From Sinosporangium siamense (lineage in GTDB: Bacteria > Actinomycetota > Actinomycetes > Streptosporangiales > Streptosporangiaceae), in contig NZ_BOOW01000006.1 of assembly GCF_016863435.1 (NCBI RefSeq), positions 558,001 through 622,000 of the forward strand: a stretch of DNA of 64,000 nucleotides. Direction: 5' to 3'. Of this stretch, positions 1 through 64,000 are shown piece after piece. The translations under genes were made by a program, and so were the position numbers. The notes beneath the pieces are model-generated. The model was not told where the DNA came from. It made no database searches and worked only from the letters and a program-made list of their open reading frames with translations. How positions within the stretch are numbered: position 1 is the first letter of the stretch; every line of letters begins with the position of its first letter.

Positions 1-84
1 AGCATGCCCAGCCCGAGCGACTTCGTGCCCGAGCTTGAGCGCCTCACGGCCGAACACCGCGACGCGGCGGTCTCCGGCGCCTGA
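1..84 (+). CDS. C-terminal end of a macrolide-type glycosyltransferase (partial)
   Basis: The first 27 codons in frame 1 form an open C-terminus ending in TGA at 82-84. It contains MPSPSDFVPELERLTAEHR. The glycosyltransferase at 5817-7097 ends with the closely similar MPSPNDVVPQIEELTARHR, so this is very probably the tail of a paralogous activator-dependent glycosyltransferase lying left of the window. That would give the cluster two glycosyltransferases. The assignment rests only on this internal comparison, because the catalytic domain is outside the window. Confidence 0.7.
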   Translation, partial: SMPSPSDFVPELERLTAEHRDAAVSGA

Positions 85-670
85 CGGGCTAGGGGAGGGG
101 GAGGACGGCGATCGGCCTCACCATGCGGGGCGTGACAGCCCGCGTGACTCCGGCACACGCCGCCGTCCTCCAGCGGGAGCCAGGGTGCACGCCACGGCGA
201 TGCTGCGCACGTCCTTGAACGCGGGAGTCGTACTTCCGGCGTTCAAGGACGTGCGCAGCTCGTCTGCGGGGAGTCGGAGCAGGGCGGCTCTCGCGTCCGG
301 CACACCTCACCGCCCTCGCTCTCACCCGCCGAGTACGGCATGAGCCTTGAGAGCGCCGGTCTCCGGGCCGGGCCTCGTTCCCGCGTTCGCCGCGAAGCTC
401 GGCCGGCCCGCCCGCGTGGCAAGACCCTGTGTGGCTCGGCGTCCACGTGCTGGGGGAATGCGACCCCGCATGCCAATGAGGGCGCGCCCGGCGACGCCGG
501 ACGGCCCTCACCGGCGGGCTTCGCCGCTCTCGCGGAACGGAGTCACTGTTCACCGCGACCGGGGACGCGGACACCCGGCTCCGCGGATGAGGACAGCGGC
601 TCCGCGGATGGGGACTCCGTCCGCGCGCACGTTCCCGCCCGGGCACCCGCGGAGACCGCGAAGGGGCCGC
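85..670. other. Non-coding stretch after the left-edge gene
   Basis: About 590 bp lies between two convergent genes. Reading frames here have arginine- and proline-rich translations without recognisable domains. Apart from the hairpin at 202-259, I see only a short direct repeat (GCGGCTCCGCGGATG-type units near 575-615). I find no further gene. Confidence 0.5.
202..259. terminator. Long perfect inverted repeat, probable terminator hairpin
   Basis: Two 21-nt arms (202-222 and 239-259) are perfectly complementary. They are separated by 16 nt that can extend the stem with a GU pair and one bulged base. The hairpin lies about 120 bp after the stop of the partial glycosyltransferase and upstream of the convergent gene ending at 671, so it could terminate from both sides. 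There is no T-tract, which is common in high-GC actinomycetes. A transposon end is an alternative, but no transposase is nearby. Confidence 0.55.
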
Positions 671-1444
671 CTACCGGCGGCCGGAGGCCGGCGAGCCGTC
701 GCCGAGCAAGCCCGTCGACTCGAGATAGCGGTCGATGACCGAGCGGTAATACTCGGGGCCGTAGTCCTCGTCGGTGACGGACGGCAGCACACGGCGCAGC
801 TTCTCGACGGAGATCCAGTGCTCCGTGCCCTCGTCGATGACGTTCCGTTTGGGAGCGAGCCCAAGGCGGTGCTCCAGGTGGTCAAGGATCAGGCTGATCG
901 GCACCGACTGCCCCGAGGCCATGTTGAGCACCTCGTGGGTGATGCCCGCGGTGAGGATCTTGTCGAGGAGCGACACCCAGTCGTCGACGTAGATGATGTC
1001 GCGCCTGGCCTGGCGATAGACCGTGACACTGCCCGACGTCATCTGATCGATCAGTGCGGGCATCAGGCGGTTGGCCGGGCCGCCGGGCCCGACGACATAG
1101 CCGAGCCGGAGGATGAGGTGTTTGACCCCTGAATCCCGGACGAGCTGCTCCAGTTTCAGCTTGTGCCAGCCGTAAGGAGTGACCGGGACGATTTCCTCGT
1201 CTTCTCGTCCGCTGCAACCGGGTGCGCCGTACATGCTCATTGACGCGGTCGACAGGAACACCAGCGTCCGGCCTTCGAGCACGCACCGTTTGTTGATTTT
1301 CTGGACGAGTTCGGTCTCTCGTTCGTAGTCGTCGTCGGAGTTCTTCCAAAGAGACACTCCTGCGGCGAGAACGAGTACGTCCGGGTGCGCGTCGGCAATC
1401 TGCTGGAGATGGTGAGCGAGAAATCCATTTCCAACGATCTCCAT
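671..1444 (-). CDS. NAD(P)-dependent epimerase/dehydratase-like sugar reductase
   Basis: A 257-residue short-chain (extended SDR) protein. The N-terminal nucleotide-binding loop reads VGNGFLAHH (GxGxxA type). The catalytic Ser lies in STASMSMYG, and the YxxxK pair is in YGWHKLKLE. Later HEVLNMASG and the C-terminal half match the sugar-binding part of NAD-dependent epimerases. With rmlA, rmlB, an aminosugar methyltransferase and glycosyltransferases nearby, a late deoxysugar step such as 4-ketoreduction is likely, but the exact reaction cannot be read from sequence. The ATG at 1444 begins directly before the Rossmann strand; an upstream ATG at 1486 would add 14 unmatched residues. It is somewhat shorter than the usual 300 or more residues. 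Confidence 0.7.
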   Translation of the reverse strand: MEIVGNGFLAHHLQQIADAHPDVLVLAAGVSLWKNSDDDYERETELVQKINKRCVLEGRTLVFLSTASMSMYGAPGCSGREDEEIVPVTPYGWHKLKLEQLVRDSGVKHLILRLGYVVGPGGPANRLMPALIDQMTSGSVTVYRQARRDIIYVDDWVSLLDKILTAGITHEVLNMASGQSVPISLILDHLEHRLGLAPKRNVIDEGTEHWISVEKLRRVLPSVTDEDYGPEYYRSVIDRYLESTGLLGDGSPASGRR

Positions 1445-1776
1445 TAAGGCACCGCTTTCAAACTCATGGCTCGGTGTCGGTTCCACTGCCCCCGTGCGGG
1501 GGGCGCCGAGACTCGTGTCGGATGAGGTGGCAGAAGAATGAAGACGGCATCACCATGTGTCCCGCCAGCGAGACACGGTGAAGGCCGGTGGCAGGCGCTT
1601 TCCCTCGGTGTTTCCACAGGCATGAAATCCTATTTCTACGATCGTGCCGGACTGCGATGCGAAGAGCAAGATGTGCGCGGTTCCACGCGGAGTGCGTGAA
1701 GCGGGACGGCCGGATGATTCCCGAATTTTGTATGGTGTGCTCACGACAATAGGCCGGGGAATGAGGGGGTCGGCGT
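1445..1776. promoter_or_regulatory. Divergent intergenic region
   Basis: This 332-bp gap separates the minus-strand epimerase gene from the plus-strand LuxR-type regulator, so it must hold the promoters for both. It is less GC-rich around 1600-1750 than the flanking genes. I do not recognise a specific operator or -10/-35 pair. Confidence 0.4.
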
Positions 1777-3237
1777 GTGAAGATGCTGGAACGTGATGAC
1801 GAGTTCGCTCTTCTGCGCGGTCTGCTGGCCGAATGCCGCAAAGGATTGGGCAGCGCGACGACCATCACAGGGGCGGTCGCGTCGGGAAAGACGGAGTTGT
1901 TGCACGCCTTCTCCGCGGAGGTGGCCGGCGGGGGGGTGCCGGTCCTGAGTGCCCTCGCCTCGTCGGCGGAGCGCACGCTGCCGCTCGGCGTGGTGGGCCA
2001 GTTGTTCAACCACGCGTCGCTGCCGAAGAGCCGCCGCGATCACATGGCGCGTCTCTTCACGGCGATGCAACGGGGATCGGGCCCGCCGGACCAGTGGACG
2101 GTCAACGAACGGGCACGCGTCATGAACGTTCTCTGGTCGGAGCTGCTGCTCCTGGCCGAGCGCGGGCCGATGCTCATCACCGTCGACGACGTGCACTATG
2201 CCGATGCGTTCTCGATGCGGTGCCTCCTCTACTTCATCCATCGGTTGCGGGACGCCCCCGTGCTGATGCTCCTCACCAAGAGGGAACGGCCGCAGCGGGT
2301 GCATCCGCTGATCGACGCCGATCTGCTGAGGCTGCGCCACTGCCACCTCGTCAAGCTGGGCCCGCTCGGCGTGCCCAGCGTCGCCGCCCTGGCCGCCGGG
2401 CATGTGCCCGCCGACGAGATCGATCGTTTCGCCGGGGACTGCCACGAGGTGAGCGGCGGGAATCCGCTGCTCATCCACGCGTTGCTCGACGACCGCCGGG
2501 CCGCTCCCGCGGGTGCCGCGGGGCATCTCGTGGTGGGACAGGCCTACCGGCACGCCGTGCTCGCCACCGTCCACCGGGGCGGCAGAACCGAGCTCCGGGT
2601 CGCGCGGGGGCTGGCCGTGCTCGGCGACCTGCGTGCTCCCGGCCTGCTGGAGGAGCTGCTCCGCGTCGACACCATGGCCGTGGAGCAGGCGGTTGCCGGG
2701 CTGGTGGCCGCCGGTGTGCTCGCGCACGGTGGATTCCGCCACCCGGCGGGACGGAGCGCCGTGCTCGGGGACATGGACCTGAGCCATCGCGCCGAGCTGC
2801 GCAGCAGACTGGCCAGGCTCAGGCGTGGGCGTGGGGGCAAGGCGCGGGCCGGGTCGCCGGCGGCGGGGCACGGGCGGGGCCGGCACACCGCCCCGAGGAA
2901 CGCGGGGCCGGGTGCTACCGATCCGGGCGCTGAGCCGGGCGGTGCCGAGCTGAGCGGCGCGGAGCGGCGTGTGGCGGCCTTGGCGGCCGAGGGGCTTATG
3001 AACCGCGAGATCGCGGAGAGGCTCGCCATCACCGTGAGCACTGTCGAGCAGCATCTGACCAAGATCTATCGAAAGCTGGAGATCGATGGCAGGGCCGGCT
3101 TGGCCAAGGCGTTCGCGGCGCACTCCGACCTGGTCCCAGGGGGCGACAGGCCCGAACCGGTGGTCGGCTCGGGCCCGGTGTGGCCCCCTGCCGGATGGGC
3201 TCAGACGGGGCTCGCCTCCTCCCATACGGGGGGATAG
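1777..3237 (+). CDS. LuxR-family (short LAL-like) transcriptional regulator
   Basis: A 486-residue regulator with an N-terminal AAA-type ATPase part and a C-terminal LuxR helix-turn-helix. The Walker A motif is GAVASGKT at residues 32-39, and the Walker B-like strand is PMLITVDDVHYAD. The helix-turn-helix at roughly 390-445 includes LSGAERRVAALAAEGL, NREIAERLAIT and VEQHLTKIYRKL. Classical LAL regulators are about 900 residues, so the long middle sensor region is largely absent. GTG at 1777 follows GAGGGGG with good spacing; ATG at 1783 is possible. Its 3' end overlaps the convergent rmlB gene by 37 bp. It is likely a pathway-specific activator of the cluster (inference from position). Confidence 0.85.
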   Translation: MKMLERDDEFALLRGLLAECRKGLGSATTITGAVASGKTELLHAFSAEVAGGGVPVLSALASSAERTLPLGVVGQLFNHASLPKSRRDHMARLFTAMQRGSGPPDQWTVNERARVMNVLWSELLLLAERGPMLITVDDVHYADAFSMRCLLYFIHRLRDAPVLMLLTKRERPQRVHPLIDADLLRLRHCHLVKLGPLGVPSVAALAAGHVPADEIDRFAGDCHEVSGGNPLLIHALLDDRRAAPAGAAGHLVVGQAYRHAVLATVHRGGRTELRVARGLAVLGDLRAPGLLEELLRVDTMAVEQAVAGLVAAGVLAHGGFRHPAGRSAVLGDMDLSHRAELRSRLARLRRGRGGKARAGSPAAGHGRGRHTAPRNAGPGATDPGAEPGGAELSGAERRVAALAAEGLMNREIAERLAITVSTVEQHLTKIYRKLEIDGRAGLAKAFAAHSDLVPGGDRPEPVVGSGPVWPPAGWAQTGLASSHTGG

Positions 3238-4211
3238 TCGCCCTTCTTCAGCGGTTCCCACCAGCTCCGGTTCTCGGCATACCAGCGGGCGGTGTCCCGT
3301 AGCCCGTCCATGAAGTCCACCTGGGTCCGATAGCCCAGCTCGGTGGTGATCTTCGTGCTGTCCACCGAGTAGCGGCGATCGTGCCCCTTACGGTCGTTCA
3401 CGTGGCGGACCCGCGACCAGTCGGCCTGGGCGATCTCCAGCAGCGTCTCGGTCAGCTCGCGGTTCGTCAGCTCGACCTCGCTGCCGATGTTGTAGACCTC
3501 GTTGGGACGGCCGTGCCGGGCGACGAGCGCGATGCCGCGGCAGTGGTCGTCCACGTGAATCCACTCCCGGACATGCAGGCCGTCGCCGTACAGCGGGACC
3601 GTGTCGCCGTCGAGCAGATTGGTGATGAACAGCGGGATGACCTTCTCGGGGAACTGGAAGGGGCCGTAGTTGTTCGAGCAGCGCGTGATCGAGACCGGAT
3701 AGCCGTAGGTGCGGCTGAACGCGCGGGCGAGGAGGTCGCCTGCCGCCTTGGAGGCGGAGTAGGGGGAGTTGGGTTCGAGCGGGTGGTCCTCCACCCACGA
3801 ACCCCGCTCGATCGAGCCGTACACCTCGTCGGTCGAGACGAGCACGAACTTCCCGACGCCGCCCCGCCGCGCGGACTCCAGCAGCGTCTGCGTGCCGACC
3901 ACATTGGTGCGCACGAAGTCCACACCACTGTTGATGGAGCGGTCGACGTGGGTCTCCGCGGCGAAGTGCAGAACCAGCGCGACATCCTTCATGACGCGGT
4001 CTACCAGGTCCTCGTCGCAGATGTCCCCGTGCACGAACTCCAGCCGCGGGTCATGGATGACCGAGGCGAGGCTGTCCATCGTGCCGGCGTAGGTCAGCTT
4101 GTCCAAGACGACGATCTGCGGGTCCTCGAACCCTTCGTAGGCGCCCGCGAGGGCGTGCCGTACGAAGTTCGATCCGATGAATCCGGCGCCGCCGGTCACT
4201 AAGATCCGCAT
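3201..4211 (-). CDS. rmlB: dTDP-glucose 4,6-dehydratase
   Basis: This cytosolic enzyme converts dTDP-D-glucose to dTDP-4-keto-6-deoxy-D-glucose, the branch point for most 6-deoxysugars. The 336 residues start with the NAD-binding loop MRILVTGGAGFIGSNFVRH. They then show HFAAETHVDRSI, the catalytic region STDEVYGS, the YxxxK pair in SPYSASKAAGD and the NNYGPFQFPEKVIP block typical of RmlB. Length is normal. It follows rmlA on the same strand with a 22-bp gap, so the two are co-transcribed. Together they supply the activated 4-keto sugar for the glycosyltransferases of this cluster. Confidence 0.95.
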   Translation of the reverse strand: MRILVTGGAGFIGSNFVRHALAGAYEGFEDPQIVVLDKLTYAGTMDSLASVIHDPRLEFVHGDICDEDLVDRVMKDVALVLHFAAETHVDRSINSGVDFVRTNVVGTQTLLESARRGGVGKFVLVSTDEVYGSIERGSWVEDHPLEPNSPYSASKAAGDLLARAFSRTYGYPVSITRCSNNYGPFQFPEKVIPLFITNLLDGDTVPLYGDGLHVREWIHVDDHCRGIALVARHGRPNEVYNIGSEVELTNRELTETLLEIAQADWSRVRHVNDRKGHDRRYSVDSTKITTELGYRTQVDFMDGLRDTARWYAENRSWWEPLKKGDYPPVWEEASPV

Positions 4212-4233
4212 CTATCCGCACTCCTACCGTGAA

Positions 4234-5106
4234 TCATGCCAATGATCGTGCGATGTCCATGACGTACTGGCCGTACGCCGACTGCCTGAGCTCCAGCCCC
4301 TTGCTGTAGCACTGGTCCGGATCGATGAAGCCCATACGCAGGGCGATCTCCTCCAGACAGGCGACACGCACCCCCTGCCGGTGTTCGAGAATCCGCACGT
4401 ATTGGCTCGCCTCCAGCAGGGACAGATGTGTGCCGGCGTCGAGCCAGGTGAATCCGCGGCCGAGCTCGACCAGGCGGGCCTGCCCCTGCTCGAGGTAGAC
4501 GCGGTTGACGTCGGTGATCTCCAGCTCGCCTCGGTCCGACGGCTTGAGGTCCTTGACGATGTCCACGACCTGCCGGTCATAAAAATAGAGGCCGGTAATC
4601 GCCTGGTCGGACCGGGGTTGCACCGGCTTCTCCTCGATCGACAGCAGCCTGCCGTCGGCGTCCACCTCGGCGACGCCGTACCGCTCGGGGTCGGTGACCG
4701 GGTAGCCGAACAGGACACATCCCTTCAGATCCTGCTGCGCGGCGCGGAGGACTTCGGGGAACCCGGCACCGTGGAAGAGGTTGTCGCCGAGGATGAGGGC
4801 CGAGTCGTCGCCGCGCACGTGGTCGGCGCCCACCACGAACGCGTCGGCGATGCCGCGCGGTTCGGCCTGGCTCGCGTAGGTGATGTTGAGGCCCAGCCCG
4901 GACCCGTCGCCGAAGAGTTCCTGGATCGAGGGGAGGGAGTTCGGGGTGGAGATGATAAGGATGTCCCGGATTCGCGCCAGCATAAGCACGGCGAGCGGGT
5001 AATAGATCATGGGCTTGTCGTATATGGGGAGAAGCTGTTTGGAGGTCGCCAGAGTGAGCGGGTGTAAACGTGTTCCGTTTCCTCCGGCGAGAACTATTCC
5101 CTTCAT
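4234..5106 (-). CDS. rmlA: Glucose-1-phosphate thymidylyltransferase
   Basis: It joins dTTP and glucose-1-phosphate to give dTDP-glucose, the first step of the dTDP-deoxysugar route. The 290-residue protein has the nucleotidyltransferase signature KGIVLAGGNGTRLHPLT near the N-terminus. It continues with SKQLLPIYDKPMIYYPL, the metal/substrate region ALILGDNLFHG and EKPVQPRSD. ATG at 5106 is preferred because AGGAG stands 5 nt upstream; a GTG at 5109 is the codon before it. It is the first gene of the rmlA-rmlB pair, with about 700 bp of upstream sequence. Confidence 0.95.
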   Translation of the reverse strand: MKGIVLAGGNGTRLHPLTLATSKQLLPIYDKPMIYYPLAVLMLARIRDILIISTPNSLPSIQELFGDGSGLGLNITYASQAEPRGIADAFVVGADHVRGDDSALILGDNLFHGAGFPEVLRAAQQDLKGCVLFGYPVTDPERYGVAEVDADGRLLSIEEKPVQPRSDQAITGLYFYDRQVVDIVKDLKPSDRGELEITDVNRVYLEQGQARLVELGRGFTWLDAGTHLSLLEASQYVRILEHRQGVRVACLEEIALRMGFIDPDQCYSKGLELRQSAYGQYVMDIARSLA

Positions 5107-5816
5107 CACGGCTCCTGTTTGACTTGCCGCCGGCGTCGTGGCAGGCGATGTGAATGTCGGTTGAGAGCTGATGGCCGAGCCTTGTCCATAACCCGCGGCG
5201 ATTCACCGATCAGCCGGGGCGGCGGGCGCATGCCCTGTTATAATCTGCCCTGCGGCCCACGCCGGTGAAGTGAGATAAAGGCTCAGGCGAGATGCCTCGT
5301 CTGTGGTAAACCTATCGTTCGGTTCGGCACCGGTTTCAACCCCTATTGTGCCTTTGCTGGATTTCCTGGGGTTGGCTCACCACGGAATCCCGGTTAACCT
5401 CCATAGAGGTCACGGTTGAGTCTTCTTCCGCAGTGCTTCGTATGGGCGGTGCCGTGTATGGGCAGCGCTGTGTACGGACGGTGCTGTGTATGGGCAGCGC
5501 TGTGTAGGTGCAGTGTTGTGTACGGGCAGTGTTGTGTAAGGCAGTGCCTTGCGCAGGCTGTGCTTTGTGCAGGCTGTGCTTTGTGCAGGCTGTGCTTTGT
5601 TCGGGCTGTGCTTTGTTCGGGCGCGTGGGCCTGCGCGGACTTCATCCGCGCTCGCGGACGATTTTCCATGGTCTGCGGGCGCTGCGGATGATGGAGCGAG
5701 CCGGCCGCGTCCCTTTCGCGAACCATGGGCCGCGCGATGATGATAAGACTCGCCGCAAGGACACCGGGTTCCATGCGCCGGATGAATAATGCCGGAGCGC
5801 ATGGGAGAGGATGACG
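5107..5816. promoter_or_regulatory. Divergent intergenic region rmlA / glycosyltransferase
   Basis: About 710 bp separate two divergent biosynthetic genes. The rmlA-proximal third (about 5210-5400) is relatively AT-rich and is the best place for its promoter. The middle holds the 16-bp tandem array. The end carries GGGAGAGG just before the glycosyltransferase start. The cysteine-rich frames running through the repeats are not convincing genes. Confidence 0.5.
5431..5622. repeat. Degenerate 16-bp tandem repeat (12 units)
   Basis: Twelve head-to-tail 16-bp units fill this stretch between the divergent rmlA and glycosyltransferase genes. Left units resemble CAGYGYTGTGTAYGGG; right units become TGTGCTTTGTGCAGGC and TGTGCTTTGTTCGGGC. 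Units 9-10 and 11-12 are identical pairs, while the left units have drifted. The array is strand-asymmetric (G/T-rich on +). There are no spacers, so it is not CRISPR. It could affect the promoters on either side or be a neutral minisatellite. Confidence 0.85.
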
Positions 5817-7097
5817 ATGCGCATTCTATTCGCGACCTACGCGGAGAAGTCCCACTTTCTGGTCATGGTGCCACTCGCCTGGGCCTTGCAGAACGCCGGA
5901 CACGAAGTACGTGTGGCGAGCCAGCCGGAACTGACCGATGTCATCGTCAGATCCGGCCTCACCGCCGTGCCCGTCGGCAAAAACCACGACATGTATCGCG
6001 TCAACCGCGCGTTCAAGTTCTTCGACCCGCGGGCCGAGGTGTCCCGCTTCGACATGTCCGGCACGACCTGGGAGCAGGTCGGCTGGGAGCACCTCAGGCT
6101 GGGTTACCAGGGTTATGTGCGCTGGTGGCCGTGGCTTGTGAACCGGGGACTGGTCGGCGACCTCACCGACTTCTGCCGCCATTGGCAGCCGGACCTGGTG
6201 ATCTGGGAGCCGCTGACCTATTCGGGGGCGATCGCCGCCAAGGCCTCGGGGGCGGCGCACGCCCGCCTGATGTGGAGCGTGGACCTCTTCAGCCGGCTGC
6301 GCGAGGAGTTCATGGCCGCGAGGGACCGGCAGCCGGGACCGGTGCTGGAGGATCCGCTGGCCGAGTGGATGGACGCGCGGGCGCGGACGGTCGGCGTCGA
6401 GTTCTCCGAGGACATGGCCCACGGGCAGTTCATCATCGACCACAACCCGCCGTCGATGTCGCTGGGCCTGGACCTCCCCTATGTGCCGACGCGCTATGTG
6501 CCCTACAACGACGTCGCCACCGTGCCCCGCTGGCTGCGTGCCGAGCCGGAGCGTCCGAGGATCTGCCTGACGCTGGGCACCACGGCGACCGAGAGGTTCG
6601 AGGGCTATGCGGTGTCCGTGCAGGACCTGCTCGACTCGTTGTCCGACCTCGACGTCGAGGTGGTGGCGACGCTCTCGGAGCAGGCGCAGGCCAAGCTCCG
6701 GCACGTGCCCGGCAACACGAGGGTTGTGTCCTTCGCCCCCCTGCACGTCCTGGCGCCGACATGTGCCGCGATGATCAACCACGGCGGCAACGGCACCTTC
6801 TACACGACCCTCATCAACGGTGTTCCCCAGCTCGTCATACCGACGATGTTCGATGAGCCGGTCCGGGCGAAGCGCCTGGCGGAGGAAGGGGCCGGCCTGA
6901 CCCTCCAACCGGCCGAGGTCACCGGCGAGAAGATCCGCGCGTGCGTGGAACGCCTGCTCGGCGAACCCTCCTTCGCCGAGCATTCGGCCCGCCTGCGGGC
7001 GGAAATGCTCGCCATGCCCAGCCCCAACGACGTGGTGCCCCAGATAGAGGAGCTCACCGCCCGGCACCGGCCGGCGACCGCACTCACCGGCCGCTGA
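5817..7097 (+). CDS. Activator-dependent (macrolide-type) glycosyltransferase
   Basis: A GT-B, GT1-family enzyme of 426 residues that would move a dTDP-deoxysugar onto the aglycone. It starts MRILFATYAEKSHFLVMVPL, contains the linker LDLPYVPTRYVPYN, then the sugar-nucleotide half with ICLTLGTTATER and the conserved FAPLHVLAPTCAAMINHGG(N)GT block. The pattern matches DesVII/EryCIII-like transferases, which usually need a P450-like auxiliary protein; none is visible here. ATG at 5817 is favoured because the GGGAGAGG ribosome site ends 6 nt upstream, whereas ATG at 5811 directly abuts it. A methyltransferase gene follows on the same strand. Confidence 0.9.
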   Translation: MRILFATYAEKSHFLVMVPLAWALQNAGHEVRVASQPELTDVIVRSGLTAVPVGKNHDMYRVNRAFKFFDPRAEVSRFDMSGTTWEQVGWEHLRLGYQGYVRWWPWLVNRGLVGDLTDFCRHWQPDLVIWEPLTYSGAIAAKASGAAHARLMWSVDLFSRLREEFMAARDRQPGPVLEDPLAEWMDARARTVGVEFSEDMAHGQFIIDHNPPSMSLGLDLPYVPTRYVPYNDVATVPRWLRAEPERPRICLTLGTTATERFEGYAVSVQDLLDSLSDLDVEVVATLSEQAQAKLRHVPGNTRVVSFAPLHVLAPTCAAMINHGGNGTFYTTLINGVPQLVIPTMFDEPVRAKRLAEEGAGLTLQPAEVTGEKIRACVERLLGEPSFAEHSARLRAEMLAMPSPNDVVPQIEELTARHRPATALTGR

Positions 7098-7170
7098 GCC
7101 GGCCGGCAGGCCGACCGGCGAGCGGATCGGCGAGCGGGCCGGTGAGCGACGCCGCACAGCGAGAGGAACG

Positions 7171-7893
7171 ATGGTCTTGTACGACTCCGAACTGGCCGAT
7201 GTCTACGACGCGATCTACAAGGGCCGGGGCAAGGACTACGAAGCCGAGGCGTCCGAGGTGCGGAGCCTGATCCTGAAGCGACACCCCGGGGCCCGCTCGT
7301 TGCTCGACGTCGCCTGCGGCACCGGCTCGCACCTGCGATTCTTCGCCGGGGACTTCGACCACGTCGAGGGGCTCGAACTCTCCGCGGACATGCTGAAGGT
7401 CGCCGGTGAGCGCATGCCGGGTGTGCCGCTGCACCAGGGCGACATGCGTGACTTCGAGCTGGGTCGCACGTTCGACGCGGTCACGTGCATGTTCAGCTCG
7501 ATCGCCTACATGAGCTCCGACGAGGAGCTGAGGAGCGCCCTGACGAGGATGGCCGCCCACGTGGTCCCCGGCGGCGTGGTCCTGATCGAGCCCTGGTGGT
7601 TCCCGGAGAGCTTCCTCCCCGGCTATGTGGCGGGGGATGTGGTCACCGTGGACGGCCGTACCCTGGCCCGGGTCTCCCGCACGGTCAGGAAGGGGGACGC
7701 GAGCGTCATGGAGGTGCACTACCTGGCCGCCGACGCCGGCACGGCGGTCCGCCACTTCACCGTCACCCACGTGAACACCCTGTTCACCAGGGAGCGTTAC
7801 GAGGCGGCGTTCGCCGCCGCGGGACTCCGCGTGGACTACATCGAGGGCGGCCCCTCGGGGCGCGGTCTGTTCGTGGCGGTCAGGGGGGAGTGA
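7171..7893 (+). CDS. dTDP-aminosugar N,N-dimethyltransferase (DesVI/TylM1-like)
   Basis: A 240-residue class I SAM methyltransferase. Motif I is SLLDVACGTGSHL, followed by the acidic strand end VEGLELSADML. The post-motif FDAVTCMFSSIAYM and the EPWWFPESF segment are typical of DesVI, TylM1 and SpnS, which twice methylate the amino group of dTDP-3-amino or 4-amino deoxysugars. This implies that the sugar is a dimethylaminosugar. The needed aminotransferase is not in the window and presumably lies to the left. An AGAGGAACG ribosome site precedes ATG 7171. The gene lies 73 bp after the glycosyltransferase and is likely co-transcribed. Confidence 0.9.
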   Translation: MVLYDSELADVYDAIYKGRGKDYEAEASEVRSLILKRHPGARSLLDVACGTGSHLRFFAGDFDHVEGLELSADMLKVAGERMPGVPLHQGDMRDFELGRTFDAVTCMFSSIAYMSSDEELRSALTRMAAHVVPGGVVLIEPWWFPESFLPGYVAGDVVTVDGRTLARVSRTVRKGDASVMEVHYLAADAGTAVRHFTVTHVNTLFTRERYEAAFAAAGLRVDYIEGGPSGRGLFVAVRGE

Positions 7894-7977
7894 TGTACGG
7901 CTTCCGCCTCGCCCGCCTGCCCCCGTGCCTGCTCGCCGGGCGACCCGCGCGACCCACGCGAAGCGGGCCGCGGCCGG

Positions 7978-9951
7978 TCAGGTGCCCCCGGAGCAGGCGA
8001 TGGACTCGGAGAGGGGCATGTGTGGATGTGGAACGCTGATCCCGAAGCCGGCCGAGTGGGCGCAGGGGGCGAGCTCCGGCACCGCCGGCCGGGCGTGGTC
8101 GATGGAGAAGTCCTCGCCGCAGCCCAGCTCACGGGCGTAGGCACGCAGCAGCTCGTCGTGGAAGGTGAAACGATCCAAGCACGTCTCACGGATCAGATGC
8201 CCGTTCAAGAGCGGATTCAGGTGCTGCCGGGCGACGTTCGGCCGGTGTCCCGCCATGGTCGCCAGGGTCGGCAGGTCCACGTCCGGTCCGCCGAGGAGTG
8301 CCATCAGCCGGAATACGCGCGCCGACTCCTCGGGGAGCCCCCGGTAGGACCACGAATAGAGCACCCTCAACGAGGACAGCTCATCGCCGTCCGCGTCCAC
8401 GCCGTCGAGCAGATCCTCCCGGCGCACGAGGGAGGCGAGCCTTTCCGCCCCTCGCGCATGCGAGCGGGAGATGACGTGCTCGGCCGCCGTGCGCAGCGCC
8501 ACCGGCAGCCGGCAGCTTGTGTCCGTGAGCTCCTGGAGATCGCCGTGCCCCCGGGTCTCGGTGCCCCTGCCGATGAAGCGACGGAGCAGCTCGACCGCGT
8601 CGTCGTCCGACATGGCGCCGAGCGTCATGCGTCGTGCCCCGTCGCGGGTGGTCAGCCCGGAGAGCCGGTTGCGGCTCGTGACGATCACCAGGCAGGAGGG
8701 GCTTCCCGGCAGCAGCGGCCGCACCTGGTGGGCGGACTTGGCGTTGTCCAGGACGATGAGCAGGCGCTGGCCCGCCACCATGCTCCGATAGAGCGCCGCC
8801 TGCCGTTCCAGGTCGGCGTAGGGCATGGGATGCGTCTGCACCAGGCCGTAGAGGAGGTGCCCGATCCCCTCCAGCGCGGTCATCGGCTGGGAGTCGGCCG
8901 AGAAGCCGTTGAGGTCCAGATGGAGCTGGCCGTCGGTGAAACGGTCGGCGAGTTCGTGTGCGAGCCGCAGCGCCAGCGCCGACTTCCCGACCCCGGGGGC
9001 CCCGTTGACGAGGATCAGCCCGGCTTCGCCCGAGGCCTCGGCCTCCCTGACGAAGGTGTGTAACCCCTCCATCTCGCGCCGGCGGCCGGTGAAACCCGGC
9101 ACGTCGCGGGGGAGCTGGGCGGGGGCCGTCCACGAGGGGCCGGCGACGGCGGGCTCGTGCTGGGGCCCGGTGGAGTAAAGGGTGAGTTCAGGGGCGCCGC
9201 TGAGGATCTGGGTGTGACATCGCTGCAGCTCGTCCTGAGGCTCGATGCCGAGTTCGCTGATCAGGCGTTGCCGGGCGTCCCTGTATTCCGCGAGCGCGTC
9301 GGCCTGACGGCCGGAGCGGTAGTAGGCGACCATCAGCAGGTGCCGGAACCGCTCCCGCAGCGGGAATTCGAGCGCCAGCGGTGATATGTCGCGGATGACG
9401 TCGGCGGGCCGGCCAAGGTCGAGCAGGAGTTTGGCACGGTCCTCACAGGCCGAGAGCCGGAGCTCGTTCAGCCGGGTGCGCTCGTTGTCGGCGAACGGGC
9501 CGACGGTCCCGCCGAAGGCGGTGCCCTGCCAGAACGCCAGCGCCGCGTCGAACGCCGTCACGGCCTGGGTGGGGGAGCCGACCTTCTGCAGACGTCTGGC
9601 GTCGGCCAGATGCTCCTCGAAGAGGTAGGCGTCGACCTGTCGAGGGTCGAGCTGGAGCAGGTAGCCGGACCGGTCACCGACAAGGAGTTCGGAGGGTGCC
9701 CTGTTGGTGCGCTTGGGCTCGAAGCTCCGCCTGAGTCGCGCGACATAGGTGTAGATGCTGCTCTCCACAGTGGCGGGGCGAGTCGCCCCCCAAACCGCAG
9801 ATATCAGCTCATCTCTGCTGACTACCTTGTTGACATTGGCTGCCAAAGCGGCGAACAGTGCACGCTGCTGCGGTGGGCCCAGGTTGAGGAGCTCACGCTG
9901 CTTTGAGGCACTGACCTGGCCAAGCAGTCTGACATGTATTGCTTCGTTCAC
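7978..9951 (-). CDS. SARP-family regulator with BTAD and NB-ARC domains (AfsR-like)
   Basis: A 657-residue regulator. The N-terminal winged-helix OmpR-type DNA-binding domain (about 5-100) is followed by a bacterial transcriptional activation domain (about 105-250, with YRSGRQADALAEYRDAR). An NB-ARC ATPase follows, with Walker A VNGAPGVGKSAL and Walker B LLIVLDNAKSA. The protein ends after the winged-helix part of the NB-ARC region and lacks the C-terminal TPR repeats of full-length AfsR. GTG at 9951 is chosen because it directly precedes the HVRLLGQV strand of the domain; upstream residues to 10095 look non-coding. It faces the ketosynthase operon across a shared promoter region, so it probably activates that operon. 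Confidence 0.88.
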   Translation of the reverse strand: MNEAIHVRLLGQVSASKQRELLNLGPPQQRALFAALAANVNKVVSRDELISAVWGATRPATVESSIYTYVARLRRSFEPKRTNRAPSELLVGDRSGYLLQLDPRQVDAYLFEEHLADARRLQKVGSPTQAVTAFDAALAFWQGTAFGGTVGPFADNERTRLNELRLSACEDRAKLLLDLGRPADVIRDISPLALEFPLRERFRHLLMVAYYRSGRQADALAEYRDARQRLISELGIEPQDELQRCHTQILSGAPELTLYSTGPQHEPAVAGPSWTAPAQLPRDVPGFTGRRREMEGLHTFVREAEASGEAGLILVNGAPGVGKSALALRLAHELADRFTDGQLHLDLNGFSADSQPMTALEGIGHLLYGLVQTHPMPYADLERQAALYRSMVAGQRLLIVLDNAKSAHQVRPLLPGSPSCLVIVTSRNRLSGLTTRDGARRMTLGAMSDDDAVELLRRFIGRGTETRGHGDLQELTDTSCRLPVALRTAAEHVISRSHARGAERLASLVRREDLLDGVDADGDELSSLRVLYSWSYRGLPEESARVFRLMALLGGPDVDLPTLATMAGHRPNVARQHLNPLLNGHLIRETCLDRFTFHDELLRAYARELGCGEDFSIDHARPAVPELAPCAHSAGFGISVPHPHMPLSESIACSGGT

Positions 9952-10365
9952 GGATGCGGCCCCCGGTTCAAACTCCACCGACCTACGGGCACCCCAATTG
10001 CCCTGGTCAGCTGCGTTTCCCGCACATCGGTATAAACAGACTAACAGGAAGATGGCCTGACAGGCGGCGAAAACCTTCGGGTATCCGGCACTCACCCCAG
10101 ATGTGGCCGGTCAGGGCGGTGCCGTCGGGTCATAATGAGCCCGCGCCGGCCCCCCGGCCGTGTGCTTTGCCGAGCGGCCCCGCCGGCGCTGTCTCGCTGG
10201 CGGGACACCTTCCCGCGCGTGCGGATATGGAATGGGTCATCGTGAAACAATGACCTGATTCTTTGCCGGAATATCGAAAACAAGGCCCGGATGGTGACGG
10301 ATCACCGCACTCTCGGCTACTGTCTATTCCGATCGATCGAATTCCCTTTCCTCGCTGAGGCGCTC
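9952..10365. promoter_or_regulatory. Divergent promoter region, SARP gene / ketosynthase operon
   Basis: A 414-bp gap between the divergent SARP regulator and the ketosynthase gene. SARPs usually bind short direct repeats next to the -35 element of their targets. I see AT-richer DNA at 10240-10350, where such sites would be expected, but I could not pick out a convincing repeat pair by eye. Confidence 0.45.
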
Positions 10366-11655
10366 ATGTCAAATAGAGATATTTCGCAAGGCGGGCAGTT
10401 GAATCGGGTGGTCGTCACCGGTTTCGGAGTGATATCCCCGCTGGGCCTCGACTGGTCCGACACGTGGTCGGGACTCGTGCAGGGAAGAAGCGGCGTCGGT
10501 GTCATTTCCGATTTCGATGTCACCGGAATCCCCGTGCAAATCGGCGGGCAAATCAAGGGGTTCGATCCGTCTGCCGTCCTTCCCGCCGCCCTGGTCCGCC
10601 GCACCGGCCGCACCACTCATCTCGCCCTGGCCGCCGCCGTTGCCGCGCTCCACGACGCGAAGCTGGAGATCGAGCCGGACGCCGCCGCCCGCGTGGGAGT
10701 GATCGTGGGGTCGGCCTATCCGCCGCTGCGCGCGGTCATCGACGCGCACGCGGCCTTCGAGCGGCGCGGCTTCATGGGGATCAGCCCCTATGCCTTCACC
10801 GCGGCCGGCGTCGTCGGACCGGCGGCGGAGGTGGCGCTCCACCTGGGGGCGCGCGGACCTTCCGCGTCGTTGTCGACCGCGTGCGCCACGGGGGCGACCT
10901 GCGTCGGCGAGGCCATGGAGCTGATCAGGTCGGGCAGGGCCGACGTGGTCCTGGCGGGCGGCGCCGACGACACGCTCACCGCCTTCGAGCTGGCCATAGC
11001 GGCCCGGGCGAAAGCGCTGTCACGGCGCACCGGCGATCCGGAACGTGCCAGCCGGCCCTTCGACAGGCAGCGGGACGGCTTTGTGATGAGCGCCGGCGCG
11101 GGGATCCTCGTGCTGGAGAGCGCCGGGCACGCCGAGCGGCGTGGCGCCCGAATCTATGGTGAGTTGGCCGGATATGGGGCCACGACAGATGCGTATAACC
11201 TCACCGTGCCAGACCCGGCCGGCGTGGCCGTCGAGCGGGCTCTGAGGACGGCGCTCACCGAGGCGTCGGCCGCCCCCGAGGAGGTCGGCTACGTCAACGC
11301 CCACGGCACCGGAACCCCGCTCAACGACACCGCCGAGATCAAGGTGATCCGGCGGGTGTTCGGCGAGCACGCGACAACGGTTCCCGTGAGCTCCACGAAA
11401 AGCATGACGGGGCACATGCTCGGCGCCGCGGGGGCCATTGAGGCGGCCGTCGCATTGGAGGTGCTCCGTTCGGGGATCACCCCGCCGACCGTCAATTGCG
11501 ACGACCCGGAGGATCCGGCGATGAACTTCGTCGCGCACAAGGCACAACATCACCAGGTCGACGTCGCCGTCAGCAACTCCTTCGGGTTCGGCGGGCACAA
11601 TGCCGTGCTGGTGGCCAGGCGATGGACCGGTGGAGGAGACGGACCGGTGCGATGA
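10366..11655 (+). CDS. Beta-ketoacyl-ACP synthase (FabF/KAS II-like, discrete)
   Basis: A 429-residue ketosynthase that would perform decarboxylative Claisen condensation on ACP-bound chains. It has the full Cys-His-His triad: Cys173 in STACATGA, one His in NAHGTGTPLND and one in SFGFGGHN. The SSTKSMTGHMLGAAGAIE block is intact, so it is an elongating enzyme rather than a chain-length factor. No partner CLF, ketoreductase or dehydratase is adjacent. Start ATG 10366 has GAGG 6-9 nt upstream; a start at 10291 would add 25 unmatched residues. It heads the run KS-ACP-AMP-ligase-ammonia-lyase-PPTase and probably acts with that ACP. Confidence 0.9.
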   Translation: MSNRDISQGGQLNRVVVTGFGVISPLGLDWSDTWSGLVQGRSGVGVISDFDVTGIPVQIGGQIKGFDPSAVLPAALVRRTGRTTHLALAAAVAALHDAKLEIEPDAAARVGVIVGSAYPPLRAVIDAHAAFERRGFMGISPYAFTAAGVVGPAAEVALHLGARGPSASLSTACATGATCVGEAMELIRSGRADVVLAGGADDTLTAFELAIAARAKALSRRTGDPERASRPFDRQRDGFVMSAGAGILVLESAGHAERRGARIYGELAGYGATTDAYNLTVPDPAGVAVERALRTALTEASAAPEEVGYVNAHGTGTPLNDTAEIKVIRRVFGEHATTVPVSSTKSMTGHMLGAAGAIEAAVALEVLRSGITPPTVNCDDPEDPAMNFVAHKAQHHQVDVAVSNSFGFGGHNAVLVARRWTGGGDGPVR

Positions 11656-11743
11656 CGACGGGGATCGGGGGCCCACGGGCTCGCCCGGTCGCCGGAGGCG
11701 ACCGGAGCGGTCCATGTGGAGAAAAGGATCTGGAGGACATGCC

Positions 11744-12004
11744 ATGCATATTGCCGACGATGAAAAAGAACTGCTTTCGCGGATTGCCGCGATCGTGGAG
11801 AAGGTCAGCGGCTTGACGGCGGCCGAGGTCCTTCCGGACAAGTCGTTCAGCGGGGATCTCGCACTTGATTCACTGTCGATCGTGGAAATCGCTTTCTCCG
11901 TCCAGGAGGAGGTCGGCGTGGAGATACCAGAAGAGGACCTCGCCCGTCTCATCACCGTCGGGGACCTCCTTGACTTCGTCCGGAAGCACGCGGAAGAGAG
12001 TTGA
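11744..12004 (+). CDS. Acyl carrier protein
   Basis: An 86-residue acidic carrier protein. The phosphopantetheine attachment serine is Ser43 in the motif GDLALDSLSIVEI, with helix III around VEIPEEDLARLITVGDLLDFV. ATG 11744 follows GGAGGA with 6-nt spacing. It lies 88 bp after the ketosynthase and 40 bp before the AMP-ligase. The likely route is that the PPTase at 14708 activates it, the AMP-ligase loads it with an aryl acid, and the ketosynthase extends it. The family is clear; the cargo is inferred. Confidence 0.92.
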   Translation: MHIADDEKELLSRIAAIVEKVSGLTAAEVLPDKSFSGDLALDSLSIVEIAFSVQEEVGVEIPEEDLARLITVGDLLDFVRKHAEES

Positions 12005-12044
12005 CCGCCGCCGAAATCCCCGGTGCCGCGCCCAGGGGTGAACA

Positions 12045-13193
12045 GTGACCTATAGCGAATTGACACCGGCCGAATTATTCGAGGAGGGCGCGGCCGGGCC
12101 GGGCATCAACGAGCGGTCCTGGCTCGTCCGATGGGATCTGCTCGGCGGTGACGCCGAGCAGATCGTCTACGAGTCGCTCCCGGCCGTCGTGGACTTCCAC
12201 ACGTCGGGCACCACCGGGCCGAGCCAGTGCTGGCGGCGCACCCGGGACCAGCTGTGGGCGGAGGCGGGTCTGCTGGCCGATCTGGTACGGCAAGGCCGGC
12301 CGGAGGCGATCGTCTCGTTCGCGCCACCCCGGCACCTCTACGGAGCGCTTACCACTCTCCTGCTGCCCGTCCGGCTTGGCATACCCGTCTGGTATCGCCC
12401 GCAGTACTTCGGCGAGATGCCGAAGACGGGCCACTCCCGGCTGGTGATCGTGGCGGTCCCGTGGACCTTCTCCATCCTGCGCAGGCACGCCTCCTGGGTG
12501 TCTGAGGCCCGGCACCTCACCGTTCTGCACAGCACCGCGACGCTGCCCGCGATCGCCGGGACCTTTCTCAGCGAGACGCGCGGAGGCGCCGGCACAAAGA
12601 GCGGCGCGGGGGAGGACAGGGTGCGCCTGGTCGAGGTGTTCGGCTCGACCGAGGCGGGCGGCATCGCCACCCGCGACTGGACTCCGGGCGATGTCCTGTG
12701 GCGCCTCCTCGACGACGTCGAGTTCGCCGAGCCTCCCGCCAGAGCAGGAGAGGAAACGCCGTTGGTGATACGAAGTCCCAGGCTCGCCTTCCGCCCGGGG
12801 GAGGAGCCTGCCGGGGTGTGGCAGACCGACGACTTCGTCGAGGTCGCCGGCGAGCGGAGCTTTCGCTTCGCCGGCCGGCGAAGCCGCCTGGTCAAGATCA
12901 ACGGTCGCCGGGTCAACCTGGACGACCTCGAACACTCCGCGCGAGCCGTACTCCGCTGCGCCGATCTGGCGTTCCTCCCCGTCGAGGACGCGATGAGCGG
13001 TGAGCACCTCGACCTGCTCGTGGCCTCCGAGCCCGGCACGTCGCTCTCCGAGGCCGCCGTGCGTTCATCACTCGGGCAGATCTCCGTCCGCCCGCGGCAA
13101 GTGCACCTGGTCGACCGCATCGACCGTACCGATACAGGAAAACTCCGGCGCGTACAGCGACCGCTCATCTCCGCTGAAGGGGGAGAAACGTGA
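12045..13193 (+). CDS. Compact AMP-dependent acyl ligase (acyl-ACP/CoA synthetase family)
   Basis: An adenylate-forming enzyme that would activate a carboxylic acid and pass it to the adjacent ACP. The phosphate-binding loop is FHTSGTTGPS at residues 51-60, followed by EVFGSTEAGGIATRDW (adenine site), WQTDDFVEV and the hinge RRSRLVKINGRRVN. The C-terminal catalytic Lys lies in RTDTGKLRR. At 382 residues it is about 100 shorter than usual, because only some 50 residues precede the P-loop instead of about 150. GTG 12045 has AGGGG just upstream, so the short N-terminus seems genuine. The stop overlaps the next gene's start. p-Coumarate is the predicted substrate, from the neighbouring lyase. Confidence 0.82.
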   Translation: MTYSELTPAELFEEGAAGPGINERSWLVRWDLLGGDAEQIVYESLPAVVDFHTSGTTGPSQCWRRTRDQLWAEAGLLADLVRQGRPEAIVSFAPPRHLYGALTTLLLPVRLGIPVWYRPQYFGEMPKTGHSRLVIVAVPWTFSILRRHASWVSEARHLTVLHSTATLPAIAGTFLSETRGGAGTKSGAGEDRVRLVEVFGSTEAGGIATRDWTPGDVLWRLLDDVEFAEPPARAGEETPLVIRSPRLAFRPGEEPAGVWQTDDFVEVAGERSFRFAGRRSRLVKINGRRVNLDDLEHSARAVLRCADLAFLPVEDAMSGEHLDLLVASEPGTSLSEAAVRSSLGQISVRPRQVHLVDRIDRTDTGKLRRVQRPLISAEGGET

Positions 13194-14707
13194 CGGCCTT
13201 CGTGGAGAGACAACCGCTGCGGCGCCTCGCTGAGATCGTCCGCAGTTCGGGATGGCAGGCCACTCTCGATCCCTGCGACTTCGAGGCGGCGGCGCGCATG
13301 GAGGCGAGCGCCTCGGTGCTGGCGAAGAAGCTGGCCGCCCAGGACGCCGTCTACGGTGTGACGCGCGGTTTCGGCCCCCTGGTCGCCTATGACGCCGCCG
13401 ACTCCGCGGCCGAACAGGGCGCCGGACTGATCGCCCACCTGGCGTCGGGGCAGGGGCGCCCGCTCCCTCCCGACGAGGCCCGGCTGATCTTCTGGCTGCG
13501 GCTGAGCAGCATGCTCAAGGGATATTCCGCGGTCTCCCCCACCTTCTGGCAGGCCCTCGCCGACCGCTGGAACGCCGGCTTCACCCCGGCGATCCCGCAA
13601 CACGGCACCGTCAGCGCGAGCGGCGACCTCCAACCGCTGGCGCACGCCGCCCTCGCCATCGCGGGCACGGGAGAGGCGTGGGCGCGCGGCGACGACGGCG
13701 AGTGGACGGTCCGCCCCGCGGCGCAGGTGCTGTCGTCGATGGGGCTCGCGCCGATCGAATGGTCGGCGCGAGAGGCGCTGGCGTTCGTCAACGGCACAAG
13801 CGTCAGCCTGGCGAAGACCATCGTCAACCACCAGTCGGTCATGCGGCTCGTGCGGGCCGTGGGAGTGCTCACCGCGCGCATCGCCGAGCTCCTCGGCTCC
13901 AACTCCGAGGCATATCACGAGGGCATCGGGCGTGCGCGGGGGCAGCAGGGCCAGCTCACCGTGGCCGCGTGGATCAGGGCCGGCCTCCCAGAGCACATGG
14001 AGCGCGATCCGCGCCGGCCGCTGCAGGAGCCCTACAGCCTGCGCTGCGCCCCCCAGGTGCTGGGCGCGGTGCTCGACCAGCTCCTGGCGGCCGAGGAGAT
14101 CCTCGTCCGCGAGGCGAACGGCTGCACCGACAACCCGATCTGCTACGAGGGCGAGCTCCTGCACGGCGGCAACTTCCACGCCATGCCGGTCGGCCTGTGC
14201 TCCGACCAGGTCGGGCTGTGCCTGCAGCAGGTCGCCTACCTCGCCGAACGCCAGCTCGCCCTGCTCTGCGACCCGTCATCCAACAGCGGCCTGCCGCCGA
14301 TGCTCACCCCCCGCCCGGGGGCGGGCAGCGGGCTCGCCGGCGTGCAGCTCAGCGCCACCTCGTTCGTCTCCCGGATCAGGCAGCTGGTCTACCCGGCCTC
14401 GCTGACCGCGCTGCCCACCAACGGCGGCAACCAGGACCACGTGCCCATGGCGCTCAACGGCGCCAACTCCGTCGCCGAGGCGCTGGAGCTGGCCTGGCTG
14501 GTCGTGGGCTCCCTCGGCGTGGCCGTCTCGCAGTGGGCCGCGTTGTCGAAGGCGACGCCGGCGGACGACTCCGTCTGGGCGAGGCTGGCCGAGCTCTCCC
14601 CGCCGCTGGAGCGCGACCGCCCGCTCGCCGCGGAGGTGCGGGCCTGCCGGGACCTCATCTCCCAGCACGCGGCGGAGCTGCTCGGCGCGGACGAGGACTG
14701 GAACTGA
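13190..14707 (+). CDS. Tyrosine ammonia-lyase-like MIO enzyme
   Basis: A 505-residue aromatic amino acid lyase. The MIO prosthetic group forms from Ala143-Ser144-Gly145 in TVSASGDLQPLAH. The catalytic Tyr is Tyr55 in YGVTRGFG. The substrate-selectivity pair is His83-Leu84 in LIAHLASG, as in Rhodobacter TAL (HL) and unlike HutH (SH) or PAL (FL), so L-tyrosine to p-coumarate is the likely reaction. The C-terminal PPLERDRPLAAEV also resembles that enzyme. Aminomutase activity cannot be excluded. The GTG start overlaps the AMP-ligase stop (GTGA), which indicates translational coupling and a shared pathway. It is unlike the hutH gene at 40511. Confidence 0.85.
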   Translation: MTAFVERQPLRRLAEIVRSSGWQATLDPCDFEAAARMEASASVLAKKLAAQDAVYGVTRGFGPLVAYDAADSAAEQGAGLIAHLASGQGRPLPPDEARLIFWLRLSSMLKGYSAVSPTFWQALADRWNAGFTPAIPQHGTVSASGDLQPLAHAALAIAGTGEAWARGDDGEWTVRPAAQVLSSMGLAPIEWSAREALAFVNGTSVSLAKTIVNHQSVMRLVRAVGVLTARIAELLGSNSEAYHEGIGRARGQQGQLTVAAWIRAGLPEHMERDPRRPLQEPYSLRCAPQVLGAVLDQLLAAEEILVREANGCTDNPICYEGELLHGGNFHAMPVGLCSDQVGLCLQQVAYLAERQLALLCDPSSNSGLPPMLTPRPGAGSGLAGVQLSATSFVSRIRQLVYPASLTALPTNGGNQDHVPMALNGANSVAEALELAWLVVGSLGVAVSQWAALSKATPADDSVWARLAELSPPLERDRPLAAEVRACRDLISQHAAELLGADEDWN

Positions 14708-15394
14708 ATGATCAGGCATTTGCTGCCCGCCGGGGTGGAGGTCGAGGAGGTGGCCGGTCGCGAGCTGGACGTGGAGCTCTTCCCCGTGGAGGAGGCAGTC
14801 GTCGTCCAGGGCGGGATCCGGCGACGCGAGTTCACCACCACACGGAGTTGCGCGCGTACGGCTCTCGCCCGGCTCGGGGTGCCCCCTTCGCCCATCGTGC
14901 CAGGGGAGGGCGGGGCGCCGCAGTGGCCTGACGGTGTGGTGGGCAGCATCACGCACTGCGCGGGATACCGCGCGGTGGCCGTCGCCCGGGCCGCGGACGT
15001 GGCCGCGATCGGACTCGACGTCGTGCCGGGCGGCGACATGCCCACGCACATGCTGGAGGCGATCGCTCTCCCGAGGGAGCAGGTCCACGTCTCCCGGCTC
15101 GCCGAGGCCAGGCCCGAGATCGGCTGGGGCAAACTCCTGTTCAGCGCCAAGGAGTCGGTCTACAAGGCGTGTTACCCGCTGAACCGCCGGCGTATGGGAT
15201 ATCGGGATGTGGCGATCGTGCCCGACCTCCACAGCGGCGCGTTCACCGCGCGGCTGACGGTGCCGGGACCGGTCGTCGGCGGGCGGCAGGTCACCGGTTT
15301 CGCGGGGCGGTGGTCGGTGACCGGGGGACTGGTGATGACCGCGGTGGCGCAGCCCCTGTTCCAGACGGACGAGGCCTCCTCGCCAAGGGCCTGA
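14708..15394 (+). CDS. 4'-phosphopantetheinyl transferase (EntD/Sfp superfamily)
   Basis: A 228-residue PPTase that transfers phosphopantetheine from CoA to the carrier-protein serine. It has the CoA-binding RRREFTTTRSCARTAL, the GSITHCAGYRAVAVAR block, the Mg-binding IGLDV and the signature WGKLLFSAKESVYKACYPL. The order and length match the EntD-like type. ATG 14708 directly follows the lyase stop. Because it sits within the operon, it most likely activates the ACP at 11744 and any other carrier domains of the cluster. Confidence 0.93.
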   Translation: MIRHLLPAGVEVEEVAGRELDVELFPVEEAVVVQGGIRRREFTTTRSCARTALARLGVPPSPIVPGEGGAPQWPDGVVGSITHCAGYRAVAVARAADVAAIGLDVVPGGDMPTHMLEAIALPREQVHVSRLAEARPEIGWGKLLFSAKESVYKACYPLNRRRMGYRDVAIVPDLHSGAFTARLTVPGPVVGGRQVTGFAGRWSVTGGLVMTAVAQPLFQTDEASSPRA

Positions 15395-15426
15395 AGAGCA
15401 TTTTTGTTGTAGAGGAAGTAGGATCA

Positions 15427-17178
15427 ATGTCGGAGAAGGCATCTCGGCGTGGATTCCTTGCCACGATAGCCGCGACAGGCACAGTGGCCGGGGGATTCGC
15501 TCTCGGTGGCACGTCGGCACCGGCCGCCAATGCCGCGACCGCGGGGGCGTGCACGTCCTCGCTGCCCCCGGTGGAGCTGGGGAAGAACGACCCGCGTTAT
15601 CAAGAGCTCAACACCCGCGGCTACAACGCCCGCTTTTCCGGGCAGCCCGAGTCGCTGGTGGTCGTGCACTCGGCCAAGCAGATCGCGCGGGTGGTGACCG
15701 AGGCCGTCCGGGCCGGCAAGAGGATCGTCGTGCGCGGCGGCGGCCACTGTTTCGAAGGTCTCGTCGACGACCCGGCCGTGCAGGTGCTCATCGACATCTC
15801 GGAGATGAACAACGTCCACTTCGATGAGAAGCACAAGGCATTCTCCGTCGAGGCGGGCGCCCGTCTCGGTCACGTCTATCGCACGCTCTATCTTAACTGG
15901 GGGGTCACCGTCCCCGGCGGGTCGTGCCCCGGTGTCGGTGTCGGGGGGCACGTGTCCGGCGGTGGATACGGCATGCTCTCCCACCGGGACGGGCTGGTCG
16001 TCGACCACTTGTACGGCGTCGAGGTCGTCGTGGTCGACAAGTCGGGCCGCGCGCGCATCGTGGTCGCCACGCGTGAGGCCGGCGATCCTCATCGCGACCT
16101 CTGGTGGGCGCACACCGGTGGGGGAGGCGGCAACTTCGGCATCGTCACGCGCTATCTGTTCCGCGCGCCGGACGCCACGGGGAACACCCCGGAGACGCTC
16201 CTGCCCAAGCCGCCGGCGCAAGTGCTCGTCACGCAGGTGCACTGGTCGTGGCCGGATCTGACCGAGGCCACGTTCAACCGGTTGGTCAGCAACTATGGGC
16301 GGTTGCAGCGTGCGGCGGCCGGTCCGGCGAACTCTCCCATCCTCGACAGCTCCCTGACGATGTTCCACGCGGACAGCGGCACCATTCAGCTCTTCGTGAC
16401 GGCGGACGGCACCGATCCGAACGCGGAGGGATCGGTGTGGGCCTTCGTCCAGGCGGTCGGCGAGGGGGTCGGGCCGCAGCCCTTCGTCGAATACTGGGTG
16501 AACGCGCTGTGGATGCGCATGAGCACGTCCTACGACTCGACACCGTTCTATCTGCGGTTCAAGTCGAAGGCCGGATATCTCCGCGAGCCGTGGTCCGACC
16601 GCCAGATAAGCGCGATCTATCGCTACCTCGCGCAGACTCCCGCAAACGCCGGGTCGGCGGTCTACCTCCTGCGCTACGGGGGGAAGATCAACTCGGTCCG
16701 GCCGGACGCCACCGCGACCCCGCACCGGGATTCATGCATGATCGCGTTCTACGACATCGGCTGGTACGACCCGGCCGAGGACGCCGCCAGGCTGGCCTCG
16801 ATCCGCGGGCTCTACCAGGAGGTCTACTCCGACACCGGCGGCGTGCCCGCGCCGAACACGGCCAGCGACGGGGCCTACATCAACTATCCGGACACCGACC
16901 TCGCCGACCCGGCGTTGAACACGTCGGGCATCCCCTGGCACACCTTGTATTACAAGGACAACTATCCCAAGTTGCAGCAGGTGAAGGCCAAGTGGGATCC
17001 GCGCAACGTGTTCCAGCACGCACTGTCGGTGCAGCCGCCGGGTGTTCGCGCGCGTGACCTGGCGGCCCCCGCGAGCCCGGCCGCGCCGGCCTCGAAGGGA
17101 CGTGTGCAGACTCCGGCTCCGAAGAGTTATCCGAAGCCGAAGCCGCCGCGGCACGTGGGAGTCTTCGACGGGCTCTGA
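15427..17178 (+). CDS. Tat-exported FAD-linked oxidase, AknOx/berberine-bridge family
   Basis: A 583-residue flavoprotein. The N-terminus has a twin-arginine signal (SRRGFLATIA, hydrophobic stretch to about residue 37), so it should act outside the membrane. The FAD domain has both sites for bicovalent flavin: His107 in RGGGHCFEG and Cys167 in GGSCPGVGVGGH. They are 60 residues apart, as are His70 and Cys130 of aclacinomycin oxidoreductase. The tail (about 545-583) is Ala/Pro/Lys-rich and atypical. AknOx-like enzymes oxidise the sugar of a finished glycoside. With two glycosyltransferases here, a late sugar oxidation is plausible, though an aglycone oxidation is possible. It is the last gene before a hairpin. 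Confidence 0.88.
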   Translation: MSEKASRRGFLATIAATGTVAGGFALGGTSAPAANAATAGACTSSLPPVELGKNDPRYQELNTRGYNARFSGQPESLVVVHSAKQIARVVTEAVRAGKRIVVRGGGHCFEGLVDDPAVQVLIDISEMNNVHFDEKHKAFSVEAGARLGHVYRTLYLNWGVTVPGGSCPGVGVGGHVSGGGYGMLSHRDGLVVDHLYGVEVVVVDKSGRARIVVATREAGDPHRDLWWAHTGGGGGNFGIVTRYLFRAPDATGNTPETLLPKPPAQVLVTQVHWSWPDLTEATFNRLVSNYGRLQRAAAGPANSPILDSSLTMFHADSGTIQLFVTADGTDPNAEGSVWAFVQAVGEGVGPQPFVEYWVNALWMRMSTSYDSTPFYLRFKSKAGYLREPWSDRQISAIYRYLAQTPANAGSAVYLLRYGGKINSVRPDATATPHRDSCMIAFYDIGWYDPAEDAARLASIRGLYQEVYSDTGGVPAPNTASDGAYINYPDTDLADPALNTSGIPWHTLYYKDNYPKLQQVKAKWDPRNVFQHALSVQPPGVRARDLAAPASPAAPASKGRVQTPAPKSYPKPKPPRHVGVFDGL

Positions 17179-17209
17179 CGGTCTTCACGCCGCCTGGAAT
17201 GTGAGCTGA

Positions 17210-17246
17210 CCGGTGTTCTGTTCCCGCTTCAGGAACGGAACACCGG
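17210..17246 (+). terminator. Hairpin after the biosynthetic operon
   Basis: A 9-bp stem (17210-17218 with 17238-17246, CCGGTGTTC/GAACACCGG) continues, after one mismatch, into a 5-bp stem (GTTCC/GGAAC) with a short loop. It starts 32 nt after the oxidase stop. It is a plausible factor-independent terminator for the KS-to-oxidase operon, but it has no T-run. Confidence 0.65.
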
Positions 17247-17293
17247 AGCGGTTCGCCGAGTTCGGCGTTGCCCGTCGACTAGAATTACCAACC

Positions 17294-17782
17294 ATGTCGA
17301 GCTCAGGCAAGTTTCCTGTGGAAATCCGCGGCACATCACGCCTGATGAAATTGATGATGCGTCTTTTCAAGAAATCGATGATCGAGCAGATCAGGAAGGG
17401 AGGAAAGAGTTCGGTTGAAAATATGATTCTGCTTCACTTCACCGGTCGCAAGACCGGCACGCACTACGAGGTGCCCGTGATGAAGCAGAACGTCGACGGG
17501 CGCACGGCCGTGTTCACCGAGGCCAGATGGCGGGTCAACTTCCGCGGCGGCGCCGACATCGAGGTGACCGACAACGGCGTGCGCACACGCATGCGCGCCG
17601 AACTCGACGACGACCCCGACTCCATGGCCGAGGGCACGGCCGAGCTCCTGAACAGGGTCGGCGTCAAAGGGGCCCGCAAACTCGGCATCGTGATCAACGT
17701 CGACCGCATGCCGACGCATGAGGAGCTTGCCGACGCGGCGCGACGGCGCAACCAGGCCGTCATTTATCTGACTCCGCTGTGA
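17294..17782 (+). CDS. Deazaflavin (F420)-dependent nitroreductase-family protein (Ddn-like)
   Basis: A 162-residue protein of the split-barrel F420H2-dependent reductase family (DUF385/Ddn). Typical blocks are ILLHFTGRKTGTHYEVPVM near the start and AELDDDPDSMAEGTAELLNR in the middle. It ends with the usual RRNQAVIYLTPL. Members reduce quinones, nitro compounds or other small substrates with F420H2. The basic N-terminal segment with Met-rich helices (MKLMMRLFKKSM) may associate with the membrane. It lies just beyond the hairpin closing the biosynthetic operon, so it may be part of the cluster or simply a neighbour. Confidence 0.8.
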   Translation: MSSSGKFPVEIRGTSRLMKLMMRLFKKSMIEQIRKGGKSSVENMILLHFTGRKTGTHYEVPVMKQNVDGRTAVFTEARWRVNFRGGADIEVTDNGVRTRMRAELDDDPDSMAEGTAELLNRVGVKGARKLGIVINVDRMPTHEELADAARRRNQAVIYLTPL

Positions 17783-17964
17783 GCATCCGGCCGCTTAATC
17801 CCGGGTGCGGGACCCCTTCGGCCTGAATGGGGAAGGCCGTGGCGCGTGAAGCGCCATTCACGGCCATTCGTGGAAGGCCGCTGTGGCTCCCGACGGAAAT
17901 TGCCAGAAGGGAGCCGCGCGAGTGCGCCTCCCCCAAGCACGATGAGAACCACCCACCGAGGTGC

Positions 17965-17994
17965 AGGTCCGGAGGAAGAGTTCCCTCCGGACCT
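17965..17994. terminator. Bidirectional terminator hairpin between convergent genes
   Basis: A perfect 11-bp stem (17965-17975 with 17984-17994, AGGTCCGGAGG/CCTCCGGACCT) has an 8-nt loop and is followed by TT. It is centred in the 318-bp gap (17783-18100) between the convergent Ddn-like gene and lysA, and so suits termination from both sides. The rest of that gap shows partial palindromes (GGCCGTG.../...CACGGCC around 17835-17880) but no gene. Confidence 0.75.
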
Positions 17995-18100
17995 TTGCCG
18001 CATTGCGCAAAGCGGCCGTCGCTGCTGAAGGTGGAACCTTCGCCGGGCCGGGGCGTGCGCCGTCCCGGCCGGGTGAGCGGGGTCGCCGGCGGTGGGGTGG

Positions 18101-19393
18101 TCAGCGGGGGTAGAGGCGCAGCAGGTCGTCCTCGGTCTCGCGGCGCACCACGACCTTGACCTGGCCGTCGCGCACGGCGAGCACGGGGGGACGCAGGACG
18201 TGGTTGTAGTTGTTGGCCATGGAGCGCTGGTAGGCGCCGGAGGCGGGGATAGCCAGCAGGTCGCCCGGTTGGGCGTCGGCGGGCAGGGGCATGTCCCAGC
18301 CGAGCACGTCGCCGCTCTCGCAGTGCTTGCCGACCAGGTTGACGGGCCGCTCGGGGGCGTCGGACACGCGGTTCGCGAGGACGGCCGTGTAGGCGGCGCC
18401 GTACATCGCGGGGCGGGGGTTGTCGCTCATGCCGCCGTCGACGCTGACGTAGACGCCGACGCCGGGGATCTCCTTGACGGTGCCGATCTCGTAGAGCGCG
18501 ACGGTGGTGGGGCCGGCGATCGAACGGCCGGGCTCGACCGAGAGCACGGGCGGGGTGTCGAGCCAGGAGACGGCGTCGTGTAGCACGGCGGTGAGCTCGG
18601 CGGGGCTGGGCGGCACCGGGTCGTCGGCGCGGTAGGCGATGCCGAGGCCGCCGCCGAGGTCGAGACCTGGGATGCGGACGTTGTGTCTGCGCTCGCACTC
18701 GACCAGGAATGCCGCCATCTTGCCCGCCGCCATCTTGAACCCCTCAAGGTCGAGGAGTTGCGACCCGATGTGGGAGTGCAGCCCGATGAGCTCCAGGTGG
18801 GGCTCGGCCAGCACGCGGGCGACGGCCTGCGCGGCCAGGCCGAGGCCGAGGGAGAAGCCGAACTTGGAGCGCTCCCCGCCGGTGGCGATGAACTCGTGGG
18901 TGTGGGCGTCGACCCCCGGGGTGACCCGGATCATGACGCGCTGGCGCGCACCGGCGTCGCGGGCGACCTCGGCGAGGCGCTCGATCTCGGTGAAGGAGTC
19001 GAGCACGACCGCGTTGACGCCGGCGGTGACGGCGCGGCGCAACTCGGCGACCGACTTGTTGTTGCCGTGGAAGGTGATGCGGTCGGCGGGCATGCCCCCG
19101 GCGAGGGCGACGGCGAGCTCGCCTCCGGTGCACACGTCGAGCGACAGGCCGTCCTCGGCGAGCCAGGACGCGATCTCCGGGCAGAGGAAGGCTTTGCTTC
19201 CGTAGTGCACCTCGCCGCCGGGGAGAGCGTCGCGCCACGCGCGGGCCCGGGCCCGGAAATCCTTCTCATCCAGGACGTAGGCAGGCGTGCCGTACTCGGC
19301 GGCGAGGGCGCGGACGCCCACTCCGCCGAGGGTCAGTTCGCCCTCGGTCCTGCCCGCCGTATGCGGCCAAACCCTGTCGATCACCACGGTCAT
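18101..19393 (-). CDS. lysA: Diaminopimelate decarboxylase
   Basis: A PLP enzyme (alanine-racemase fold type III, 430 residues) that decarboxylates meso-diaminopimelate to L-lysine. The PLP lysine is Lys67 in VHYGSKAFLCPEI. It also shows FHGNNKS, HSHIGSQ, DLGGGLGIAY, the EPGRSI phosphate site and the catalytic Cys in KHCESGDVL. ATG 19393 gives a normal length; a start at 19468 would add residues without family similarity. It is a single-gene unit, divergent from the ABC transporter. Many actinomycetes have lysA next to argS/hom/thr, so this isolated copy may be an additional lysA. Confidence 0.92.
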   Translation of the reverse strand: MTVVIDRVWPHTAGRTEGELTLGGVGVRALAAEYGTPAYVLDEKDFRARARAWRDALPGGEVHYGSKAFLCPEIASWLAEDGLSLDVCTGGELAVALAGGMPADRITFHGNNKSVAELRRAVTAGVNAVVLDSFTEIERLAEVARDAGARQRVMIRVTPGVDAHTHEFIATGGERSKFGFSLGLGLAAQAVARVLAEPHLELIGLHSHIGSQLLDLEGFKMAAGKMAAFLVECERRHNVRIPGLDLGGGLGIAYRADDPVPPSPAELTAVLHDAVSWLDTPPVLSVEPGRSIAGPTTVALYEIGTVKEIPGVGVYVSVDGGMSDNPRPAMYGAAYTAVLANRVSDAPERPVNLVGKHCESGDVLGWDMPLPADAQPGDLLAIPASGAYQRSMANNYNHVLRPPVLAVRDGQVKVVVRRETEDDLLRLYPR

Positions 19394-19535
19394 GCGAGAA
19401 CGGTACAGGGGAGCCGTTGGCAACGCATCGTGAGCATCGAAGAGTTCGATGCTGACAATCGCAAGCAATCACGATTTTTGGTGATTTCGCCACGTCTGGC
19501 CAACATGTCCTCATTGTTCGTGGCGAGGAGGAAGT

Positions 19536-20402
19536 ATGCGGAAACACCTGGTGATCGGGGTTCTGCTGGGTTGCACGCTGGTCGCCGGATGCGGCCGCGC
19601 GAACTCGGGAGCCACCGAGAACACCGGCGCCACGGCGGGCAAGACCGCACGGGAGATGGTGCCGGATAAGGTGCGCGAGTCAGGCGAGCTGCGCATGGCG
19701 ACCTCGGAGGGTTACCCCCCGATGGAGATGTACAAGCCGGGCACCCAAGAGCTCACCGGCGTCGACCCCGACCTGGCGACCGCCATTGCCAACCAGCTCG
19801 GCCTGAAGATCAAAATGACGAACGCCGCCTTCGACGGGCTCATCCCCGGCCTGCAGGCGGGACGCTGGGACATCGCCATGTCGTCCCTCAGCGACACCGA
19901 GAAGCGCCGCGCCGTGGTCGACTTCGTCGACTACTTCAGCGCCGGCGGCGCCATCATGGTGAAGAAGGGCAACCCCGAAGGGGTCAAGAACCTCGAAGAC
20001 CTGTGCGGGCGCAAGGTGGTGCTCGCCAAGGGCAGCTCCAACCTGGCCATCGGCGAGCGCCAGAACGACAAGTGCGCGACCAAGATGCAGATCATGCAGA
20101 GTGAGGACGCCCCGACCGGGCTGCTCAGCATCGACTCCGGCCGCGCCGTCGCGACCATCGTCGACTCGCCCGCCGCCGCGATGTACGCCAAGGAGACCGG
20201 CAAGTACGACGTGCTGGCCGAGCAGTACGACGCCGGCCCGTGGGGCATCGCGATCGACAAGAAGAACACCGGGCTTCGCGACGCCATCGCCCTCGCCGTG
20301 CGCGAGTTGCAGGCCGGCGGCGAGTACAAGAAGATCCTCGACAAGTACGGCGTCGGCGCCAACGCCGTCCCCGAGGTCACGGTGAACACCGCCAAATGGT
20401 GA
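19536..20402 (+). CDS. Amino-acid ABC transporter substrate-binding lipoprotein
   Basis: A family 3 extracellular solute-binding protein of 288 residues. It has a lipoprotein signal (hydrophobic LVIGVLLGCTLVAGC, Cys19 lipidated). Family landmarks are GELRMATSEGYPPMEM, TGVDPDLATAIANQLGLK, FDGLIPGLQAGRWDIAMSS and EKRRAVVDFVDYFSAGG. It would capture a polar amino acid or similar ligand outside the membrane. It starts an operon with permease, ATPase and N-acyl-D-amino-acid deacylase genes, so the ligand may be a D-amino acid derivative (inference). An AGGAGG ribosome site precedes ATG 19536. Confidence 0.92.
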   Translation: MRKHLVIGVLLGCTLVAGCGRANSGATENTGATAGKTAREMVPDKVRESGELRMATSEGYPPMEMYKPGTQELTGVDPDLATAIANQLGLKIKMTNAAFDGLIPGLQAGRWDIAMSSLSDTEKRRAVVDFVDYFSAGGAIMVKKGNPEGVKNLEDLCGRKVVLAKGSSNLAIGERQNDKCATKMQIMQSEDAPTGLLSIDSGRAVATIVDSPAAAMYAKETGKYDVLAEQYDAGPWGIAIDKKNTGLRDAIALAVRELQAGGEYKKILDKYGVGANAVPEVTVNTAKW

Positions 20403-21349
20403 CCGGTCTAAACGAGGGAGGCGGCCGGGGCACCTCGGCCGCCCCCTCCGAGAAGTCCCCCCACCTGCCGATCGACGCCACGCGCTCGCCCCACCCCGCC
20501 CGCTGGGCCGCCGCCGGTCTCGCGCTGCTCGGCTTGGTGTGGCTGGCCTACACGATCATCGTCAACGAGAACCTCCACTGGGACGTCATCGCCGGGCACC
20601 TGCTCGACGGGCGCATCCTGTCGGGCCTCTGGATCACGATCGCGCTGACCGTGCTGTCGATGATCATCGGTCTGGCGCTCGGCATCACCGCCGCCGTCAT
20701 GCAACTGTCGGACAGCCCCGTCCTGCGGGGCACGGCCGGGCTCTACACGTGGTTCTTCCGGGGCACGCCGCTGCTGGTCCAGCTCATCTTCTGGTTCAAC
20801 ATCGGCCTGGTCTTCCCTGAGATCTCCATCGGGATCCCCTTTGACGGGCCCAAGCTCTTCGAATGGCAGGCCAACGAGCTGATCACGCCGTTCACCGCGG
20901 CGCTGCTCGGCCTGTCCATCAACGAGGGCGCCTACATGGCGGAGATCGTGCGCGCGGGCATCCGCTCGGTCGACCCCGGCCAGCGGGAGGCCGCCGAGTC
21001 CCTCGGCATGTCCAACGGCCAGGTGCTGCGCCGCGTCGTGCTGCCCCAGGCCATGCGCGTGATCATCCCGCCGACCGGCAACCAGTTCATCTCCATGCTC
21101 AAGACCACCTCCATGGTCTCGGTCATCGCCGGAGCCGAACTGCTCACCGTGGCCCAGCGGATCTACCTCGGCAACTTCGAGGTCATCGCGCTGCTCGTGG
21201 TCGCCTCGATCTGGTACATCGTGCTCACCACCATCGCCAGCATCGGGCAACACTTCATCGAGAAGAGGTTCAACCGCGGCCACGACGGCCTGTCGGCCGG
21301 CTCGCGCATGCGGAGGAACCTCCTGCCCTTCACACGAGGTGGCTCATGA
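20396..21349 (+). CDS. Amino-acid ABC transporter permease (HisM/GlnP family)
   Basis: A 317-residue inner-membrane permease with several hydrophobic segments. Examples are AGLALLGLVWLAYTIIV, a segment around ALTVLSMIIGLALGI and one near the C-terminus (ALLVVASIWYIVLTTIAS). The ATPase-coupling (EAA) loop is VDPGQREAAESLGMSNGQ, followed by VVLPQAMRVIIPP. RGTPLLVQLIFWFN is typical of polar amino acid permeases. ATG 20396 overlaps the upstream stop by 7 bp; GTG 20399 is the alternative. The next gene overlaps by ATGA, so all three transporter genes are translationally coupled. Confidence 0.92.
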   Translation: MVTGLNEGGGRGTSAAPSEKSPHLPIDATRSPHPARWAAAGLALLGLVWLAYTIIVNENLHWDVIAGHLLDGRILSGLWITIALTVLSMIIGLALGITAAVMQLSDSPVLRGTAGLYTWFFRGTPLLVQLIFWFNIGLVFPEISIGIPFDGPKLFEWQANELITPFTAALLGLSINEGAYMAEIVRAGIRSVDPGQREAAESLGMSNGQVLRRVVLPQAMRVIIPPTGNQFISMLKTTSMVSVIAGAELLTVAQRIYLGNFEVIALLVVASIWYIVLTTIASIGQHFIEKRFNRGHDGLSAGSRMRRNLLPFTRGGS

Positions 21350-22105
21350 CGACGGTCCGCATCCGATCCGTGCGCAAACGGTTCGGGGACATCGAGGTGC
21401 TCAAAGGCATCGACATGGACGTCGAGCACGGCGGGGTCGTCTGCGTGGTCGGCCCGTCCGGCTCCGGCAAGTCGACCCCTCCTGCGCTGCGTCAACCGGC
21501 TGGAGACCATCGACTCGGGCCGCATCTGGGTGAACGACGAGCTCATCGGCTTCAGCGAGAAGGGCGGCAAGCTCTGCCACCTGAAGCCGAAACAGCTCTG
21601 CGGCCAGCGCGAACGCATCGGCATGGTCTTCCAGCGCTGGAACCTCTTCCCACACCGCACCGCGCTGGAAAACGTCATGGAGGGCCCGCTTACGGTCAAG
21701 GGCGTGTCGCGTACGGCTGCCGCCAAGGACGCCGCCGAACTCCTCGACCGGGTCGGCCTCGCCGACCGCTCGGGCCACTACCCCGCCCAGCTCTCCGGCG
21801 GCCAGCAGCAGCGGGTGGCCATCGCGCGCAGCCTGGCCATGCGGCCCGGCCTCATGCTGTTCGACGAGCCGACCAGTGCCCTGGACCCCGAACTCGTGCA
21901 GGAGGTCCTGTCGGTCATGCGGGACCTCGCGGCCAGCGGCATGACAATGATCGTCGTGACGCACGAGATGGGCTTCGCCCGCGAGGTCGGCGACCACCTG
22001 GTCTTCATGGACGACGGGGTCATCGTTGAGCGGGGGCATCCGAGGGAGATCCTCGCGGCTCCCCGGCACGAGCGGTTCCGCGCGTTCCTCGGCCAGGTGC
22101 TGTGA
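21346..22105 (+). pseudogene. Amino-acid ABC transporter ATP-binding protein, frameshifted
   Basis: Both halves of a GlnQ/HisP-type ATPase are present but in different frames. Frame 1 from ATG 21346 gives [19 protein letters not shown] and Walker [10 protein letters not shown]. The rest, from about 21480, reads [17 protein letters not shown] and continues with [28 protein letters not shown] and a normal C-terminus in the other frame. A run of four C at 21476-21479, where three would keep the frame, explains the shift. It is either an assembly error or a true one-base insertion that kills the transporter. ATGA overlap upstream and TGATG overlap downstream are otherwise intact. Confidence 0.88.
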
Positions 22106-23718
22106 TGGCCGGCCCGGTGGAGGCCGAGCTTCTGATCAGCGGCGGGACGGTGGCAGACGGCACAGGCGCGCGACTGCGCCGGGCGGAGATCACCGTGCGG
22201 TCAGGGAGGCTTGCCGTACTCCCCGAAGGGGCGCGTCCCCCCGCGCGGCGGACGGTGGACGCGTCCGGGCTGGTCGTCGCACCGGGGTTCATCGACGTGC
22301 ACACCCACTCGGACGCGATCACGCTGATCGGCGCCGGGGCGGGGGAGCAGGCCGGCGCCCTGGCGCGTGCCGCTGTCATGCAGGGCGTCACCACCGAGAT
22401 CTGCGGCAACTGCGGGTCGAGCCTGTTTCCCGCGCTGCCGGAGCGGGTGGCGGGCATGGTGCCGAGTGCCCGCGCCTCCTTCGGTGGACCGGTCCCGATA
22501 TTTACGGACTACAAGGGGTTTGCCGAGGCGCATATCGCCGTGCCCCGCGCCAACCATCTCACCTCCCTCGTCGGCCACGGCACCCTGCGTGCCGGGGTGC
22601 TCGGCTACGCCGACCGGCCCGCCACGCCCGAGGAGCTGGCGGTGATGTGCGACCTGCTCGACACCGCCCTCACCCAGGGCGCCGCCGGGCTGTCAACCGG
22701 CCTGATCTACACCCCCGGCACCTACGCCGGCACCGAGGAGGTCGTCGCGCTGGCGAAGGTGGCGGCCCGGCACGGCAAGCCGTACGTCACCCACCTGCGC
22801 GATGAGATGTCCCGGGTGGAGGAGGCGCTGGAGGAGGCCGTCGAGATCGCCCGCCGGAGCGGCGCGGCGCTGCACGTCTCCCACCACAAGACCGCCGGGC
22901 GGCACGCCTGGGGCCGCACGCTCGTCACCCTGCCCCGGATCGCCTCGTTGCGCGAGTCCGGGATGGACGTGACGTGCGACGTCTACCCCTACACCGCGGG
23001 CAGCACGATGTTGTCGGCCATGTTCCCGCCGTGGGCGAACGACGGGGGAGTCACGGCGCTGACCGCGCGGCTCGCCGACCCCGCCGAGCGCGAGCGGATG
23101 CGCCGCTCCATCGCCGAAGGGGTGCCGGGCTGGGAGAACACCGTCGGCAACGGCGGCTGGGACCGCATCTCGGTGGCCGGCGCAGTGCGCAACCCCGAGG
23201 TGGAGGGCCGCACCATCGCCGAGCTCGCCGCCGCGCGGGCCGTGGACCCCCTGGACCTGGCGGCCGAGCTGCTCGTGGCCGAGCGCGGCGAGGTCACGAT
23301 CATCAGCCATTCGATGCGTGAGGACGACGTGCGGCGGGTGCTGGCGAGTCCGTTCGCCATGATCGGGTCGGACGGAGTGCCCAAACCCGGCCATCCCCAC
23401 CCGCGGTGGGCGGGAACGTTCCCGCGTGTGCTCGGGCACTACAGCCGGGACCTGGGGCTGATGCCGCTGGAGACCGCTGTGCACAAGATGACCGGCATGG
23501 CCGCGGCCCGCTTCGGCCTCGCCGGCCGGGGCGTGATCGCCGGCGGCGCCCACGCCGACCTCGTCGTGTTCGACCCGGCCACCGTGGGCGACGGCGCGAC
23601 CTACGCCGAGCCGCTGCTCCCGCCGGCGGGGATCCACCTGGTGGTGGCGGCCGGCCATATCGTCGTCGCCGGCGGCGCCGACACCGGGGCCCGGCCGGGC
23701 GAGGTGCTGACGGCGTAA
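22105..23718 (+). CDS. N-acyl-D-amino-acid deacylase (D-aminoacylase) family amidohydrolase
   Basis: A 537-residue zinc amidohydrolase. The metal-binding HxH lies in [10 protein letters not shown] at the end of the N-terminal beta-sandwich. [12 protein letters not shown] contains the conserved Cys region, followed by [14 protein letters not shown] and the [12 protein letters not shown] segment of D-aminoacylases. The C-terminal sandwich strand [14 protein letters not shown] is typical. It would release D-amino acids from N-acyl-D-amino acids or cleave D-residue dipeptides. The start overlaps the ATPase stop (TGATG), which ties it to the transporter. Confidence 0.9.
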
Positions 23719-23853
23719 GCCGGGTGATCACCGGTGAGTCGGCGCGCGGTGCGGTGCCGACATCGGCGATGAATGGATGGTGCGGGGGACAGCCGATCGA
23801 CCGGCCCGACTCCGCACGGACGGATTCACGATGTCATCGGAGGTATCGCGGCC

Positions 23854-24627
23854 GTGACCGCTTCTTCCTATCCGCATGTGGTTGCGGCCTCGGTGCCCGG
23901 TCTGCTCGCCCTGCACGAGGACGAGCCGCTGCCGCTGGCGAGCGTCGGCAAGGTGCTGCTGCTGGCCCGGCTCGCCCGCGACCTGGCGGGCGGCGTCGCC
24001 GACCCGGCGTCCCGCGTCGAACTGCGCGACGACGACTACTGCGGCGGGTCCGGGCTGCTCACCGGCCTGTCCGCCCGCGTGTGGACGGTCGCCGACCTCG
24101 CCCTGCTCACCGCGTCGGTCAGTGACAACACCGCCACCAACGCCTTGATCAGGACGGTCGACCTCGACCGCGTCAACGAGGGGGCCGCCGAACTCGGCCT
24201 GTCGCACACACGCCTGCTCGACCGCATCCGCGAACCCCGGGGCCCCGAACACCCGCCGGCCTTCGCCCTCGGCACGGCGGGTGAACTCGCCCGGCTCGCC
24301 ACCCGCGTGGGCGGCGACGAGACCTGGGCGCGCATTCTGCGCGGCTGGATGTCGGCCAACACCGACCGCGCCCTGGTGCCCGCCCTCCTGCCCCACGACC
24401 CCGAGGCGGAGGAGCCGGACGGGCCCCTCCCCGAAGGCGTGGTGTGGGTGGCCAACAAGACCGGCACCGACACGGGCACCCGCACCGACGTGGGCGTCAT
24501 CGTGGGCCGGCGCCGCCTCGGCTACGCCGTACTCGCTCACGGTCCGGCCGGGAGTGAGCACGCCCTGGTCGGCGAGGTCCGCGACCTCGGCCTGGACATC
24601 GGCGCCCTCGCCCTCGCCACGGACTGA
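23854..24627 (+). CDS. Class A beta-lactamase-fold serine hydrolase, no signal peptide
   Basis: About 257 residues with all three active-site motifs: S30-V-G-K33 in LASVGK, S90-D-N in SVSDNTATN and K-T-G in VANKTGTDTG. No signal peptide is present with either start, so it should be cytoplasmic. That argues against a resistance beta-lactamase and for a peptide/amide hydrolase or D-stereospecific peptidase. GTG 23854 is preferred because GGAGG lies 10 nt upstream and the domain begins immediately; ATG 23773 would add 27 Gly/Arg-rich residues. Its position after the D-aminoacylase gene suits peptide or peptidoglycan-fragment processing. Confidence 0.8.
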   Translation: MTASSYPHVVAASVPGLLALHEDEPLPLASVGKVLLLARLARDLAGGVADPASRVELRDDDYCGGSGLLTGLSARVWTVADLALLTASVSDNTATNALIRTVDLDRVNEGAAELGLSHTRLLDRIREPRGPEHPPAFALGTAGELARLATRVGGDETWARILRGWMSANTDRALVPALLPHDPEAEEPDGPLPEGVVWVANKTGTDTGTRTDVGVIVGRRRLGYAVLAHGPAGSEHALVGEVRDLGLDIGALALATD

Positions 24628-24732
24628 GGGCACCGTGCGGCCGACCTCCACCCCCGGCACGTCGATGATCGCGTTGCCGGAGCCCCTCCGCCCGGGGAGG
24701 GGCGGACCGTGGTCGCGGGCACGTTTCTTCAT
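24628..24732 (-). pseudogene. N-terminal relic of a P1-family (DmpA-like) aminopeptidase
   Basis: On the minus strand an ATG at 24732, preceded by a good ribosome site (GGAAAGGGAAG), opens MKKRARDHGPPLPGRRGSGN and then AIIDVPGVEVGRT. This matches the conserved start of P1-family peptidases (ARDLG..., NAITDVPGVxVGHT). After about 33 codons the similarity ends where the reading frame runs into the tail of the serine hydrolase gene. The remainder of the peptidase is gone, so a deletion joined the two. DmpA-type enzymes cut D-aminoacyl substrates, in keeping with the locus theme. Confidence 0.6.
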
Positions 24733-24889
24733 CTTCCCTTTCCGGCGAATCTTGGTGCCAGGCGTCCGGTTCGGTGACTGACCCGGATGGCCGGCGGTGT
24801 GCAAGCGCGGTTCGCGGCGGCCTCGACCTGCCCCTGTCGTTCGGCGCGCCTCCACTGACCTGCTGACCGCGCGTGTCCGGCAGAGTGGG

Positions 24890-25759
24890 TTAGCCCGCCT
24901 TCCTGAACACCTCGAACAGGCTGGTGAAGCTGTCGTCGGCGTGGCCTGCGGCCATGCCGCGGCGGATGAGCTCCAGGACCGCCGCAGGCAGGGCGTGGTC
25001 GACGCCCGCCTCCTTGGCGGTGTGGACGACGTGGTCGACGCTGGCCTCGGCCATGGCCAGCCGGTCGACGTCGCCGGGGTGTTCGTCGTTGTCGATGCGC
25101 TTGGCGTAGAACTCCAGGAAGGCCGACATGTCGGTCATTGAGTTGCTGGCGGGGCCGACGAACTCCTGGGCGGAGATGCCGTTCGCGCGGGCCATCGCCA
25201 GGGAGTGCACAAAGCTGATGACGGTCGTCCAGAACATGTTGATGTGGAGCTGGTAGTAGAGCGCCGCCGAGCCGGGATCGCTCCCTCGGTAGTCCGTGCC
25301 GGTCAGCACCTCCAGTGTCTCCTTGTGGGCCTCGAAGATCTCCTTCTGGCCGCTGTAGTAGGTGAAGGACTCGGGGGCGCCGATGCCGGAAGGGGCAGAC
25401 ATGACTCCGCCGGTGAGGTAGCCGGCTCCGTGAGCCGTCGCCCACTTGGCCGCCTCACGTGCTCTGCCCGGGGTGTCGGAGCCGAGGTTCACGATCACTC
25501 GGCCGGCTAGGGCGGTTTCGGCGGGTTTGAGGATGGCGTACATCGCCTCGAAGTCGGTCAGTGAGAGCACGACCACCTCGTTGGCGGCGAGAGCCTCCTC
25601 GACGGTCGCGGCCCGGTGGGCACCTCTGGCCACCAGATCGTCGGCTTTGCGCGCGGTGCGGTTCCACACGGTCACCGGGTGGCCTTCGTCCAGGAACCGG
25701 TTGACCATCGCCTTGCCCATCGGGCCCAGTCCGATGATGGTGACTGCCTGCTTGCTCAC
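24890..25759 (-). CDS. Imine-reductase-like NAD(P)-dependent oxidoreductase
   Basis: A 289-residue beta-hydroxyacid-dehydrogenase superfamily protein. The Rossmann motif is TIIGLGPMGKAMV, with the NADPH-favouring VWNRTARKADDL after strand 2. The C-terminal helical domain (HINMFWTTVISFVHSLAMA, GISAQEFVGPAS) resembles the all-helical dimerisation domain of imine reductases rather than HIBADH, and the catalytic GxxxK lysine is absent. The natural substrate is unknown. GTG 25759 has GAGGAG upstream. It is divergent from a TetR gene, with two operators between, so it is very likely repressed by that TetR. A paralogue at 47934 has a similar arrangement. Confidence 0.82.
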   Translation of the reverse strand: MSKQAVTIIGLGPMGKAMVNRFLDEGHPVTVWNRTARKADDLVARGAHRAATVEEALAANEVVVLSLTDFEAMYAILKPAETALAGRVIVNLGSDTPGRAREAAKWATAHGAGYLTGGVMSAPSGIGAPESFTYYSGQKEIFEAHKETLEVLTGTDYRGSDPGSAALYYQLHINMFWTTVISFVHSLAMARANGISAQEFVGPASNSMTDMSAFLEFYAKRIDNDEHPGDVDRLAMAEASVDHVVHTAKEAGVDHALPAAVLELIRRGMAAGHADDSFTSLFEVFRKAG

Positions 25760-25784
25760 GGGGATCTCCTCACGCCGGTCGTCG

Positions 25785-25806
25785 CTAAAACGAGCGCTCT
25801 ATTTAG
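25785..25806. promoter_or_regulatory. Palindromic operator copy 1 (TetR site)
   Basis: A 22-bp near-perfect palindrome has outer arms CTAAA/TTTAG and core GAGCGCTC. Only two base pairs on each side break the symmetry. It lies 26 bp upstream of the imine-reductase start on the minus strand. Its size and symmetry suit a TetR dimer. The second copy starts 42 bp away, which is four helical turns. Confidence 0.8.
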
Positions 25807-25826
25807 TGGGGGACTGTAGCACGGCT

Positions 25827-25848
25827 CTAAAACGAACGCTCTATTCAG
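25827..25848. promoter_or_regulatory. Palindromic operator copy 2 (TetR site)
   Basis: A direct repeat of the site at 25785 with two substitutions (core GAACGCTC, right arm TTCAG). It ends 12 bp before the TetR ATG at 25861, so it probably covers the promoter or start of that gene and gives autoregulation. The two copies are in the same orientation on the same helix face. Confidence 0.8.
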
Positions 25849-25860
25849 TAGGCTGTGGCC

Positions 25861-26457
25861 ATGAAGACCAAGCCAGTCCAGGAGGATGTCCGGCTCGGCA
25901 CCCGGGAGCGGGTCGTCCGGGTGACGTCACGCCTGATGCAGCGACACGGCTACGAAGGCACCACGCTCAAGCAGATCTCCCAGGAGGCGGATGCCACCCT
26001 CGGCTCCGTCTACCACTTCTTCCCCGGAGGCAAACTGGAGCTCGCCGTCGAGGCCGTCCGCCACGGCGACCGGGAGTTCGCCGAGTTCCTCACCGAGAAA
26101 CTGGCCGAGCACGACGATCCCGCCGAAGCCATCGCCGCCTGCGCCGCCGACCTCGCCGACGGCCTGCGCGCCTCCGACTGGATCGACGGCTGCCCGGTCA
26201 CCGCCGCCGCCCTAGGCACCGCCGTCCACGCTCCCGGCATTCAGGTCGTCGCGGCGGAGGCGTTCGCACGGTGGCGGGAGATCGTGTGCGACAGCCTCCG
26301 GCGATCCGGCATCGCCGAGACCGACGCTCGTGAGCTGGCTCATACGGTGATCAACACTCTGGAGGGGGCTGAGATGGCCGCCCAGGTGTCCAAAAGCCCT
26401 GAGCCCCTGCAAGTCGCGGGTCGCCACCTGGCCCGACTTATCGACACATATCGCTGA
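25861..26457 (+). CDS. TetR-family transcriptional regulator
   Basis: A 198-residue repressor. The N-terminal helix-turn-helix spans roughly residues 14-60, with GYEGTTLKQISQEADATLGS and VYHFFPGGKLEL as the recognition part. The C-terminal part (CPVTAAALGTAVHAPGIQ) resembles the LmrA/YxaF-type C-terminal domain. ATG 25861 is used; GTG 25855 is possible. No strong ribosome site is visible, so translation may be leaderless. It is expected to bind the two palindromes at 25785 and 25827 and to control itself and the divergent imine-reductase-like gene. Confidence 0.9.
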   Translation: MKTKPVQEDVRLGTRERVVRVTSRLMQRHGYEGTTLKQISQEADATLGSVYHFFPGGKLELAVEAVRHGDREFAEFLTEKLAEHDDPAEAIAACAADLADGLRASDWIDGCPVTAAALGTAVHAPGIQVVAAEAFARWREIVCDSLRRSGIAETDARELAHTVINTLEGAEMAAQVSKSPEPLQVAGRHLARLIDTYR

Positions 26458-26552
26458 CCGGGGCTCCGCCGTACCCCTCAGCGCAGGTCGTGGTGGGGGA
26501 GCCGGCCACTGCCGGTCTGGCGGACCACCTAGCTAGGTACTTGTCGGCGTTA

Positions 26553-27476
26553 TCAGCGCAGGTCGGCTGCCAGGGAGCCGCGCAGCCTCGTCGACGCGGT
26601 GCGGAAATGTGCGATGAACGACCGCAGTGCCGGGTTGGGGTTGGTGGGGCGTACGGCGACGCCTACGCGGCGGTGCAGTTTGGAGTCGGCCACGCGGCAG
26701 ACGTGCACGCCCTTGGCGTCCTGCACGCCGAGGCTTGGCACGAGGGCGACGCCGAGTCCGGCGCGGACCAGGCCGAGGGTGACCTCGTAGTGGTCGCTGC
26801 GGCAGCGGATGGTCGGGCTGAAGCCTTCAAGCGCGCCGGCACGTTCCAAGACCGACATAGGGGTGCCGGTGCCGAATGTCGTGATCCACGGCTCCGCGGC
26901 GAGATCGGACAGCCGCACTCTTGGCCGGGAGGCCGCCGGATGCCCTTCCGGCAGCACGAGCAACTGCGGCTCTTCGAACATGTAGGTCACCTCGACACCG
27001 TCGGGCGGCCGCCAGGGATCGAGAGCGTGCTCGAACACCACGAGCACGTCCAGCGAACCACGCTCAAGATCGGGCAGCAGCTCGTGGGGTTGCCCTTCCA
27101 CCAGGTCGAGCTCGACTCTTGGGTAGCGCTCTGAGAACCCCGACAACGTCAGGGGGACCAGCCGATATCCCGCCGAGGCGAAGAAACCGATCCGAAGCTG
27201 CCCGGAATCCGCCCTGGCCTGTGCGAGCAGGTCCTTCTCCGCCGCCTCGATGATGTCGAGCACCTCTTGCGCGTGCTTGGCGAGCCGCAGCCCGGCGGCG
27301 GTGAGGCGAAGACTTTGCGCCCCCCGCTCCACCAGGCCGACTCCCGCTTCGGTCTCCAATCGCGACAACTGGTGCGACACCGCCGAGGGCGACAGCCTGA
27401 GGTTGCGCGCCGCCCCGGCGATGCTGCCGGTGCGGAACACCTCCAGCAAGACCTTCAGCCGGTTGCTACTGAGCAT
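26553..27476 (-). CDS. LysR-family transcriptional regulator
   Basis: A 307-residue regulator. The winged helix-turn-helix (residues about 3-62) contains LKVLLEVFRTGSIAGAARNL and SPSAVSHQLSRLE. The effector-binding domain begins around SGQLRIGFFASAGYRLVP and runs to the C-terminus. ATG 27476 places the first helix at the usual distance from the start; upstream Met codons (for example near 27515) add unmatched residues. No obvious divergent target gene faces it, so its regulon is unknown. Confidence 0.88.
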   Translation of the reverse strand: MLSSNRLKVLLEVFRTGSIAGAARNLRLSPSAVSHQLSRLETEAGVGLVERGAQSLRLTAAGLRLAKHAQEVLDIIEAAEKDLLAQARADSGQLRIGFFASAGYRLVPLTLSGFSERYPRVELDLVEGQPHELLPDLERGSLDVLVVFEHALDPWRPPDGVEVTYMFEEPQLLVLPEGHPAASRPRVRLSDLAAEPWITTFGTGTPMSVLERAGALEGFSPTIRCRSDHYEVTLGLVRAGLGVALVPSLGVQDAKGVHVCRVADSKLHRRVGVAVRPTNPNPALRSFIAHFRTASTRLRGSLAADLR

Positions 27477-27948
27477 CCACCAATTATGGTCTCTCACCAG
27501 GTCAAACCCGGTCATCCCCACCACTGGACGGGGTGCCCTCGTGCCAGGGCCGAGCGCGCCGGGGCCCTTCCTGTTCACGCTTCGCCCATATCTGTGCGCC
27601 GCCGAGGTGTAGCCGCTCCAGCGGATGCACGGGGAGGGGCGGGGGCCGAGGAGGACGGGATAGCGGGGGAAGGAGGTCGGAGGCATGCCGGCCTGCTCGC
27701 TCGGTAGCGGTAGTGGCTTCGGACGTGAGCATTCGAGTCCACAACATCGATGCTCTCAACTGCCCGAAATATCGCCATCGGTCCAGGGGGGCGGGAGACG
27801 TTGTGCAACAGCCCGGACCACGGTCGGCTACAGAATGTAATCACTTGAATGTGAATCGTAGTGACAGGTGCATGAGGTCTGTGTGGCAGGGGATACGCAG
27901 GGCAACGAACTCGTTGATCAAGTCCCCTCCTCCCGGGAGCAGCCACAG
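27477..27948. other. Gene-poor stretch upstream of the LysR gene
   Basis: About 470 bp between the LysR start and a small membrane-protein gene. The part from 27760 to 27870 is AT-richer (TGTAATCACTTGAATGTGAA) and could hold a promoter reading right. No domain-bearing frame is visible on either strand. Confidence 0.4.
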
Positions 27949-28086
27949 ATGAGTAAATTCTCCGCCCTCACCCGCCGCGTCCGCGTGGCGCTTCTCGCCA
28001 CCGTCGGCCTCGTCACCCTCCTCGGCACCGCCACCGGTGTGCTGCGCTACCGGGCGAAGGCGAAGTCCGACACGCCACCCAGCTAG
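27949..28086 (+). CDS. Small single-pass membrane protein
   Basis: A 45-residue peptide from ATG 27949, with GGGAG 9 nt upstream. A basic N-terminus (MSKFSALTRRVRV) is followed by one hydrophobic segment, ALLATVGLVTLLGTATGVL, and a short basic tail. That layout predicts one transmembrane helix. I recognise no family. Gene status rests on the ribosome site, GC-rich third positions and the sensible topology. Confidence 0.45.
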   Translation: MSKFSALTRRVRVALLATVGLVTLLGTATGVLRYRAKAKSDTPPS

Positions 28087-28266
28087 CCGCTCCCCGTGCG
28101 GAACTCCGCGAAGCCGGGCTCCGCCGTACGGATCGAGCCTGCTTGGCCCCCGCCGCGAGTCGTCGGCGTCGTCCCTGCCCGGAGTGCGCCTCTCGGTGCG
28201 GGGACGACGGTTTGCACGCGGATGCCTCTGAGCGGTGGTCCTAGAGGGCGTTTTGTCTTTCTCCGG

Positions 28267-28428
28267 TCAAAGAACGGGACGCCGGTAGACCTGGCGGGAA
28301 CCGCCTTCCGGTCCGGGGGCTGCGGCCTCGGCGGGGGTGAACCCGAGCTGTTCGTAGAAGGTGCGAGCGCCGCTCGCGGAGGCGCCTGGGTGATCTGGGC
28401 CGAAGTTCACCACTTCCATCCGCACTTG
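28267..28428 (-). pseudogene. C-terminal relic of a GNAT acetyltransferase
   Basis: The last 53 codons of a minus-strand frame read VRMEVVNFGPDHPGA, GARTFYEQLGFTPAEA and GPEGGSRQVYRRPVL. This is the characteristic end of a GNAT N-acetyltransferase: the last strands and the RxFYEQLGF helix. Upstream of this the similarity stops abruptly at a hairpin (28420-28448), and nothing resembling the acetyl-CoA loop remains. It is a truncated gene fossil. Confidence 0.6.
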
Positions 28429-28448
28429 GCCGCCCGAGCCAAGTGCGG
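28420..28448. terminator. Strong 11-bp hairpin at the GNAT relic boundary
   Basis: CCGCACTTGGC (28420-28430) and GCCAAGTGCGG (28438-28448) pair perfectly around a 7-nt loop. It sits exactly where the GNAT similarity ends. It could be a terminator for transcription arriving from the left or the scar of a small element; no T-run follows. Confidence 0.5.
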
Positions 28449-28560
28449 CTGAGCCAAGCACGCCAGGCTCGGGTCGAGGACGCCGGTCCGACCGGTCCCA
28501 CCATGCGCGAAGCCGCGGTGAAAACCGTGTGACCTGGGGAAGACAAGGGTGGGGGGAATC

Positions 28561-29493
28561 ATGATCGTTGTCGGGGTGGACGGGTCGGCCGCTGGGTTGG
28601 AGGCGGCGGGGTGGGCCGCGCGGGAGGCCGTGCTGCGGGAGTCGCCGCTCCGGCTCGTGCATGTCATTCCGCACTGGGTGTCCGCCATGCACAATGATGC
28701 GCCGTTCGGGGAGGTGGGGCGGTGGATGCGGGCCGGGGCCGAGTCGGTGTTGCGGGATGCGGTGGAGTTCGTACGGGAGGAGTGGCCGGCGGTTGAGCTG
28801 ACCGTTGAGACGGTGTTCGGTGATTCGCGGCGTGCGTTGATCGACGAGTCGCATGTCGCGGACCTCCTCGTCGTCGGCAATCACGGCATAGGAGGCTTCC
28901 GCGGGCTGCTAGTCGGGTCGGTGGCGATCGGCGTGGCGGGAAGGACACATTGCCCGGTGGGGGTGGTGCGGTCGGGGGCTTCGACGGCACGCGGGGAGCT
29001 GCTGGTCGGGATGGACGGGTCGCAGGGGAGCCTGGGGGCCGCCGCGTTCGCGTTCGCGGAGGCGGCGTTGCGGGGGGCCGGGGTGCGGGCGGTGCATGTG
29101 GTGCCGCGGTTGCCGCGCACGATTGAGGATCTGGCCGCCGCCCAGGAGGAGGAGGGTGGCGTGGTCGTGCTCCGGGGACGGCGGGAGCGGCGTGCGATGG
29201 CGGAGCGGGCGGCGCGTACGGCGGTCGCCGAGCACTTGGCCATGTTGAGTGCGCGTTATCCGGAGGTGCCGTTGACGGAGCGTGAGGCCGAGGGGCATCC
29301 GGCAGAGGTTTTGTCGGAGGTGTCGGCCTCAGCCCAGTTGCTGGTGGTGGGGTCGCGTGGCAGGGGCGGGTTCTCGGGCCTGCTGCTCGGCTCGGTCACT
29401 CACGCCCTGCTGCACCATGTGCGTTGTCCGCTGGTGATCGTGCCCACGACGACGGATCAGGAGGCCGAGTCGCCGGCCCAGACCGCAGAATAG
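28561..29493 (+). CDS. Tandem-domain universal stress protein
   Basis: A 310-residue protein with two Usp domains. Domain 1 (about 1-140) begins MIVVGVDGSAAGLEA and has the ATP-binding GNHGIGGFRGLLVGS. Domain 2 (about 147-300) begins LLVGMDGSQGS and has VGSRGRGGFSGLLLGSV. Both keep the G2xG9xG(S/T)-type loop, so ATP binding is likely. Such proteins support dormancy and stress responses in the actinomycete cytoplasm. Codons end in G unusually often (GGG, GTG, GCG), giving a stronger G-over-C skew than the neighbours. The 3' end overlaps the convergent nucleotidyltransferase gene by 37 bp. Confidence 0.92.
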   Translation: MIVVGVDGSAAGLEAAGWAAREAVLRESPLRLVHVIPHWVSAMHNDAPFGEVGRWMRAGAESVLRDAVEFVREEWPAVELTVETVFGDSRRALIDESHVADLLVVGNHGIGGFRGLLVGSVAIGVAGRTHCPVGVVRSGASTARGELLVGMDGSQGSLGAAAFAFAEAALRGAGVRAVHVVPRLPRTIEDLAAAQEEEGGVVVLRGRRERRAMAERAARTAVAEHLAMLSARYPEVPLTEREAEGHPAEVLSEVSASAQLLVVGSRGRGGFSGLLLGSVTHALLHHVRCPLVIVPTTTDQEAESPAQTAE

Positions 29494-30269
29494 GCGTCGA
29501 CGAGCCACCGGTCTGCACGCTCGGCGTCGGGCCGGGGCGGCAGGTGGGAGGTCTCGATGAGCCGGGTCAGGCGGGCTTCCATGTCGTCGGCTACGGCGAG
29601 AGCCTCGTCCTTGCTGTGACGGCCCTGCCGGAGGTCGACGATCCACGTGCGCCACGGTTCGGGCATCGGAAGCGTGATTTTTCCGGTTTCCAGGAGCTCC
29701 ACGCCTTGGAGCCCAAGCCGAACCATATGTCCGGCGAATTTCACATCGAATCCGTATACATCAATGAGTTCGGGGCGATTTGTGGCTTTTCCCCGCTCTG
29801 GGTAGACCAGGCGGTCCCGCTGCGACCGGAGATAACCCAGGAAATGGTGACCGGTCAGACGGGAGAGCACGAACTCGGGCACCTCTTCACGTAATGCCTG
29901 GCCCAGGCCGGTCGTGACCACGATCTCGTCGTCCGGCACGAACAGCGGCAGGAGGACCGTCGGGTTGCCGCCTAAGGCCAGCGCCATCCACTTACGCAAG
30001 CCGTAGACCGTGAGGTCCAGATCGCCGGGCCCGGAACGCACCCCCTCGGGCTGGGTGCGAAAGACATACTGCTCGAACTTCCGCAGCCCGACGACATACC
30101 GCGCCGGCTCCACGCAGATGCCCATCTCGTCCCGGTCGTCGGTGCCCGCGATCGCAGTGCCGTGCACACCGGAGCCCACCTGGCACCGGAGGATCGTGTG
30201 GCGTTCCGCGATCTCCGCGTACTCCGCCGTCCCATGCTTCATCCACCCGATCGTTTTCACATCGGCCAT
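29457..30269 (-). CDS. Predicted nucleotidyltransferase (DNA polymerase beta superfamily)
   Basis: A 270-residue protein. The nucleotidyltransferase core is QVGSGVHGTAIAGTDDRDEM (a G-S loop followed by Asp residues), with a third acidic strand in GDLDLTVYGLRKWMALALGG. The arrangement matches the COG3541-type predicted nucleotidyltransferases, often found in phages and near defence genes. The substrate is unknown. ATG 30269 follows a strong GGAGAGG site. No toxin-antitoxin partner is adjacent, so it looks like a stand-alone gene. Confidence 0.7.
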   Translation of the reverse strand: MADVKTIGWMKHGTAEYAEIAERHTILRCQVGSGVHGTAIAGTDDRDEMGICVEPARYVVGLRKFEQYVFRTQPEGVRSGPGDLDLTVYGLRKWMALALGGNPTVLLPLFVPDDEIVVTTGLGQALREEVPEFVLSRLTGHHFLGYLRSQRDRLVYPERGKATNRPELIDVYGFDVKFAGHMVRLGLQGVELLETGKITLPMPEPWRTWIVDLRQGRHSKDEALAVADDMEARLTRLIETSHLPPRPDAERADRWLVDAYSAVWAGDSAS

Positions 30270-30400
30270 GATCCTCTCCTATCCCGTTAAATGCCGCTGG
30301 ATTTCCTTCGCAAGGGAACCTCTTGCCTTGAGTGCGAGGATGAAAGCGCAGGTCAGCGGGCATGAAGGGGACTATCTTCATGCATTGGCCGGGGGGAGCC

Positions 30401-31465
30401 ATGGTGCACTGCACAATTGGCCGTGTGGTAATCGTGTCGGCGAGCATCGTGGCCCTGGCGGGTTGCATGCCGTGGATGAGCAATCAGGGGGACAAAGCCG
30501 CGCCGTCCGCTCAGGTGAACGCGGCGAAGGCGGCGCAGGCGAAGGTCGCGGCGCACGCGGCGAGCCTCGCGGCGGCGGCCAAGGCCAAGGCCAACGAGCT
30601 CGGCCAGATTCCGGTGCTCATGTATCACCGGATCATTGAAAAGCCGACGTCCGTCGACGACCTCGACCCGAAGGTGTTCCGCGCCGAGATGGAACGCCTG
30701 GTGGCCGAGGGATATGTGCCGATCACCGCGGCGGAATATGCGACGGGGCGGATCGGCATTCCCGCGGGGAAGCACGCCGTGGTGCTCACCTTCGACGACT
30801 CGTCGCCGTCCCAGCTCAGTTTGGACGGCATGGGCGCACCCAAAGCCGGCACCGCCGTCGCCATTCTGCAGGACGTCGCCCGCAAACACCCCTCGTTCCG
30901 TCCCGTCGCCACCTTCTACGTGACGAAGGACATGTTCGGGGTGACGACCCCGGAAGAGCAGGCGCAGATGGTCACGTGGCTGCGCAACAACGGGTTCGAC
31001 ATCGGCAACCACACCCGCGACCACCTTAATCTGCGCGGCCGCGAGAAGAAGGCCGTGTTCGACGAGGTCGCGGCCGGCCATAAACTCATCACCGACCTGG
31101 TGAAGGAGGCGTCGCCGGTCACGCTGGCCCTGCCGTACGGCAATCAGCCCACGAAAGCCGAGTGGGCGCGCAAGGGCAACTCAGGGAAGGTGGCCTATGA
31201 CTACGGCGGGGTTTTCCTCGCGGGTTACAACCCGGCGCCCTCGCCCTACGGGAAGGATTTCAACGCCCTCGGCATCCCGCGCATCCGCTCGGGGGTCAAG
31301 AAGGGCGACTGCTCGAAGTTCTGCTCGGCGGCGTGGCTGGACTGGTTGAAGGCCAACCCCGACAAGAGGTTCACCTCAGACGGCGACGCGAAGACGGTCG
31401 CCTATCCGAAGTTCAAGGCGCCTTTCATGGCGAAGCAGTTCACCGGGCAGGCTTTGGCGTACTGA
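30401..31465 (+). CDS. Polysaccharide deacetylase-family lipoprotein
   Basis: About 354 residues. The N-terminus carries a lipoprotein signal with lipobox VALAGC, then an Ala/Lys-rich helical linker (about residues 40-75). The NodB-type deacetylase domain follows, with PVLMYHRI, the metal-binding Asp pair in VLTFDDSSPS, the HxxxH-type GNHTRDHLNL and TLALPYGNQP. It would remove acetyl groups from extracellular glycans at the outer face of the membrane. Possible starts are ATG 30362, 30380 and 30401 and GTG 30404; 30401/30404 give the most standard signal peptide and lie behind GGGGGGAG. Confidence 0.85.
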   Translation: MVHCTIGRVVIVSASIVALAGCMPWMSNQGDKAAPSAQVNAAKAAQAKVAAHAASLAAAAKAKANELGQIPVLMYHRIIEKPTSVDDLDPKVFRAEMERLVAEGYVPITAAEYATGRIGIPAGKHAVVLTFDDSSPSQLSLDGMGAPKAGTAVAILQDVARKHPSFRPVATFYVTKDMFGVTTPEEQAQMVTWLRNNGFDIGNHTRDHLNLRGREKKAVFDEVAAGHKLITDLVKEASPVTLALPYGNQPTKAEWARKGNSGKVAYDYGGVFLAGYNPAPSPYGKDFNALGIPRIRSGVKKGDCSKFCSAAWLDWLKANPDKRFTSDGDAKTVAYPKFKAPFMAKQFTGQALAY

Positions 31466-31475
31466 CGTCGCGTTG

Positions 31476-31641
31476 CCCATCACGGCCGGTGTCTTCCGGC
31501 GTGCGGGGAACGGCAGGCCCATCACGGCCGGTGTCTTCCGGCGTGCGGGGAACGGCTGGCCTGGCACGGCCGGTGTCTTCCGGCATGGGCGGAGCGGCCG
31601 GCCTGTCACGGCCGGTTGTTGGCGCCGTCAGGAACGGCCGG
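31476..31641. repeat. 42-bp tandem repeat, about four units
   Basis: Units 1 and 2 (31476-31517 and 31518-31559) differ by one base. Unit 3 (31560-31601) has about seven changes, and unit 4 (31602-31641) is shortened and diverged. Each unit contains CACGGCCGGTGTCTTCCGGC, which forms a small hairpin. The array begins 10 bp after the deacetylase stop and runs into the 3' end of the convergent gene. It may act as repeated terminators or be a neutral expansion. Confidence 0.85.
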
Positions 31642-31930
31642 CCTCCCACACGGCTTCGAATGCCTCGGTGGAGATCTGGGTGAGTGTCCAGATCTCCACC
31701 GCCTGGTTGGTGAGGAAACCGTGCTCGTCTTCCAGATGGCCCCACCAATAGCGCCACACGGTGCGGTCGGCGCCGATCTCGATCTGCCGGACCGCCCAGT
31801 GCTCACCGTCGCCTTCGACGGTCTCGAACAGCCAGATCCCGCCGTCCTCGTCGTCGCCGCGCCAGTGATGACGCGGCATGTCGGACTCGGCCAGCGTCTT
31901 GAGGGCGGGCACGCGCAGGTCAGCGCTCAA
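31628..31930 (-). CDS. Small conserved hypothetical protein
   Basis: A 100-residue acidic, Trp-rich protein: MPRHHWRGDDEDGGIWLFET near the start, then WAVRQIEIGADRTVWRYWWG and a C-terminal helix. The spacing of W, RQIE and D residues resembles small proteins I would place near the DUF6881 group, but this is weak. It has no signal peptide or membrane segment. Its last few codons overlap the diverged fourth 42-bp repeat, so the C-terminus may have been reshaped by it. Confidence 0.55.
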   Translation of the reverse strand: MSADLRVPALKTLAESDMPRHHWRGDDEDGGIWLFETVEGDGEHWAVRQIEIGADRTVWRYWWGHLEDEHGFLTNQAVEIWTLTQISTEAFEAVWEAGRS

Positions 31931-32192
31931 GATCGGTCCCCTCTAACTCGTGTCTCGGGTGAGCGGCTCACCAGGCGAGCAGGCTCCGGGGCATGGGGAC
32001 CCCGGGTCTGTGTGGACACGGCTGCGTTTCCCCGGTGACCAGGCGTCCCGGGCCACCATATCCCGCAGTAAATGCCGGGTCGTTCCGCAGGCATTCGTCG
32101 AGCTCGCCGGCTCAGGCCAGAGGAACCCGGCGGCTGACTTCAGCTACGATAGCCCGAAGTGGCTGGGGCGGTATGAGAGTAAAAATTGCGTT

Positions 32193-32408
32193 TCACCAAT
32201 GAGGTCTTGTGCGGTGAGACAACTCCCAACGTCCTAGGCCGGGGAAGCCGCCGGCCCGCGTCCACGTCGCCGGCTCCGGCTCCGGCGAGACACGCGGCGG
32301 CGAAAGACGGCGGGCCTGCGCGGCGGCCATGAGTACGGCGGTGACGGCGGCCACCTCCGCCGCCGTCGGCGCGCCCCGCACGATCACGATCTCCGGCTCC
32401 CCGCTCAC
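32193..32408 (-). CDS. Acyl-CoA carboxylase epsilon subunit
   Basis: A 71-residue small subunit of actinobacterial acyl-CoA carboxylases. The start EIVIVRGAPTAAEVAAVTAV is the conserved epsilon signature, followed by a variable Pro-rich part and a C-terminal WTRAGGFPGLGRWELS. It stimulates the beta subunit in Streptomyces and Mycobacterium complexes. GTG 32408 overlaps the beta-subunit stop by GTGA, so the two are co-translated. The biotinylated alpha subunit is not in this window. Confidence 0.85.
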   Translation of the reverse strand: MSGEPEIVIVRGAPTAAEVAAVTAVLMAAAQARRLSPPRVSPEPEPATWTRAGGFPGLGRWELSHRTRPHW

Positions 32409-33985
32409 TGCGGCTGGTTCCCGTGCTTGCGGCTCGGAAGCGGAGCCTGCTTGGTACGCAGCATCGACAACGCCCGGATGAGGACGATCCGCGTCTCCGA
32501 AGGGTCGATGATGTCGTCGACCAGGCCGCGCTCGGCCGCGTAGTACGGGTGCATCAGCTCGGACCTGTACTCCTTCACCAGCCGGTCCCGGGTGGCCTCC
32601 GGATCGGCCGCCCCCGCGATCTGCTTACGGAAGATCACGTTCGCCGCCGCCTCGGCCCCCATCACCGCGATCTCGTTCGTGGGCCAGGCGAAGCAGAGGT
32701 CGGCGCCGATCGAGCGGGAGTCCATGACGATGTAGGCTCCGCCGTACGCCTTGCGGAGCACCAGCGAGACCCTGGGCACCGTGGCGTTGCAATAGGCGTA
32801 GAGCAGTTTGGCGCCGTGCCTGATGATTCCGCCGTGCTCCTGGCTGACGCCCGGCAGGAAGCCCGGCACGTCGACCAGCGTGACGATCGGGATGTTGAAC
32901 GCATCGCAGAACTGCACAAAACGCGCGGCCTTCTCACTGGCATGAATGTCGAGCACGCCCGCCATGGAGATCGGCTGGTTCGCCACGATCCCCGCCACCT
33001 GGCCGCCCATCCGCACCAGCGCGCACACGATGTTGGCCGCCCACGCCGCCTGGATCTCGAACAGCTCGCCGTCGTCGGCGATCTCCTCGATCACCTTCCT
33101 GATGTCGTAGGGGTGGCCGGGGTCGGCGGGGACCAGCGTGAGCAGCGCGTCCGTACGGCGGGCCGGCGAGTCCGCGGGCTCGATCGGCGGAGGCATCTCG
33201 CGATTGTTGGCCGGCAAAAGGGACAGTAGGTAGCGGACGTCGTCGAGGCAGCTCTCCTCGTCGTCGTAGACGCCCGTCGCGACCCCCGACATCATGGCGT
33301 GCACGTCGCCGCCGCCGAGCCCGAGGTGCGTGATCTCCTCGCCGGTGACCGCCTGCACGACATCCGGCCCGGTGATGAACATCTGGGAGATGTCCCGGAC
33401 CATGAACACGAAGTCGGTCAGCGCGGGGGAGTATGCCGCTCCTCCGGCACAAGGCCCCAGCATGACGCTGATCTGGGGAATCACCCCCGAGGCCGCGGTG
33501 TTGCGGCGGAAGATCCCGCCATATCCCGCGAGTGCCGTCACGCCCTCCTGGATGCGTGCTCCCGCCCCGTCGTTGAGCGACACCAGGGGCGCACCCGCCT
33601 GGATGGCGAGATCCATCACCTTATGGATCTTCGCGGCGTGTGCCTCGCCGAGGGCCCCGCCGAAGATGCGAAAATCATGCGCGTAGACAAAGACCGTCCG
33701 GCCGAAGACCGTGCCCCAGCCGGTGATCACCCCGTCCGAATACGGCTTGCGCTCCTCCAGACCGAACCCCGTGGCCCGATGCCGCCGGAGCGGCTCGATC
33801 TCCTGAAACGAATCGGGGTCGAGAAGAAGCTCGATACGCTCACGCGCGGTCAGCTTGCCCTTGGCGTGCTGACGCTCGGTGGCCGCGGGATCCGGTCCTT
33901 GCTGGACCTTCTCCCGCAGGAGGTGAAGCTCGGCTAGGCGTTCCTCGTTGGTCGGCTCCTGGGGGCGCTCATGAAGGAGTGTCAC
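32405..33985 (-). CDS. Acyl-CoA carboxylase beta subunit (carboxyltransferase, PccB/AccD-like)
   Basis: A 526-residue carboxyltransferase that moves CO2 from biotin to an acyl-CoA (propionyl- or acetyl-CoA), supplying (methyl)malonyl-CoA for lipids and polyketides. Landmarks are KLTARERIELLLDPDSFQE, FGGALGEAHAAKIHKVMDLA, oxyanion-hole region GPCAGGAAYSPAL and the second-domain VDVPGFLPGVSQEHGGIIRH and KAYGGAYIVM. GTG 33985 is chosen because GAGG stands just upstream; an ATG at 34018 gives an unmatched extension. Substrate choice (acetyl versus propionyl) cannot be decided by eye. Confidence 0.93.
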   Translation of the reverse strand: MTLLHERPQEPTNEERLAELHLLREKVQQGPDPAATERQHAKGKLTARERIELLLDPDSFQEIEPLRRHRATGFGLEERKPYSDGVITGWGTVFGRTVFVYAHDFRIFGGALGEAHAAKIHKVMDLAIQAGAPLVSLNDGAGARIQEGVTALAGYGGIFRRNTAASGVIPQISVMLGPCAGGAAYSPALTDFVFMVRDISQMFITGPDVVQAVTGEEITHLGLGGGDVHAMMSGVATGVYDDEESCLDDVRYLLSLLPANNREMPPPIEPADSPARRTDALLTLVPADPGHPYDIRKVIEEIADDGELFEIQAAWAANIVCALVRMGGQVAGIVANQPISMAGVLDIHASEKAARFVQFCDAFNIPIVTLVDVPGFLPGVSQEHGGIIRHGAKLLYAYCNATVPRVSLVLRKAYGGAYIVMDSRSIGADLCFAWPTNEIAVMGAEAAANVIFRKQIAGAADPEATRDRLVKEYRSELMHPYYAAERGLVDDIIDPSETRIVLIRALSMLRTKQAPLPSRKHGNQPQ

Positions 33986-34489
33986 AGTAACCTCATTGAT
34001 CACGAAATGCCGGGACATGTCCTGGCAGACCGATTCGGTTGTCGGCGTGGAAGCTATAACTCCTCGCTAAAGGCACTCTGGAGCACAACTCGACACCCTG
34101 ATCTCGACCCGCCAACCGACCATGGTCGGGGGAGAGGAACGCAGATCCCCCTAAACCCCGGAGTACGGCAGAAGCCCACCCAGGCTCCCGCCGTACATGC
34201 CGGCCTGCCGAGTGCCTGCCGCCCTGAGGTCACTGCCAGGCTGATGTCTGCGGCCTGGCGTAAGCCAACCGTTCGACATCTGCCGGCGGAGACCGCATCG
34301 AGGTCGCGCCGCTGCCGGATGACCGGGCCGTCGTCCGCTGTAGTGAGAGGCGCAAAACCACCGTTTTCCACAGCGCTGGCCCGGCGTCAAATAAGTGGCG
34401 TCCGGGGAACGCCGATCGCTAGCGTGGCGCCGTCGATTCACGATCAACCGTCGTGGGCTCCGCGCTCGGGCTCTGAGAGGCGTTCTCCG
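33986..34489. promoter_or_regulatory. Divergent intergenic region
   Basis: About 500 bp between the carboxylase operon and the metallo-beta-lactamase-fold gene. It must contain promoters for both directions. The AT-richer patch at 34040-34080 is a candidate. No convincing gene or repeat is visible; the frames here have no domain similarity. Confidence 0.4.
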
Positions 34490-35482
34490 ATGACACGGCA
34501 TACCGCGCGAACGGCCGGTCCACCCGAGCCGCTCGGGCCGGGGCACCCCTTCCGGCAGTGGAAGACCTGGCGCGTCCCCGGCACCGATTTGACCCTCACG
34601 GGCTACTCGCGGGCCAACGACAAGACCTTCTTCCACATCCCCGAGCTGCGCTGCTCCCTCGACGCGGGACTCTGCGAGGGGCGGCAGGTGGACACCGTCC
34701 TCCTCACTCACGCCCACCACGACCACGCCAAGGACCTCGACTTCCTCGCCGGCAACCCCTCGGGCGTGGACGTCTACCTGCCCGCCGAGGCCGTGCCGTA
34801 CGCCGATGCCTACATCCGCGCCTCGGGTGAGCTGAACCACGGCCCTGGGTTCGATCCCGCGTTCGCGCGGCACAGGCTGCACGGGGTACGGCAGGGCGAC
34901 GAGTTCGTGTTCGGGCGGCGGAGGCACCACGTGCGGGTGGTCGAGTGCGAGCACAAGGTGCCGTGCGTGGGATACGCCCTCTCGGAGATGCGTAAGTCAC
35001 TCAGGCCCGAGTTCGAGGAGCTCCGAAGGTCCCTCGTGGAGCAGGGGAGAGGCGGCGAGTTCGGCCGGCTCATGGCGCGGAAGCGCGCAGAGGGAGTCGA
35101 GGTCGAGGTCGAGGCGCGGCGCCCGATCTTCGCCTACCTCGGCGACACGCACGTGCGGGTCTTCGAGCGCAACCCGTGGCTCTTCGACTATCCGGTGGTC
35201 GTCACCGAGTGCACCTTCCTCCACGACACCGAGGCGGAGCGCGCCGAGCGGGTCGGGCACACCGTGTGGAGCGGGCTCAAACCGGTGGTCGAGGCGCGTC
35301 CGGAGACCCTCTTCGTGCTGATCCACTTCAGCCTGCGGCACACGGACCGCGAGGTGCTCGACTTCTTCGAACGCGAGTGGGAGCGGGCCGGGGACGCGCG
35401 GCCGGACAACGTGGTGCTCTGGGCCCACCGCGAGAGCCACCTGCCGGAGCGCGCCCAGCCCAGCGTCCTCTGGGCTACCTGA
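34490..35482 (+). CDS. Metallo-beta-lactamase-fold hydrolase (RNase Z-like)
   Basis: A 330-residue cytosolic protein. The metal site HxHxDH is at residues 74-79 in LLTHAHHDHAKDLD. Further ligand positions are likely in ECEHKVPCVGY, YLGDTH and LIHFSLRH. The general arrangement resembles RNase Z/ElaC-type enzymes, but the insertion with the basic helix MRKSLRPEFEELRRSL is unusual, so tRNA 3' processing is not assured. ATG 34490 follows GAGAGGCG. It is monocistronic. Confidence 0.78.
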   Translation: MTRHTARTAGPPEPLGPGHPFRQWKTWRVPGTDLTLTGYSRANDKTFFHIPELRCSLDAGLCEGRQVDTVLLTHAHHDHAKDLDFLAGNPSGVDVYLPAEAVPYADAYIRASGELNHGPGFDPAFARHRLHGVRQGDEFVFGRRRHHVRVVECEHKVPCVGYALSEMRKSLRPEFEELRRSLVEQGRGGEFGRLMARKRAEGVEVEVEARRPIFAYLGDTHVRVFERNPWLFDYPVVVTECTFLHDTEAERAERVGHTVWSGLKPVVEARPETLFVLIHFSLRHTDREVLDFFEREWERAGDARPDNVVLWAHRESHLPERAQPSVLWAT

Positions 35483-35708
35483 CCGCACGTGATCGCACGC
35501 GGCCGAGGCGGGGAGTACGGCAATGCCGCATGCCTGGCCTTTGGGTGGCCGAATGGTTGCGTTCGGTGACGAACGCCTGTGGTGTCGGCGGTCGGGCGGC
35601 GGACCGCTCTTGATCGACGAGGCGTCGACCTGCGGCGGCGTATATTGGGTTGGCGGAGACCTCCCCCCGGAAGGCCGCGGCGTGCGCCGTGCGCCGGAAC
35701 GGAGGGTG

Positions 35709-36236
35709 ATGGCTCGCCACACGACTCACCGGGCCCCCGTGGCCACGGTCAAGCGGGTCGAGGTGACCTTGACGGTCAACGGCGTCGACCACCGGCTCGA
35801 GCTTGACTCCCGCGTGACCCTGCTTGACGCGCTGCGCGACGTCCTCGGGCTGACCGGCACCAAGAAGGGGTGTGACCAGGGCGCCTGCGGCGCGTGCACC
35901 GTGATGGCCGACGGCAGACGCATCTTGTCCTGCCTGACGCTGGCCGCGCAGTGCGAGGACCGGGCCGTCACCACCGTCGAAGGGCTCTCCGACGGTGCCG
36001 TGCTCCAACCGATGCAGGAGGCGTTCATCCGCCACGACGCCTTCCAGTGCGGCTACTGCACTTCGGGGCAGATCGTGTCGGCGGTGTGCCTGCTGGCCGA
36101 GGGGCGCGCAGGGTCCGACGCGGACATCCGCGAGTTCATGAGCGGCAACCTGTGCCGGTGCGGGGCCTACTCCAACATCGTCGCGGCCATCCGCGACGTC
36201 CGCGACCGGATGGGGGTGGACGGCCGCGATGCATGA
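35709..36236 (+). CDS. Molybdenum hydroxylase small (2Fe-2S) subunit
   Basis: A 175-residue iron-sulfur subunit of a xanthine-dehydrogenase-family enzyme (PaoA/CoxS type). The first 2Fe-2S cluster uses CDQGACGACTVM and the later Cys in ILSCL. The second uses QCGYCTSGQ and NLCRCGAYSN. ATG 35709 follows GGAGGG closely; an upstream in-frame ATG at 35523 would add 62 residues with no match. There is no Tat signal, unlike E. coli PaoA, so the complex may stay cytoplasmic. The stop overlaps the next start by 8 bp. Confidence 0.92.
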   Translation: MARHTTHRAPVATVKRVEVTLTVNGVDHRLELDSRVTLLDALRDVLGLTGTKKGCDQGACGACTVMADGRRILSCLTLAAQCEDRAVTTVEGLSDGAVLQPMQEAFIRHDAFQCGYCTSGQIVSAVCLLAEGRAGSDADIREFMSGNLCRCGAYSNIVAAIRDVRDRMGVDGRDA

Positions 36237-37218
36237 GTTCGAATACCTCAGGGCCGACGAGGTGGGCCGCGCCGTGGCGACCGTGGCCGGCGATCCCGGC
36301 GCGTCCTATCTCGCCGGCGGCACGACCCAACTCGATCTGATGAAGGACGGAGTCCTCGCCCCCGATCGGCTTGTCGACATTACCCGCCTGCCACTCGGCG
36401 GCATCGCGTGCGACGGCGACATGCTGCATGTGGGCGCGGTGACCACGATGGAGGAGCTGGCGGCCGATCGCACGGTGGCCGAACGCCTGCCGTTCCTGCG
36501 GCAGGCGCTGCTGCTCGGAGCCTCCGTACAGCTCCGGAACATGGCGACGATCGGCGGAAACCTGCTCCAGCGCACCCGCTGTCGCTACTTCCGCGACCCT
36601 GCGGTGTCCGCGTGCAACAAGCGGCTCCGCGGCTCCGGGTGCGCCGCGGTGCACGGGGCGGCCAGGATGCACGCGATCCTGGGCGCGAGCCAGCACTGCA
36701 TCGCCGTGCACGCCTCCGACATGGCGGTGCCGCTCGTGGCGCTGGACGCTGTCGTGCGCCTGCTCGGCCGCCACGGGGAGCGTTCGGTCCCGCTGACGGA
36801 GTTCTACCTCCTGCCGGGCGACACACCGGACGTGGAGAACGTGCTCTCGCGCGGCGAGCTGATCACCGCCGTGGAGATCCCGCTCCTCGCGCCGGAGACG
36901 CGCTCCACCTATCTCAAGGTGCGCGACCGCGCCTCCTACGAGTTCGCGCTCACCTCCGCCGCGGTGGCGCTGCGGCTCGACGGCGGCGTGATCGGCGAGG
37001 CGCGGGTCGCCCTGGGCGGCGTGGGGACGGTCCCCTGGCGCGCACCCGCCGCCGAGGCCGTCCTGCGGGGAGCGCCCGCGGGCGAGGAGGCCTTCACCGC
37101 CGCGGCCGAGGCCGCCGTCGTCGATCCGTTCACGGTGGAGGGCACCGCGTTCAAGGTCGAGCTGGCCAAACGCACCCTCGTTCGCGCCCTGCGCACTGTC
37201 ACCGCGGGTGCGCCGTGA
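36229..37218 (+). CDS. Molybdenum hydroxylase FAD subunit with extra Fe-S loop (PaoB-like)
   Basis: A 329-residue subunit. The FAD-binding motif is YLAGGTTQLDLMK and the second site VQLRNMATIGGNLLQ. Between them and the C-terminal part lies a Cys-containing insertion (TRCRYF, SACNKRL, GSGCAAV, SQHCIAV), as in the 4Fe-4S-carrying PaoB/YagS aldehyde oxidoreductase subunit. This suggests aldehyde oxidation rather than CO or purines. It overlaps both neighbours (8 bp, then GTGA), so the three subunits are co-translated. Confidence 0.92.
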   Translation: MHEFEYLRADEVGRAVATVAGDPGASYLAGGTTQLDLMKDGVLAPDRLVDITRLPLGGIACDGDMLHVGAVTTMEELAADRTVAERLPFLRQALLLGASVQLRNMATIGGNLLQRTRCRYFRDPAVSACNKRLRGSGCAAVHGAARMHAILGASQHCIAVHASDMAVPLVALDAVVRLLGRHGERSVPLTEFYLLPGDTPDVENVLSRGELITAVEIPLLAPETRSTYLKVRDRASYEFALTSAAVALRLDGGVIGEARVALGGVGTVPWRAPAAEAVLRGAPAGEEAFTAAAEAAVVDPFTVEGTAFKVELAKRTLVRALRTVTAGAP

Positions 37219-39419
37219 CGACCGTCGAGCGCGTCCGCCTGGTCGGTGAGGGGGTCGACCGGGTCGACGGCCCGCTGAAGGCGACCGGGGCCGCGCGCTA
37301 CCCCAACGACTTCAACCTCCCCGACATGGCGCACGCCGCGCTCGTGCGCAGCACCGTGGCCGCCGGGCGCGTCAGGGGCCTCGACACCGCCGCGGCCGAG
37401 TCCTCGCCCGGCGTGCTGGCGGTCATCACCCACAGGAACGCGCCCTCGCTCGGACACGGGCCCGACACGATCCTCTCGACCCCGCCGCCGCCCTTGCAGC
37501 ACGACCGCATCCTGCACTACGGGCAGTATCTCGCCGTGGTGGTGGCGGACACTGCCGAGGAGGCTACGGCCGCCGCCCGCCGGATCAAGGTCGACTACGA
37601 CGAGGCGGAGGCACTCCTCGACATGCACGACCCGAGGGCGGAAGTGCTCGTCGACCCGTTCAAGACCGACTCCGACCGCGGCGACGCGGAGTCCGCCCTG
37701 GCTGCGGCCGAGGTGCAGTTCGAGGCGGCCTACACCACGTCCGAGAACACCAACAGCCCGCTCGGCCTCTTCACCACCGTGGCGGCCTGGGACGGCGACA
37801 CCCTCACGGTCCACGACTCCACCCAGTGGCCCGGCAACGTCCGTACGGCTCTCGCCCGCGTTTTCGGCCTTCCGGAGAACGCCGTGCGGGTGCTGGCTCC
37901 GTTCGTCGGCGGCGGGTTCGGCGCGGGCCTTCGCCCGTGGCCGCACGTCGTGCTGGCGGCGCTGGCCGCGCGCACGGTGGGCAGGCCGGTCAAGCTTGTG
38001 CTGTCCCGGCCGGAGATGTTCACCGGCACCGGTCACCGTACGGCCTCTGAGCAGCGCGTCAGGATCGGCGCCACACGCGACGGGCACCTCGTCGCGCTCC
38101 ACCACGAGTCCACGACGACGCTGCAGATGGAGGGAGACAACTTCGAACCGTGTGCTAGCGGCACGTCGTACGCCTACGCCTGCCCCAACCTCCGCACGCG
38201 CGACACGCAGGTCCGGCTGAACATCACCTGGTGCAACTCGATGCGCGCGCCCGGCGAGGCGCAGGGCAACTTCGCGCTGGAGTCGGCCATGGACGAACTG
38301 GCCTACGCCCTCGGCATCGACCCGCTCGAACTGCGACTGCGCAACTACGCCGAGGAGCACCCGGGGCTCGGCCTGCCATGGTCGAGCAAGGCCCTGCGCG
38401 AGTGCTACGAGGTCGGCGCCGAGCGGTTCGGCTGGTCGCGCCGCGACCCCGAGCCCGGCTCCATGCGCGACGGCGACCAGCTGATCGGGTACGGCATGGC
38501 CGGCGTGTCCTTCTTCTGGTTCCAGCAGCCGTGCCAGGCGAGCGCGACCTTGCGCGAGGACGGCACGGCCCTGGTCCGCAGCGCCGTGACCGACATCGGC
38601 ACCGGCACGTACACGGTGATGACCCAGCTCTCGGCCGAGTTGCTCGGCCTTCCCCTGTCGCGCGTCGCCTTCGAACTCGGCGACAGCGACATGCCGGAGG
38701 GGGCGCCCGCCGGTGGCTCGGGTCTGACGGCCGGCCTCGGCAGCGCCGTCCAGTCCGCCTGCCACAACCTGGTGCGGGCGTTCCTGGACATCGTGCGCCA
38801 CGACCACACCTCGCCCCTCCGGGGCTGCGAGGTCGACGAGGTCGCCGTCGCCGACGGCCGGATCTTCAGGATGGGGTCGCCGGGACGCGGCGAGTCCTAC
38901 ACCGACCTCCTCGCCGCCCATGGTCTGCACGAGCTGACCGCCGATGGCGCCGCCACTCCCGGCACCTCCGAGGAACTCGGGATCGCGCCCGCGGGCGCCT
39001 TCGGCGCGAAGTTCGTCGAGATCCGCGTCGACCCGGAGCTCGGGACGCTCCATCTGGAAAGGGTGGTGTCGGCGATCGACGCCGGCCGGATCCTGAACGA
39101 GAAGACGGCCACCAGCCAGATCCTCGGCGGCACGGTCGGCGGCATCGGCATGGCCCTGTTCGAGGAGACCGTCACCGATCGGGACACCGGGCGCATCGCC
39201 AACGGCACCTTCGGCGACTATCTGATTCCCGTGAACGCCGACATTCCCGACATGCAAGTGATCTTCGTCGGCCGGCCGGACAGGTTCAACCCCGTCGGCG
39301 TCAAGGGCGTCGGGGAGATCGGCCTGGTCGGCATGTCCGCTGCCATCGCCAACGCGATCCACCACGCCACAGGCCGCCGCCTCCGCTCACTGCCCCTCAC
39401 GATCGACATGCTGCTATAG
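37215..39419 (+). CDS. Molybdenum hydroxylase large (molybdopterin) subunit, PaoC-like
   Basis: A 734-residue catalytic subunit. It contains RVDGPLKATGAARYPND at the start, VGGGFGAGLRPWPH and the cofactor-contacting MRAPGEAQGNFALE. The AGGSGLTAGLGSAVQ region follows, and the catalytic glutamate lies in GVKGVGEIGLVGMS near the C-terminus. It would hydroxylate aldehydes or heteroaromatics with water as the oxygen source. GTG 37215 overlaps the FAD subunit stop. No XdhC/CoxI-type cofactor chaperone is adjacent, so maturation factors must be elsewhere. Confidence 0.93.
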   Translation: MTTVERVRLVGEGVDRVDGPLKATGAARYPNDFNLPDMAHAALVRSTVAAGRVRGLDTAAAESSPGVLAVITHRNAPSLGHGPDTILSTPPPPLQHDRILHYGQYLAVVVADTAEEATAAARRIKVDYDEAEALLDMHDPRAEVLVDPFKTDSDRGDAESALAAAEVQFEAAYTTSENTNSPLGLFTTVAAWDGDTLTVHDSTQWPGNVRTALARVFGLPENAVRVLAPFVGGGFGAGLRPWPHVVLAALAARTVGRPVKLVLSRPEMFTGTGHRTASEQRVRIGATRDGHLVALHHESTTTLQMEGDNFEPCASGTSYAYACPNLRTRDTQVRLNITWCNSMRAPGEAQGNFALESAMDELAYALGIDPLELRLRNYAEEHPGLGLPWSSKALRECYEVGAERFGWSRRDPEPGSMRDGDQLIGYGMAGVSFFWFQQPCQASATLREDGTALVRSAVTDIGTGTYTVMTQLSAELLGLPLSRVAFELGDSDMPEGAPAGGSGLTAGLGSAVQSACHNLVRAFLDIVRHDHTSPLRGCEVDEVAVADGRIFRMGSPGRGESYTDLLAAHGLHELTADGAATPGTSEELGIAPAGAFGAKFVEIRVDPELGTLHLERVVSAIDAGRILNEKTATSQILGGTVGGIGMALFEETVTDRDTGRIANGTFGDYLIPVNADIPDMQVIFVGRPDRFNPVGVKGVGEIGLVGMSAAIANAIHHATGRRLRSLPLTIDMLL

Positions 39420-39806
39420 CGGCGGGAAGCCGGCACGGGCCCGCTCACGATCCCCCGCCGTCCGGGCCGCTTCACACACTCATGGAGGTCGGCGCGGGTC
39501 GGTCCCGCGGCGCATTCGGTGAGCGTGGAGAGCTCCATCGCCGAATCCGGCGATCCGGGTTGCCCGGCGACCGAGCTCACCAGGCGTTCAACATCAAGGC
39601 GAGTGTCTGCGGGAGATCGTTGCCCAACTCGACACGACCGAGGTAATGAAGGGGGAATCGAGGGCGGGCCGGGAGAATTCGACCAGCACCGTGAGCGCTC
39701 AGCAGACCCTGGCGCTTCGGTGGCCTCTTCTTTCCAAGGGCTTGGTTGGCCTGCGAGGGGTCAGCCCAAAGTCAGCACCGGTCCAGAGAACGCGGGCACC
39801 CATGTC

Positions 39807-40073
39807 CTCAAAACGACGACACGACCTCAGGCCACCCATGTATCAACCGGCCAGGCGGGCGCAAGCGATAGGGGTGACCCCGCAACCGGCCCGCGCTCTC
39901 CGCGGGCACACGTGCCCTCAATACGACAACTCGAGCCAGGTCAACCATGTATGAACCGGCCAACAAGGCGCAAGCGATGGGGGTGTGGGTGGCGAAGCCC
40001 CCACCCGCGATGCGAAGCGAGCACTACGCGGGTGACGCCGCGAACGGCCCGCGCTCTCCGCGGGCACACGTCC
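39807..40073. repeat. Diverged direct duplication (about 111-bp unit) next to the tRNA cluster
   Basis: Unit 1 (39807-39917) and unit 2 (39918-40073) share blocks in the same order: CTCAAWACGAC, CATGTAT.AACCGGCCA, GCGCAAGCGATRGGGGTG, and CGGCCCGCGCTCTCCGCGGG. Unit 2 has an extra insertion of about 46 bp with a GTGGG/CCCAC hairpin. A partial earlier copy precedes unit 1. The array ends 15 bp before the tRNA-Val 3' end. It could be a trace of integration at the tRNA or part of the tRNA transcript processing/termination region. The stretch 39420-39806 holds no gene I recognise. Confidence 0.75.
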
Positions 40074-40087
40074 CCCGCAAAGGAACG

Positions 40088-40159
40088 TGGGCGATACTGG
40101 GATTGAACCAGTGACCTCTACCGTGTCAAGGTAGCGCTCTCCCACTGAGCTAATCGCCC
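40088..40159 (-). tRNA. tRNA-Val (anticodon GAC)
   Basis: The minus strand folds as a full cloverleaf. The 7-bp acceptor is GGGCGAT/ATCGCCC, the D arm GCTC/GAGC, and the anticodon stem CTACC/GGTAG with loop TTGACAC (anticodon GAC). The T arm is ACTGG TTCAATC CCAGT, with discriminator A. CCA is not encoded. It is the last gene of the Gly-Cys-Val cluster. Confidence 0.97.
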
Positions 40160-40197
40160 TCACGAGAACCGCGAGCCGCAAGGGCCCGCAGCACCAG

Positions 40198-40268
40198 AGG
40201 TGGAGACGGGATTTGAACCCGTGTAGACGGCTTTGCAGGCCGTTGCCTCGCCTCTCGGCCACTCCACC
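40198..40268 (-). tRNA. tRNA-Cys (anticodon GCA)
   Basis: Minus-strand cloverleaf with acceptor GGTGGAG/CTCCACC, anticodon stem ACGGC/GCCGT and loop CTGCAAA (anticodon GCA). The T arm is ACGGG TTCAAAT CCCGT, with discriminator U. It sits in the middle of the three-tRNA cluster. Confidence 0.97.
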
Positions 40269-40300
40269 GGGCGAGGCCTCACCTCTGCAAGGCCTCTCCG

Positions 40301-40373
40301 AGCGGACGACGGGATTCGAACCCGCGACCCTCACCTTGGCAAGGTGATGCTCTACCAGCTGAGCCACGTCCGC
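40301..40373 (-). tRNA. tRNA-Gly (anticodon GCC)
   Basis: Minus-strand cloverleaf with acceptor GCGGACG/CGTCCGC, anticodon stem TCACC/GGTGA and loop TTGCCAA (anticodon GCC). The T arm is GCGGG TTCGAAT CCCGT, with discriminator U. It is first in the cluster; the promoter should lie in 40374-40510, divergent from hutH. Confidence 0.97.
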
Positions 40374-40510
40374 GTGATCGCCGGTTTCCCGGCCTCACGA
40401 AGAGAACTCTAGCGAATTTCCCGGCAACTCCCCAAACCGGAGGGGGAGCCGCCTGGAGCCAAGGGGAGGTAAGGAGCTAACATGCGGTACGGCAGTGACC
40501 CGGGAGGAAA

Positions 40511-42073
40511 GTGACACAAATGCCCGATACCGACAACGCCGTCGTGGACATCGGCCCCGAACCGCTCAGCTTCGACGAGGTGGTCAAGGTCGCCAGGTAC
40601 GGCTCCGCCGTACGGTTGACCGAGGACGCGATCGCGGCCATGGCGGCCGCGCGGGGCCGGGTGGAGGAGCTGGCGGAGAGTCCGACGCCGGCCTATGGGA
40701 TCTCGACCGGGTTCGGGGCGCTGGCCACGCGGCACATCGATCCGGAGTTGCGTGGCAAGCTGCAGCGGTCGCTGGTGCGTTCGCACGCGGCGGGGTCGGG
40801 GCCCGAGGTGGAGACCGAGGTGGTCAGGGCGCTGATGTTGCTGCGGTTGCGCACGTTGGCGACGGGGCACACGGGGATCCGCCCGGCGACGGCGAAGGTG
40901 CTGGCCGGGCTGCTGAACGCCGGGTTGACGCCGGTCGTGCACGAATACGGGAGCCTCGGCTGTTCGGGCGATCTGGCGCCGTTGTCGCATGTGGCGCTGA
41001 CACTCATGGGTGAGGGCGTCGTCCGGGACGCCGGCGGCGAGCTGTGGGACACGGCCGAGGCGCTCAAGAGGGCGGGCATCGAGCCGGTCGAGCTGTCGGC
41101 CAAGGAGGGGCTGGCGCTGATCAACGGCACCGACGGCATGCTCGGCATGCTGGTGCTGGCGCTCACCGACCTCACCGGGCTGCTCAAGACCGCCGATGTG
41201 ACCGCGGCGATGAGCGTGGAGGCGCTGCTCGGCACCGACGCGGTGTTCGATCCGGCGCTTCAGCTTTTGAGACCGCACCCCGGCCAGGCGGCCAGTGCGG
41301 CCAACATGCGTGCGCTGCTGCGCGACTCGGCGATCATGGCGAGCCACCGGGACGGCTCCTGTACGCGTGTCCAGGACGCCTACTCGCTGCGCTGCGCCCC
41401 GCAGGTCGCGGGGGCCGCCAGGGACACGCTCACGCACGCGGCCACGGTGGCCGGGCGGGAGCTGGCGAGCGCGGTGGACAATCCGGTGGTGCTGCCGGAC
41501 GGCCGGGTCGAGTCGAACGGCAACTTCCACGGCGCCCCGGTCGGCTACGTGCTCGACTTCCTCGCCATCGCCGCCGCCGACGTGGCCTCGATGGCGGAGC
41601 GCCGTACCGACCGTTTCCTCGACGTGGCCCGCAGTCACGGCCTGCCGGCGTTCCTCGCCGACGATCCGGGGGTGGATTCCGGGCACATGATCGCGCAATA
41701 CACGCAGGCCGCGATCGTGTCGGAATTGAAGCGCCTGGCCGTGCCGGCGAGTGTGGACTCGATCCCGAGTTCGGCCATGCAGGAGGACCACGTGTCCATG
41801 GGCTGGTCGGCCGCGCGCAAGTTGCGCAAGGCGGTCGACGGGCTGACCCGGGTGCTCGCGATCGAGCTGCTCACGGCGGCGCGGGGGCTCGACCTGCGGG
41901 CGCCGCTGAAGGCCGCGCCGGCGACGGCGGCGGTGGTGACGGCGCTGCGGGAGACCGTCAAGGGGCCGGGACCCGACCGGTTCCTCGCGCCGGAGATCGA
42001 GGCGGCGGTGCGCCTGGTCGCCTCAGGCGGCGCGGTGTCCGCGGCGGAGTCGGTGACGGGACCGCTGGCCTAG
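40511..42073 (+). CDS. hutH: Histidine ammonia-lyase
   Basis: A 520-residue MIO enzyme that deaminates L-histidine to urocanate. The selectivity pair is Ser91-His92 in LVRSHAAGSG, typical of HutH, and the catalytic Tyr is Tyr62 in YGISTGFG. The MIO triad is Cys151-Ser152-Gly153 (YGSLGCSGDLAPLSH) in place of the common Ala-Ser-Gly; I recall CSG from other actinobacterial HutH proteins. GTG 40511 directly follows GGGAGGAAA; ATG 40520 is the alternative. No hutU, hutI or hutG is adjacent. Compare the TAL-like paralogue at 13190. Confidence 0.92.
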   Translation: MTQMPDTDNAVVDIGPEPLSFDEVVKVARYGSAVRLTEDAIAAMAAARGRVEELAESPTPAYGISTGFGALATRHIDPELRGKLQRSLVRSHAAGSGPEVETEVVRALMLLRLRTLATGHTGIRPATAKVLAGLLNAGLTPVVHEYGSLGCSGDLAPLSHVALTLMGEGVVRDAGGELWDTAEALKRAGIEPVELSAKEGLALINGTDGMLGMLVLALTDLTGLLKTADVTAAMSVEALLGTDAVFDPALQLLRPHPGQAASAANMRALLRDSAIMASHRDGSCTRVQDAYSLRCAPQVAGAARDTLTHAATVAGRELASAVDNPVVLPDGRVESNGNFHGAPVGYVLDFLAIAAADVASMAERRTDRFLDVARSHGLPAFLADDPGVDSGHMIAQYTQAAIVSELKRLAVPASVDSIPSSAMQEDHVSMGWSAARKLRKAVDGLTRVLAIELLTAARGLDLRAPLKAAPATAAVVTALRETVKGPGPDRFLAPEIEAAVRLVASGGAVSAAESVTGPLA

Positions 42074-42093
42074 GTGCCCGAAACCTGAGATAG

Positions 42094-43128
42094 GTGCTGG
42101 AAAATAGAGGGGTGTACGAGAACTTTGCCCATGTAGGAGGAGTTCTGGCCACCCGGCTCCGGGATCTCACCACGGATCTGTCCGCTTTGGATGGCCCGGG
42201 CTGGTGGGCGGTCGTGGTCGACTACGAGGGCAAGGTGCTCTGCGCCCGTTTCGACGAGGTACGGCGTGCGCCGCTCCCGGCCCCGGCCACATCCTGGCGC
42301 GGCCCGGATCCTGCGGCGTGGCACAGCTCGCTCGACCAGGCCGCCTACGAGCGCGGGGTCGAGACCATCCGGCGCTACATCGAGCAGGGCGAGGTCTACC
42401 AGGCCAACCTCTGCCGGGTGCTCTCGGCCACTCTGCCGGGGCGGCCGGACGCGACGGCTCTCGCCGTACGCCTGGCCGAGGGCAACCCCGCGCCGCACGC
42501 GGCGACGGTGCGGGTGCCGGGGCTGACCGTGGTGTCGGCGTCGCCGGAGCTCTATCTGTCACGGGAGGGCGACGCCGTCGAGTCCCGGCCGATCAAGGGG
42601 ACCGGGGTCACGAAGGACGACCTTCTGGACAAGGACTACGCCGAGAACGTCATGATCGTCGACCTGGTCCGCAACGATCTGGGCCGGGTCGCCGAGGTCG
42701 GCACCGTGTCGGTTCCGATGTTGTGCGAGGTCGAGGAGCATCCGGGGCTTGTGCACCTGGTCTCGGCCGTCCGTGCCCGCCTCGCGCCCGGGCACGGGTG
42801 GGGTGATCTGTTCGCGGCGACATTCCCGCCAGGATCGGTGACGGGTGCGCCCAAATCATCCGCGTTGCGCATCATCGATGAGCTCGAAACGGCGCCCCGG
42901 GGGCCCTACTGTGGGGCGGTGGGTTGGGTTGACGGTGATCGGCGGCGTGCGTCCCTGGCTGTGGGGATCCGCACCTTCTGGATCGCCGGTGACGTCATAC
43001 GGTTCGGCACCGGAGCGGGCATCACGTGGGGCAGCGATCCCCGGCGGGAGTGGTTGGAAACGGAGTTGAAGGCCGCCCGGCTCATCGCGCTGGCTTCGTC
43101 GGCTCCGTCGGGAGAGGACAGAACTTGA
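42094..43128 (+). CDS. pabB: Aminodeoxychorismate synthase component I (chorismate-binding)
   Basis: A 344-residue chorismate-utilising enzyme that makes 4-amino-4-deoxychorismate for folate. It has IEQGEVYQANLCRVLSA, SASPELYL and the PabB-type PIKGTG motif with the covalent Lys. DLVRNDLGRVAEVG, FPPGSVTGAPKSSALRII and the C-terminal GAGITWGSDPRREWLETE are also present. It is shorter than anthranilate synthase because the N-terminal domain is reduced. The start is uncertain (GTG 42094 or GTG 42112) and no clear ribosome site is visible. The amidotransferase PabA is not nearby. It is followed immediately by pabC. Confidence 0.9.
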   Translation: MLENRGVYENFAHVGGVLATRLRDLTTDLSALDGPGWWAVVVDYEGKVLCARFDEVRRAPLPAPATSWRGPDPAAWHSSLDQAAYERGVETIRRYIEQGEVYQANLCRVLSATLPGRPDATALAVRLAEGNPAPHAATVRVPGLTVVSASPELYLSREGDAVESRPIKGTGVTKDDLLDKDYAENVMIVDLVRNDLGRVAEVGTVSVPMLCEVEEHPGLVHLVSAVRARLAPGHGWGDLFAATFPPGSVTGAPKSSALRIIDELETAPRGPYCGAVGWVDGDRRRASLAVGIRTFWIAGDVIRFGTGAGITWGSDPRREWLETELKAARLIALASSAPSGEDRT

Positions 43129-43961
43129 GTGAAATGACCGTCTGGATGGACGGCAGACTGGTGGACCCGGGCAACGCCGAGATCTCGGTGTTCGATCACG
43201 GGCTGCTGGTCGGGGACGGCGTGTTCGAGACGATCAAATGCATTCGCGGGGGCACCTTCGCGCTGACCCGGCACCTGCGCAGGCTGCGGGTCTCCGCGGA
43301 GGCCATGGGGCTGCCCGAGCCCGACCTCGACGCGATCGCCGAGGGGGTGCGGGCCTGCGTGGCGGCCGCGCCGCCGTGGCCGCTCGGCCGGGTGCGGGTG
43401 ACCTATACGAGCGGGCCCGGCCCGCTCGGCTCCGCCCGGGGCAAGGGGCCCACGGCCTCCGTAGTGATCGCGGCCGAGCAGCCCCCGCTGCCCGAGACCT
43501 CCAGTGTCACGGTGGTGCCGTGGCCGCGCAACGAGCGCGGCGCGATGGCCGGGGTCAAGACCACCTCATATGGCGAAAACGTCCGCGCGCTGGCCTACGC
43601 CCACGCGAGGGGCGCCGATGAGGCGCTGTTCGGCAACACCGTGGGCGAGTTGTGCGAGGGCACCGGCAGCAACGTCTTCCTCGTACGGCAGGGCCGGCTC
43701 CTGACGCCGCCCCTGTCGTCGGGCTGCCTTGCGGGTGTGACCCGCGGGCTGGTGCTGGAGTGGTGCGACGGCGAGGAGGCCGCGCTGCCACTTGAGGCGC
43801 TGCGGGAGGCCGAGGAGGTCTTCCTGACCTCCACGACCCGCGACGTGCAGCCGGTGCGGCTGATCGACGGCGTGGCGCTGCCCGCCGTCCCGGGGCCGGT
43901 CACGGCGAAGGCGATGCAGATCTTCGCCGAGCGTGCCGCGGCCGACCCCGATCCTCAGTAG
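43125..43961 (+). CDS. pabC: 4-amino-4-deoxychorismate lyase (class IV aminotransferase fold)
   Basis: A PLP enzyme of about 278 residues that releases pyruvate from aminodeoxychorismate to give p-aminobenzoate. It shows ISVFDHGLLVGDGVFETIK, RHLRRLRVSAEAMGL, the PLP lysine in GVKTTSYGENV and GTGSNVFLV. EEVFLTSTTRDVQPV follows. TTG 43125 is preferred: GGAGAGG lies 7 nt upstream and TTGA overlaps the pabB stop; ATG 43134 is the alternative. Its stop overlaps the convergent lipoprotein gene by 7 bp. Confidence 0.88.
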   Translation: MSEMTVWMDGRLVDPGNAEISVFDHGLLVGDGVFETIKCIRGGTFALTRHLRRLRVSAEAMGLPEPDLDAIAEGVRACVAAAPPWPLGRVRVTYTSGPGPLGSARGKGPTASVVIAAEQPPLPETSSVTVVPWPRNERGAMAGVKTTSYGENVRALAYAHARGADEALFGNTVGELCEGTGSNVFLVRQGRLLTPPLSSGCLAGVTRGLVLEWCDGEEAALPLEALREAEEVFLTSTTRDVQPVRLIDGVALPAVPGPVTAKAMQIFAERAAADPDPQ

Positions 43962-45373
43962 CCCACCTGGGTCTGGACGTTGAACTCGTCGATCCGCGCC
44001 TTCTTCGCCGGGTCGGTCAGCGGGTCGCTGATGTCGAGGACGTCCAGGCCCTTGGTGATGTCGCTGGAGTAGATGTAGCCGTTGTAGTAATACGCCGACC
44101 AGGAGCCGCCGAGCATGCCCTCGCCGCCGCCGATGGGGCCGCGCTCGAAGTAGCCGATCTCCTTGGGATTGTCGGAGTCGGTGAAGTCCCAGATGGACAC
44201 GCCGCCCTGATACCACGCCTGCACCATGATGTCTTTGCCGGGGATCGGCAGCAGTGAGCCGTTGTGGGCCACGCAGTTCTCGTCGCCGGTCTGCGCGCGG
44301 GGCATCTTGAAGTAGGTCCGCTTGGTCAGCTTGCCGTCTTTAAGGTCATAAATCGCGTTCGCGCCCTTGGTGTTCGGCGTCTCCGCGGTGCAGGTGGCCG
44401 TGGCCCCGCCGCCCAGTTCGTCGGTGAAGACGACCTTGGTGGCGTCGTTGTTGAACGTCGCCGAGTGCCAGACCGCGAAGTTCTCGGTGTCCCTGATCTG
44501 CTGGAGGACCTTCGGCTTGGCCGGGTCGGCGATGTCGAGCAGCACCCCGTCGCCGAAGCAGGCCGCCGCCGCGAGCTTCTTCTCGGGGTAGGCGGTGATG
44601 TCGTGACATCCGGCGACCTGCTGGTCACCCGCGCCCTGGGGGAAGATATCGGGCTGGGCGATGACCTTGGCCTTGGCCGGGTCCTTGGTCGGCACCTCGA
44701 TGATCGAGATATCGGTGTGCGGGGGCTTGCAGGTCGTCGTGCCGGGCTCGGGGCCGGGCGAGGACACGTAGACATACAGCGTGTCCGCCGACTTACCGGG
44801 CACGAGGGAGTGGGTGTGGGAGCCGCACGAGGTGGCGATCGAGGTGATGTACTTCGGGCGGGTCTTGTCGCTCACGTCGAAGATGCGCACCCCCTCCCAC
44901 GCCTTCGGGCTCGTGGGGTCGCCGCGGTCGGCCTCGCAGGTCTCGTCCGAGCGGCGGTCGTCCACCGAGACGAACAGCAGGTCGCCGCTGATCGAGACGT
45001 CGTTCTGGCCGCCGGGGCAGACCACCTGGCTGACCACGGACGGCTTGGTGGGCTGGGAGATGTCGTAGATCGTGAAGCCCTCGTAGTTGCCGACGAAGGC
45101 GTAATTGCCCTGGAAAGCGAGATCCGTGCCCCATGCCTCAGGGCCGTTGAGCAACCCCGATGGCGGCACGTTCACGACTAGCTTCACATTGGGGCTGGTC
45201 GCCACCTCGTCGACCTTCTCCGGCCCCTTCAGCGCGTCGCCGGGGCCGGAGGTGGACGGCGCCGACGAGCCCGCCGCGGCGGGTCTGGGCGCCTCGGACG
45301 GCTGCTGGGAACAGGCCGCCACCAGCAGCAGCGCCGCGGCTCCCATGCCGCCCATGAGCTTCCTTTTGATCAC
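43955..45373 (-). CDS. LVIVD-repeat (beta-propeller-like) lipoprotein
   Basis: A 472-residue exported protein. The signal ends in lipobox LLVAAC (Cys21), followed by a Ser/Pro/Ala-rich linker. The body repeats blades of the form NYAFVGNYEGFTIYDIS..P, VRIFDVSDKTRPKYI and VSIWDFTDSDNPKEIGYF, ending in GLDVLDISDP. These LVIVD-type repeats predict a beta-propeller. The ligand is unknown. It is divergently transcribed from a DUF305 lipoprotein gene only 39 bp away, so the two probably share regulation and a surface function. Confidence 0.82.
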   Translation of the reverse strand: MIKRKLMGGMGAAALLLVAACSQQPSEAPRPAAAGSSAPSTSGPGDALKGPEKVDEVATSPNVKLVVNVPPSGLLNGPEAWGTDLAFQGNYAFVGNYEGFTIYDISQPTKPSVVSQVVCPGGQNDVSISGDLLFVSVDDRRSDETCEADRGDPTSPKAWEGVRIFDVSDKTRPKYITSIATSCGSHTHSLVPGKSADTLYVYVSSPGPEPGTTTCKPPHTDISIIEVPTKDPAKAKVIAQPDIFPQGAGDQQVAGCHDITAYPEKKLAAAACFGDGVLLDIADPAKPKVLQQIRDTENFAVWHSATFNNDATKVVFTDELGGGATATCTAETPNTKGANAIYDLKDGKLTKRTYFKMPRAQTGDENCVAHNGSLLPIPGKDIMVQAWYQGGVSIWDFTDSDNPKEIGYFERGPIGGGEGMLGGSWSAYYYNGYIYSSDITKGLDVLDISDPLTDPAKKARIDEFNVQTQVGY

Positions 45374-45412
45374 ATTGCCCCCTCGGACCTTTCACCACAA
45401 CCGTGCCCCAGT

Positions 45413-46069
45413 ATGGAAGCTATGCGGATTCGGTCCAAAGTGAGTGGAATTTGGGGTGCGGCCTTGGTGGCGATCTCGGTTGCCGTCCTCGCCGGATGCA
45501 CAGCCGAGCCCCCTGCCCACACGCAGGCACGCGCCACCGCACCCGTGGTCCACCCGGGCGCCCCCGGCGGCGACAGCCGTACGGCACCGCCCGGCGCGAC
45601 GGCCTCTCCCACCGTGGCCGGGCCCTCCGCCGCCGACGTCCGCTTCGCCGAGGCCATGATCCCCCACCACCGCCAGGCCCTTGAGATGGCCGGCCTGGTG
45701 CGCGACCGCACGACCACCCCCGCGATCACGGCCCTGGCCGGGCGTATCAGCGCGGCGCAGGGACCCGAGATCACCGTCATGTCGGACTGGCTGACCCGGC
45801 TCGGCCGTGCCGTACCCGGACACGGCCATGCCGGAGACATGCCGGGCATGGCGACACTTGAGCAGATGAACCGGTTGCGGGGGCTCCGTGGCGCGGAGTT
45901 CGACCGCTACTTCCTCCAGCTCATGATCACGCACCACAAGGGGGCGCTGACCATGGCCGCTGATGAACTCGCGAAGGGGACAGATCGGGGGATGCTGCTC
46001 ATCGCTAAGGATGTACACACCGGGCAGAGCATTGAGATCGCCCGCATGCAGGACCTGGCCGCACGGTAA
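45413..46069 (+). CDS. DUF305-family lipoprotein
   Basis: A 218-residue lipoprotein with lipobox AVLAGC (ATG 45413 or 45422). After an Ala/Pro/Thr linker comes the DUF305 four-helix fold with its two His-rich motifs, AEAMIPHHRQALEMA and QLMITHHKGALTMA, and a Met/His-rich MPGMATLEQM segment in between. The paired His and Met residues suggest metal binding, perhaps copper, but this is inference from composition. It is divergent from the LVIVD lipoprotein gene. Confidence 0.88.
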   Translation: MEAMRIRSKVSGIWGAALVAISVAVLAGCTAEPPAHTQARATAPVVHPGAPGGDSRTAPPGATASPTVAGPSAADVRFAEAMIPHHRQALEMAGLVRDRTTTPAITALAGRISAAQGPEITVMSDWLTRLGRAVPGHGHAGDMPGMATLEQMNRLRGLRGAEFDRYFLQLMITHHKGALTMAADELAKGTDRGMLLIAKDVHTGQSIEIARMQDLAAR

Positions 46070-46094
46070 AGATCACCGCCGGCCGTCCTGAAGA

Positions 46095-46511
46095 TCAGGA
46101 ACTCCAGAGCATGTTGCTCAGTTCGGCGTCCAGATCCATGAAGTCGGTCTCCCTTCCTGCCGGAACCAGCTCATATGTGCGATGCAGGAACTCCGTAAGC
46201 GGAGCCAGCGGCACCTCGAACAACGCCTGGCCGAACGGGGACGTCAAGCTGATGTGAAGCGTGCGCTCGCCGTCGGCGCGCGCGGGCCACACCTGCACGT
46301 CGCCGTCGCCGACGCGTCTCACGATCCCCACGGTTAGCAACTCGCGGGCGAAGATCCACTCGACCGGCTCGTCGTTCCCCACATGGAAGGCCATCCGGAT
46401 CGCATACGGATCGTCAGCCGTGTAGCTCAGTCCGGCGAGCAGGGGGACGGTGGTACGGTCGGGGACCACGAGCCGAAGGCCCAGCTCGGCAGAGACGGTG
46501 GTGCTGTTCAT
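46095..46511 (-). CDS. ssgB: SsgA-like protein, SsgB type (sporulation cell division)
   Basis: A 138-residue SALP. The body LGLRLVVPDRTTVPLLAGLS, DPYAIRMAFHVGNDEPVEWI, FARELLTVGIVRRVGDGDVQ and the C-terminal FMDLDAELSNML follow the SsgB pattern closely. SsgB positions FtsZ rings for sporulation septation in filamentous actinomycetes. ATG 46511 gives the standard SsgB length (about 137); an upstream start at 46664 would add 51 unrelated residues. Its presence indicates a sporulating organism. It is monocistronic. Confidence 0.9.
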   Translation of the reverse strand: MNSTTVSAELGLRLVVPDRTTVPLLAGLSYTADDPYAIRMAFHVGNDEPVEWIFARELLTVGIVRRVGDGDVQVWPARADGERTLHISLTSPFGQALFEVPLAPLTEFLHRTYELVPAGRETDFMDLDAELSNMLWSS

Positions 46512-46986
46512 CGTCAGCCAAACCTTTTCGTCGTACGGTCCCCTTATCGGGGCTTGCACTGCTCTGAGACGGACTTCGTCCGGAGCTATGACGCGGGAAC
46601 GAAGAAACCTGTAGGAAAGATTCCGCTCCTCAGGCCTTCTGTAACGCACATCACAGCGCGACATTTAGCCTCTTACCTGGTCAAACGTTGCCAAGAGGCT
46701 CGGGTTTGCAAGGGTTTTGCGTGTCGTTCGCCCCCCTGGCGGGGGCCGCGAAGAGGGCGTGTCCGGGTGAATGCTCATAGATCAGATCTCATGCTCCCAG
46801 TACGGGTGTAGACGATGCTATGACACCCAGCCCCTACATCGAGGGCATCCGCCCACGAAACCCTCAAGGCTCCTCACCCCCGTCTGTCGCTTCGCGGCGA
46901 TCCCCGAAGTGCGGTATGGTTTTCCCCGTCGGCACCGCAAGGAAGTCACCCAGACCACCTGCACCGCCGACCGGCACAGTCAGCCT
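46512..46986. promoter_or_regulatory. Divergent region between ssgB and tRNA-Val
   Basis: This 475-bp gap contains the ssgB promoter (reading left) and the tRNA promoter (reading right). It has no frame with recognisable protein features. Sequence nearer the tRNA, around 46790-46900, is moderately AT-richer. Confidence 0.4.
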
Positions 46987-47058
46987 GGGCGATTAGCTCA
47001 GCGGGAGAGCGCTTCGTTCACACCGAAGAGGTCACTGGTTCGATCCCAGTATCGCCCA
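46987..47058 (+). tRNA. tRNA-Val (anticodon CAC)
   Basis: A cloverleaf on the plus strand with acceptor GGGCGAT/ATCGCCC, anticodon stem CTTCG/CGAAG and loop TTCACAC (anticodon CAC). The T arm is ACTGG TTCGATC CCAGT, with discriminator A. Body and acceptor are nearly identical to the tRNA-Val(GAC) at 40088, with a different anticodon arm. A strong terminator follows. Confidence 0.97.
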
Positions 47059-47079
47059 CCCAGGTATAGACGCACCGGT

Positions 47080-47115
47080 AACTCCGGGGGATGACAGGTC
47101 CTCCGGAGTTTTTTC
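47080..47115 (+). terminator. Intrinsic terminator of tRNA-Val
   Basis: The AACTCCGG (47080-47087) and CCGGAGTT (47103-47110) stem is followed by TTTTTTC, a classical factor-independent terminator 22 nt after the tRNA. The stretch from here to 47445 shows no gene. Confidence 0.9.
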
Positions 47116-47445
47116 TTGATCTCTCCGTGCTCCCTGAAATGCCGCCCCCGGCTGAAACACTGCGCCCCTAACACTGCGGCTGAGACGTGGCGTGCCCCTG
47201 CCGCTGCCCGCTACCCGTTTCGCCCTTCTTCCTCATCTGAGGTGTAGAAGCTCCTGCATTCGACCCCACTAGCGTCTTTCCCCATTAAGACATGATCCTC
47301 CCCGTTTCCGGCGGTTTGCTTAGCTTTGCCGATCTAGCAGGCCCTTCGCCGGCCACGGGAAGGCGTTTGACGAACCGGCCGCAGCGTTCACCCGGACCAG
47401 CCGGCGGGAGCCGTACCGCGACGTTCGTATGCCGACCGGGCCGGT

Positions 47446-47799
47446 TCACCCCACCTTGTCCCATGGGACGGCCTCGATGCGCTCGATGTTCTCCTCGCCC
47501 CACTCCCCGAGCGGCCCCATCGCGGTGTTGAGTGAATGCCCGAACTCGGTGAGCGAGTACTCCACCTTCGGCGGGACCTGGTGATAGACCTCGCGATGCA
47601 GCAGTCCGGTGGTCTCCATCTCCCGCAATTGCAGGATCAGCACCCTCTCGCTGATGCCGGGCACGGCCCGCCGCACCTCCCCGAAGCGCAGGGGGCCGTC
47701 CTGGAGCGCGAACAGGATCAGCCCCTTCCACTTGCCTCCCATGATGGCGATGGCAGCGTCGAGACCGCAGGTGAACGTCCGCTTCTTCGTCTCCTTCAC
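47446..47799 (-). CDS. HxlR-family transcriptional regulator
   Basis: A 117-residue winged-helix regulator. Typical parts are the N-terminal CGLDAAIAIMGGKWKGLILF, the recognition helix region RFGEVRRAVPGISERVLILQ and the wing VEYSLTEFGHSL. HxlR proteins often sense redox or reactive electrophiles; the N-terminal Cys in TFTCGLD is the conserved candidate sensor. GTG 47799 gives the normal length. It is divergent from the imine-reductase-like gene at 47934 and probably controls it. Confidence 0.9.
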   Translation of the reverse strand: MKETKKRTFTCGLDAAIAIMGGKWKGLILFALQDGPLRFGEVRRAVPGISERVLILQLREMETTGLLHREVYHQVPPKVEYSLTEFGHSLNTAMGPLGEWGEENIERIEAVPWDKVG

Positions 47800-47822
47800 C
47801 CGTCCATACTGACATTTATGTG

Positions 47823-47847
47823 AGTACCCGGCAAAAAAGTAGGTACT
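47823..47847. promoter_or_regulatory. Candidate HxlR operator
   Basis: The inverted repeat AGTACC (47823-47828) / GGTACT (47842-47847) has a 13-bp A-rich spacer. It lies between the divergent HxlR and oxidoreductase genes, 24 bp upstream of the regulator start. The GTAC-type half sites with an AT-rich centre suit HxlR-family binding. The assignment is from position and symmetry only. Confidence 0.6.
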
Positions 47848-47933
47848 TGAGGGAATGTAGGTGCTCCAGCCAGCATGAACGAGGCCCGCGCCAAGACCAA
47901 GGCGATGGGCATCTCTAGCGCTGGAGTACGCAT

Positions 47934-48824
47934 ATGACTGCAAAAAACGCGACACCGGTGACCGTCATCGGACTGGGCGCGATGGGCACAGCACTGGCCG
48001 AGGCCTTCGTCAAGGCCGGACACCCGACCACCGTCTGGAACAGGACCGCCGCCAAGGCCGCGCCCCTCGTCGCGCTGGGAGCCACGCACGCGGAGGCCGT
48101 CGGGGACGCCGTGGCGGCGAGTCCTCTTGTCATCGCCTGCCTGACCACCTTCGACGACACCCAGGCGGCGCTGGGGCCGGCCGGCGCGTCGCTGCGGGGA
48201 CGGGCGCTTGTCACCCTCAACAGCGGCTCCCCGGCCGGCGCCCGTGAGACGGCGGCCTGGGCCGCCGGCCACGGCGTCAGGTTCCTGGCCGGGGCGGTCA
48301 AGAACGTGCCCTCGGCCGTGGGGGCACCGGACACCCTGCTCTACTACAGCGGCGACAAGGCGGTCTTCGAGGAGTACGAGACGACACTGAAGGTGCTGGG
48401 CGGCGACACGGTCCACCTCGGCGACGAGGTCGACCTGGCAGCGCTGTACGAGATGGCGGTGGGCGCCATGCTGCTGCCGGCACTCGTCGGCTTCTTCCAG
48501 GGCGCCGCCGCGATTCAGGCGCGCGGGCTGGAGGCGAGCACGATGGTGCGCTTCGCCGGCAAGTGGCTGGACATGATCAAGTCCCTGCTGCCGATCTACG
48601 CCAGGGAGATCGACGCCGGCGACTACACCGACGCCGCCTCCTCCGTGAACCTCTTCCTGGCAGGGGCGGCCCACGACGAGGACCTGGTCAAGGAGACGAA
48701 CGTCGACACGTCCTGGGTCGCCCCGCTCAACGACCTGGTCAGGCGGGCGGTTGAGGCAGGCCATGGCGAGCACAGCATCTCGGCCCTCACCGAGGTGCTC
48801 AGGGGCCCGGTGCGACAGCCGTAG
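47934..48824 (+). CDS. Imine-reductase-like NAD(P)-dependent oxidoreductase (second copy)
   Basis: A 296-residue paralogue of the protein at 24890. The Rossmann motif is VTVIGLGAMGTALAEAFV, followed by TVWNRTAAKAAPLV (NADPH-type Arg/Lys). TLNSGSPAGARETAAWAAGH and AVKNVPSAVGAPDTLLYYSG align with the first copy's YLTGGVMSAPSGIGAPESFTYYSG. The helical C-terminal domain is also of imine-reductase type. GGAG 8 nt before ATG 47934. It is divergent from an HxlR gene with a candidate operator between, so it is probably inducible. The natural substrate is unknown. Confidence 0.82.
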   Translation: MTAKNATPVTVIGLGAMGTALAEAFVKAGHPTTVWNRTAAKAAPLVALGATHAEAVGDAVAASPLVIACLTTFDDTQAALGPAGASLRGRALVTLNSGSPAGARETAAWAAGHGVRFLAGAVKNVPSAVGAPDTLLYYSGDKAVFEEYETTLKVLGGDTVHLGDEVDLAALYEMAVGAMLLPALVGFFQGAAAIQARGLEASTMVRFAGKWLDMIKSLLPIYAREIDAGDYTDAASSVNLFLAGAAHDEDLVKETNVDTSWVAPLNDLVRRAVEAGHGEHSISALTEVLRGPVRQP

Positions 48825-48826
48825 GC

Positions 48827-49474
48827 TCACCTGTCTGCCGTGTGGATATGCCGCGTTCGGTGTGGTTCCCTGGCCATGGAGTCCAAGGCGATCACCACGA
48901 GCACCAGGGTGGCCGACCAGCCGTAGTGGACGACTTCCCAGGTGGGCTCTGTGGGATTAAGCCACGGCCAATACGGTCCCCGGAGAACCAGCGTCACGGC
49001 GAACACCGCCAAGAGGCCGCCCATCCCCCTCAAGGCCGCGGATCTGCCGTGGTGACGGCGGGCCGCGATTGTGGTGGTCAGGAGTCCGGCCGCTATGCAG
49101 GTCGCGGCTTCCACGGCCAGCCCGGGGATTCTCAGGGTGCCGCCCTCGGCGAGGCGGGCCGTCGCGATCGTGCACGCCGCCGCCCAGAAGGCGGCAGCGG
49201 TGAGGCCGCCCGCCGCATAGCGGATCCGGTGCCGAAGCCGGCGGGGCGCGGGGGTCGCGGCGGTGCTCGGGGCCATCTCGTCGAGTACGGCGAAGCCGGC
49301 TGCCGCGGCCAGCAGCAGCCCGAGCATCCTCAGCAGCGTGAGGGCCATGCCCGAGTCCAGGGGCGCGCCCGCGTCGATCACGCCGATCAGTGCGAGGGAC
49401 AGGGGGCCGGTCACCAGCAGGGGGATCCAGTCGATCGCCCGCATCACCGGTCCGATCAGGCGGATCACCAGCAT
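48827..49474 (-). CDS. Multi-pass membrane protein
   Basis: A 215-residue hydrophobic protein with about five or six predicted membrane segments, including IDWIPLLVTGPLSLALIGVI, TLLRMLGLLLAAAAGFAVL and AATCIAAGLLTTTIA. It begins 10 bp inside the end of the larger membrane protein gene upstream (49465-51045), so the two form an operon. I recognise no family. An ABC-2-like permease partner is possible by analogy with paired permease operons. Confidence 0.6.
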   Translation of the reverse strand: MLVIRLIGPVMRAIDWIPLLVTGPLSLALIGVIDAGAPLDSGMALTLLRMLGLLLAAAAGFAVLDEMAPSTAATPAPRRLRHRIRYAAGGLTAAAFWAAACTIATARLAEGGTLRIPGLAVEAATCIAAGLLTTTIAARRHHGRSAALRGMGGLLAVFAVTLVLRGPYWPWLNPTEPTWEVVHYGWSATLVLVVIALDSMAREPHRTRHIHTADR

Positions 49475-51045
49475 GGCTTCCCCTTGGCGGGTTCGGCGGC
49501 GGCCTCCGCGCGCAACCCGAGCAGCGGCAGCGCCTGCTCGATAGTGGTGCCGGGGTGGGTCAGCGTCTCCCAGTGTGCCCAGATACGTTCCCGGGCTCCG
49601 GGGGTGGCCAGGAGTCTGCGGGCGTAGGTCAACTCGGCGGTGCCGTACCGGACGCTGAGGGGGAAGGGTTTCGCGGTGTAGGTGGAGGACGCGATCTGGA
49701 TCTCCTCGTCACGTGGGAGGGCAGGGGGCACGACCTGGCCGAGCAGCCAGAGCGCCACGATCGTGCGTGCCTGGCCGCGGGCGTCGCATCCGTCCCGCAC
49801 GGTGAGGTTCGCCCGTCGCAGACCTGTCACGTGGTGGATCAGTTCGGCGGCGAGCAGCGCGCGGTGGTCGCCGCCGCGGCTCCACACGGTGTACGCCCTG
49901 ATGACAGGCTCGGTGTCGGTCTCATACGAGCGCCAGCTGTCGGTGGCCTGCCGCACGACGGGCAGCCGGGCCCGCAGCTGCGGCGGCAGCGCCTCGGCGA
50001 CCGGGCCGACGGCCCCCGCCCATAGCGGGATCCACGGCACATAGTCGGGGAAGGCGCAAAAGGTGACCGGGCCGTGGCGGCGGCACCGTTGGACGTCCGG
50101 CGCCAGGTATCGGTCGCGGATCTCGGCGGGCAGGTGCTCCTGCCGTACCTGCCCCGTGGCGAAACGGAGATCGACGACCTCCGCGCCGGGCGCCCGCGCG
50201 GAGGCGACCGCCCCGGCCGGCACCGCGATCACCCCGGCGGTCACGGCAGCGACCAACCGCCCCGCCCTGATCCCGTGCCGCAGCAGCGCGAGCGCCACCA
50301 TGAGCACCGTCGCGGCCACCAGATAGACGACGTGCAGCCCCGAGGGCCTGCCGGGCCAGTCCATGCCGTGGAACAGGACCACCGGCAGGAACCAGTCGCC
50401 ATATCCGCTCAAGTTGCCGTTCAGCCAGGTGAGAGCTCCCACCAGAAACACCGTCACCGGCGCCGCGATCGCCTGGCGCACCCACCGCGCCAGAAGCACG
50501 CCAAGCGCCGCGGAGTACGGCACAGCCAGCACGCCGGCCAGCGCCTCATAAGGGTCGAGTGTCCCGGCCACAGGCCCCGTGGCCGCGCGGACGGCGAGGT
50601 AGAGAGCCATCACAAAAGCCGCGATCCCCGTGCCGACCGTCACCGCCGCGGCGACCGCCGCCGCGGTGCGCGTAGCGCCTCCGCCGGGCAGAGCGGCCAG
50701 CACCTCGGGCACACCGTCACGCCGGTCCCGCCCGGCGGCGAGATGCGCCACCAGCACCGCCGCGGCGGCCAGGAGCAGCATGCTGCCCGACATGCCGATG
50801 GGATCGGTGTTGAAATCCGGCAACCACCGCCATGCGGCCAGCAACCGGAGCGCCAGACAGAGCCCGGCCGCACCCCACAGGAGGCGATCGCACAACAACC
50901 TGCGGGTCTCGAAGGCGAACAGGGCCCATGCGCATCCCGGCTGCCTCACACCGTCGCCGGGGACCCAGTGGTGACCGCCGGTCGTGTCGTCTTGGCCAGG
51001 GCGGTCCGAGGGGGGAGGACGCCGTCGGGCTAGGAATCGGTGCAC
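49465..51045 (-). CDS. Large multi-pass membrane protein (ABC-2-like permease)
   Basis: Up to 526 residues. The N-terminal half has at least six hydrophobic segments (LLWGAAGLCLALRLLAAW, SGSMLLLAAAAVLVAHL, LAGVLAVPYSAALGVLLARW). The C-terminal half is soluble and carries Trp- and Cys-containing loops (CRRHGPVTFCAFPDYVPWIP). The phrase LFAFETRRLLCDRLL near residue 42 is the usual start of ABC-2 permeases, so a GTG about 35 codons in may be the true start. No ATPase gene is adjacent. The function is otherwise unknown. Confidence 0.6.
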   Translation of the reverse strand: MHRFLARRRPPPSDRPGQDDTTGGHHWVPGDGVRQPGCAWALFAFETRRLLCDRLLWGAAGLCLALRLLAAWRWLPDFNTDPIGMSGSMLLLAAAAVLVAHLAAGRDRRDGVPEVLAALPGGGATRTAAAVAAAVTVGTGIAAFVMALYLAVRAATGPVAGTLDPYEALAGVLAVPYSAALGVLLARWVRQAIAAPVTVFLVGALTWLNGNLSGYGDWFLPVVLFHGMDWPGRPSGLHVVYLVAATVLMVALALLRHGIRAGRLVAAVTAGVIAVPAGAVASARAPGAEVVDLRFATGQVRQEHLPAEIRDRYLAPDVQRCRRHGPVTFCAFPDYVPWIPLWAGAVGPVAEALPPQLRARLPVVRQATDSWRSYETDTEPVIRAYTVWSRGGDHRALLAAELIHHVTGLRRANLTVRDGCDARGQARTIVALWLLGQVVPPALPRDEEIQIASSTYTAKPFPLSVRYGTAELTYARRLLATPGARERIWAHWETLTHPGTTIEQALPLLGLRAEAAAEPAKGKPCW

Positions 51046-51112
51046 ACCTCATCTATCGCGGCATCCACAGGATCCAGTTCTCTCCAGCGATCTTTGTAGC
51101 GCGGCTGTAGTC

Positions 51113-51316
51113 AGCACCTGGTCGGGCCGGGGACTGGCCACGGCGGCCGTGTCAGACAAGATCGACCCCGCCTTCGGCGAGCTTGACCTGCATCGCCTCC
51201 AGGCCGAAACACTGTTGCACAACACGGCCTCGCAATACGGCATGGCACCGTCTTACCTGAAAATCGCCGGGTCATGGCAGGACCACATCCTGTTTCACCT
51301 GCTCGCCGAGGACTGA
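51113..51316 (+). pseudogene. C-terminal fossil of a RimJ/RimL-type GNAT acetyltransferase
   Basis: The frame reads WSGRGLATAAVSDKIDPAF, LDLHRLQAETLLHNTASQ, then directly YGMAPSYLKIAGSWQDHILF and a stop. These are the acetyl-CoA loop (GRGLATAAV) and the C-terminal strands of RimJ/L acetyltransferases. The usual VLxxNGF segment between NTASQ and YGMAP is missing, and the N-terminal half is absent, with no start codon. It is a decayed gene. Confidence 0.7.
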
Positions 51317-51330
51317 GGGCGGAGAGGTCA

Positions 51331-51520
51331 TTCCGACCACTCGGCCGCAGCGGATTACGCGTCAGCGAGATCTCATACGCGGCTGGATCAGTCGCACCGA
51401 GGGAGTGACGGACGTGGCCAGGGCCGCGGTCCATGCGGATAGCACCACGTTCGACACGGCCGTCGTGTACGGCGGCACCCGCGCGGAGTCGATCCTCGGT
51501 GCGGCGGCCGGTCGTGCTCA
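51331..51520 (+). pseudogene. N-terminal fossil of an aldo/keto reductase
   Basis: One frame reads FRPLGRSGLRVSEISYAAGS, then hits TGA. Another frame continues VARAAVHADSTTFDTAVVYG and GTRAESILGAA. This is the start of an aldo/keto reductase (LGRSGLxVSEISYG..., AALDAGxTTFDTADxYG..AExxLG). The catalytic Asp and Tyr positions are recognisable, but the frame is shifted and the remaining protein is gone. The similarity ends where the minus-strand DUF4291 gene stops. Confidence 0.7.
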
Positions 51521-52084
51521 GGAATCGATGAGGAGACGTCGTCCGATCTCCTGAGGAACCGGGTAAATGCGTTCCGGAGGCAATAGTCGCTGGGCTTTTG
51601 GCGATTGTCCGGCCCGTACCAGATTCGCGATTTTCCTGACCTGAGGGGTGATGTCGGTCAGGGCGACGATCCACTCGTCGGCGAACTCGCGGATCAGTCC
51701 GCGGCCGACGCCGACTTGAATGCTGTAGTGATTGAGCGCCGCGCCGCGTAACGAGCGTTCAGGATCCCACTGGACATGGACCGCCGCCTGATCGACGGCT
51801 CGGGGATCGGCGGTCGTCAGCACCGCCCGGCCGAGAGCCTCGTGCCATCCCTCGCGGGTGATCCGTACGGCCAGAACGCGTTCCTGCCCGGGCTTCTGCG
51901 CCCAATTGCTGCGGTGCATGAGCCACAGGAACGAGGGCTTGATCCAGGTCATGCGGTTGAACGAGAAGGGCTGCACGAACCGTCCCGCGCGCAGCGCCGC
52001 ATCGGCCACAGCCGCGGAGTATGCCTGGTAGATCACTACTGTCTCGGCGTCATAGTCGGCGCGCACTTGGTATTGGGATGCCAC
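51518..52084 (-). CDS. DUF4291-family protein
   Basis: About 188 residues from GTG 52084. The family pattern is clear: [60 protein letters not shown] and [13 protein letters not shown]. Its function is unknown; the fold carries conserved Trp, Arg and Asp residues that suggest an enzyme or nucleic-acid protein. Longer starts up to 52270 would add an Ala/Pro-rich segment that overlaps the plus-strand gene at 52164, so the shorter form is preferred. It overlaps the fossil at 51331 by 3 bp. Confidence 0.75.
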
Positions 52085-52163
52085 CTGGGCACATTGCCAC
52101 CCGGCCAGATTTCCACGCAAAACCTTTTCCGGCCGGCGCCGTACGTGAGCCGCGCCAGGCGCC

Positions 52164-52463
52164 GTGGTGACGGCTGATGCGCTCGCAGGTGCTGGCTCTG
52201 GCGACCCGCCGGAGATCCCTCCGGGCCGGCGCCTCGCGACCGTGGCCGCGGGGGCGGCAGCGGCGGCCACGGGCGTCTGCTACGTCTTGTCGACTGGTCG
52301 GTTCTTCCCCTACTGCCCGAGCGGCTCTCTCGCTCCCTGGTTCGCGATCGTGCTCTATGTCGCGATTGTCGTGCTACTCGCCCTCAGCAGCCGCAGTGCC
52401 GCCGCCCGGAAAAGCCATGACACACGCGCGATGCTCTCTCACCACAGGTACCTAGCCGATTGA
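52164..52463 (+). CDS. Small membrane protein, unknown
   Basis: A frame of about 99 codons (GTG 52164 or 52167) with two hydrophobic stretches: [20 protein letters not shown] and [19 protein letters not shown] short Ser/Arg/His-rich tail follows. Third positions are mostly G/C, and AGG precedes the start. The layout suggests two membrane helices. I recognise no family and hold it only moderately likely to be real. Confidence 0.4.
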
Positions 52464-52516
52464 CGGATCCCCTCCGGGCTTCGACCACCGGTGGGGTACG
52501 GCGGAGCCGTGTGGGC

Positions 52517-54925
52517 TTATCCCGTTTGGGTGAGGTGGTGCTCCATTCGTTGTCTGACGGCCTGGGCTCTGGGGTCGTCGTAGTAGGAGATGAGTTCCAG
52601 TGCGTCTGTCCACCGTCGCCGGCTCTGGGCCGCGTCCACGCCGGTCAGTGCGATTGCGAGTCCGTCCAAGGCCATGGCCTCGTGCCAGTGGAAGCCGAGT
52701 TCGTGCTGGGTGGCGGCGGCGCGGCGGTGGAAGTCGGCCGCTTCCTCGGGGCGGTCCTCGTGCTGGTGGACGGCGCCTGCTCCGTTCCAGGCCAGGGCTT
52801 CGCGGCTGCGGTCCCCCAGGCGCCTGTGCAGGGTCGCGGAGCGGTGGAAGGAGACCAGGGCGTCGGCGGATTTGCCCGCCGCCAGTTGGGCATGGCCGAG
52901 TGCGAGCAGCCAGTAGCCTTCCAGCACGTGGCTGCGGAGATCCAGGGCCAGTTCCACTGCTTCCTGGGCGGTCTGCAGGGCCTCGTCGAGTTCGCCGCGG
53001 TCGAGGTGGACGCCGCTCTTGAGGTGGAGGGCATTGCCGATGCTGCGCTTGTTGTTCTTTTCGCGTTGGTAGGCGAGGACGCGGTGGATCGCGTCGGTCG
53101 CCTCGGGCAGGCGGCCTGCCTGGCAGTGGGCCGCCGCGAGGTTGGCCAGCACCACCGCGTTCCAGTGGGGCGAGTTCAGACTCTCGAACACTGCTGCGGC
53201 CTCGCGAAAATGCGCTTCGGCTTCGGGCAGTCTGCGCCAGCGGAGACAGGCCAGGCCGAGGGCGTTCAGTGCCGTCGCCTCGCCCTGCCGGTGGCCCAGG
53301 TCGCGCTGGATCGCCAATGCTCCGCCGTGGGACTCCAGGGCCCCGGCCATGTTGTTGATTTTGACGTGGGTGAAGCCCAGGCTGCGGAAAAGCTCGGCCT
53401 CGCCCAGCGGTTCGCCGGCCCGGCGCGCGGCTTCCAGGCCGATCTGCCCAATGGTCAGCCATTCGGCGGCCGGTGTGGAGGGCGCCTTCGCGCTCCACAA
53501 CACGAGCGCGAAACGCCACGCGTGGCGGTCTAACCCCGCTTTCACCGCCGCGCGTATGGCGGGCAGGAAGTTGAACTGCTCCTGTTCGGCCCAGTCGACC
53601 GCCTGGTCGTAGTCCGTGAAGCTGAGCGGCTTCACACCGCCTGCGGGTTCGTCGAAGGGGACATGCTCTCGGGAGGGCCTGATCCACGTCTGTGCCGCGC
53701 CGGCGGTGTGGAGATACCACTCGAGCAGCCGCCGGAGCGCCGCGGCGCGGCTCTCGTCACTCTCCTCCACCCGGGCCTGGTCGATGGCGTAGGCACGTAG
53801 CAGGTCATGGAACTCGAAGCGCCCTGGGCCCGTCTGCTCCAGCATGTGCGCCGCCACCAGGCCGTCCAGCAGTTGACGTGCCCGCCGAGTGTCGATCTCG
53901 GCGAGCGCGCACACGGCGCCGACCCCGAAATCGGGCCCCGGGTGCAGCCCCAGCAGCCGGAACAGCCGCGCGGAGTCCGCCGGGAGGGCTCGATAGGACC
54001 AGGCGAACACCGTGCGGACGGCTCCGCTCTCGTCCTCGTCCCCTGTGCTCAAGGTGTCCCACAGCGCGGACTCGTCGCGGAGGTCGGCGATCAGTTCTTC
54101 GATGCGCAGATGGGGCTGACTGGCGGCGCGTTCGGCAGCGACCCGCAGCGCCAGCGGCAGGCGGGCGCACAAACGGGCGAGTTCGATCAGCTGCTCTGCC
54201 TCGTCCTCCGGTCTGTAGCCGGCTGTCACCGTGCGGAGCAGGAGCACACACTCCGGCTCTTTCAGCGTGCCAATGGTGAGGCGGCGGGCCGCCGCGTGAA
54301 CCGTGAGCCCGGACAGTCTGCTTCGGCTCGTCACCACTGCGAGACATCTGGAGTTTCCCGGTAGAAGCGGGCGGACCTGCGAGATGGTCGCGGCGTTGTC
54401 GAGCACGATCAGCATGCTCCGGTCGGCCGGCGCCGAGCGGTACATCGCGGCGGCGGCCTCGGTGTCCGGCGGGAGCGCGGCGGCGGGCACTCCCAGGGCG
54501 GTCAGGAAGCGGTGGAGCGCCTCCAGCGCCGTGATCGGCTTCCCGGGGTCGTATCCGCGCAGGTTGATGTAGAGCTGTCCGTCGGGGAAGTGCCCTTGCG
54601 CCTGATTGGCCCAGCGCAGGGTCAGGGAGGTCTTGCCCGCACCGGCGGTGCCCGCGATGACGTAGACGACGGGACGTTCTGGCCGCTCGCCGGCCAGCAC
54701 CTCGTCGAGGTCGCGAAGCTCGTCGGTGCGGTTGACGAAGCCGCTGACGCCGGCCGGCAACTGCCGCGGCACTCGGCCGCCCGGATTGTCCTGAGCGGAG
54801 TGGGCATGAAAGTGCACGCCGCCACTGACGCTGCCGGCCTGGACTACATCGCGGGAAATGCCGGACAGATCCGAATGGGTGCTGCCGGGCTCGCGGCTTT
54901 GATTGTCGTTCTCAGAGGGTGGCAT
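52517..54925 (-). CDS. STAND NTPase: NB-ARC plus TPR repeats
   Basis: An 802-residue signalling NTPase. A short N-terminus holds VVQAGSVSGGVHFHAHS, a motif I associate with actinobacterial NB-ARC proteins. The NB-ARC ATPase follows, with Walker A IAGTAGAGKTSL, Walker B MLIVLDNAA and RLPLALRVAAERA. A winged-helix part ends in FEFHDLLRAYA. From about residue 480, TPR-like helical repeats run to the end (ATALNALGLACLRWRRLPEA, HLDRGELDEALQTAQEAVEL). No DNA-binding or catalytic effector domain is visible, so it may act through partners. ATG 54925 overlaps the upstream DUF6879-like gene stop as TGATG. Confidence 0.85.
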   Translation of the reverse strand: MPPSENDNQSREPGSTHSDLSGISRDVVQAGSVSGGVHFHAHSAQDNPGGRVPRQLPAGVSGFVNRTDELRDLDEVLAGERPERPVVYVIAGTAGAGKTSLTLRWANQAQGHFPDGQLYINLRGYDPGKPITALEALHRFLTALGVPAAALPPDTEAAAAMYRSAPADRSMLIVLDNAATISQVRPLLPGNSRCLAVVTSRSRLSGLTVHAAARRLTIGTLKEPECVLLLRTVTAGYRPEDEAEQLIELARLCARLPLALRVAAERAASQPHLRIEELIADLRDESALWDTLSTGDEDESGAVRTVFAWSYRALPADSARLFRLLGLHPGPDFGVGAVCALAEIDTRRARQLLDGLVAAHMLEQTGPGRFEFHDLLRAYAIDQARVEESDESRAAALRRLLEWYLHTAGAAQTWIRPSREHVPFDEPAGGVKPLSFTDYDQAVDWAEQEQFNFLPAIRAAVKAGLDRHAWRFALVLWSAKAPSTPAAEWLTIGQIGLEAARRAGEPLGEAELFRSLGFTHVKINNMAGALESHGGALAIQRDLGHRQGEATALNALGLACLRWRRLPEAEAHFREAAAVFESLNSPHWNAVVLANLAAAHCQAGRLPEATDAIHRVLAYQREKNNKRSIGNALHLKSGVHLDRGELDEALQTAQEAVELALDLRSHVLEGYWLLALGHAQLAAGKSADALVSFHRSATLHRRLGDRSREALAWNGAGAVHQHEDRPEEAADFHRRAAATQHELGFHWHEAMALDGLAIALTGVDAAQSRRRWTDALELISYYDDPRAQAVRQRMEHHLTQTG

Positions 54926-55545
54926 CACATCTGCGGTGGAGGGAGGGGGGCTATACGGCGGTCGACATAGGCGACGACGTCCTCGCCGTCGTGGTAGAGG
55001 TCTTGGATGAATGCCTCCCAGCATCGCACGAGATCCGGGTCGGTGAACCGAATCGCGCCGTTAGGGACACCCATCTCTGTATATATGACCTCGTAAAGGA
55101 CCTGGCTTCCCAGGACAACGACTTCCGGCAGCATTCCGGATGTCTCAAAAGGATTTACGGCCTCGGCGGTGACGACGCGGATGGGTTTGCCGAGCTCGGC
55201 CTGCAAACGCAGAGAATGCAATTCCCACTGAAGATAGGGGGTGAGCGGGCTCTCCACCACCCTGACACGGTGCAAGACGCTGTTGTTGTCACGGTCCTGG
55301 CGCAGTGTTCGAAGAATCGAATCTCTCTTTGCGTCGAGCAGCCGCAAAGCCAGGCCCCAGTCGCCTCGGCGGAACGCCTCTCGGCTGGGGGACTCCTGCT
55401 CCTCGAAATGCTGGCGTCGTTCGAGCTTCCAGGAGGACGCGTTGTGGATCGCCGCGCGGCGGCTGCGGAAGTCTCGCAGGTAGGCGTCTCGAAGGAGCCG
55501 CTTCCCGCGGGCGGCGATCAGAGGGGGAACCGTTGCATTACGCAT
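54925..55545 (-). CDS. DUF6879-like protein in the STAND operon
   Basis: A 206-residue soluble protein. After a basic helical N-terminus (ARGKRLLRDAYLRDFRSRRA), the part HRVRVVESPLTPYLQWELHS resembles the DUF6879 core (R.RVV.EPLT.Y...E). GMLPEVVVLGSQVLYEVIYT and a C-terminal acidic helix follow. Its function is unknown. It overlaps the preceding small gene by 8 bp and the following STAND gene by 1 bp, so the three are translated together and probably work together. Confidence 0.65.
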   Translation of the reverse strand: MRNATVPPLIAARGKRLLRDAYLRDFRSRRAAIHNASSWKLERRQHFEEQESPSREAFRRGDWGLALRLLDAKRDSILRTLRQDRDNNSVLHRVRVVESPLTPYLQWELHSLRLQAELGKPIRVVTAEAVNPFETSGMLPEVVVLGSQVLYEVIYTEMGVPNGAIRFTDPDLVRCWEAFIQDLYHDGEDVVAYVDRRIAPLPPPQM

Positions 55546-55807
55546 CGGCTATGTCCGATTTTGCGGCTCGAAGCATGGAGCCTGGGATGACGACCAGCTT
55601 CTCATCTGCGGAGATTCGCACTCCGGACGGGAGTTGTGGGAGGTATGCATGGGTGAGATCCCGGCCGATCACCGCGACGTCGCCGTTTTCGAGCTCCCAG
55701 ACGTCTGGGCAGTCTTCGTCGTCTTCGGAGAAGCCGAGCTCTTGTGATGAGAGTCCAAGCCGCCGTTTCAATGGGACTGAGGGGTCGGCTTCCCAGAGGC
55801 GTGCCAT
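55538..55807 (-). CDS. Small acidic hypothetical protein in the STAND operon
   Basis: An 89-residue acidic protein starting MARLWEADPSVPLKRRLGLS. It contains DDEDCPDVWELENGDVAVIG and a C-terminal LVVIPGSMLRAAKSD. The middle (ENGDVAVIGRD, RISADEKLVVIP) suggests a small beta-barrel. ATG 55807 has GAGAGG 8 nt upstream; GTG 55816 is possible. It is the first gene of the three-gene operon. I recognise no family; its position before a DUF6879 gene and its size suggest a regulatory or antitoxin-like role, which is speculative. Confidence 0.6.
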   Translation of the reverse strand: MARLWEADPSVPLKRRLGLSSQELGFSEDDEDCPDVWELENGDVAVIGRDLTHAYLPQLPSGVRISADEKLVVIPGSMLRAAKSDIADA

Positions 55808-56204
55808 AAACTTCACCTCTCTCGCGATTCCACTCCGCTACGGTTACCCTAACCTAACACGGGGGTGCGAGACTTTTAAGTTAGCCTTCCAGTCCTATTA
55901 AGTGGCGAATCTGTGGATCTGACTGTTTAGCGGGTGGCCTCCCTGTTCTACCTTTGATTTGTGCCATACCTCCCGCGCTGGATGGGGCGAGGTTGAAGGA
56001 GAACTTGCTCTTCTGTTTGGCTTCGTGCTTGTCGCCACGTGGGGTTTGGCCGACCGGCTGCAAAGGATGTGTGATACGGCCTTGCCTCCGTGCGGGGCCG
56101 GTCGTGAGGCGATCGCGGCGCTCGGTTCGATCGCCTCGACGACCACAGCTGGCCAAGGCCGGCGGTGACCCCGTGCTGCCCCTCCGGTGTCGCCCGTCTA
56201 GGGA
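55808..56204. promoter_or_regulatory. Promoter region of the STAND operon and gene-free stretch
   Basis: About 400 bp upstream of the small acidic gene. It includes an AT-rich patch (GTTACCCTAACCTAACACGG, then TTTTAAGTTAG at 55874-55884) that is a good promoter candidate for the minus-strand operon. Further right I find no gene on either strand. Confidence 0.45.
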
Positions 56205-56873
56205 TTACCGTGAGGCGGACCGCCTACTTGAGCTGGGGTCGTCCGGGGCCGATAGCTGTGCCACGAGTTCCTTGAAGTTCCCCCTCTCGTTGAGCCTGGG
56301 GAACGCCTCATCCTTGGGCACGTCTACCTGGAGGAAGTCGCATAGCGGGCCCTAGCCTTGGTTGACCTCGAAGTCGAGGAGGCGGTCGGCGGGGATGTAG
56401 GCGCGCACCGCTTCGTTGTGCTCGTTGAACCACTCGATGGCGGTCTGCTTGTCGCTGATCTTCTCGGACAGTTTCCTGAACCAGTCGAGCGCGTCGTTCG
56501 CCGGTGCCCCGTCACGGCTCTCCATCGTCGTGAGGATGGTGGCCTGCACGCTCGCGTACCACGACTCGGGGTCGCGGGTGGTGAGGATCACCTTGGCCTG
56601 GGGGTAGGCGTCGGCCAGTTCACGCCAGAAGGCGGCGCCGGGAAAGTCGACGGTGGATCGGTAACCTTCGAACACCGATTCCCAGTCGGGCTTTCCGGCG
56701 AACGCGGATTCCCATTTGGCGGGGTGGTCGGGGTGGGTCATGAACTCGATCGCGTGATAGCAGGGGCCGAAGCCGAGCCTTTCCAGGGCCGCCTTCATCG
56801 ACAACGTGCCTGTCCGGCCGAAGCCCGCCCCGATGATCTCCAGCGTTCCAACTCCCTCGACGTCGGACTTCAA
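56205..56873 (-). pseudogene. Sulfotransferase-family gene interrupted by a TAG codon
   Basis: A P-loop sulfotransferase-like protein. It has the PAPS-binding GAGFGRTGTLSMKAALERL near the N-terminus, HPAKWESAF, VILTTRDPESWYASVQATI and RLLDFEVNQG. A TAG at 56352-56354 then stops it after 173 codons. Directly after the TAG the same frame continues GPLCDFLQVDVPKDEAFPRL to a TAA at 56205. Family members usually have Trp (TGG) at this point (QGWGPLC), so one G-to-A change explains the stop. The truncated product lacks the C-terminal helix. TTG 56873 follows GGAAGGAG. It is likely inactive, unless the stop is read through. Confidence 0.8.
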
Positions 56874-56940
56874 GAGCTCCTTCCACTATTCAACTATGTG
56901 GTCACGTATGCGGATCAAGGGATATGGGGAAACATCGGGG

Positions 56941-57882
56941 TCAGGGGCCGGTGATGTAGTTCACGAGTTCGCCGATGCCCTCGATACCGACGCGGACCTC
57001 GTCGCCGGCGCGCATGAACACCGGAGGTTTGCGGCCCATGCCGACTCCGGCCGGTGTGCCGGTGCTCAGCACGTCGCCGGGTTCGAAGCTGAAGTAGTGC
57101 GACATCTGCTCGATGAGTTCGGCGACGCCGGTCAGCAGGTCCGAGGTGTGCCCCTTCTGCATAAGCTGACCGTTCAAGGTCGTCGTGATGGTCAGGTTCG
57201 CCGGGTCGGTGATCTCGTCAGCGGTGACCACCGCCGGTCCCATCGGGCAGAAGGTGGGAAACTGCTTGCCCAGTAGCATGTCGCCCCAGGCCCACCGTCC
57301 CTCCTCCGGGGTGGTGGCGCTTGCGATCGCCGGGAAGGCGTCGCGGGCCGAGACGTCGTTGATGATCGTGTAGCCGCCGATGTAGTCCACCGCCTCCGCG
57401 GCGCCGACGGCGTGGCAGGCGCGGCCGAACACCACGCAGAACTCGCCCTCGAAGTCCACCATGTCCGGGGCCGCGCCGGGAATCCTCACCGATGCTCCGG
57501 AACCGATCACCGAGTTCGGAGATTTCACGAACCATGCGGGCTTCTTCGGCGGCTCCTCGCCCATCTCCTCCACGTGTGAACGGTAGTTCGTCCCGGCGGC
57601 CACGATCAGAACGCGTTCGCCCAGCGGTGCCAGGAGCGTGGCGGGGCGGGGAAGCAGCCAGCCCTGCTCCTCGGCGTGCCGGGGGTCGGCGTTGATCTTC
57701 GCCGTCACGTCCCGGACGGCGCCCTGATAGTCCTGCCCGCGCCGGAAGATGTCGGCGACGCTGGAGGGGACCGCGACGCCGTGCGCGTCCAGGACGCGGG
57801 GCAGGTCGACCACGCCGACGTCGGGCAGGTCGGCGCCGGGAGTTGAACGCCCGAACGGGTCCGCATAGCTGACGAGTCGCAT
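56941..57882 (-). CDS. Fumarylacetoacetate hydrolase (FAH)-family enzyme, copy 2
   Basis: A 313-residue FAH-fold hydrolase/isomerase, the last gene of the catabolic operon. It shows IVAAGTNYRSHVEEMGEEPP, the metal-binding E-x-E in DFEGEFCVVFGRA, the Asp in GGYTIINDVSARD and GDVLSTGTPAGVGMGRKPP. Such enzymes hydrolyse or isomerise acylpyruvates and related ring-cleavage products in the cytosol. ATG 57882 has GGAG 7 nt upstream; upstream sequence to 58091 is non-coding. A second FAH-family gene (62141) is in the same operon. Confidence 0.88.
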   Translation of the reverse strand: MRLVSYADPFGRSTPGADLPDVGVVDLPRVLDAHGVAVPSSVADIFRRGQDYQGAVRDVTAKINADPRHAEEQGWLLPRPATLLAPLGERVLIVAAGTNYRSHVEEMGEEPPKKPAWFVKSPNSVIGSGASVRIPGAAPDMVDFEGEFCVVFGRACHAVGAAEAVDYIGGYTIINDVSARDAFPAIASATTPEEGRWAWGDMLLGKQFPTFCPMGPAVVTADEITDPANLTITTTLNGQLMQKGHTSDLLTGVAELIEQMSHYFSFEPGDVLSTGTPAGVGMGRKPPVFMRAGDEVRVGIEGIGELVNYITGP

Positions 57883-58091
57883 GAGGTTTCTCCAAACGAT
57901 TGCGCGGCGTGGGCAGCCGTCGTGAACGAACAGCCGGCCGCAGCAGTGCGGGCCGGCCTCTCCGGTGGCGGTTGGACGCGATCTCGGCCGAAGGCCGAAG
58001 GCCGAGGCGCGAGGCTCCGCCGTACCGCTGCGAGCCCCACCCGCATCGGTGCGGGGCCGGCGCGAGCGGTACGGCGGGGCCGCGCCGGCCG

Positions 58092-59048
58092 CTACATGAA
58101 GCTCTCGGGCGGGAAGGTGCCCCACTCGTCCATCGATCGGTGGTCGCCGCCCGACCAGCGCTGCGGCGAGTAGTTCTCGTCGTCGAGGATGGTCTCCTCC
58201 TCCGAGGAGAACTCCATGATGTGCCCGACGTGGTCACGGAAGTAGATCGCGACGTTGTGGCCGGGACCGTGGCGCACCGGCCCCCAGAGGATCTCCACTT
58301 CGTCATTCCTGGTCATCGCCTCGTGGGCCTCAAGTACGGCGGGGCCGTCCTTGACCGTGAACTGCACGTGATGCAACCCGTTGACGTCGGCGCGAGCCAG
58401 CGCGAGGCAGTGGTAGAGCTTGTTGGCCCGGAAGAACGCCATCAGCGGGGAGTTGTCGGGCAACTGGATCCGCGAGCTCTCCATCAGGCCCAGCGTCGTC
58501 GACGCGTACGCGATTTCCGCGTCCATGTCGACGGTGCGCATCACCACGTGGTCCGACGCGATCGGTGCCGGCACCGCGGTGGGGCGCCGAGTGGAGGCGG
58601 CCACCGGTACGTCCGGGGCGAGACCGGTGATGAGTTCGATCGGGTGACCGGCCGGGGTCTGGAACCTGATGGACGGTCCCTGGCGGAACCGCGAGGTTCT
58701 GTCGTCGCGGGTGACGGCGACGCCGGCCTTGGCGAGTGCCGCCGCGGCCTCCTCAAGCGCCTCCGCGTCGGTGACGATGTAGGAAATGGCCTGCAGGCCC
58801 TTCTCACCCGGCGCGTAGACGAGCGAGTAGGCGTCCGGTCCGTGCCCGGCCAGGTAGTGGCGGCCGTCGTCGTCGTGGCCGGCGTGAACAAAGCCCAGAT
58901 GCCGGACCGCGAAGTCGGCGGAGGCCGCCGGGTCGGGGCTGAACAGTGTGACGTGGCCGGTGCGGTGGATGCCCAGCCCCTTCGGCTTCTTGACCGGCTC
59001 GCTCGTCTGCGGGATCTGCAGGAATGTGGATTGGGCGTGGACGGACAT
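58092..59048 (-). CDS. Two-domain VOC protein, extradiol dioxygenase-like
   Basis: A 318-residue protein with two vicinal-oxygen-chelate domains (about 28-145 and 165-290). Possible metal ligands are present: His in RTGHVTLF, His in NGLHHVQFTV and Glu in VGHIMEFSSEEE. The 2-His-1-Glu set is typical of catechol 2,3-dioxygenase-type ring-cleaving enzymes. The substrate is probably a catechol or hydroxylated heteroaromatic acid made by the pathway. ATG 59048 is used. It lies 209 bp upstream of FAH copy 2, which could process its product. Confidence 0.82.
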   Translation of the reverse strand: MSVHAQSTFLQIPQTSEPVKKPKGLGIHRTGHVTLFSPDPAASADFAVRHLGFVHAGHDDDGRHYLAGHGPDAYSLVYAPGEKGLQAISYIVTDAEALEEAAAALAKAGVAVTRDDRTSRFRQGPSIRFQTPAGHPIELITGLAPDVPVAASTRRPTAVPAPIASDHVVMRTVDMDAEIAYASTTLGLMESSRIQLPDNSPLMAFFRANKLYHCLALARADVNGLHHVQFTVKDGPAVLEAHEAMTRNDEVEILWGPVRHGPGHNVAIYFRDHVGHIMEFSSEEETILDDENYSPQRWSGGDHRSMDEWGTFPPESFM

Positions 59049-59122
59049 CGTGGTGCTCCAATCGGTGACGGCTGCGATGTCTGGCATGTGGTTGTGTGAG
59101 GTCGATGAGGGTACGGCCCGGC

Positions 59123-60049
59123 TCAGCCCGCCGCTCCCACGGTTTCTATGCCTTTGGTGACGGCCTTGATCGACTCGGATCCGAGGACCGAGGCGATGAC
59201 GGCGATGTCCTCCTCGCCGTAACCCTGCGCGCAGGCCTCTTCGCAGATCTTCTGGGTCACGCTCAGCAGCGGCATCGTCGCGCCCGCTTCGATCGCCGTG
59301 GCCTTGATGGCGTCCATCACGTCGACCATGCCGGCGACGGTTCCCTTGACCGGACGGGACAGGCCTTCGGCCATCATGGGGGCGCGTACTTTGAACATCG
59401 TCGACGCCGCGGCCGACGGATTGATCCTTTCGATGACCGACCGCAGGTCCAGGCCCATGGCCTTGGCCAGGGTGATCGCCTCGGCGGCAACCGCCGTGTG
59501 CACGGCGACCAGGGTGTTGGCGACGAACTTCATCTTCGACCCCGAGCCGAACTCGCCGGTGTAGACGATCGAGCCCATGGCGCCCAGCGCCGGGCGGACG
59601 CGTTCGAACGCGGTCTCGTCGCCGCTGGCGAACACCACCGCGCGGCGCTCGGCCACCATCGGCGGGGTGCCGCTGACCGGGGCGTCGAGCATGGTGATGC
59701 CGCCGGTCAGGAGGGCTTCGCGGGCGGCTTCCTTGCGGCTGAGGGCCATCGCCCCGACGTCTACCACGAGCAGATCGGATCGGCCGGCGGCGAGAATTCC
59801 CCGATCGCCGCCGATCACCACGTCGAGCGCGTCCGCGGAGGTGACACACGTGTAGATCACATCGACGCGTTCGGCCACCTCTCGCGCCGAGGCGGCCGGC
59901 TTGCCGCCGATCGCCTCGAAGTCCGCCATCGAGCCGCGCCGGTAACCCAACACGGTGTAGCCGTCGGCGATGAGATTCGCTGCGAACGGCAGGCCGATCT
60001 TGCCGGGTGCGATGAGACCGACGGTGAGCGCGGAGCCTGGTGTCGTCAC
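59123..60049 (-). CDS. Beta-hydroxyacid dehydrogenase family oxidoreductase
   Basis: A 308-residue protein of the 3-hydroxyisobutyrate/tartronate-semialdehyde reductase family. It has LDAPVSGTPPMVAERRAVVF (substrate loop), the catalytic Lys in GSGSKMKFVANTLVAV and the C-terminal helical domain. The N-terminal dinucleotide loop reads GLIAPGKIGLPFAANL, where GLGxMG is usual, so the second glycine of the motif is replaced. Cofactor binding may still work, since the following Gly residues are kept. In the operon it could reduce or oxidise a small hydroxyacid from ring cleavage. Confidence 0.82.
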   Translation of the reverse strand: MTTPGSALTVGLIAPGKIGLPFAANLIADGYTVLGYRRGSMADFEAIGGKPAASAREVAERVDVIYTCVTSADALDVVIGGDRGILAAGRSDLLVVDVGAMALSRKEAAREALLTGGITMLDAPVSGTPPMVAERRAVVFASGDETAFERVRPALGAMGSIVYTGEFGSGSKMKFVANTLVAVHTAVAAEAITLAKAMGLDLRSVIERINPSAAASTMFKVRAPMMAEGLSRPVKGTVAGMVDVMDAIKATAIEAGATMPLLSVTQKICEEACAQGYGEEDIAVIASVLGSESIKAVTKGIETVGAAG

Positions 60050-60101
60050 GGTAGTGCCTCCTTGCGGTGCGTGCCGTTCGCACGATGGGGTGGGTTTGCC
60101 A

Positions 60102-60485
60102 TCAGCGCAGGTGGTAGGTGCGGTCTGAGAGGTCGACGGCGATGTCGATCCGTCCTTGGTGCACCTGCCACTCCTGGACTCGGAACGACCGGGCGCCGCT
60201 GATGTGGAACGGATCGGCGGCGGCGATGGCGGTGGCCTCGTCCGTGCTCCCCGCCCGGACGATCAGCATGCCGCTGGGGCCGGGGTTGCCCGAGGCGTCG
60301 AGGAACGGCCCGGACATGAACAGCGTTCCCCGCTTCTCCAGCCCGATGAGGTAGTGCAGATGCGCCGGGATCTGAGCGGCGAGCGCATCCTGCCGGGGGC
60401 CGGGCTCGGAGAAGATCACGAAGAGCTGTTTGTTCAGCGAACCCGCGGTCGGGGCCGGTTCCGGTGTGGCGCCCCGCGCGGTCAT
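60102..60485 (-). CDS. YciI-like protein
   Basis: A 127-residue ferredoxin-like-fold protein: LFVIFSEPGPRQDALAAQIP, HLHYLIGLEKRGTLFMSGPF and the C-terminal ADPFHISGARSFRVQEWQVH. This pattern (R..HL..L...G, SGPF, DPF...G) is typical of the YciI/muconolactone-isomerase-like group. Conserved His and Asp residues suggest an isomerase or lactonase role, as in 5-chloromuconolactone dehalogenase. The start overlaps the preceding SnoaL-like gene stop (ATGA). Confidence 0.8.
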   Translation of the reverse strand: MTARGATPEPAPTAGSLNKQLFVIFSEPGPRQDALAAQIPAHLHYLIGLEKRGTLFMSGPFLDASGNPGPSGMLIVRAGSTDEATAIAAADPFHISGARSFRVQEWQVHQGRIDIAVDLSDRTYHLR

Positions 60486-60967
60486 TCCCGAGCGCCCTTC
60501 TCGGCGGCCAGCTCCATGATGCGCGAGTTGCCGTCGTTCCACAGCAGCACCATGGTCACGGAGTCGATCCGCCAGCCGTGCCCGGCGCGGACGAGGCCGA
60601 AGGTGTAGGTCCCGTTGGTCGACGTGGACGGGCTTCCTCCGGGGTTGGACAGCCGCACCTCGACCCGGGCGTGCACGACGCACCTCGCACGGTCACCGTC
60701 GACGCGGATGTGCGGCAGTGACAGGAAATGCTGGGAGGCGTCGGTGTGCACGATGGTGGCGTGCCACCGGGCGGCGAGCTCGCCGGGGCTGACCTCGGCG
60801 GAGGGGCGGCCGGTGACCGACTCGTAGTTCCAGGTGACCCGCTCGGCCAGGCGGCCGACGGCGCCTTGGATGTCCCGGGCGTCCAGCGCGAGGACGAAGG
60901 CCGCGACCGTGTCCTCGATTTTGGCACGGTCCAGCGCATAGCCGGCCAGCGATTCGAGTTCCGTCAC
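60482..60967 (-). CDS. SnoaL/NTF2-like protein
   Basis: A 161-residue cone-shaped alpha+beta protein of the SnoaL-like group. The N-terminal helices ALDRAKIEDTVAAFVLALDA and AVGRLAERVTW are followed by the strand part SQHFLSLPHIRVDGDRARCV and GHGWRIDSVTMVLLWNDGN. Such proteins act as isomerases, dehydratases or small subunits of ring-hydroxylating oxygenases. No oxygenase large subunit is in view. GTG 60967 lies 31 bp after the cupin dioxygenase stop and the gene overlaps the YciI-like gene. Confidence 0.75.
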   Translation of the reverse strand: MTELESLAGYALDRAKIEDTVAAFVLALDARDIQGAVGRLAERVTWNYESVTGRPSAEVSPGELAARWHATIVHTDASQHFLSLPHIRVDGDRARCVVHARVEVRLSNPGGSPSTSTNGTYTFGLVRAGHGWRIDSVTMVLLWNDGNSRIMELAAEKGARE

Positions 60968-60998
60968 TCCGTCCTCCGCACGTGTCCGTCCACAGTGA

Positions 60999-62084
60999 TC
61001 ACGCCTGGCGCACGCATGCCCGCTCCTGGTAGAACCCGAGTGCCTTGAGAACGGGGATGTCGGTGTGTGAGAAGAGGACGGCCGGCTCGTTCTCGGTGTT
61101 GATGTGCTCGTGCACCGACCATCCCGGCACCGTGAAGGTGTCGTGCTGAGACCAGTCGAGCACCTCCCCGTCGACGATCGTCTGCCCCCGGCCGCGCACC
61201 ACGTGGTAGATCGCGCTGCTGGTGTGCTGGTGCGCCTCGGTGTGCATCTTGGCCGGCAGCGCCTGGATGTAGGCACCCATGGTCGGCATGATGGGGCCGC
61301 CGCTTTCCGGGTTGGTGAACTCGAAGATGACGCCGTCTGTCGGCGAGCCCACCCACTCGTCGAGTGCGGACTTGAGCAATTGCTCCGTCACGCTCCACGG
61401 GTAGTTGATAAGAGGCGAGTACGGCTTGTCCCACGTCTTCCAGGCCGGGTTCAGCCGGCTCGCGGCGTACAGACGCTCGGTCGAGTCGGCGGAGCGCAGT
61501 TGCTCCTGGGCCTGTTCAGGTCCGTCGACGAAGAAGTTCGACTCCAGCTTGTTGATCAGCGGCAGGTCGAGCCCGTCCATCCACACCACCGGCTCGTCGG
61601 TGAAGTTGCCGTGGTCGTGCCAGGCCCAGGACGGGGTGAGCACGATGTCGCCGGGGTGCATGTGCGCTCGCTCGCCGTTCACCGCGGTGTAGGCGCCCGT
61701 CCCTTCGATGACGAACCGGAAGGCGGCGGCGGCGTGCTTGTGCATCGGCGCGATCTCGCCCGGCAGCACCAGTTGGATCCCGGCGTAGAGGTTGTTCGCG
61801 GTTTCCACTTCGGGCGCCAGGCCCGGATTGATCAGCATCAGGACGCGCCGCTCCGCCTCCTCCGCGCTGATCAGCCGGCCCGCGGTCATCAACTCCCGGC
61901 GGACGTCGGCGTAGCGCCAGACGTACGGCACAGCCTGGCTCCTAGGCTCGGTCGGCAGCAGTCGCGGGTCGGTGTTGCGCCACAGCGGCTCGACGTTGAG
62001 CGAGCCGAGGCCGCGGTAGTACTGCTCTTCGCCGCCTTCTGCCGCGCCGCCGGGTGCGCTCGTTGCTTCGATGGACTGGGTCAC
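60999..62084 (-). CDS. Gentisate 1,2-dioxygenase-like bicupin
   Basis: A 361-residue bicupin. Cupin 1 (about 95-190) has MHKHAAAAFRFVIEGTG and PSWAWHDHGN, with three His in ligand positions. Cupin 2 (about 270-350) has HTEAHQHTSSAIYHVVRGRG and PGWSVHEHIN. The set-up matches gentisate/salicylate-type dioxygenases, which cleave the ring between carboxyl- and hydroxyl-bearing carbons using Fe(II). The product would be an acylpyruvate suited to the downstream FAH enzymes. GTG 62084 has AGGAG 6 nt upstream. Exact substrate (gentisate, salicylate, hydroxynaphthoate or a heteroaromatic) is not determinable by eye. Confidence 0.85.
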   Translation of the reverse strand: MTQSIEATSAPGGAAEGGEEQYYRGLGSLNVEPLWRNTDPRLLPTEPRSQAVPYVWRYADVRRELMTAGRLISAEEAERRVLMLINPGLAPEVETANNLYAGIQLVLPGEIAPMHKHAAAAFRFVIEGTGAYTAVNGERAHMHPGDIVLTPSWAWHDHGNFTDEPVVWMDGLDLPLINKLESNFFVDGPEQAQEQLRSADSTERLYAASRLNPAWKTWDKPYSPLINYPWSVTEQLLKSALDEWVGSPTDGVIFEFTNPESGGPIMPTMGAYIQALPAKMHTEAHQHTSSAIYHVVRGRGQTIVDGEVLDWSQHDTFTVPGWSVHEHINTENEPAVLFSHTDIPVLKALGFYQERACVRQA

Positions 62085-62140
62085 GCGTTTCTCCTGCCGA
62101 CTGCTTGCTATGTCCTGTTTGATGCCACGGCCGGGTGAGT

Positions 62141-63016
62141 TCACCAATCGCGCTTCACGACGGGCAGGCTCATCTCGCCCAGCCCGTCGATCTCGGCTCG
62201 CACGACGTCGCCGACCTCGATCGGGCCGACGCCCTCCGGAGTTCCCGTCGCGTAGATATCGCCGGGGCGCAGCGTCACGACGCCGCTCGCCTGCTCGATC
62301 AGCTCGCCGACGCCGACGATCAAGTCGCGGGTGTTGGCCTGCTGGCGCAGTTCGCCGTTGACCCACAGCCTCAGGCCGAGGTCGCCCGGGTCGGCCACCT
62401 CGTCGGCGGTGACGATGAACGGACCGATAGGAGTGAAGGTCTCGAACGACTTGCGCATCGTCCGCTCCTCCTGATGCTCACCCTCGGTGCGCAGGGTGAG
62501 GTCGAGCAGAATGAGATAGCCGAAGATGTGGTCGGCCGCCCGATCGGCCGGCACGCCGCGGGCGGACTTGCCGATGACGACGCCCAGCTCCACCTCGTGG
62601 TGAAAGGCCCGGTCGGGCATGGGGGGCAGTTCGACGGCGTCGGCCGGCCCGCAGATCGACCCGGAGCTCTTGATGAAGAAGCCTGCCCGGCGCGCGGAGT
62701 GCAGCGTCTGCCGGTTGGCCGGCAGATACTTGGAGTCGCTCATCTCGGCGACGTGCGCGTGGTAGTTCGCCGGTGCCGCGAGCACCTGCCCCGGGCGCGG
62801 GATCGGCGGTAGCAGCGCGACGCCGGCCAGCGGGCGCTCCTCCGCCGAGGCCAGCGCCACCCGCAGCGGCGCCCTCAGCTCGTCGAAGTGCTCTATCAGT
62901 TCGTTGATCACGTACGGAGTGCCGTGCCATCGGCTGTCGACGACATCGGTGACGTCGCGGATCGACGCGCCGTCGACGACGCCGATGCGGTAGTGATCGA
63001 AGAGTGCGATGCGCAT
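62141..63016 (-). CDS. FAH-family hydrolase (fumarylpyruvate hydrolase-like), copy 1
   Basis: A 291-residue FAH-fold enzyme. It shows LAAPANYHAHVAEM, metal-binding E-x-E in FHHEVELGVVIGKSA, the Asp in YLILLDLTLR and GDIYATGTPEGVGPIEVGD. An insertion EGEHQEERTMRKSFETFTPI replaces the usual short loop before the conserved IGPFIVTADEV. It likely hydrolyses the acylpyruvate made by the adjacent bicupin. ATG 63016 starts a typical MRIALFD strand. It lies between the amidohydrolase and dioxygenase genes. Confidence 0.88.
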   Translation of the reverse strand: MRIALFDHYRIGVVDGASIRDVTDVVDSRWHGTPYVINELIEHFDELRAPLRVALASAEERPLAGVALLPPIPRPGQVLAAPANYHAHVAEMSDSKYLPANRQTLHSARRAGFFIKSSGSICGPADAVELPPMPDRAFHHEVELGVVIGKSARGVPADRAADHIFGYLILLDLTLRTEGEHQEERTMRKSFETFTPIGPFIVTADEVADPGDLGLRLWVNGELRQQANTRDLIVGVGELIEQASGVVTLRPGDIYATGTPEGVGPIEVGDVVRAEIDGLGEMSLPVVKRDW

Positions 63017-63102
63017 GAAGTAGGTGAGTCCTTTGTCGCGAAGTCGAGGCGTCGAGTGCGGCGGCGGGCGCCGGGACCGGCGAGGGGGGACCTGCCGGGC
63101 GA

Positions 63103-64000
63103 TCAGTGGCCGCCGGGCGGCGGTGGCGCCCAGCCGGGTAAGACGCCGGCCGCGTCGAGTAGCTCGGCGGCCGCGGCGGAGGCCCGCCGGCTGAGCTCCG
63201 CCACGTTCACCCCGACCAGTTCGCCGTCGCGTTTGACGGCTTCACCGCCGACGAAGACGGTGTCGACGGTCTGCCGGCTCGCGTGGTGCACGATCGAGGC
63301 GACCGGGTCGAGCACCGGGGACATCGAGATGTGATCGGTGCGGATCATGATGATGTCGGCCTGTTTGCCCAGTGTCAGGCTGCCAATGGCACGTTCCAAA
63401 CCCAGGGCGCGCGCGCCTTCGATGGTCGCGAATTCGAGTACGTCGCGGGCGGAGAGGTCGAGTGTCCACGGGTTGACCGAGTCCGCCAGCGAACGCTGGT
63501 TGGCGAGGCCGCGCGGCACCGCCAGTGCGAAGCGCATCGCGGTGAACGGGTCGCCGCCGACGGCCATGCACGTGTCGATGCCGATGTTCGGTCTGATGCC
63601 TGCCTTGAGCAGTTCGGCGATCGGCGGCCAGCCGTGCCCCATCGCGGCCTCGTCCTCGGGGGTCACCGACGCCGACACGCCGGCGTCGGCCATCATCCGG
63701 AACTCCTCGTCTGTGAGCAGGTTGCAGTGCCCGAAGATCAGGTCGTCGCCGAGCAGGCCCTCCTTGTGCAGCCTGGTCACGTTGGGCCGGCCGTTCAGAT
63801 CGAGCGCGCCCATGCCGATGTGGGTGTTGATCCGCAGACCGAGTTCGCGGGCGAGCTTGAAGTCGGCCCGTACGACGTCCATCGTCGAGGAATCCGGCCC
63901 GCGCACGGCGAGGCCCATGGTGAGAAGTCCTGAGCCGGCGGAGAAGTATTGGCTGCGAACCCTGCGGATCTCGGCCTCGTTGCTGGGGGTGGTGCTCTTG
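63103..64000 (-). CDS. Amidohydrolase (deaminase/chlorohydrolase-like), 5' end outside window
   Basis: At least 298 residues; the frame stays open to the right window edge, so the N-terminus with the first HxH is missing. Visible parts are the His in LRINTHIGMGAL and in LIFGHCNLLT, then SASVTPEDEAAMGHGWPP (a His and acidic residue) and the Asp in IGIDTCMAVGGD. The C-terminus has GALTLGKQADIIM-type strands (GSLTLGKQADIIMIRTDH). This is the ATZ/TRZ-like branch that removes amino or chloro groups from heteroaromatic rings, though cytosine-deaminase-like roles are possible. It is the most upstream visible gene of the operon. Confidence 0.85.
   Translation of the reverse strand, partial: KSTTPSNEAEIRRVRSQYFSAGSGLLTMGLAVRGPDSSTMDVVRADFKLARELGLRINTHIGMGALDLNGRPNVTRLHKEGLLGDDLIFGHCNLLTDEEFRMMADAGVSASVTPEDEAAMGHGWPPIAELLKAGIRPNIGIDTCMAVGGDPFTAMRFALAVPRGLANQRSLADSVNPWTLDLSARDVLEFATIEGARALGLERAIGSLTLGKQADIIMIRTDHISMSPVLDPVASIVHHASRQTVDTVFVGGEAVKRDGELVGVNVAELSRRASAAAAELLDAAGVLPGWAPPPPGGH

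Follow-up and report, generated by a model that had tools for sequence, protein, structure and literature searches.

Locus and family assignment

Does a small sulfotransferase frame that is broken by one in-frame TAG still specify an enzyme, in short or full-length form, or is it a disabled gene? The question is raised by a locus on the minus strand of the window, by which we mean the whole stretch of 64,000 nucleotides that was analysed. The features concerned are the following:

56205..56873, minus strand: interrupted Sulfotransfer_4 (PF17784) frame, from TTG at 56873 to TAA at 56205, with one internal TAG
56871..56873, minus strand: TTG codon 1, the only in-frame ATG, GTG or TTG ahead of the domain
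56841..56846, minus strand: codons 10 and 11, reading ACG CTG, at the start-codon column of the relatives (47/47); possible start loss
56352..56354, minus strand: in-frame TAG, codon 174 of 222, at a column that is Trp in 47/47 aligned relatives
56208..56351, minus strand: family-like tail of 48 codons after the TAG, with all seven conserved columns counted past codon 174 kept
56941..58125, minus strand: gene of the fumarylacetoacetate-hydrolase family (PF01557), directly upstream across a 67 bp gap

The TAA that closes the frame (56207..56205) lies 48 codons beyond the TAG, and a second internal stop is absent, the reading holding as far as the TAA. With a curated cut-off of 22.8 bits for PF17784, the head up to the TAG scores 168.8 bits; reading the TAG as Trp brings the entire frame to 215.4 bits. 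No NCBIfam match was obtained for the head alone or for the frame with the stop as Trp. In the source genome (8,855,038 bases in 84 contigs, completeness 99.09), PF17784 is represented by this strong match and one weak match of 25 bits, just above the cut-off. The first-pass annotation had described a single in-frame TAG at a conserved Trp of a sulfotransferase, and the family match and the Trp found in all 47 aligned relatives agree with this description, the strand being minus. The tail that it quoted, GPLCDFLQVDVPKDEAF, does follow the TAG.

The N-terminal GxGRTGTxS-like stretch, which we take to play the role of the PAPS loop in Sulfotransfer_4, is kept (G15, G17, R20, T21, G22, T23, and S25). 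The C-terminal GW.PLC.FL...P...FP..N block is present in the DNA frame, but it lies behind the TAG, which falls at its W. The same-strand run of genes in which the frame lies also includes glyoxalase-fold, NAD-binding, YCII, cupin, second FAA-hydrolase, and amidohydrolase genes, and judging from these families the same-strand neighbours of the sulfotransferase gene appear to resemble an aromatic-catabolism cluster.

Conservation of the stop column and of the tail

From longer lists of family matches, 48 of the best-scoring loci were taken (from the search of the family genomes, up to 30 of the many places listed), and 47 of them were aligned; L022 was dropped, its chosen open frame falling short of the stop column, although a weaker tblastn stretch of this locus has W there. 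The column of the TAG is occupied by W in 47/47 aligned relatives, and all of them continue past it through a GW.PLC.FL...P...FP..N-like block. Five further loci (L115-L117, L118, and L119) also have W at this position. Homologues that naturally end at the stop column, which the first-pass annotation had named as one of two findings that would count against its reading, were looked for and amount to 0/47, so a natural short form of the family is rejected for these best-scoring relatives. At the 40 columns on which at least 45 of the 47 relatives agree, the gene keeps 39, and the sole departure is the TAG itself.

The 48-residue tail alone scores 33.6-33.7 bits (E 1.5e-12) against a profile of the 47 relatives, whereas among 2000 shuffled versions the highest score with the same profile is about 7.4 bits. 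As the score of the tail is far above that of the shuffles, the continuation beyond the TAG is not due to chance, in line with the family similarity that the first-pass annotation had noted over these 48 codons. The openness of the frame is unremarkable by length alone, as the next in-frame stop in other TAG-ending genes of the window is found 4 to 228 codons on. It is thus the family similarity of the tail, rather than its open length, that carries weight. The GC content at third codon positions is 0.88 before the TAG (173 codons) and 0.81 after it (48 codons), a difference too small to use.

Further members of the family whose matches carry a stop flag could share this TAG, and this was ruled out for those that were aligned or inspected. 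The column is occupied by W in L012, L014, L016, L031, L038, and L050, all of which continue past it. At both places in genome G074, the flagged TAG lies just upstream of an ATG. L117 (contig C151 of genome G037) has W at the column, and its match is split across two frames, the shift falling between residues 49 and 66; this locus is perhaps another broken copy. The match in L022 (1626-2135, from an Ilumatobacteraceae MAG) is likewise divided over different frames and contains a stop. Eight more listed places carry a TGA flag.

Predicted structure and consequences of truncation

With the TAG translated as Trp, the frame is predicted to fold with a mean pLDDT of 88.9 and a pTM of 0.85. Residue 174 opens a predicted helix spanning residues 174-181 and sits in a stretch of ten residues whose pLDDT averages 98; the last helix of the model spans residues 197-208. 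The nearest solved structures by fold are Cpz8 (9kf2), then SgdX2 (8y9p), and the same two come first by sequence. As the ranges aligned with both pass residue 200, a product of 173 residues would lack part of the fold.

These data bear on the idea that the gene encodes a functional truncated protein ending at codon 174, the remainder being dead DNA. Such a protein would keep every conserved column ahead of the stop, and the score of the head alone with PF17784 is in its favour. However, the part removed includes a confidently predicted helix and a conserved C-terminal block that continues in 47/47 aligned relatives, and every conserved column of the supposedly dead tail is still in place. We consider this reading quite improbable.

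Decoding of UAG in the source genome

If the UAG were read through or suppressed to some level, a full-length enzyme would be made, and all conserved columns after the stop being kept is in favour of such decoding. In addition, passages of PMC7918605 propose that in-frame stops are under purifying selection in many bacterial genes.

The source genome was considered with regard to its tRNAs, release factor, and other internal stops. It gives 64 tRNA matches (RF00005), and a CUA anticodon is found in 0/63 of the tRNAs to which ARAGORN gives an anticodon; a tRNA-Trp with a CCA anticodon is present at L076. The 64th match, L113, is truncated; its loop, read by eye, shows CGG, a proline-type anticodon. 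This piece (contig C35, 93662-93720) scores 41.5 bits, lacks an ARAGORN call, and may be what is left of the attachment site of an integrated element. The best matches to PylS in the source genome score 22.3 and 21.4 bits, below the cut-off of 178.15, and 13 of 14 control genomes give PylS matches, one of them above the cut-off. The release factor that reads UAG is RF1, and it is present (493.7 bits).

Internal stops are absent from the 91 PF00106 matches, and internal TAG is absent from the 150 PF00005 matches that were scored among 374 candidates, giving no internal TAG in the 241 listed matches of the two families. The sole internal stop among the 150 listed PF00005 matches is a TAA, in contig C30 (108552-108989). 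A rough gene call of the window gives 50 frames, nine of which end in TAG: this gene, a doubtful frame at 61405-61692, and seven others that all have Pfam matches. The tetranucleotide CTAG is rare in the window as a whole (24 observed, about 64 expected from plus-strand CTA, TAG, and TA counts), and the stop of the sulfotransferase frame sits inside one.

The missing CUA anticodon, PylS scores below the cut-off, the presence of RF1, the absence of TAG from the listed matches, and the use of TAG to terminate other genes of the window all argue against read-through, which we regard as very improbable; the first-pass annotation, which had kept read-through or suppression as a remote option, is upheld on this point. 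A variant is that the TAG is tolerated, near-cognate decoding of UAG together with a weak TTG start yielding a low dose of enzyme and the tail staying under selection. The conserved tail is compatible with this variant and nothing was found in positive support of it; we hold it to be highly doubtful.

Start region

The start codons of the relatives were taken as candidates by column, the family start being put directly before the first strand. A possible start is found at the column of codon 10 in 33/47 relatives (25 ATG, 7 TTG, and 1 GTG) and at the column of codon 11 in the remaining 14/47. At these two codons, the window gene has no ATG, GTG, or TTG and reads ACG CTG.

A GGAG is located 5 nt ahead of the ACG (codon 10). 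The TTG at codon 1 is preceded by an AAGGAG at only 3 nt, and by an in-frame TAG five codons before it. In 45/47 relatives, the longest ribosome-binding motifs all lie at least 4 nt before the start, and the two exceptions, L021 and L047, list farther motifs too. Two G074 relatives have leader DNA with an in-frame TAG opposite codons 5-10, although over codons 5-11 their sequence agrees with the window gene at just 12/21 bases. In the predicted model of the window gene, residues 1-4 have a pLDDT below 50 and residues 1-10 average 53. From these observations, two readings seem about equally probable: translation now begins at the TTG, nine or ten residues ahead of the family start, or the gene has lost its start as well.

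The start region also bears on a single-base assembly error, by which the gene would be intact in the organism. The TAG sequence was found in one assembly only, the window's own, an assembly of 84 contigs, and stands without independent support; outside the start region, the frame is otherwise undamaged and conserved, as would be expected of such an error. On the other hand, the A of the TAG lies outside any one-base run, though bordering GGG, so the commonest, indel-type error is inapplicable, and one wrong base leaves the unusual start region unexplained. An assembly error is unlikely in our judgement, though less so than a functional truncated protein or read-through.

Age of the lesion

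The first-pass annotation dated the lesion as very recent, on the ground that no other damage was visible. This stands insofar as the frame has no further stops or frameshifts. The start region departs from that of the family, and if the start has also been lost, the claim of no other damage is wrong. The bound on divergence is also loose. About 3.4% of random single changes in the gene's own codons make a stop, and, if 0.05-0.2 indels are assumed for each substitution, the lack of any further disablement limits the neutral divergence since loss to 5.3% to 1.9% (95%). A bound of this size indicates that the lesion is not old, rather than very recent.

Relatives close enough for a clock or a dN/dS estimate were sought in several collections, and none was found in those covered. 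In the genus (two genomes, own included), the match of the other genome is only 50% identical. In the family, 169 of the 297 genomes searched have a match, own included. In the class, 4 of 394 genomes have a match at E <= 1e-60, own included, and the other three show 49-54% identity. Among plasmids, 18 records have a match, all with less than 60% identity to the window gene, and the genome_contigs search gave one locus. The best relatives among the loci compared reach 56-57% identity. In the tree, the window gene stands alone, outside any starred group, at the end of a branch of 0.7 changes per column.

Two points count against a pseudogene: the codon-position bias is not visibly eroded, and the other conserved residues are kept, so decay is little advanced, or absent under the rival readings. 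The loss of function, as well as when and in which order the lesions arose, is inferred, and a fairly young loss is the most likely reading.

Most probable explanation and its implications

Based on these observations, the locus is probably a small Sulfotransfer_4 gene that a nonsense mutation has made into a pseudogene: a premature stop lies where the relatives continue, and family-like sequence follows it. The TAG would have arisen by a single base change from the invariant Trp codon with which a core helix begins. The protein would then end after 173 residues, without the helix 174-181, the conserved C-terminal FP..N stretch, and the final helix (197-208). Judging from the predicted fold, such a product most likely lacks activity or stability. 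The normal start codon of the family may have been lost too, in which case the gene would be silent regardless. Taken together, the pseudogene is most likely real, not old, and possibly start-damaged as well.

For annotation, the entry to be made here is that of an interrupted gene rather than of a 173-residue enzyme. For dating, a clean frame bounds age loosely, and start codons should be checked besides stops. Were read-through true, the locus would be a test case for a tolerated UAG with no suppressor tRNA found in the genome; nothing points to it, and the significance beyond annotation is little.

Comparison with known systems

With regard to solved structures, Cpz8 (PDB 9kf1/9kf2) belongs to the same family and has the same fold, with a profile score of 288.6 bits. 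Comparison of Cpz8 (9kf2) with the predicted model gives a Z of 26.2 and an rmsd of 2.3 over 204 aligned residues (model range 8..212), with 45% identity. Cpz8 has an intact GWEPLC block and a C-terminal PFPHLND, whereas the window gene has a TAG at the corresponding W. Cpz8 acts in caprazamycin biosynthesis in Streptomyces, whereas the immediate neighbours of the window gene look aromatic-catabolic. According to passages of PMC6731281, Cpz8 is PAPS-dependent and sulfates a triketide pyrone, and passages of PMC11677658 indicate that it can sulfate phenols. The nearest solved members of Sulfotransfer_4 are PAPS-dependent.

SgdX2 (PDB 8y9p) is of the same family (259 bits), with a Z of 25.8 and an rmsd of 2.3 over 188 aligned residues (model range 9..204). 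It is intact, its alignment running on through GWPTLC, where the window gene is interrupted. A title cited in PMC11677658 names SgdX2 as an activating sulfotransferase of sungeidine biosynthesis. Sulfotransferases of Schistosoma (e.g. 4mua and 5tiv), among them the oxamniquine resistance protein, are distant relatives that share the fold, with 173.6 and 176.3 bits, a Z of about 21-23, and 32-34% identity with the model; these are eukaryotic and intact.

In the genes described in passages of PMC7918605, a frame that is otherwise conserved is likewise interrupted by TAG, and the case illustrated there comes from Paenibacillus, in a family given the name of PAPS sulfotransferase. In that case, eight sequences have TAG and ten have CAG at one position. 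In contrast, the TAG of the window gene is in one genome, at a Trp column, and the stop is common to no examined relative. As a probable pseudogene, the window gene is an ordinary case in a known enzyme family.
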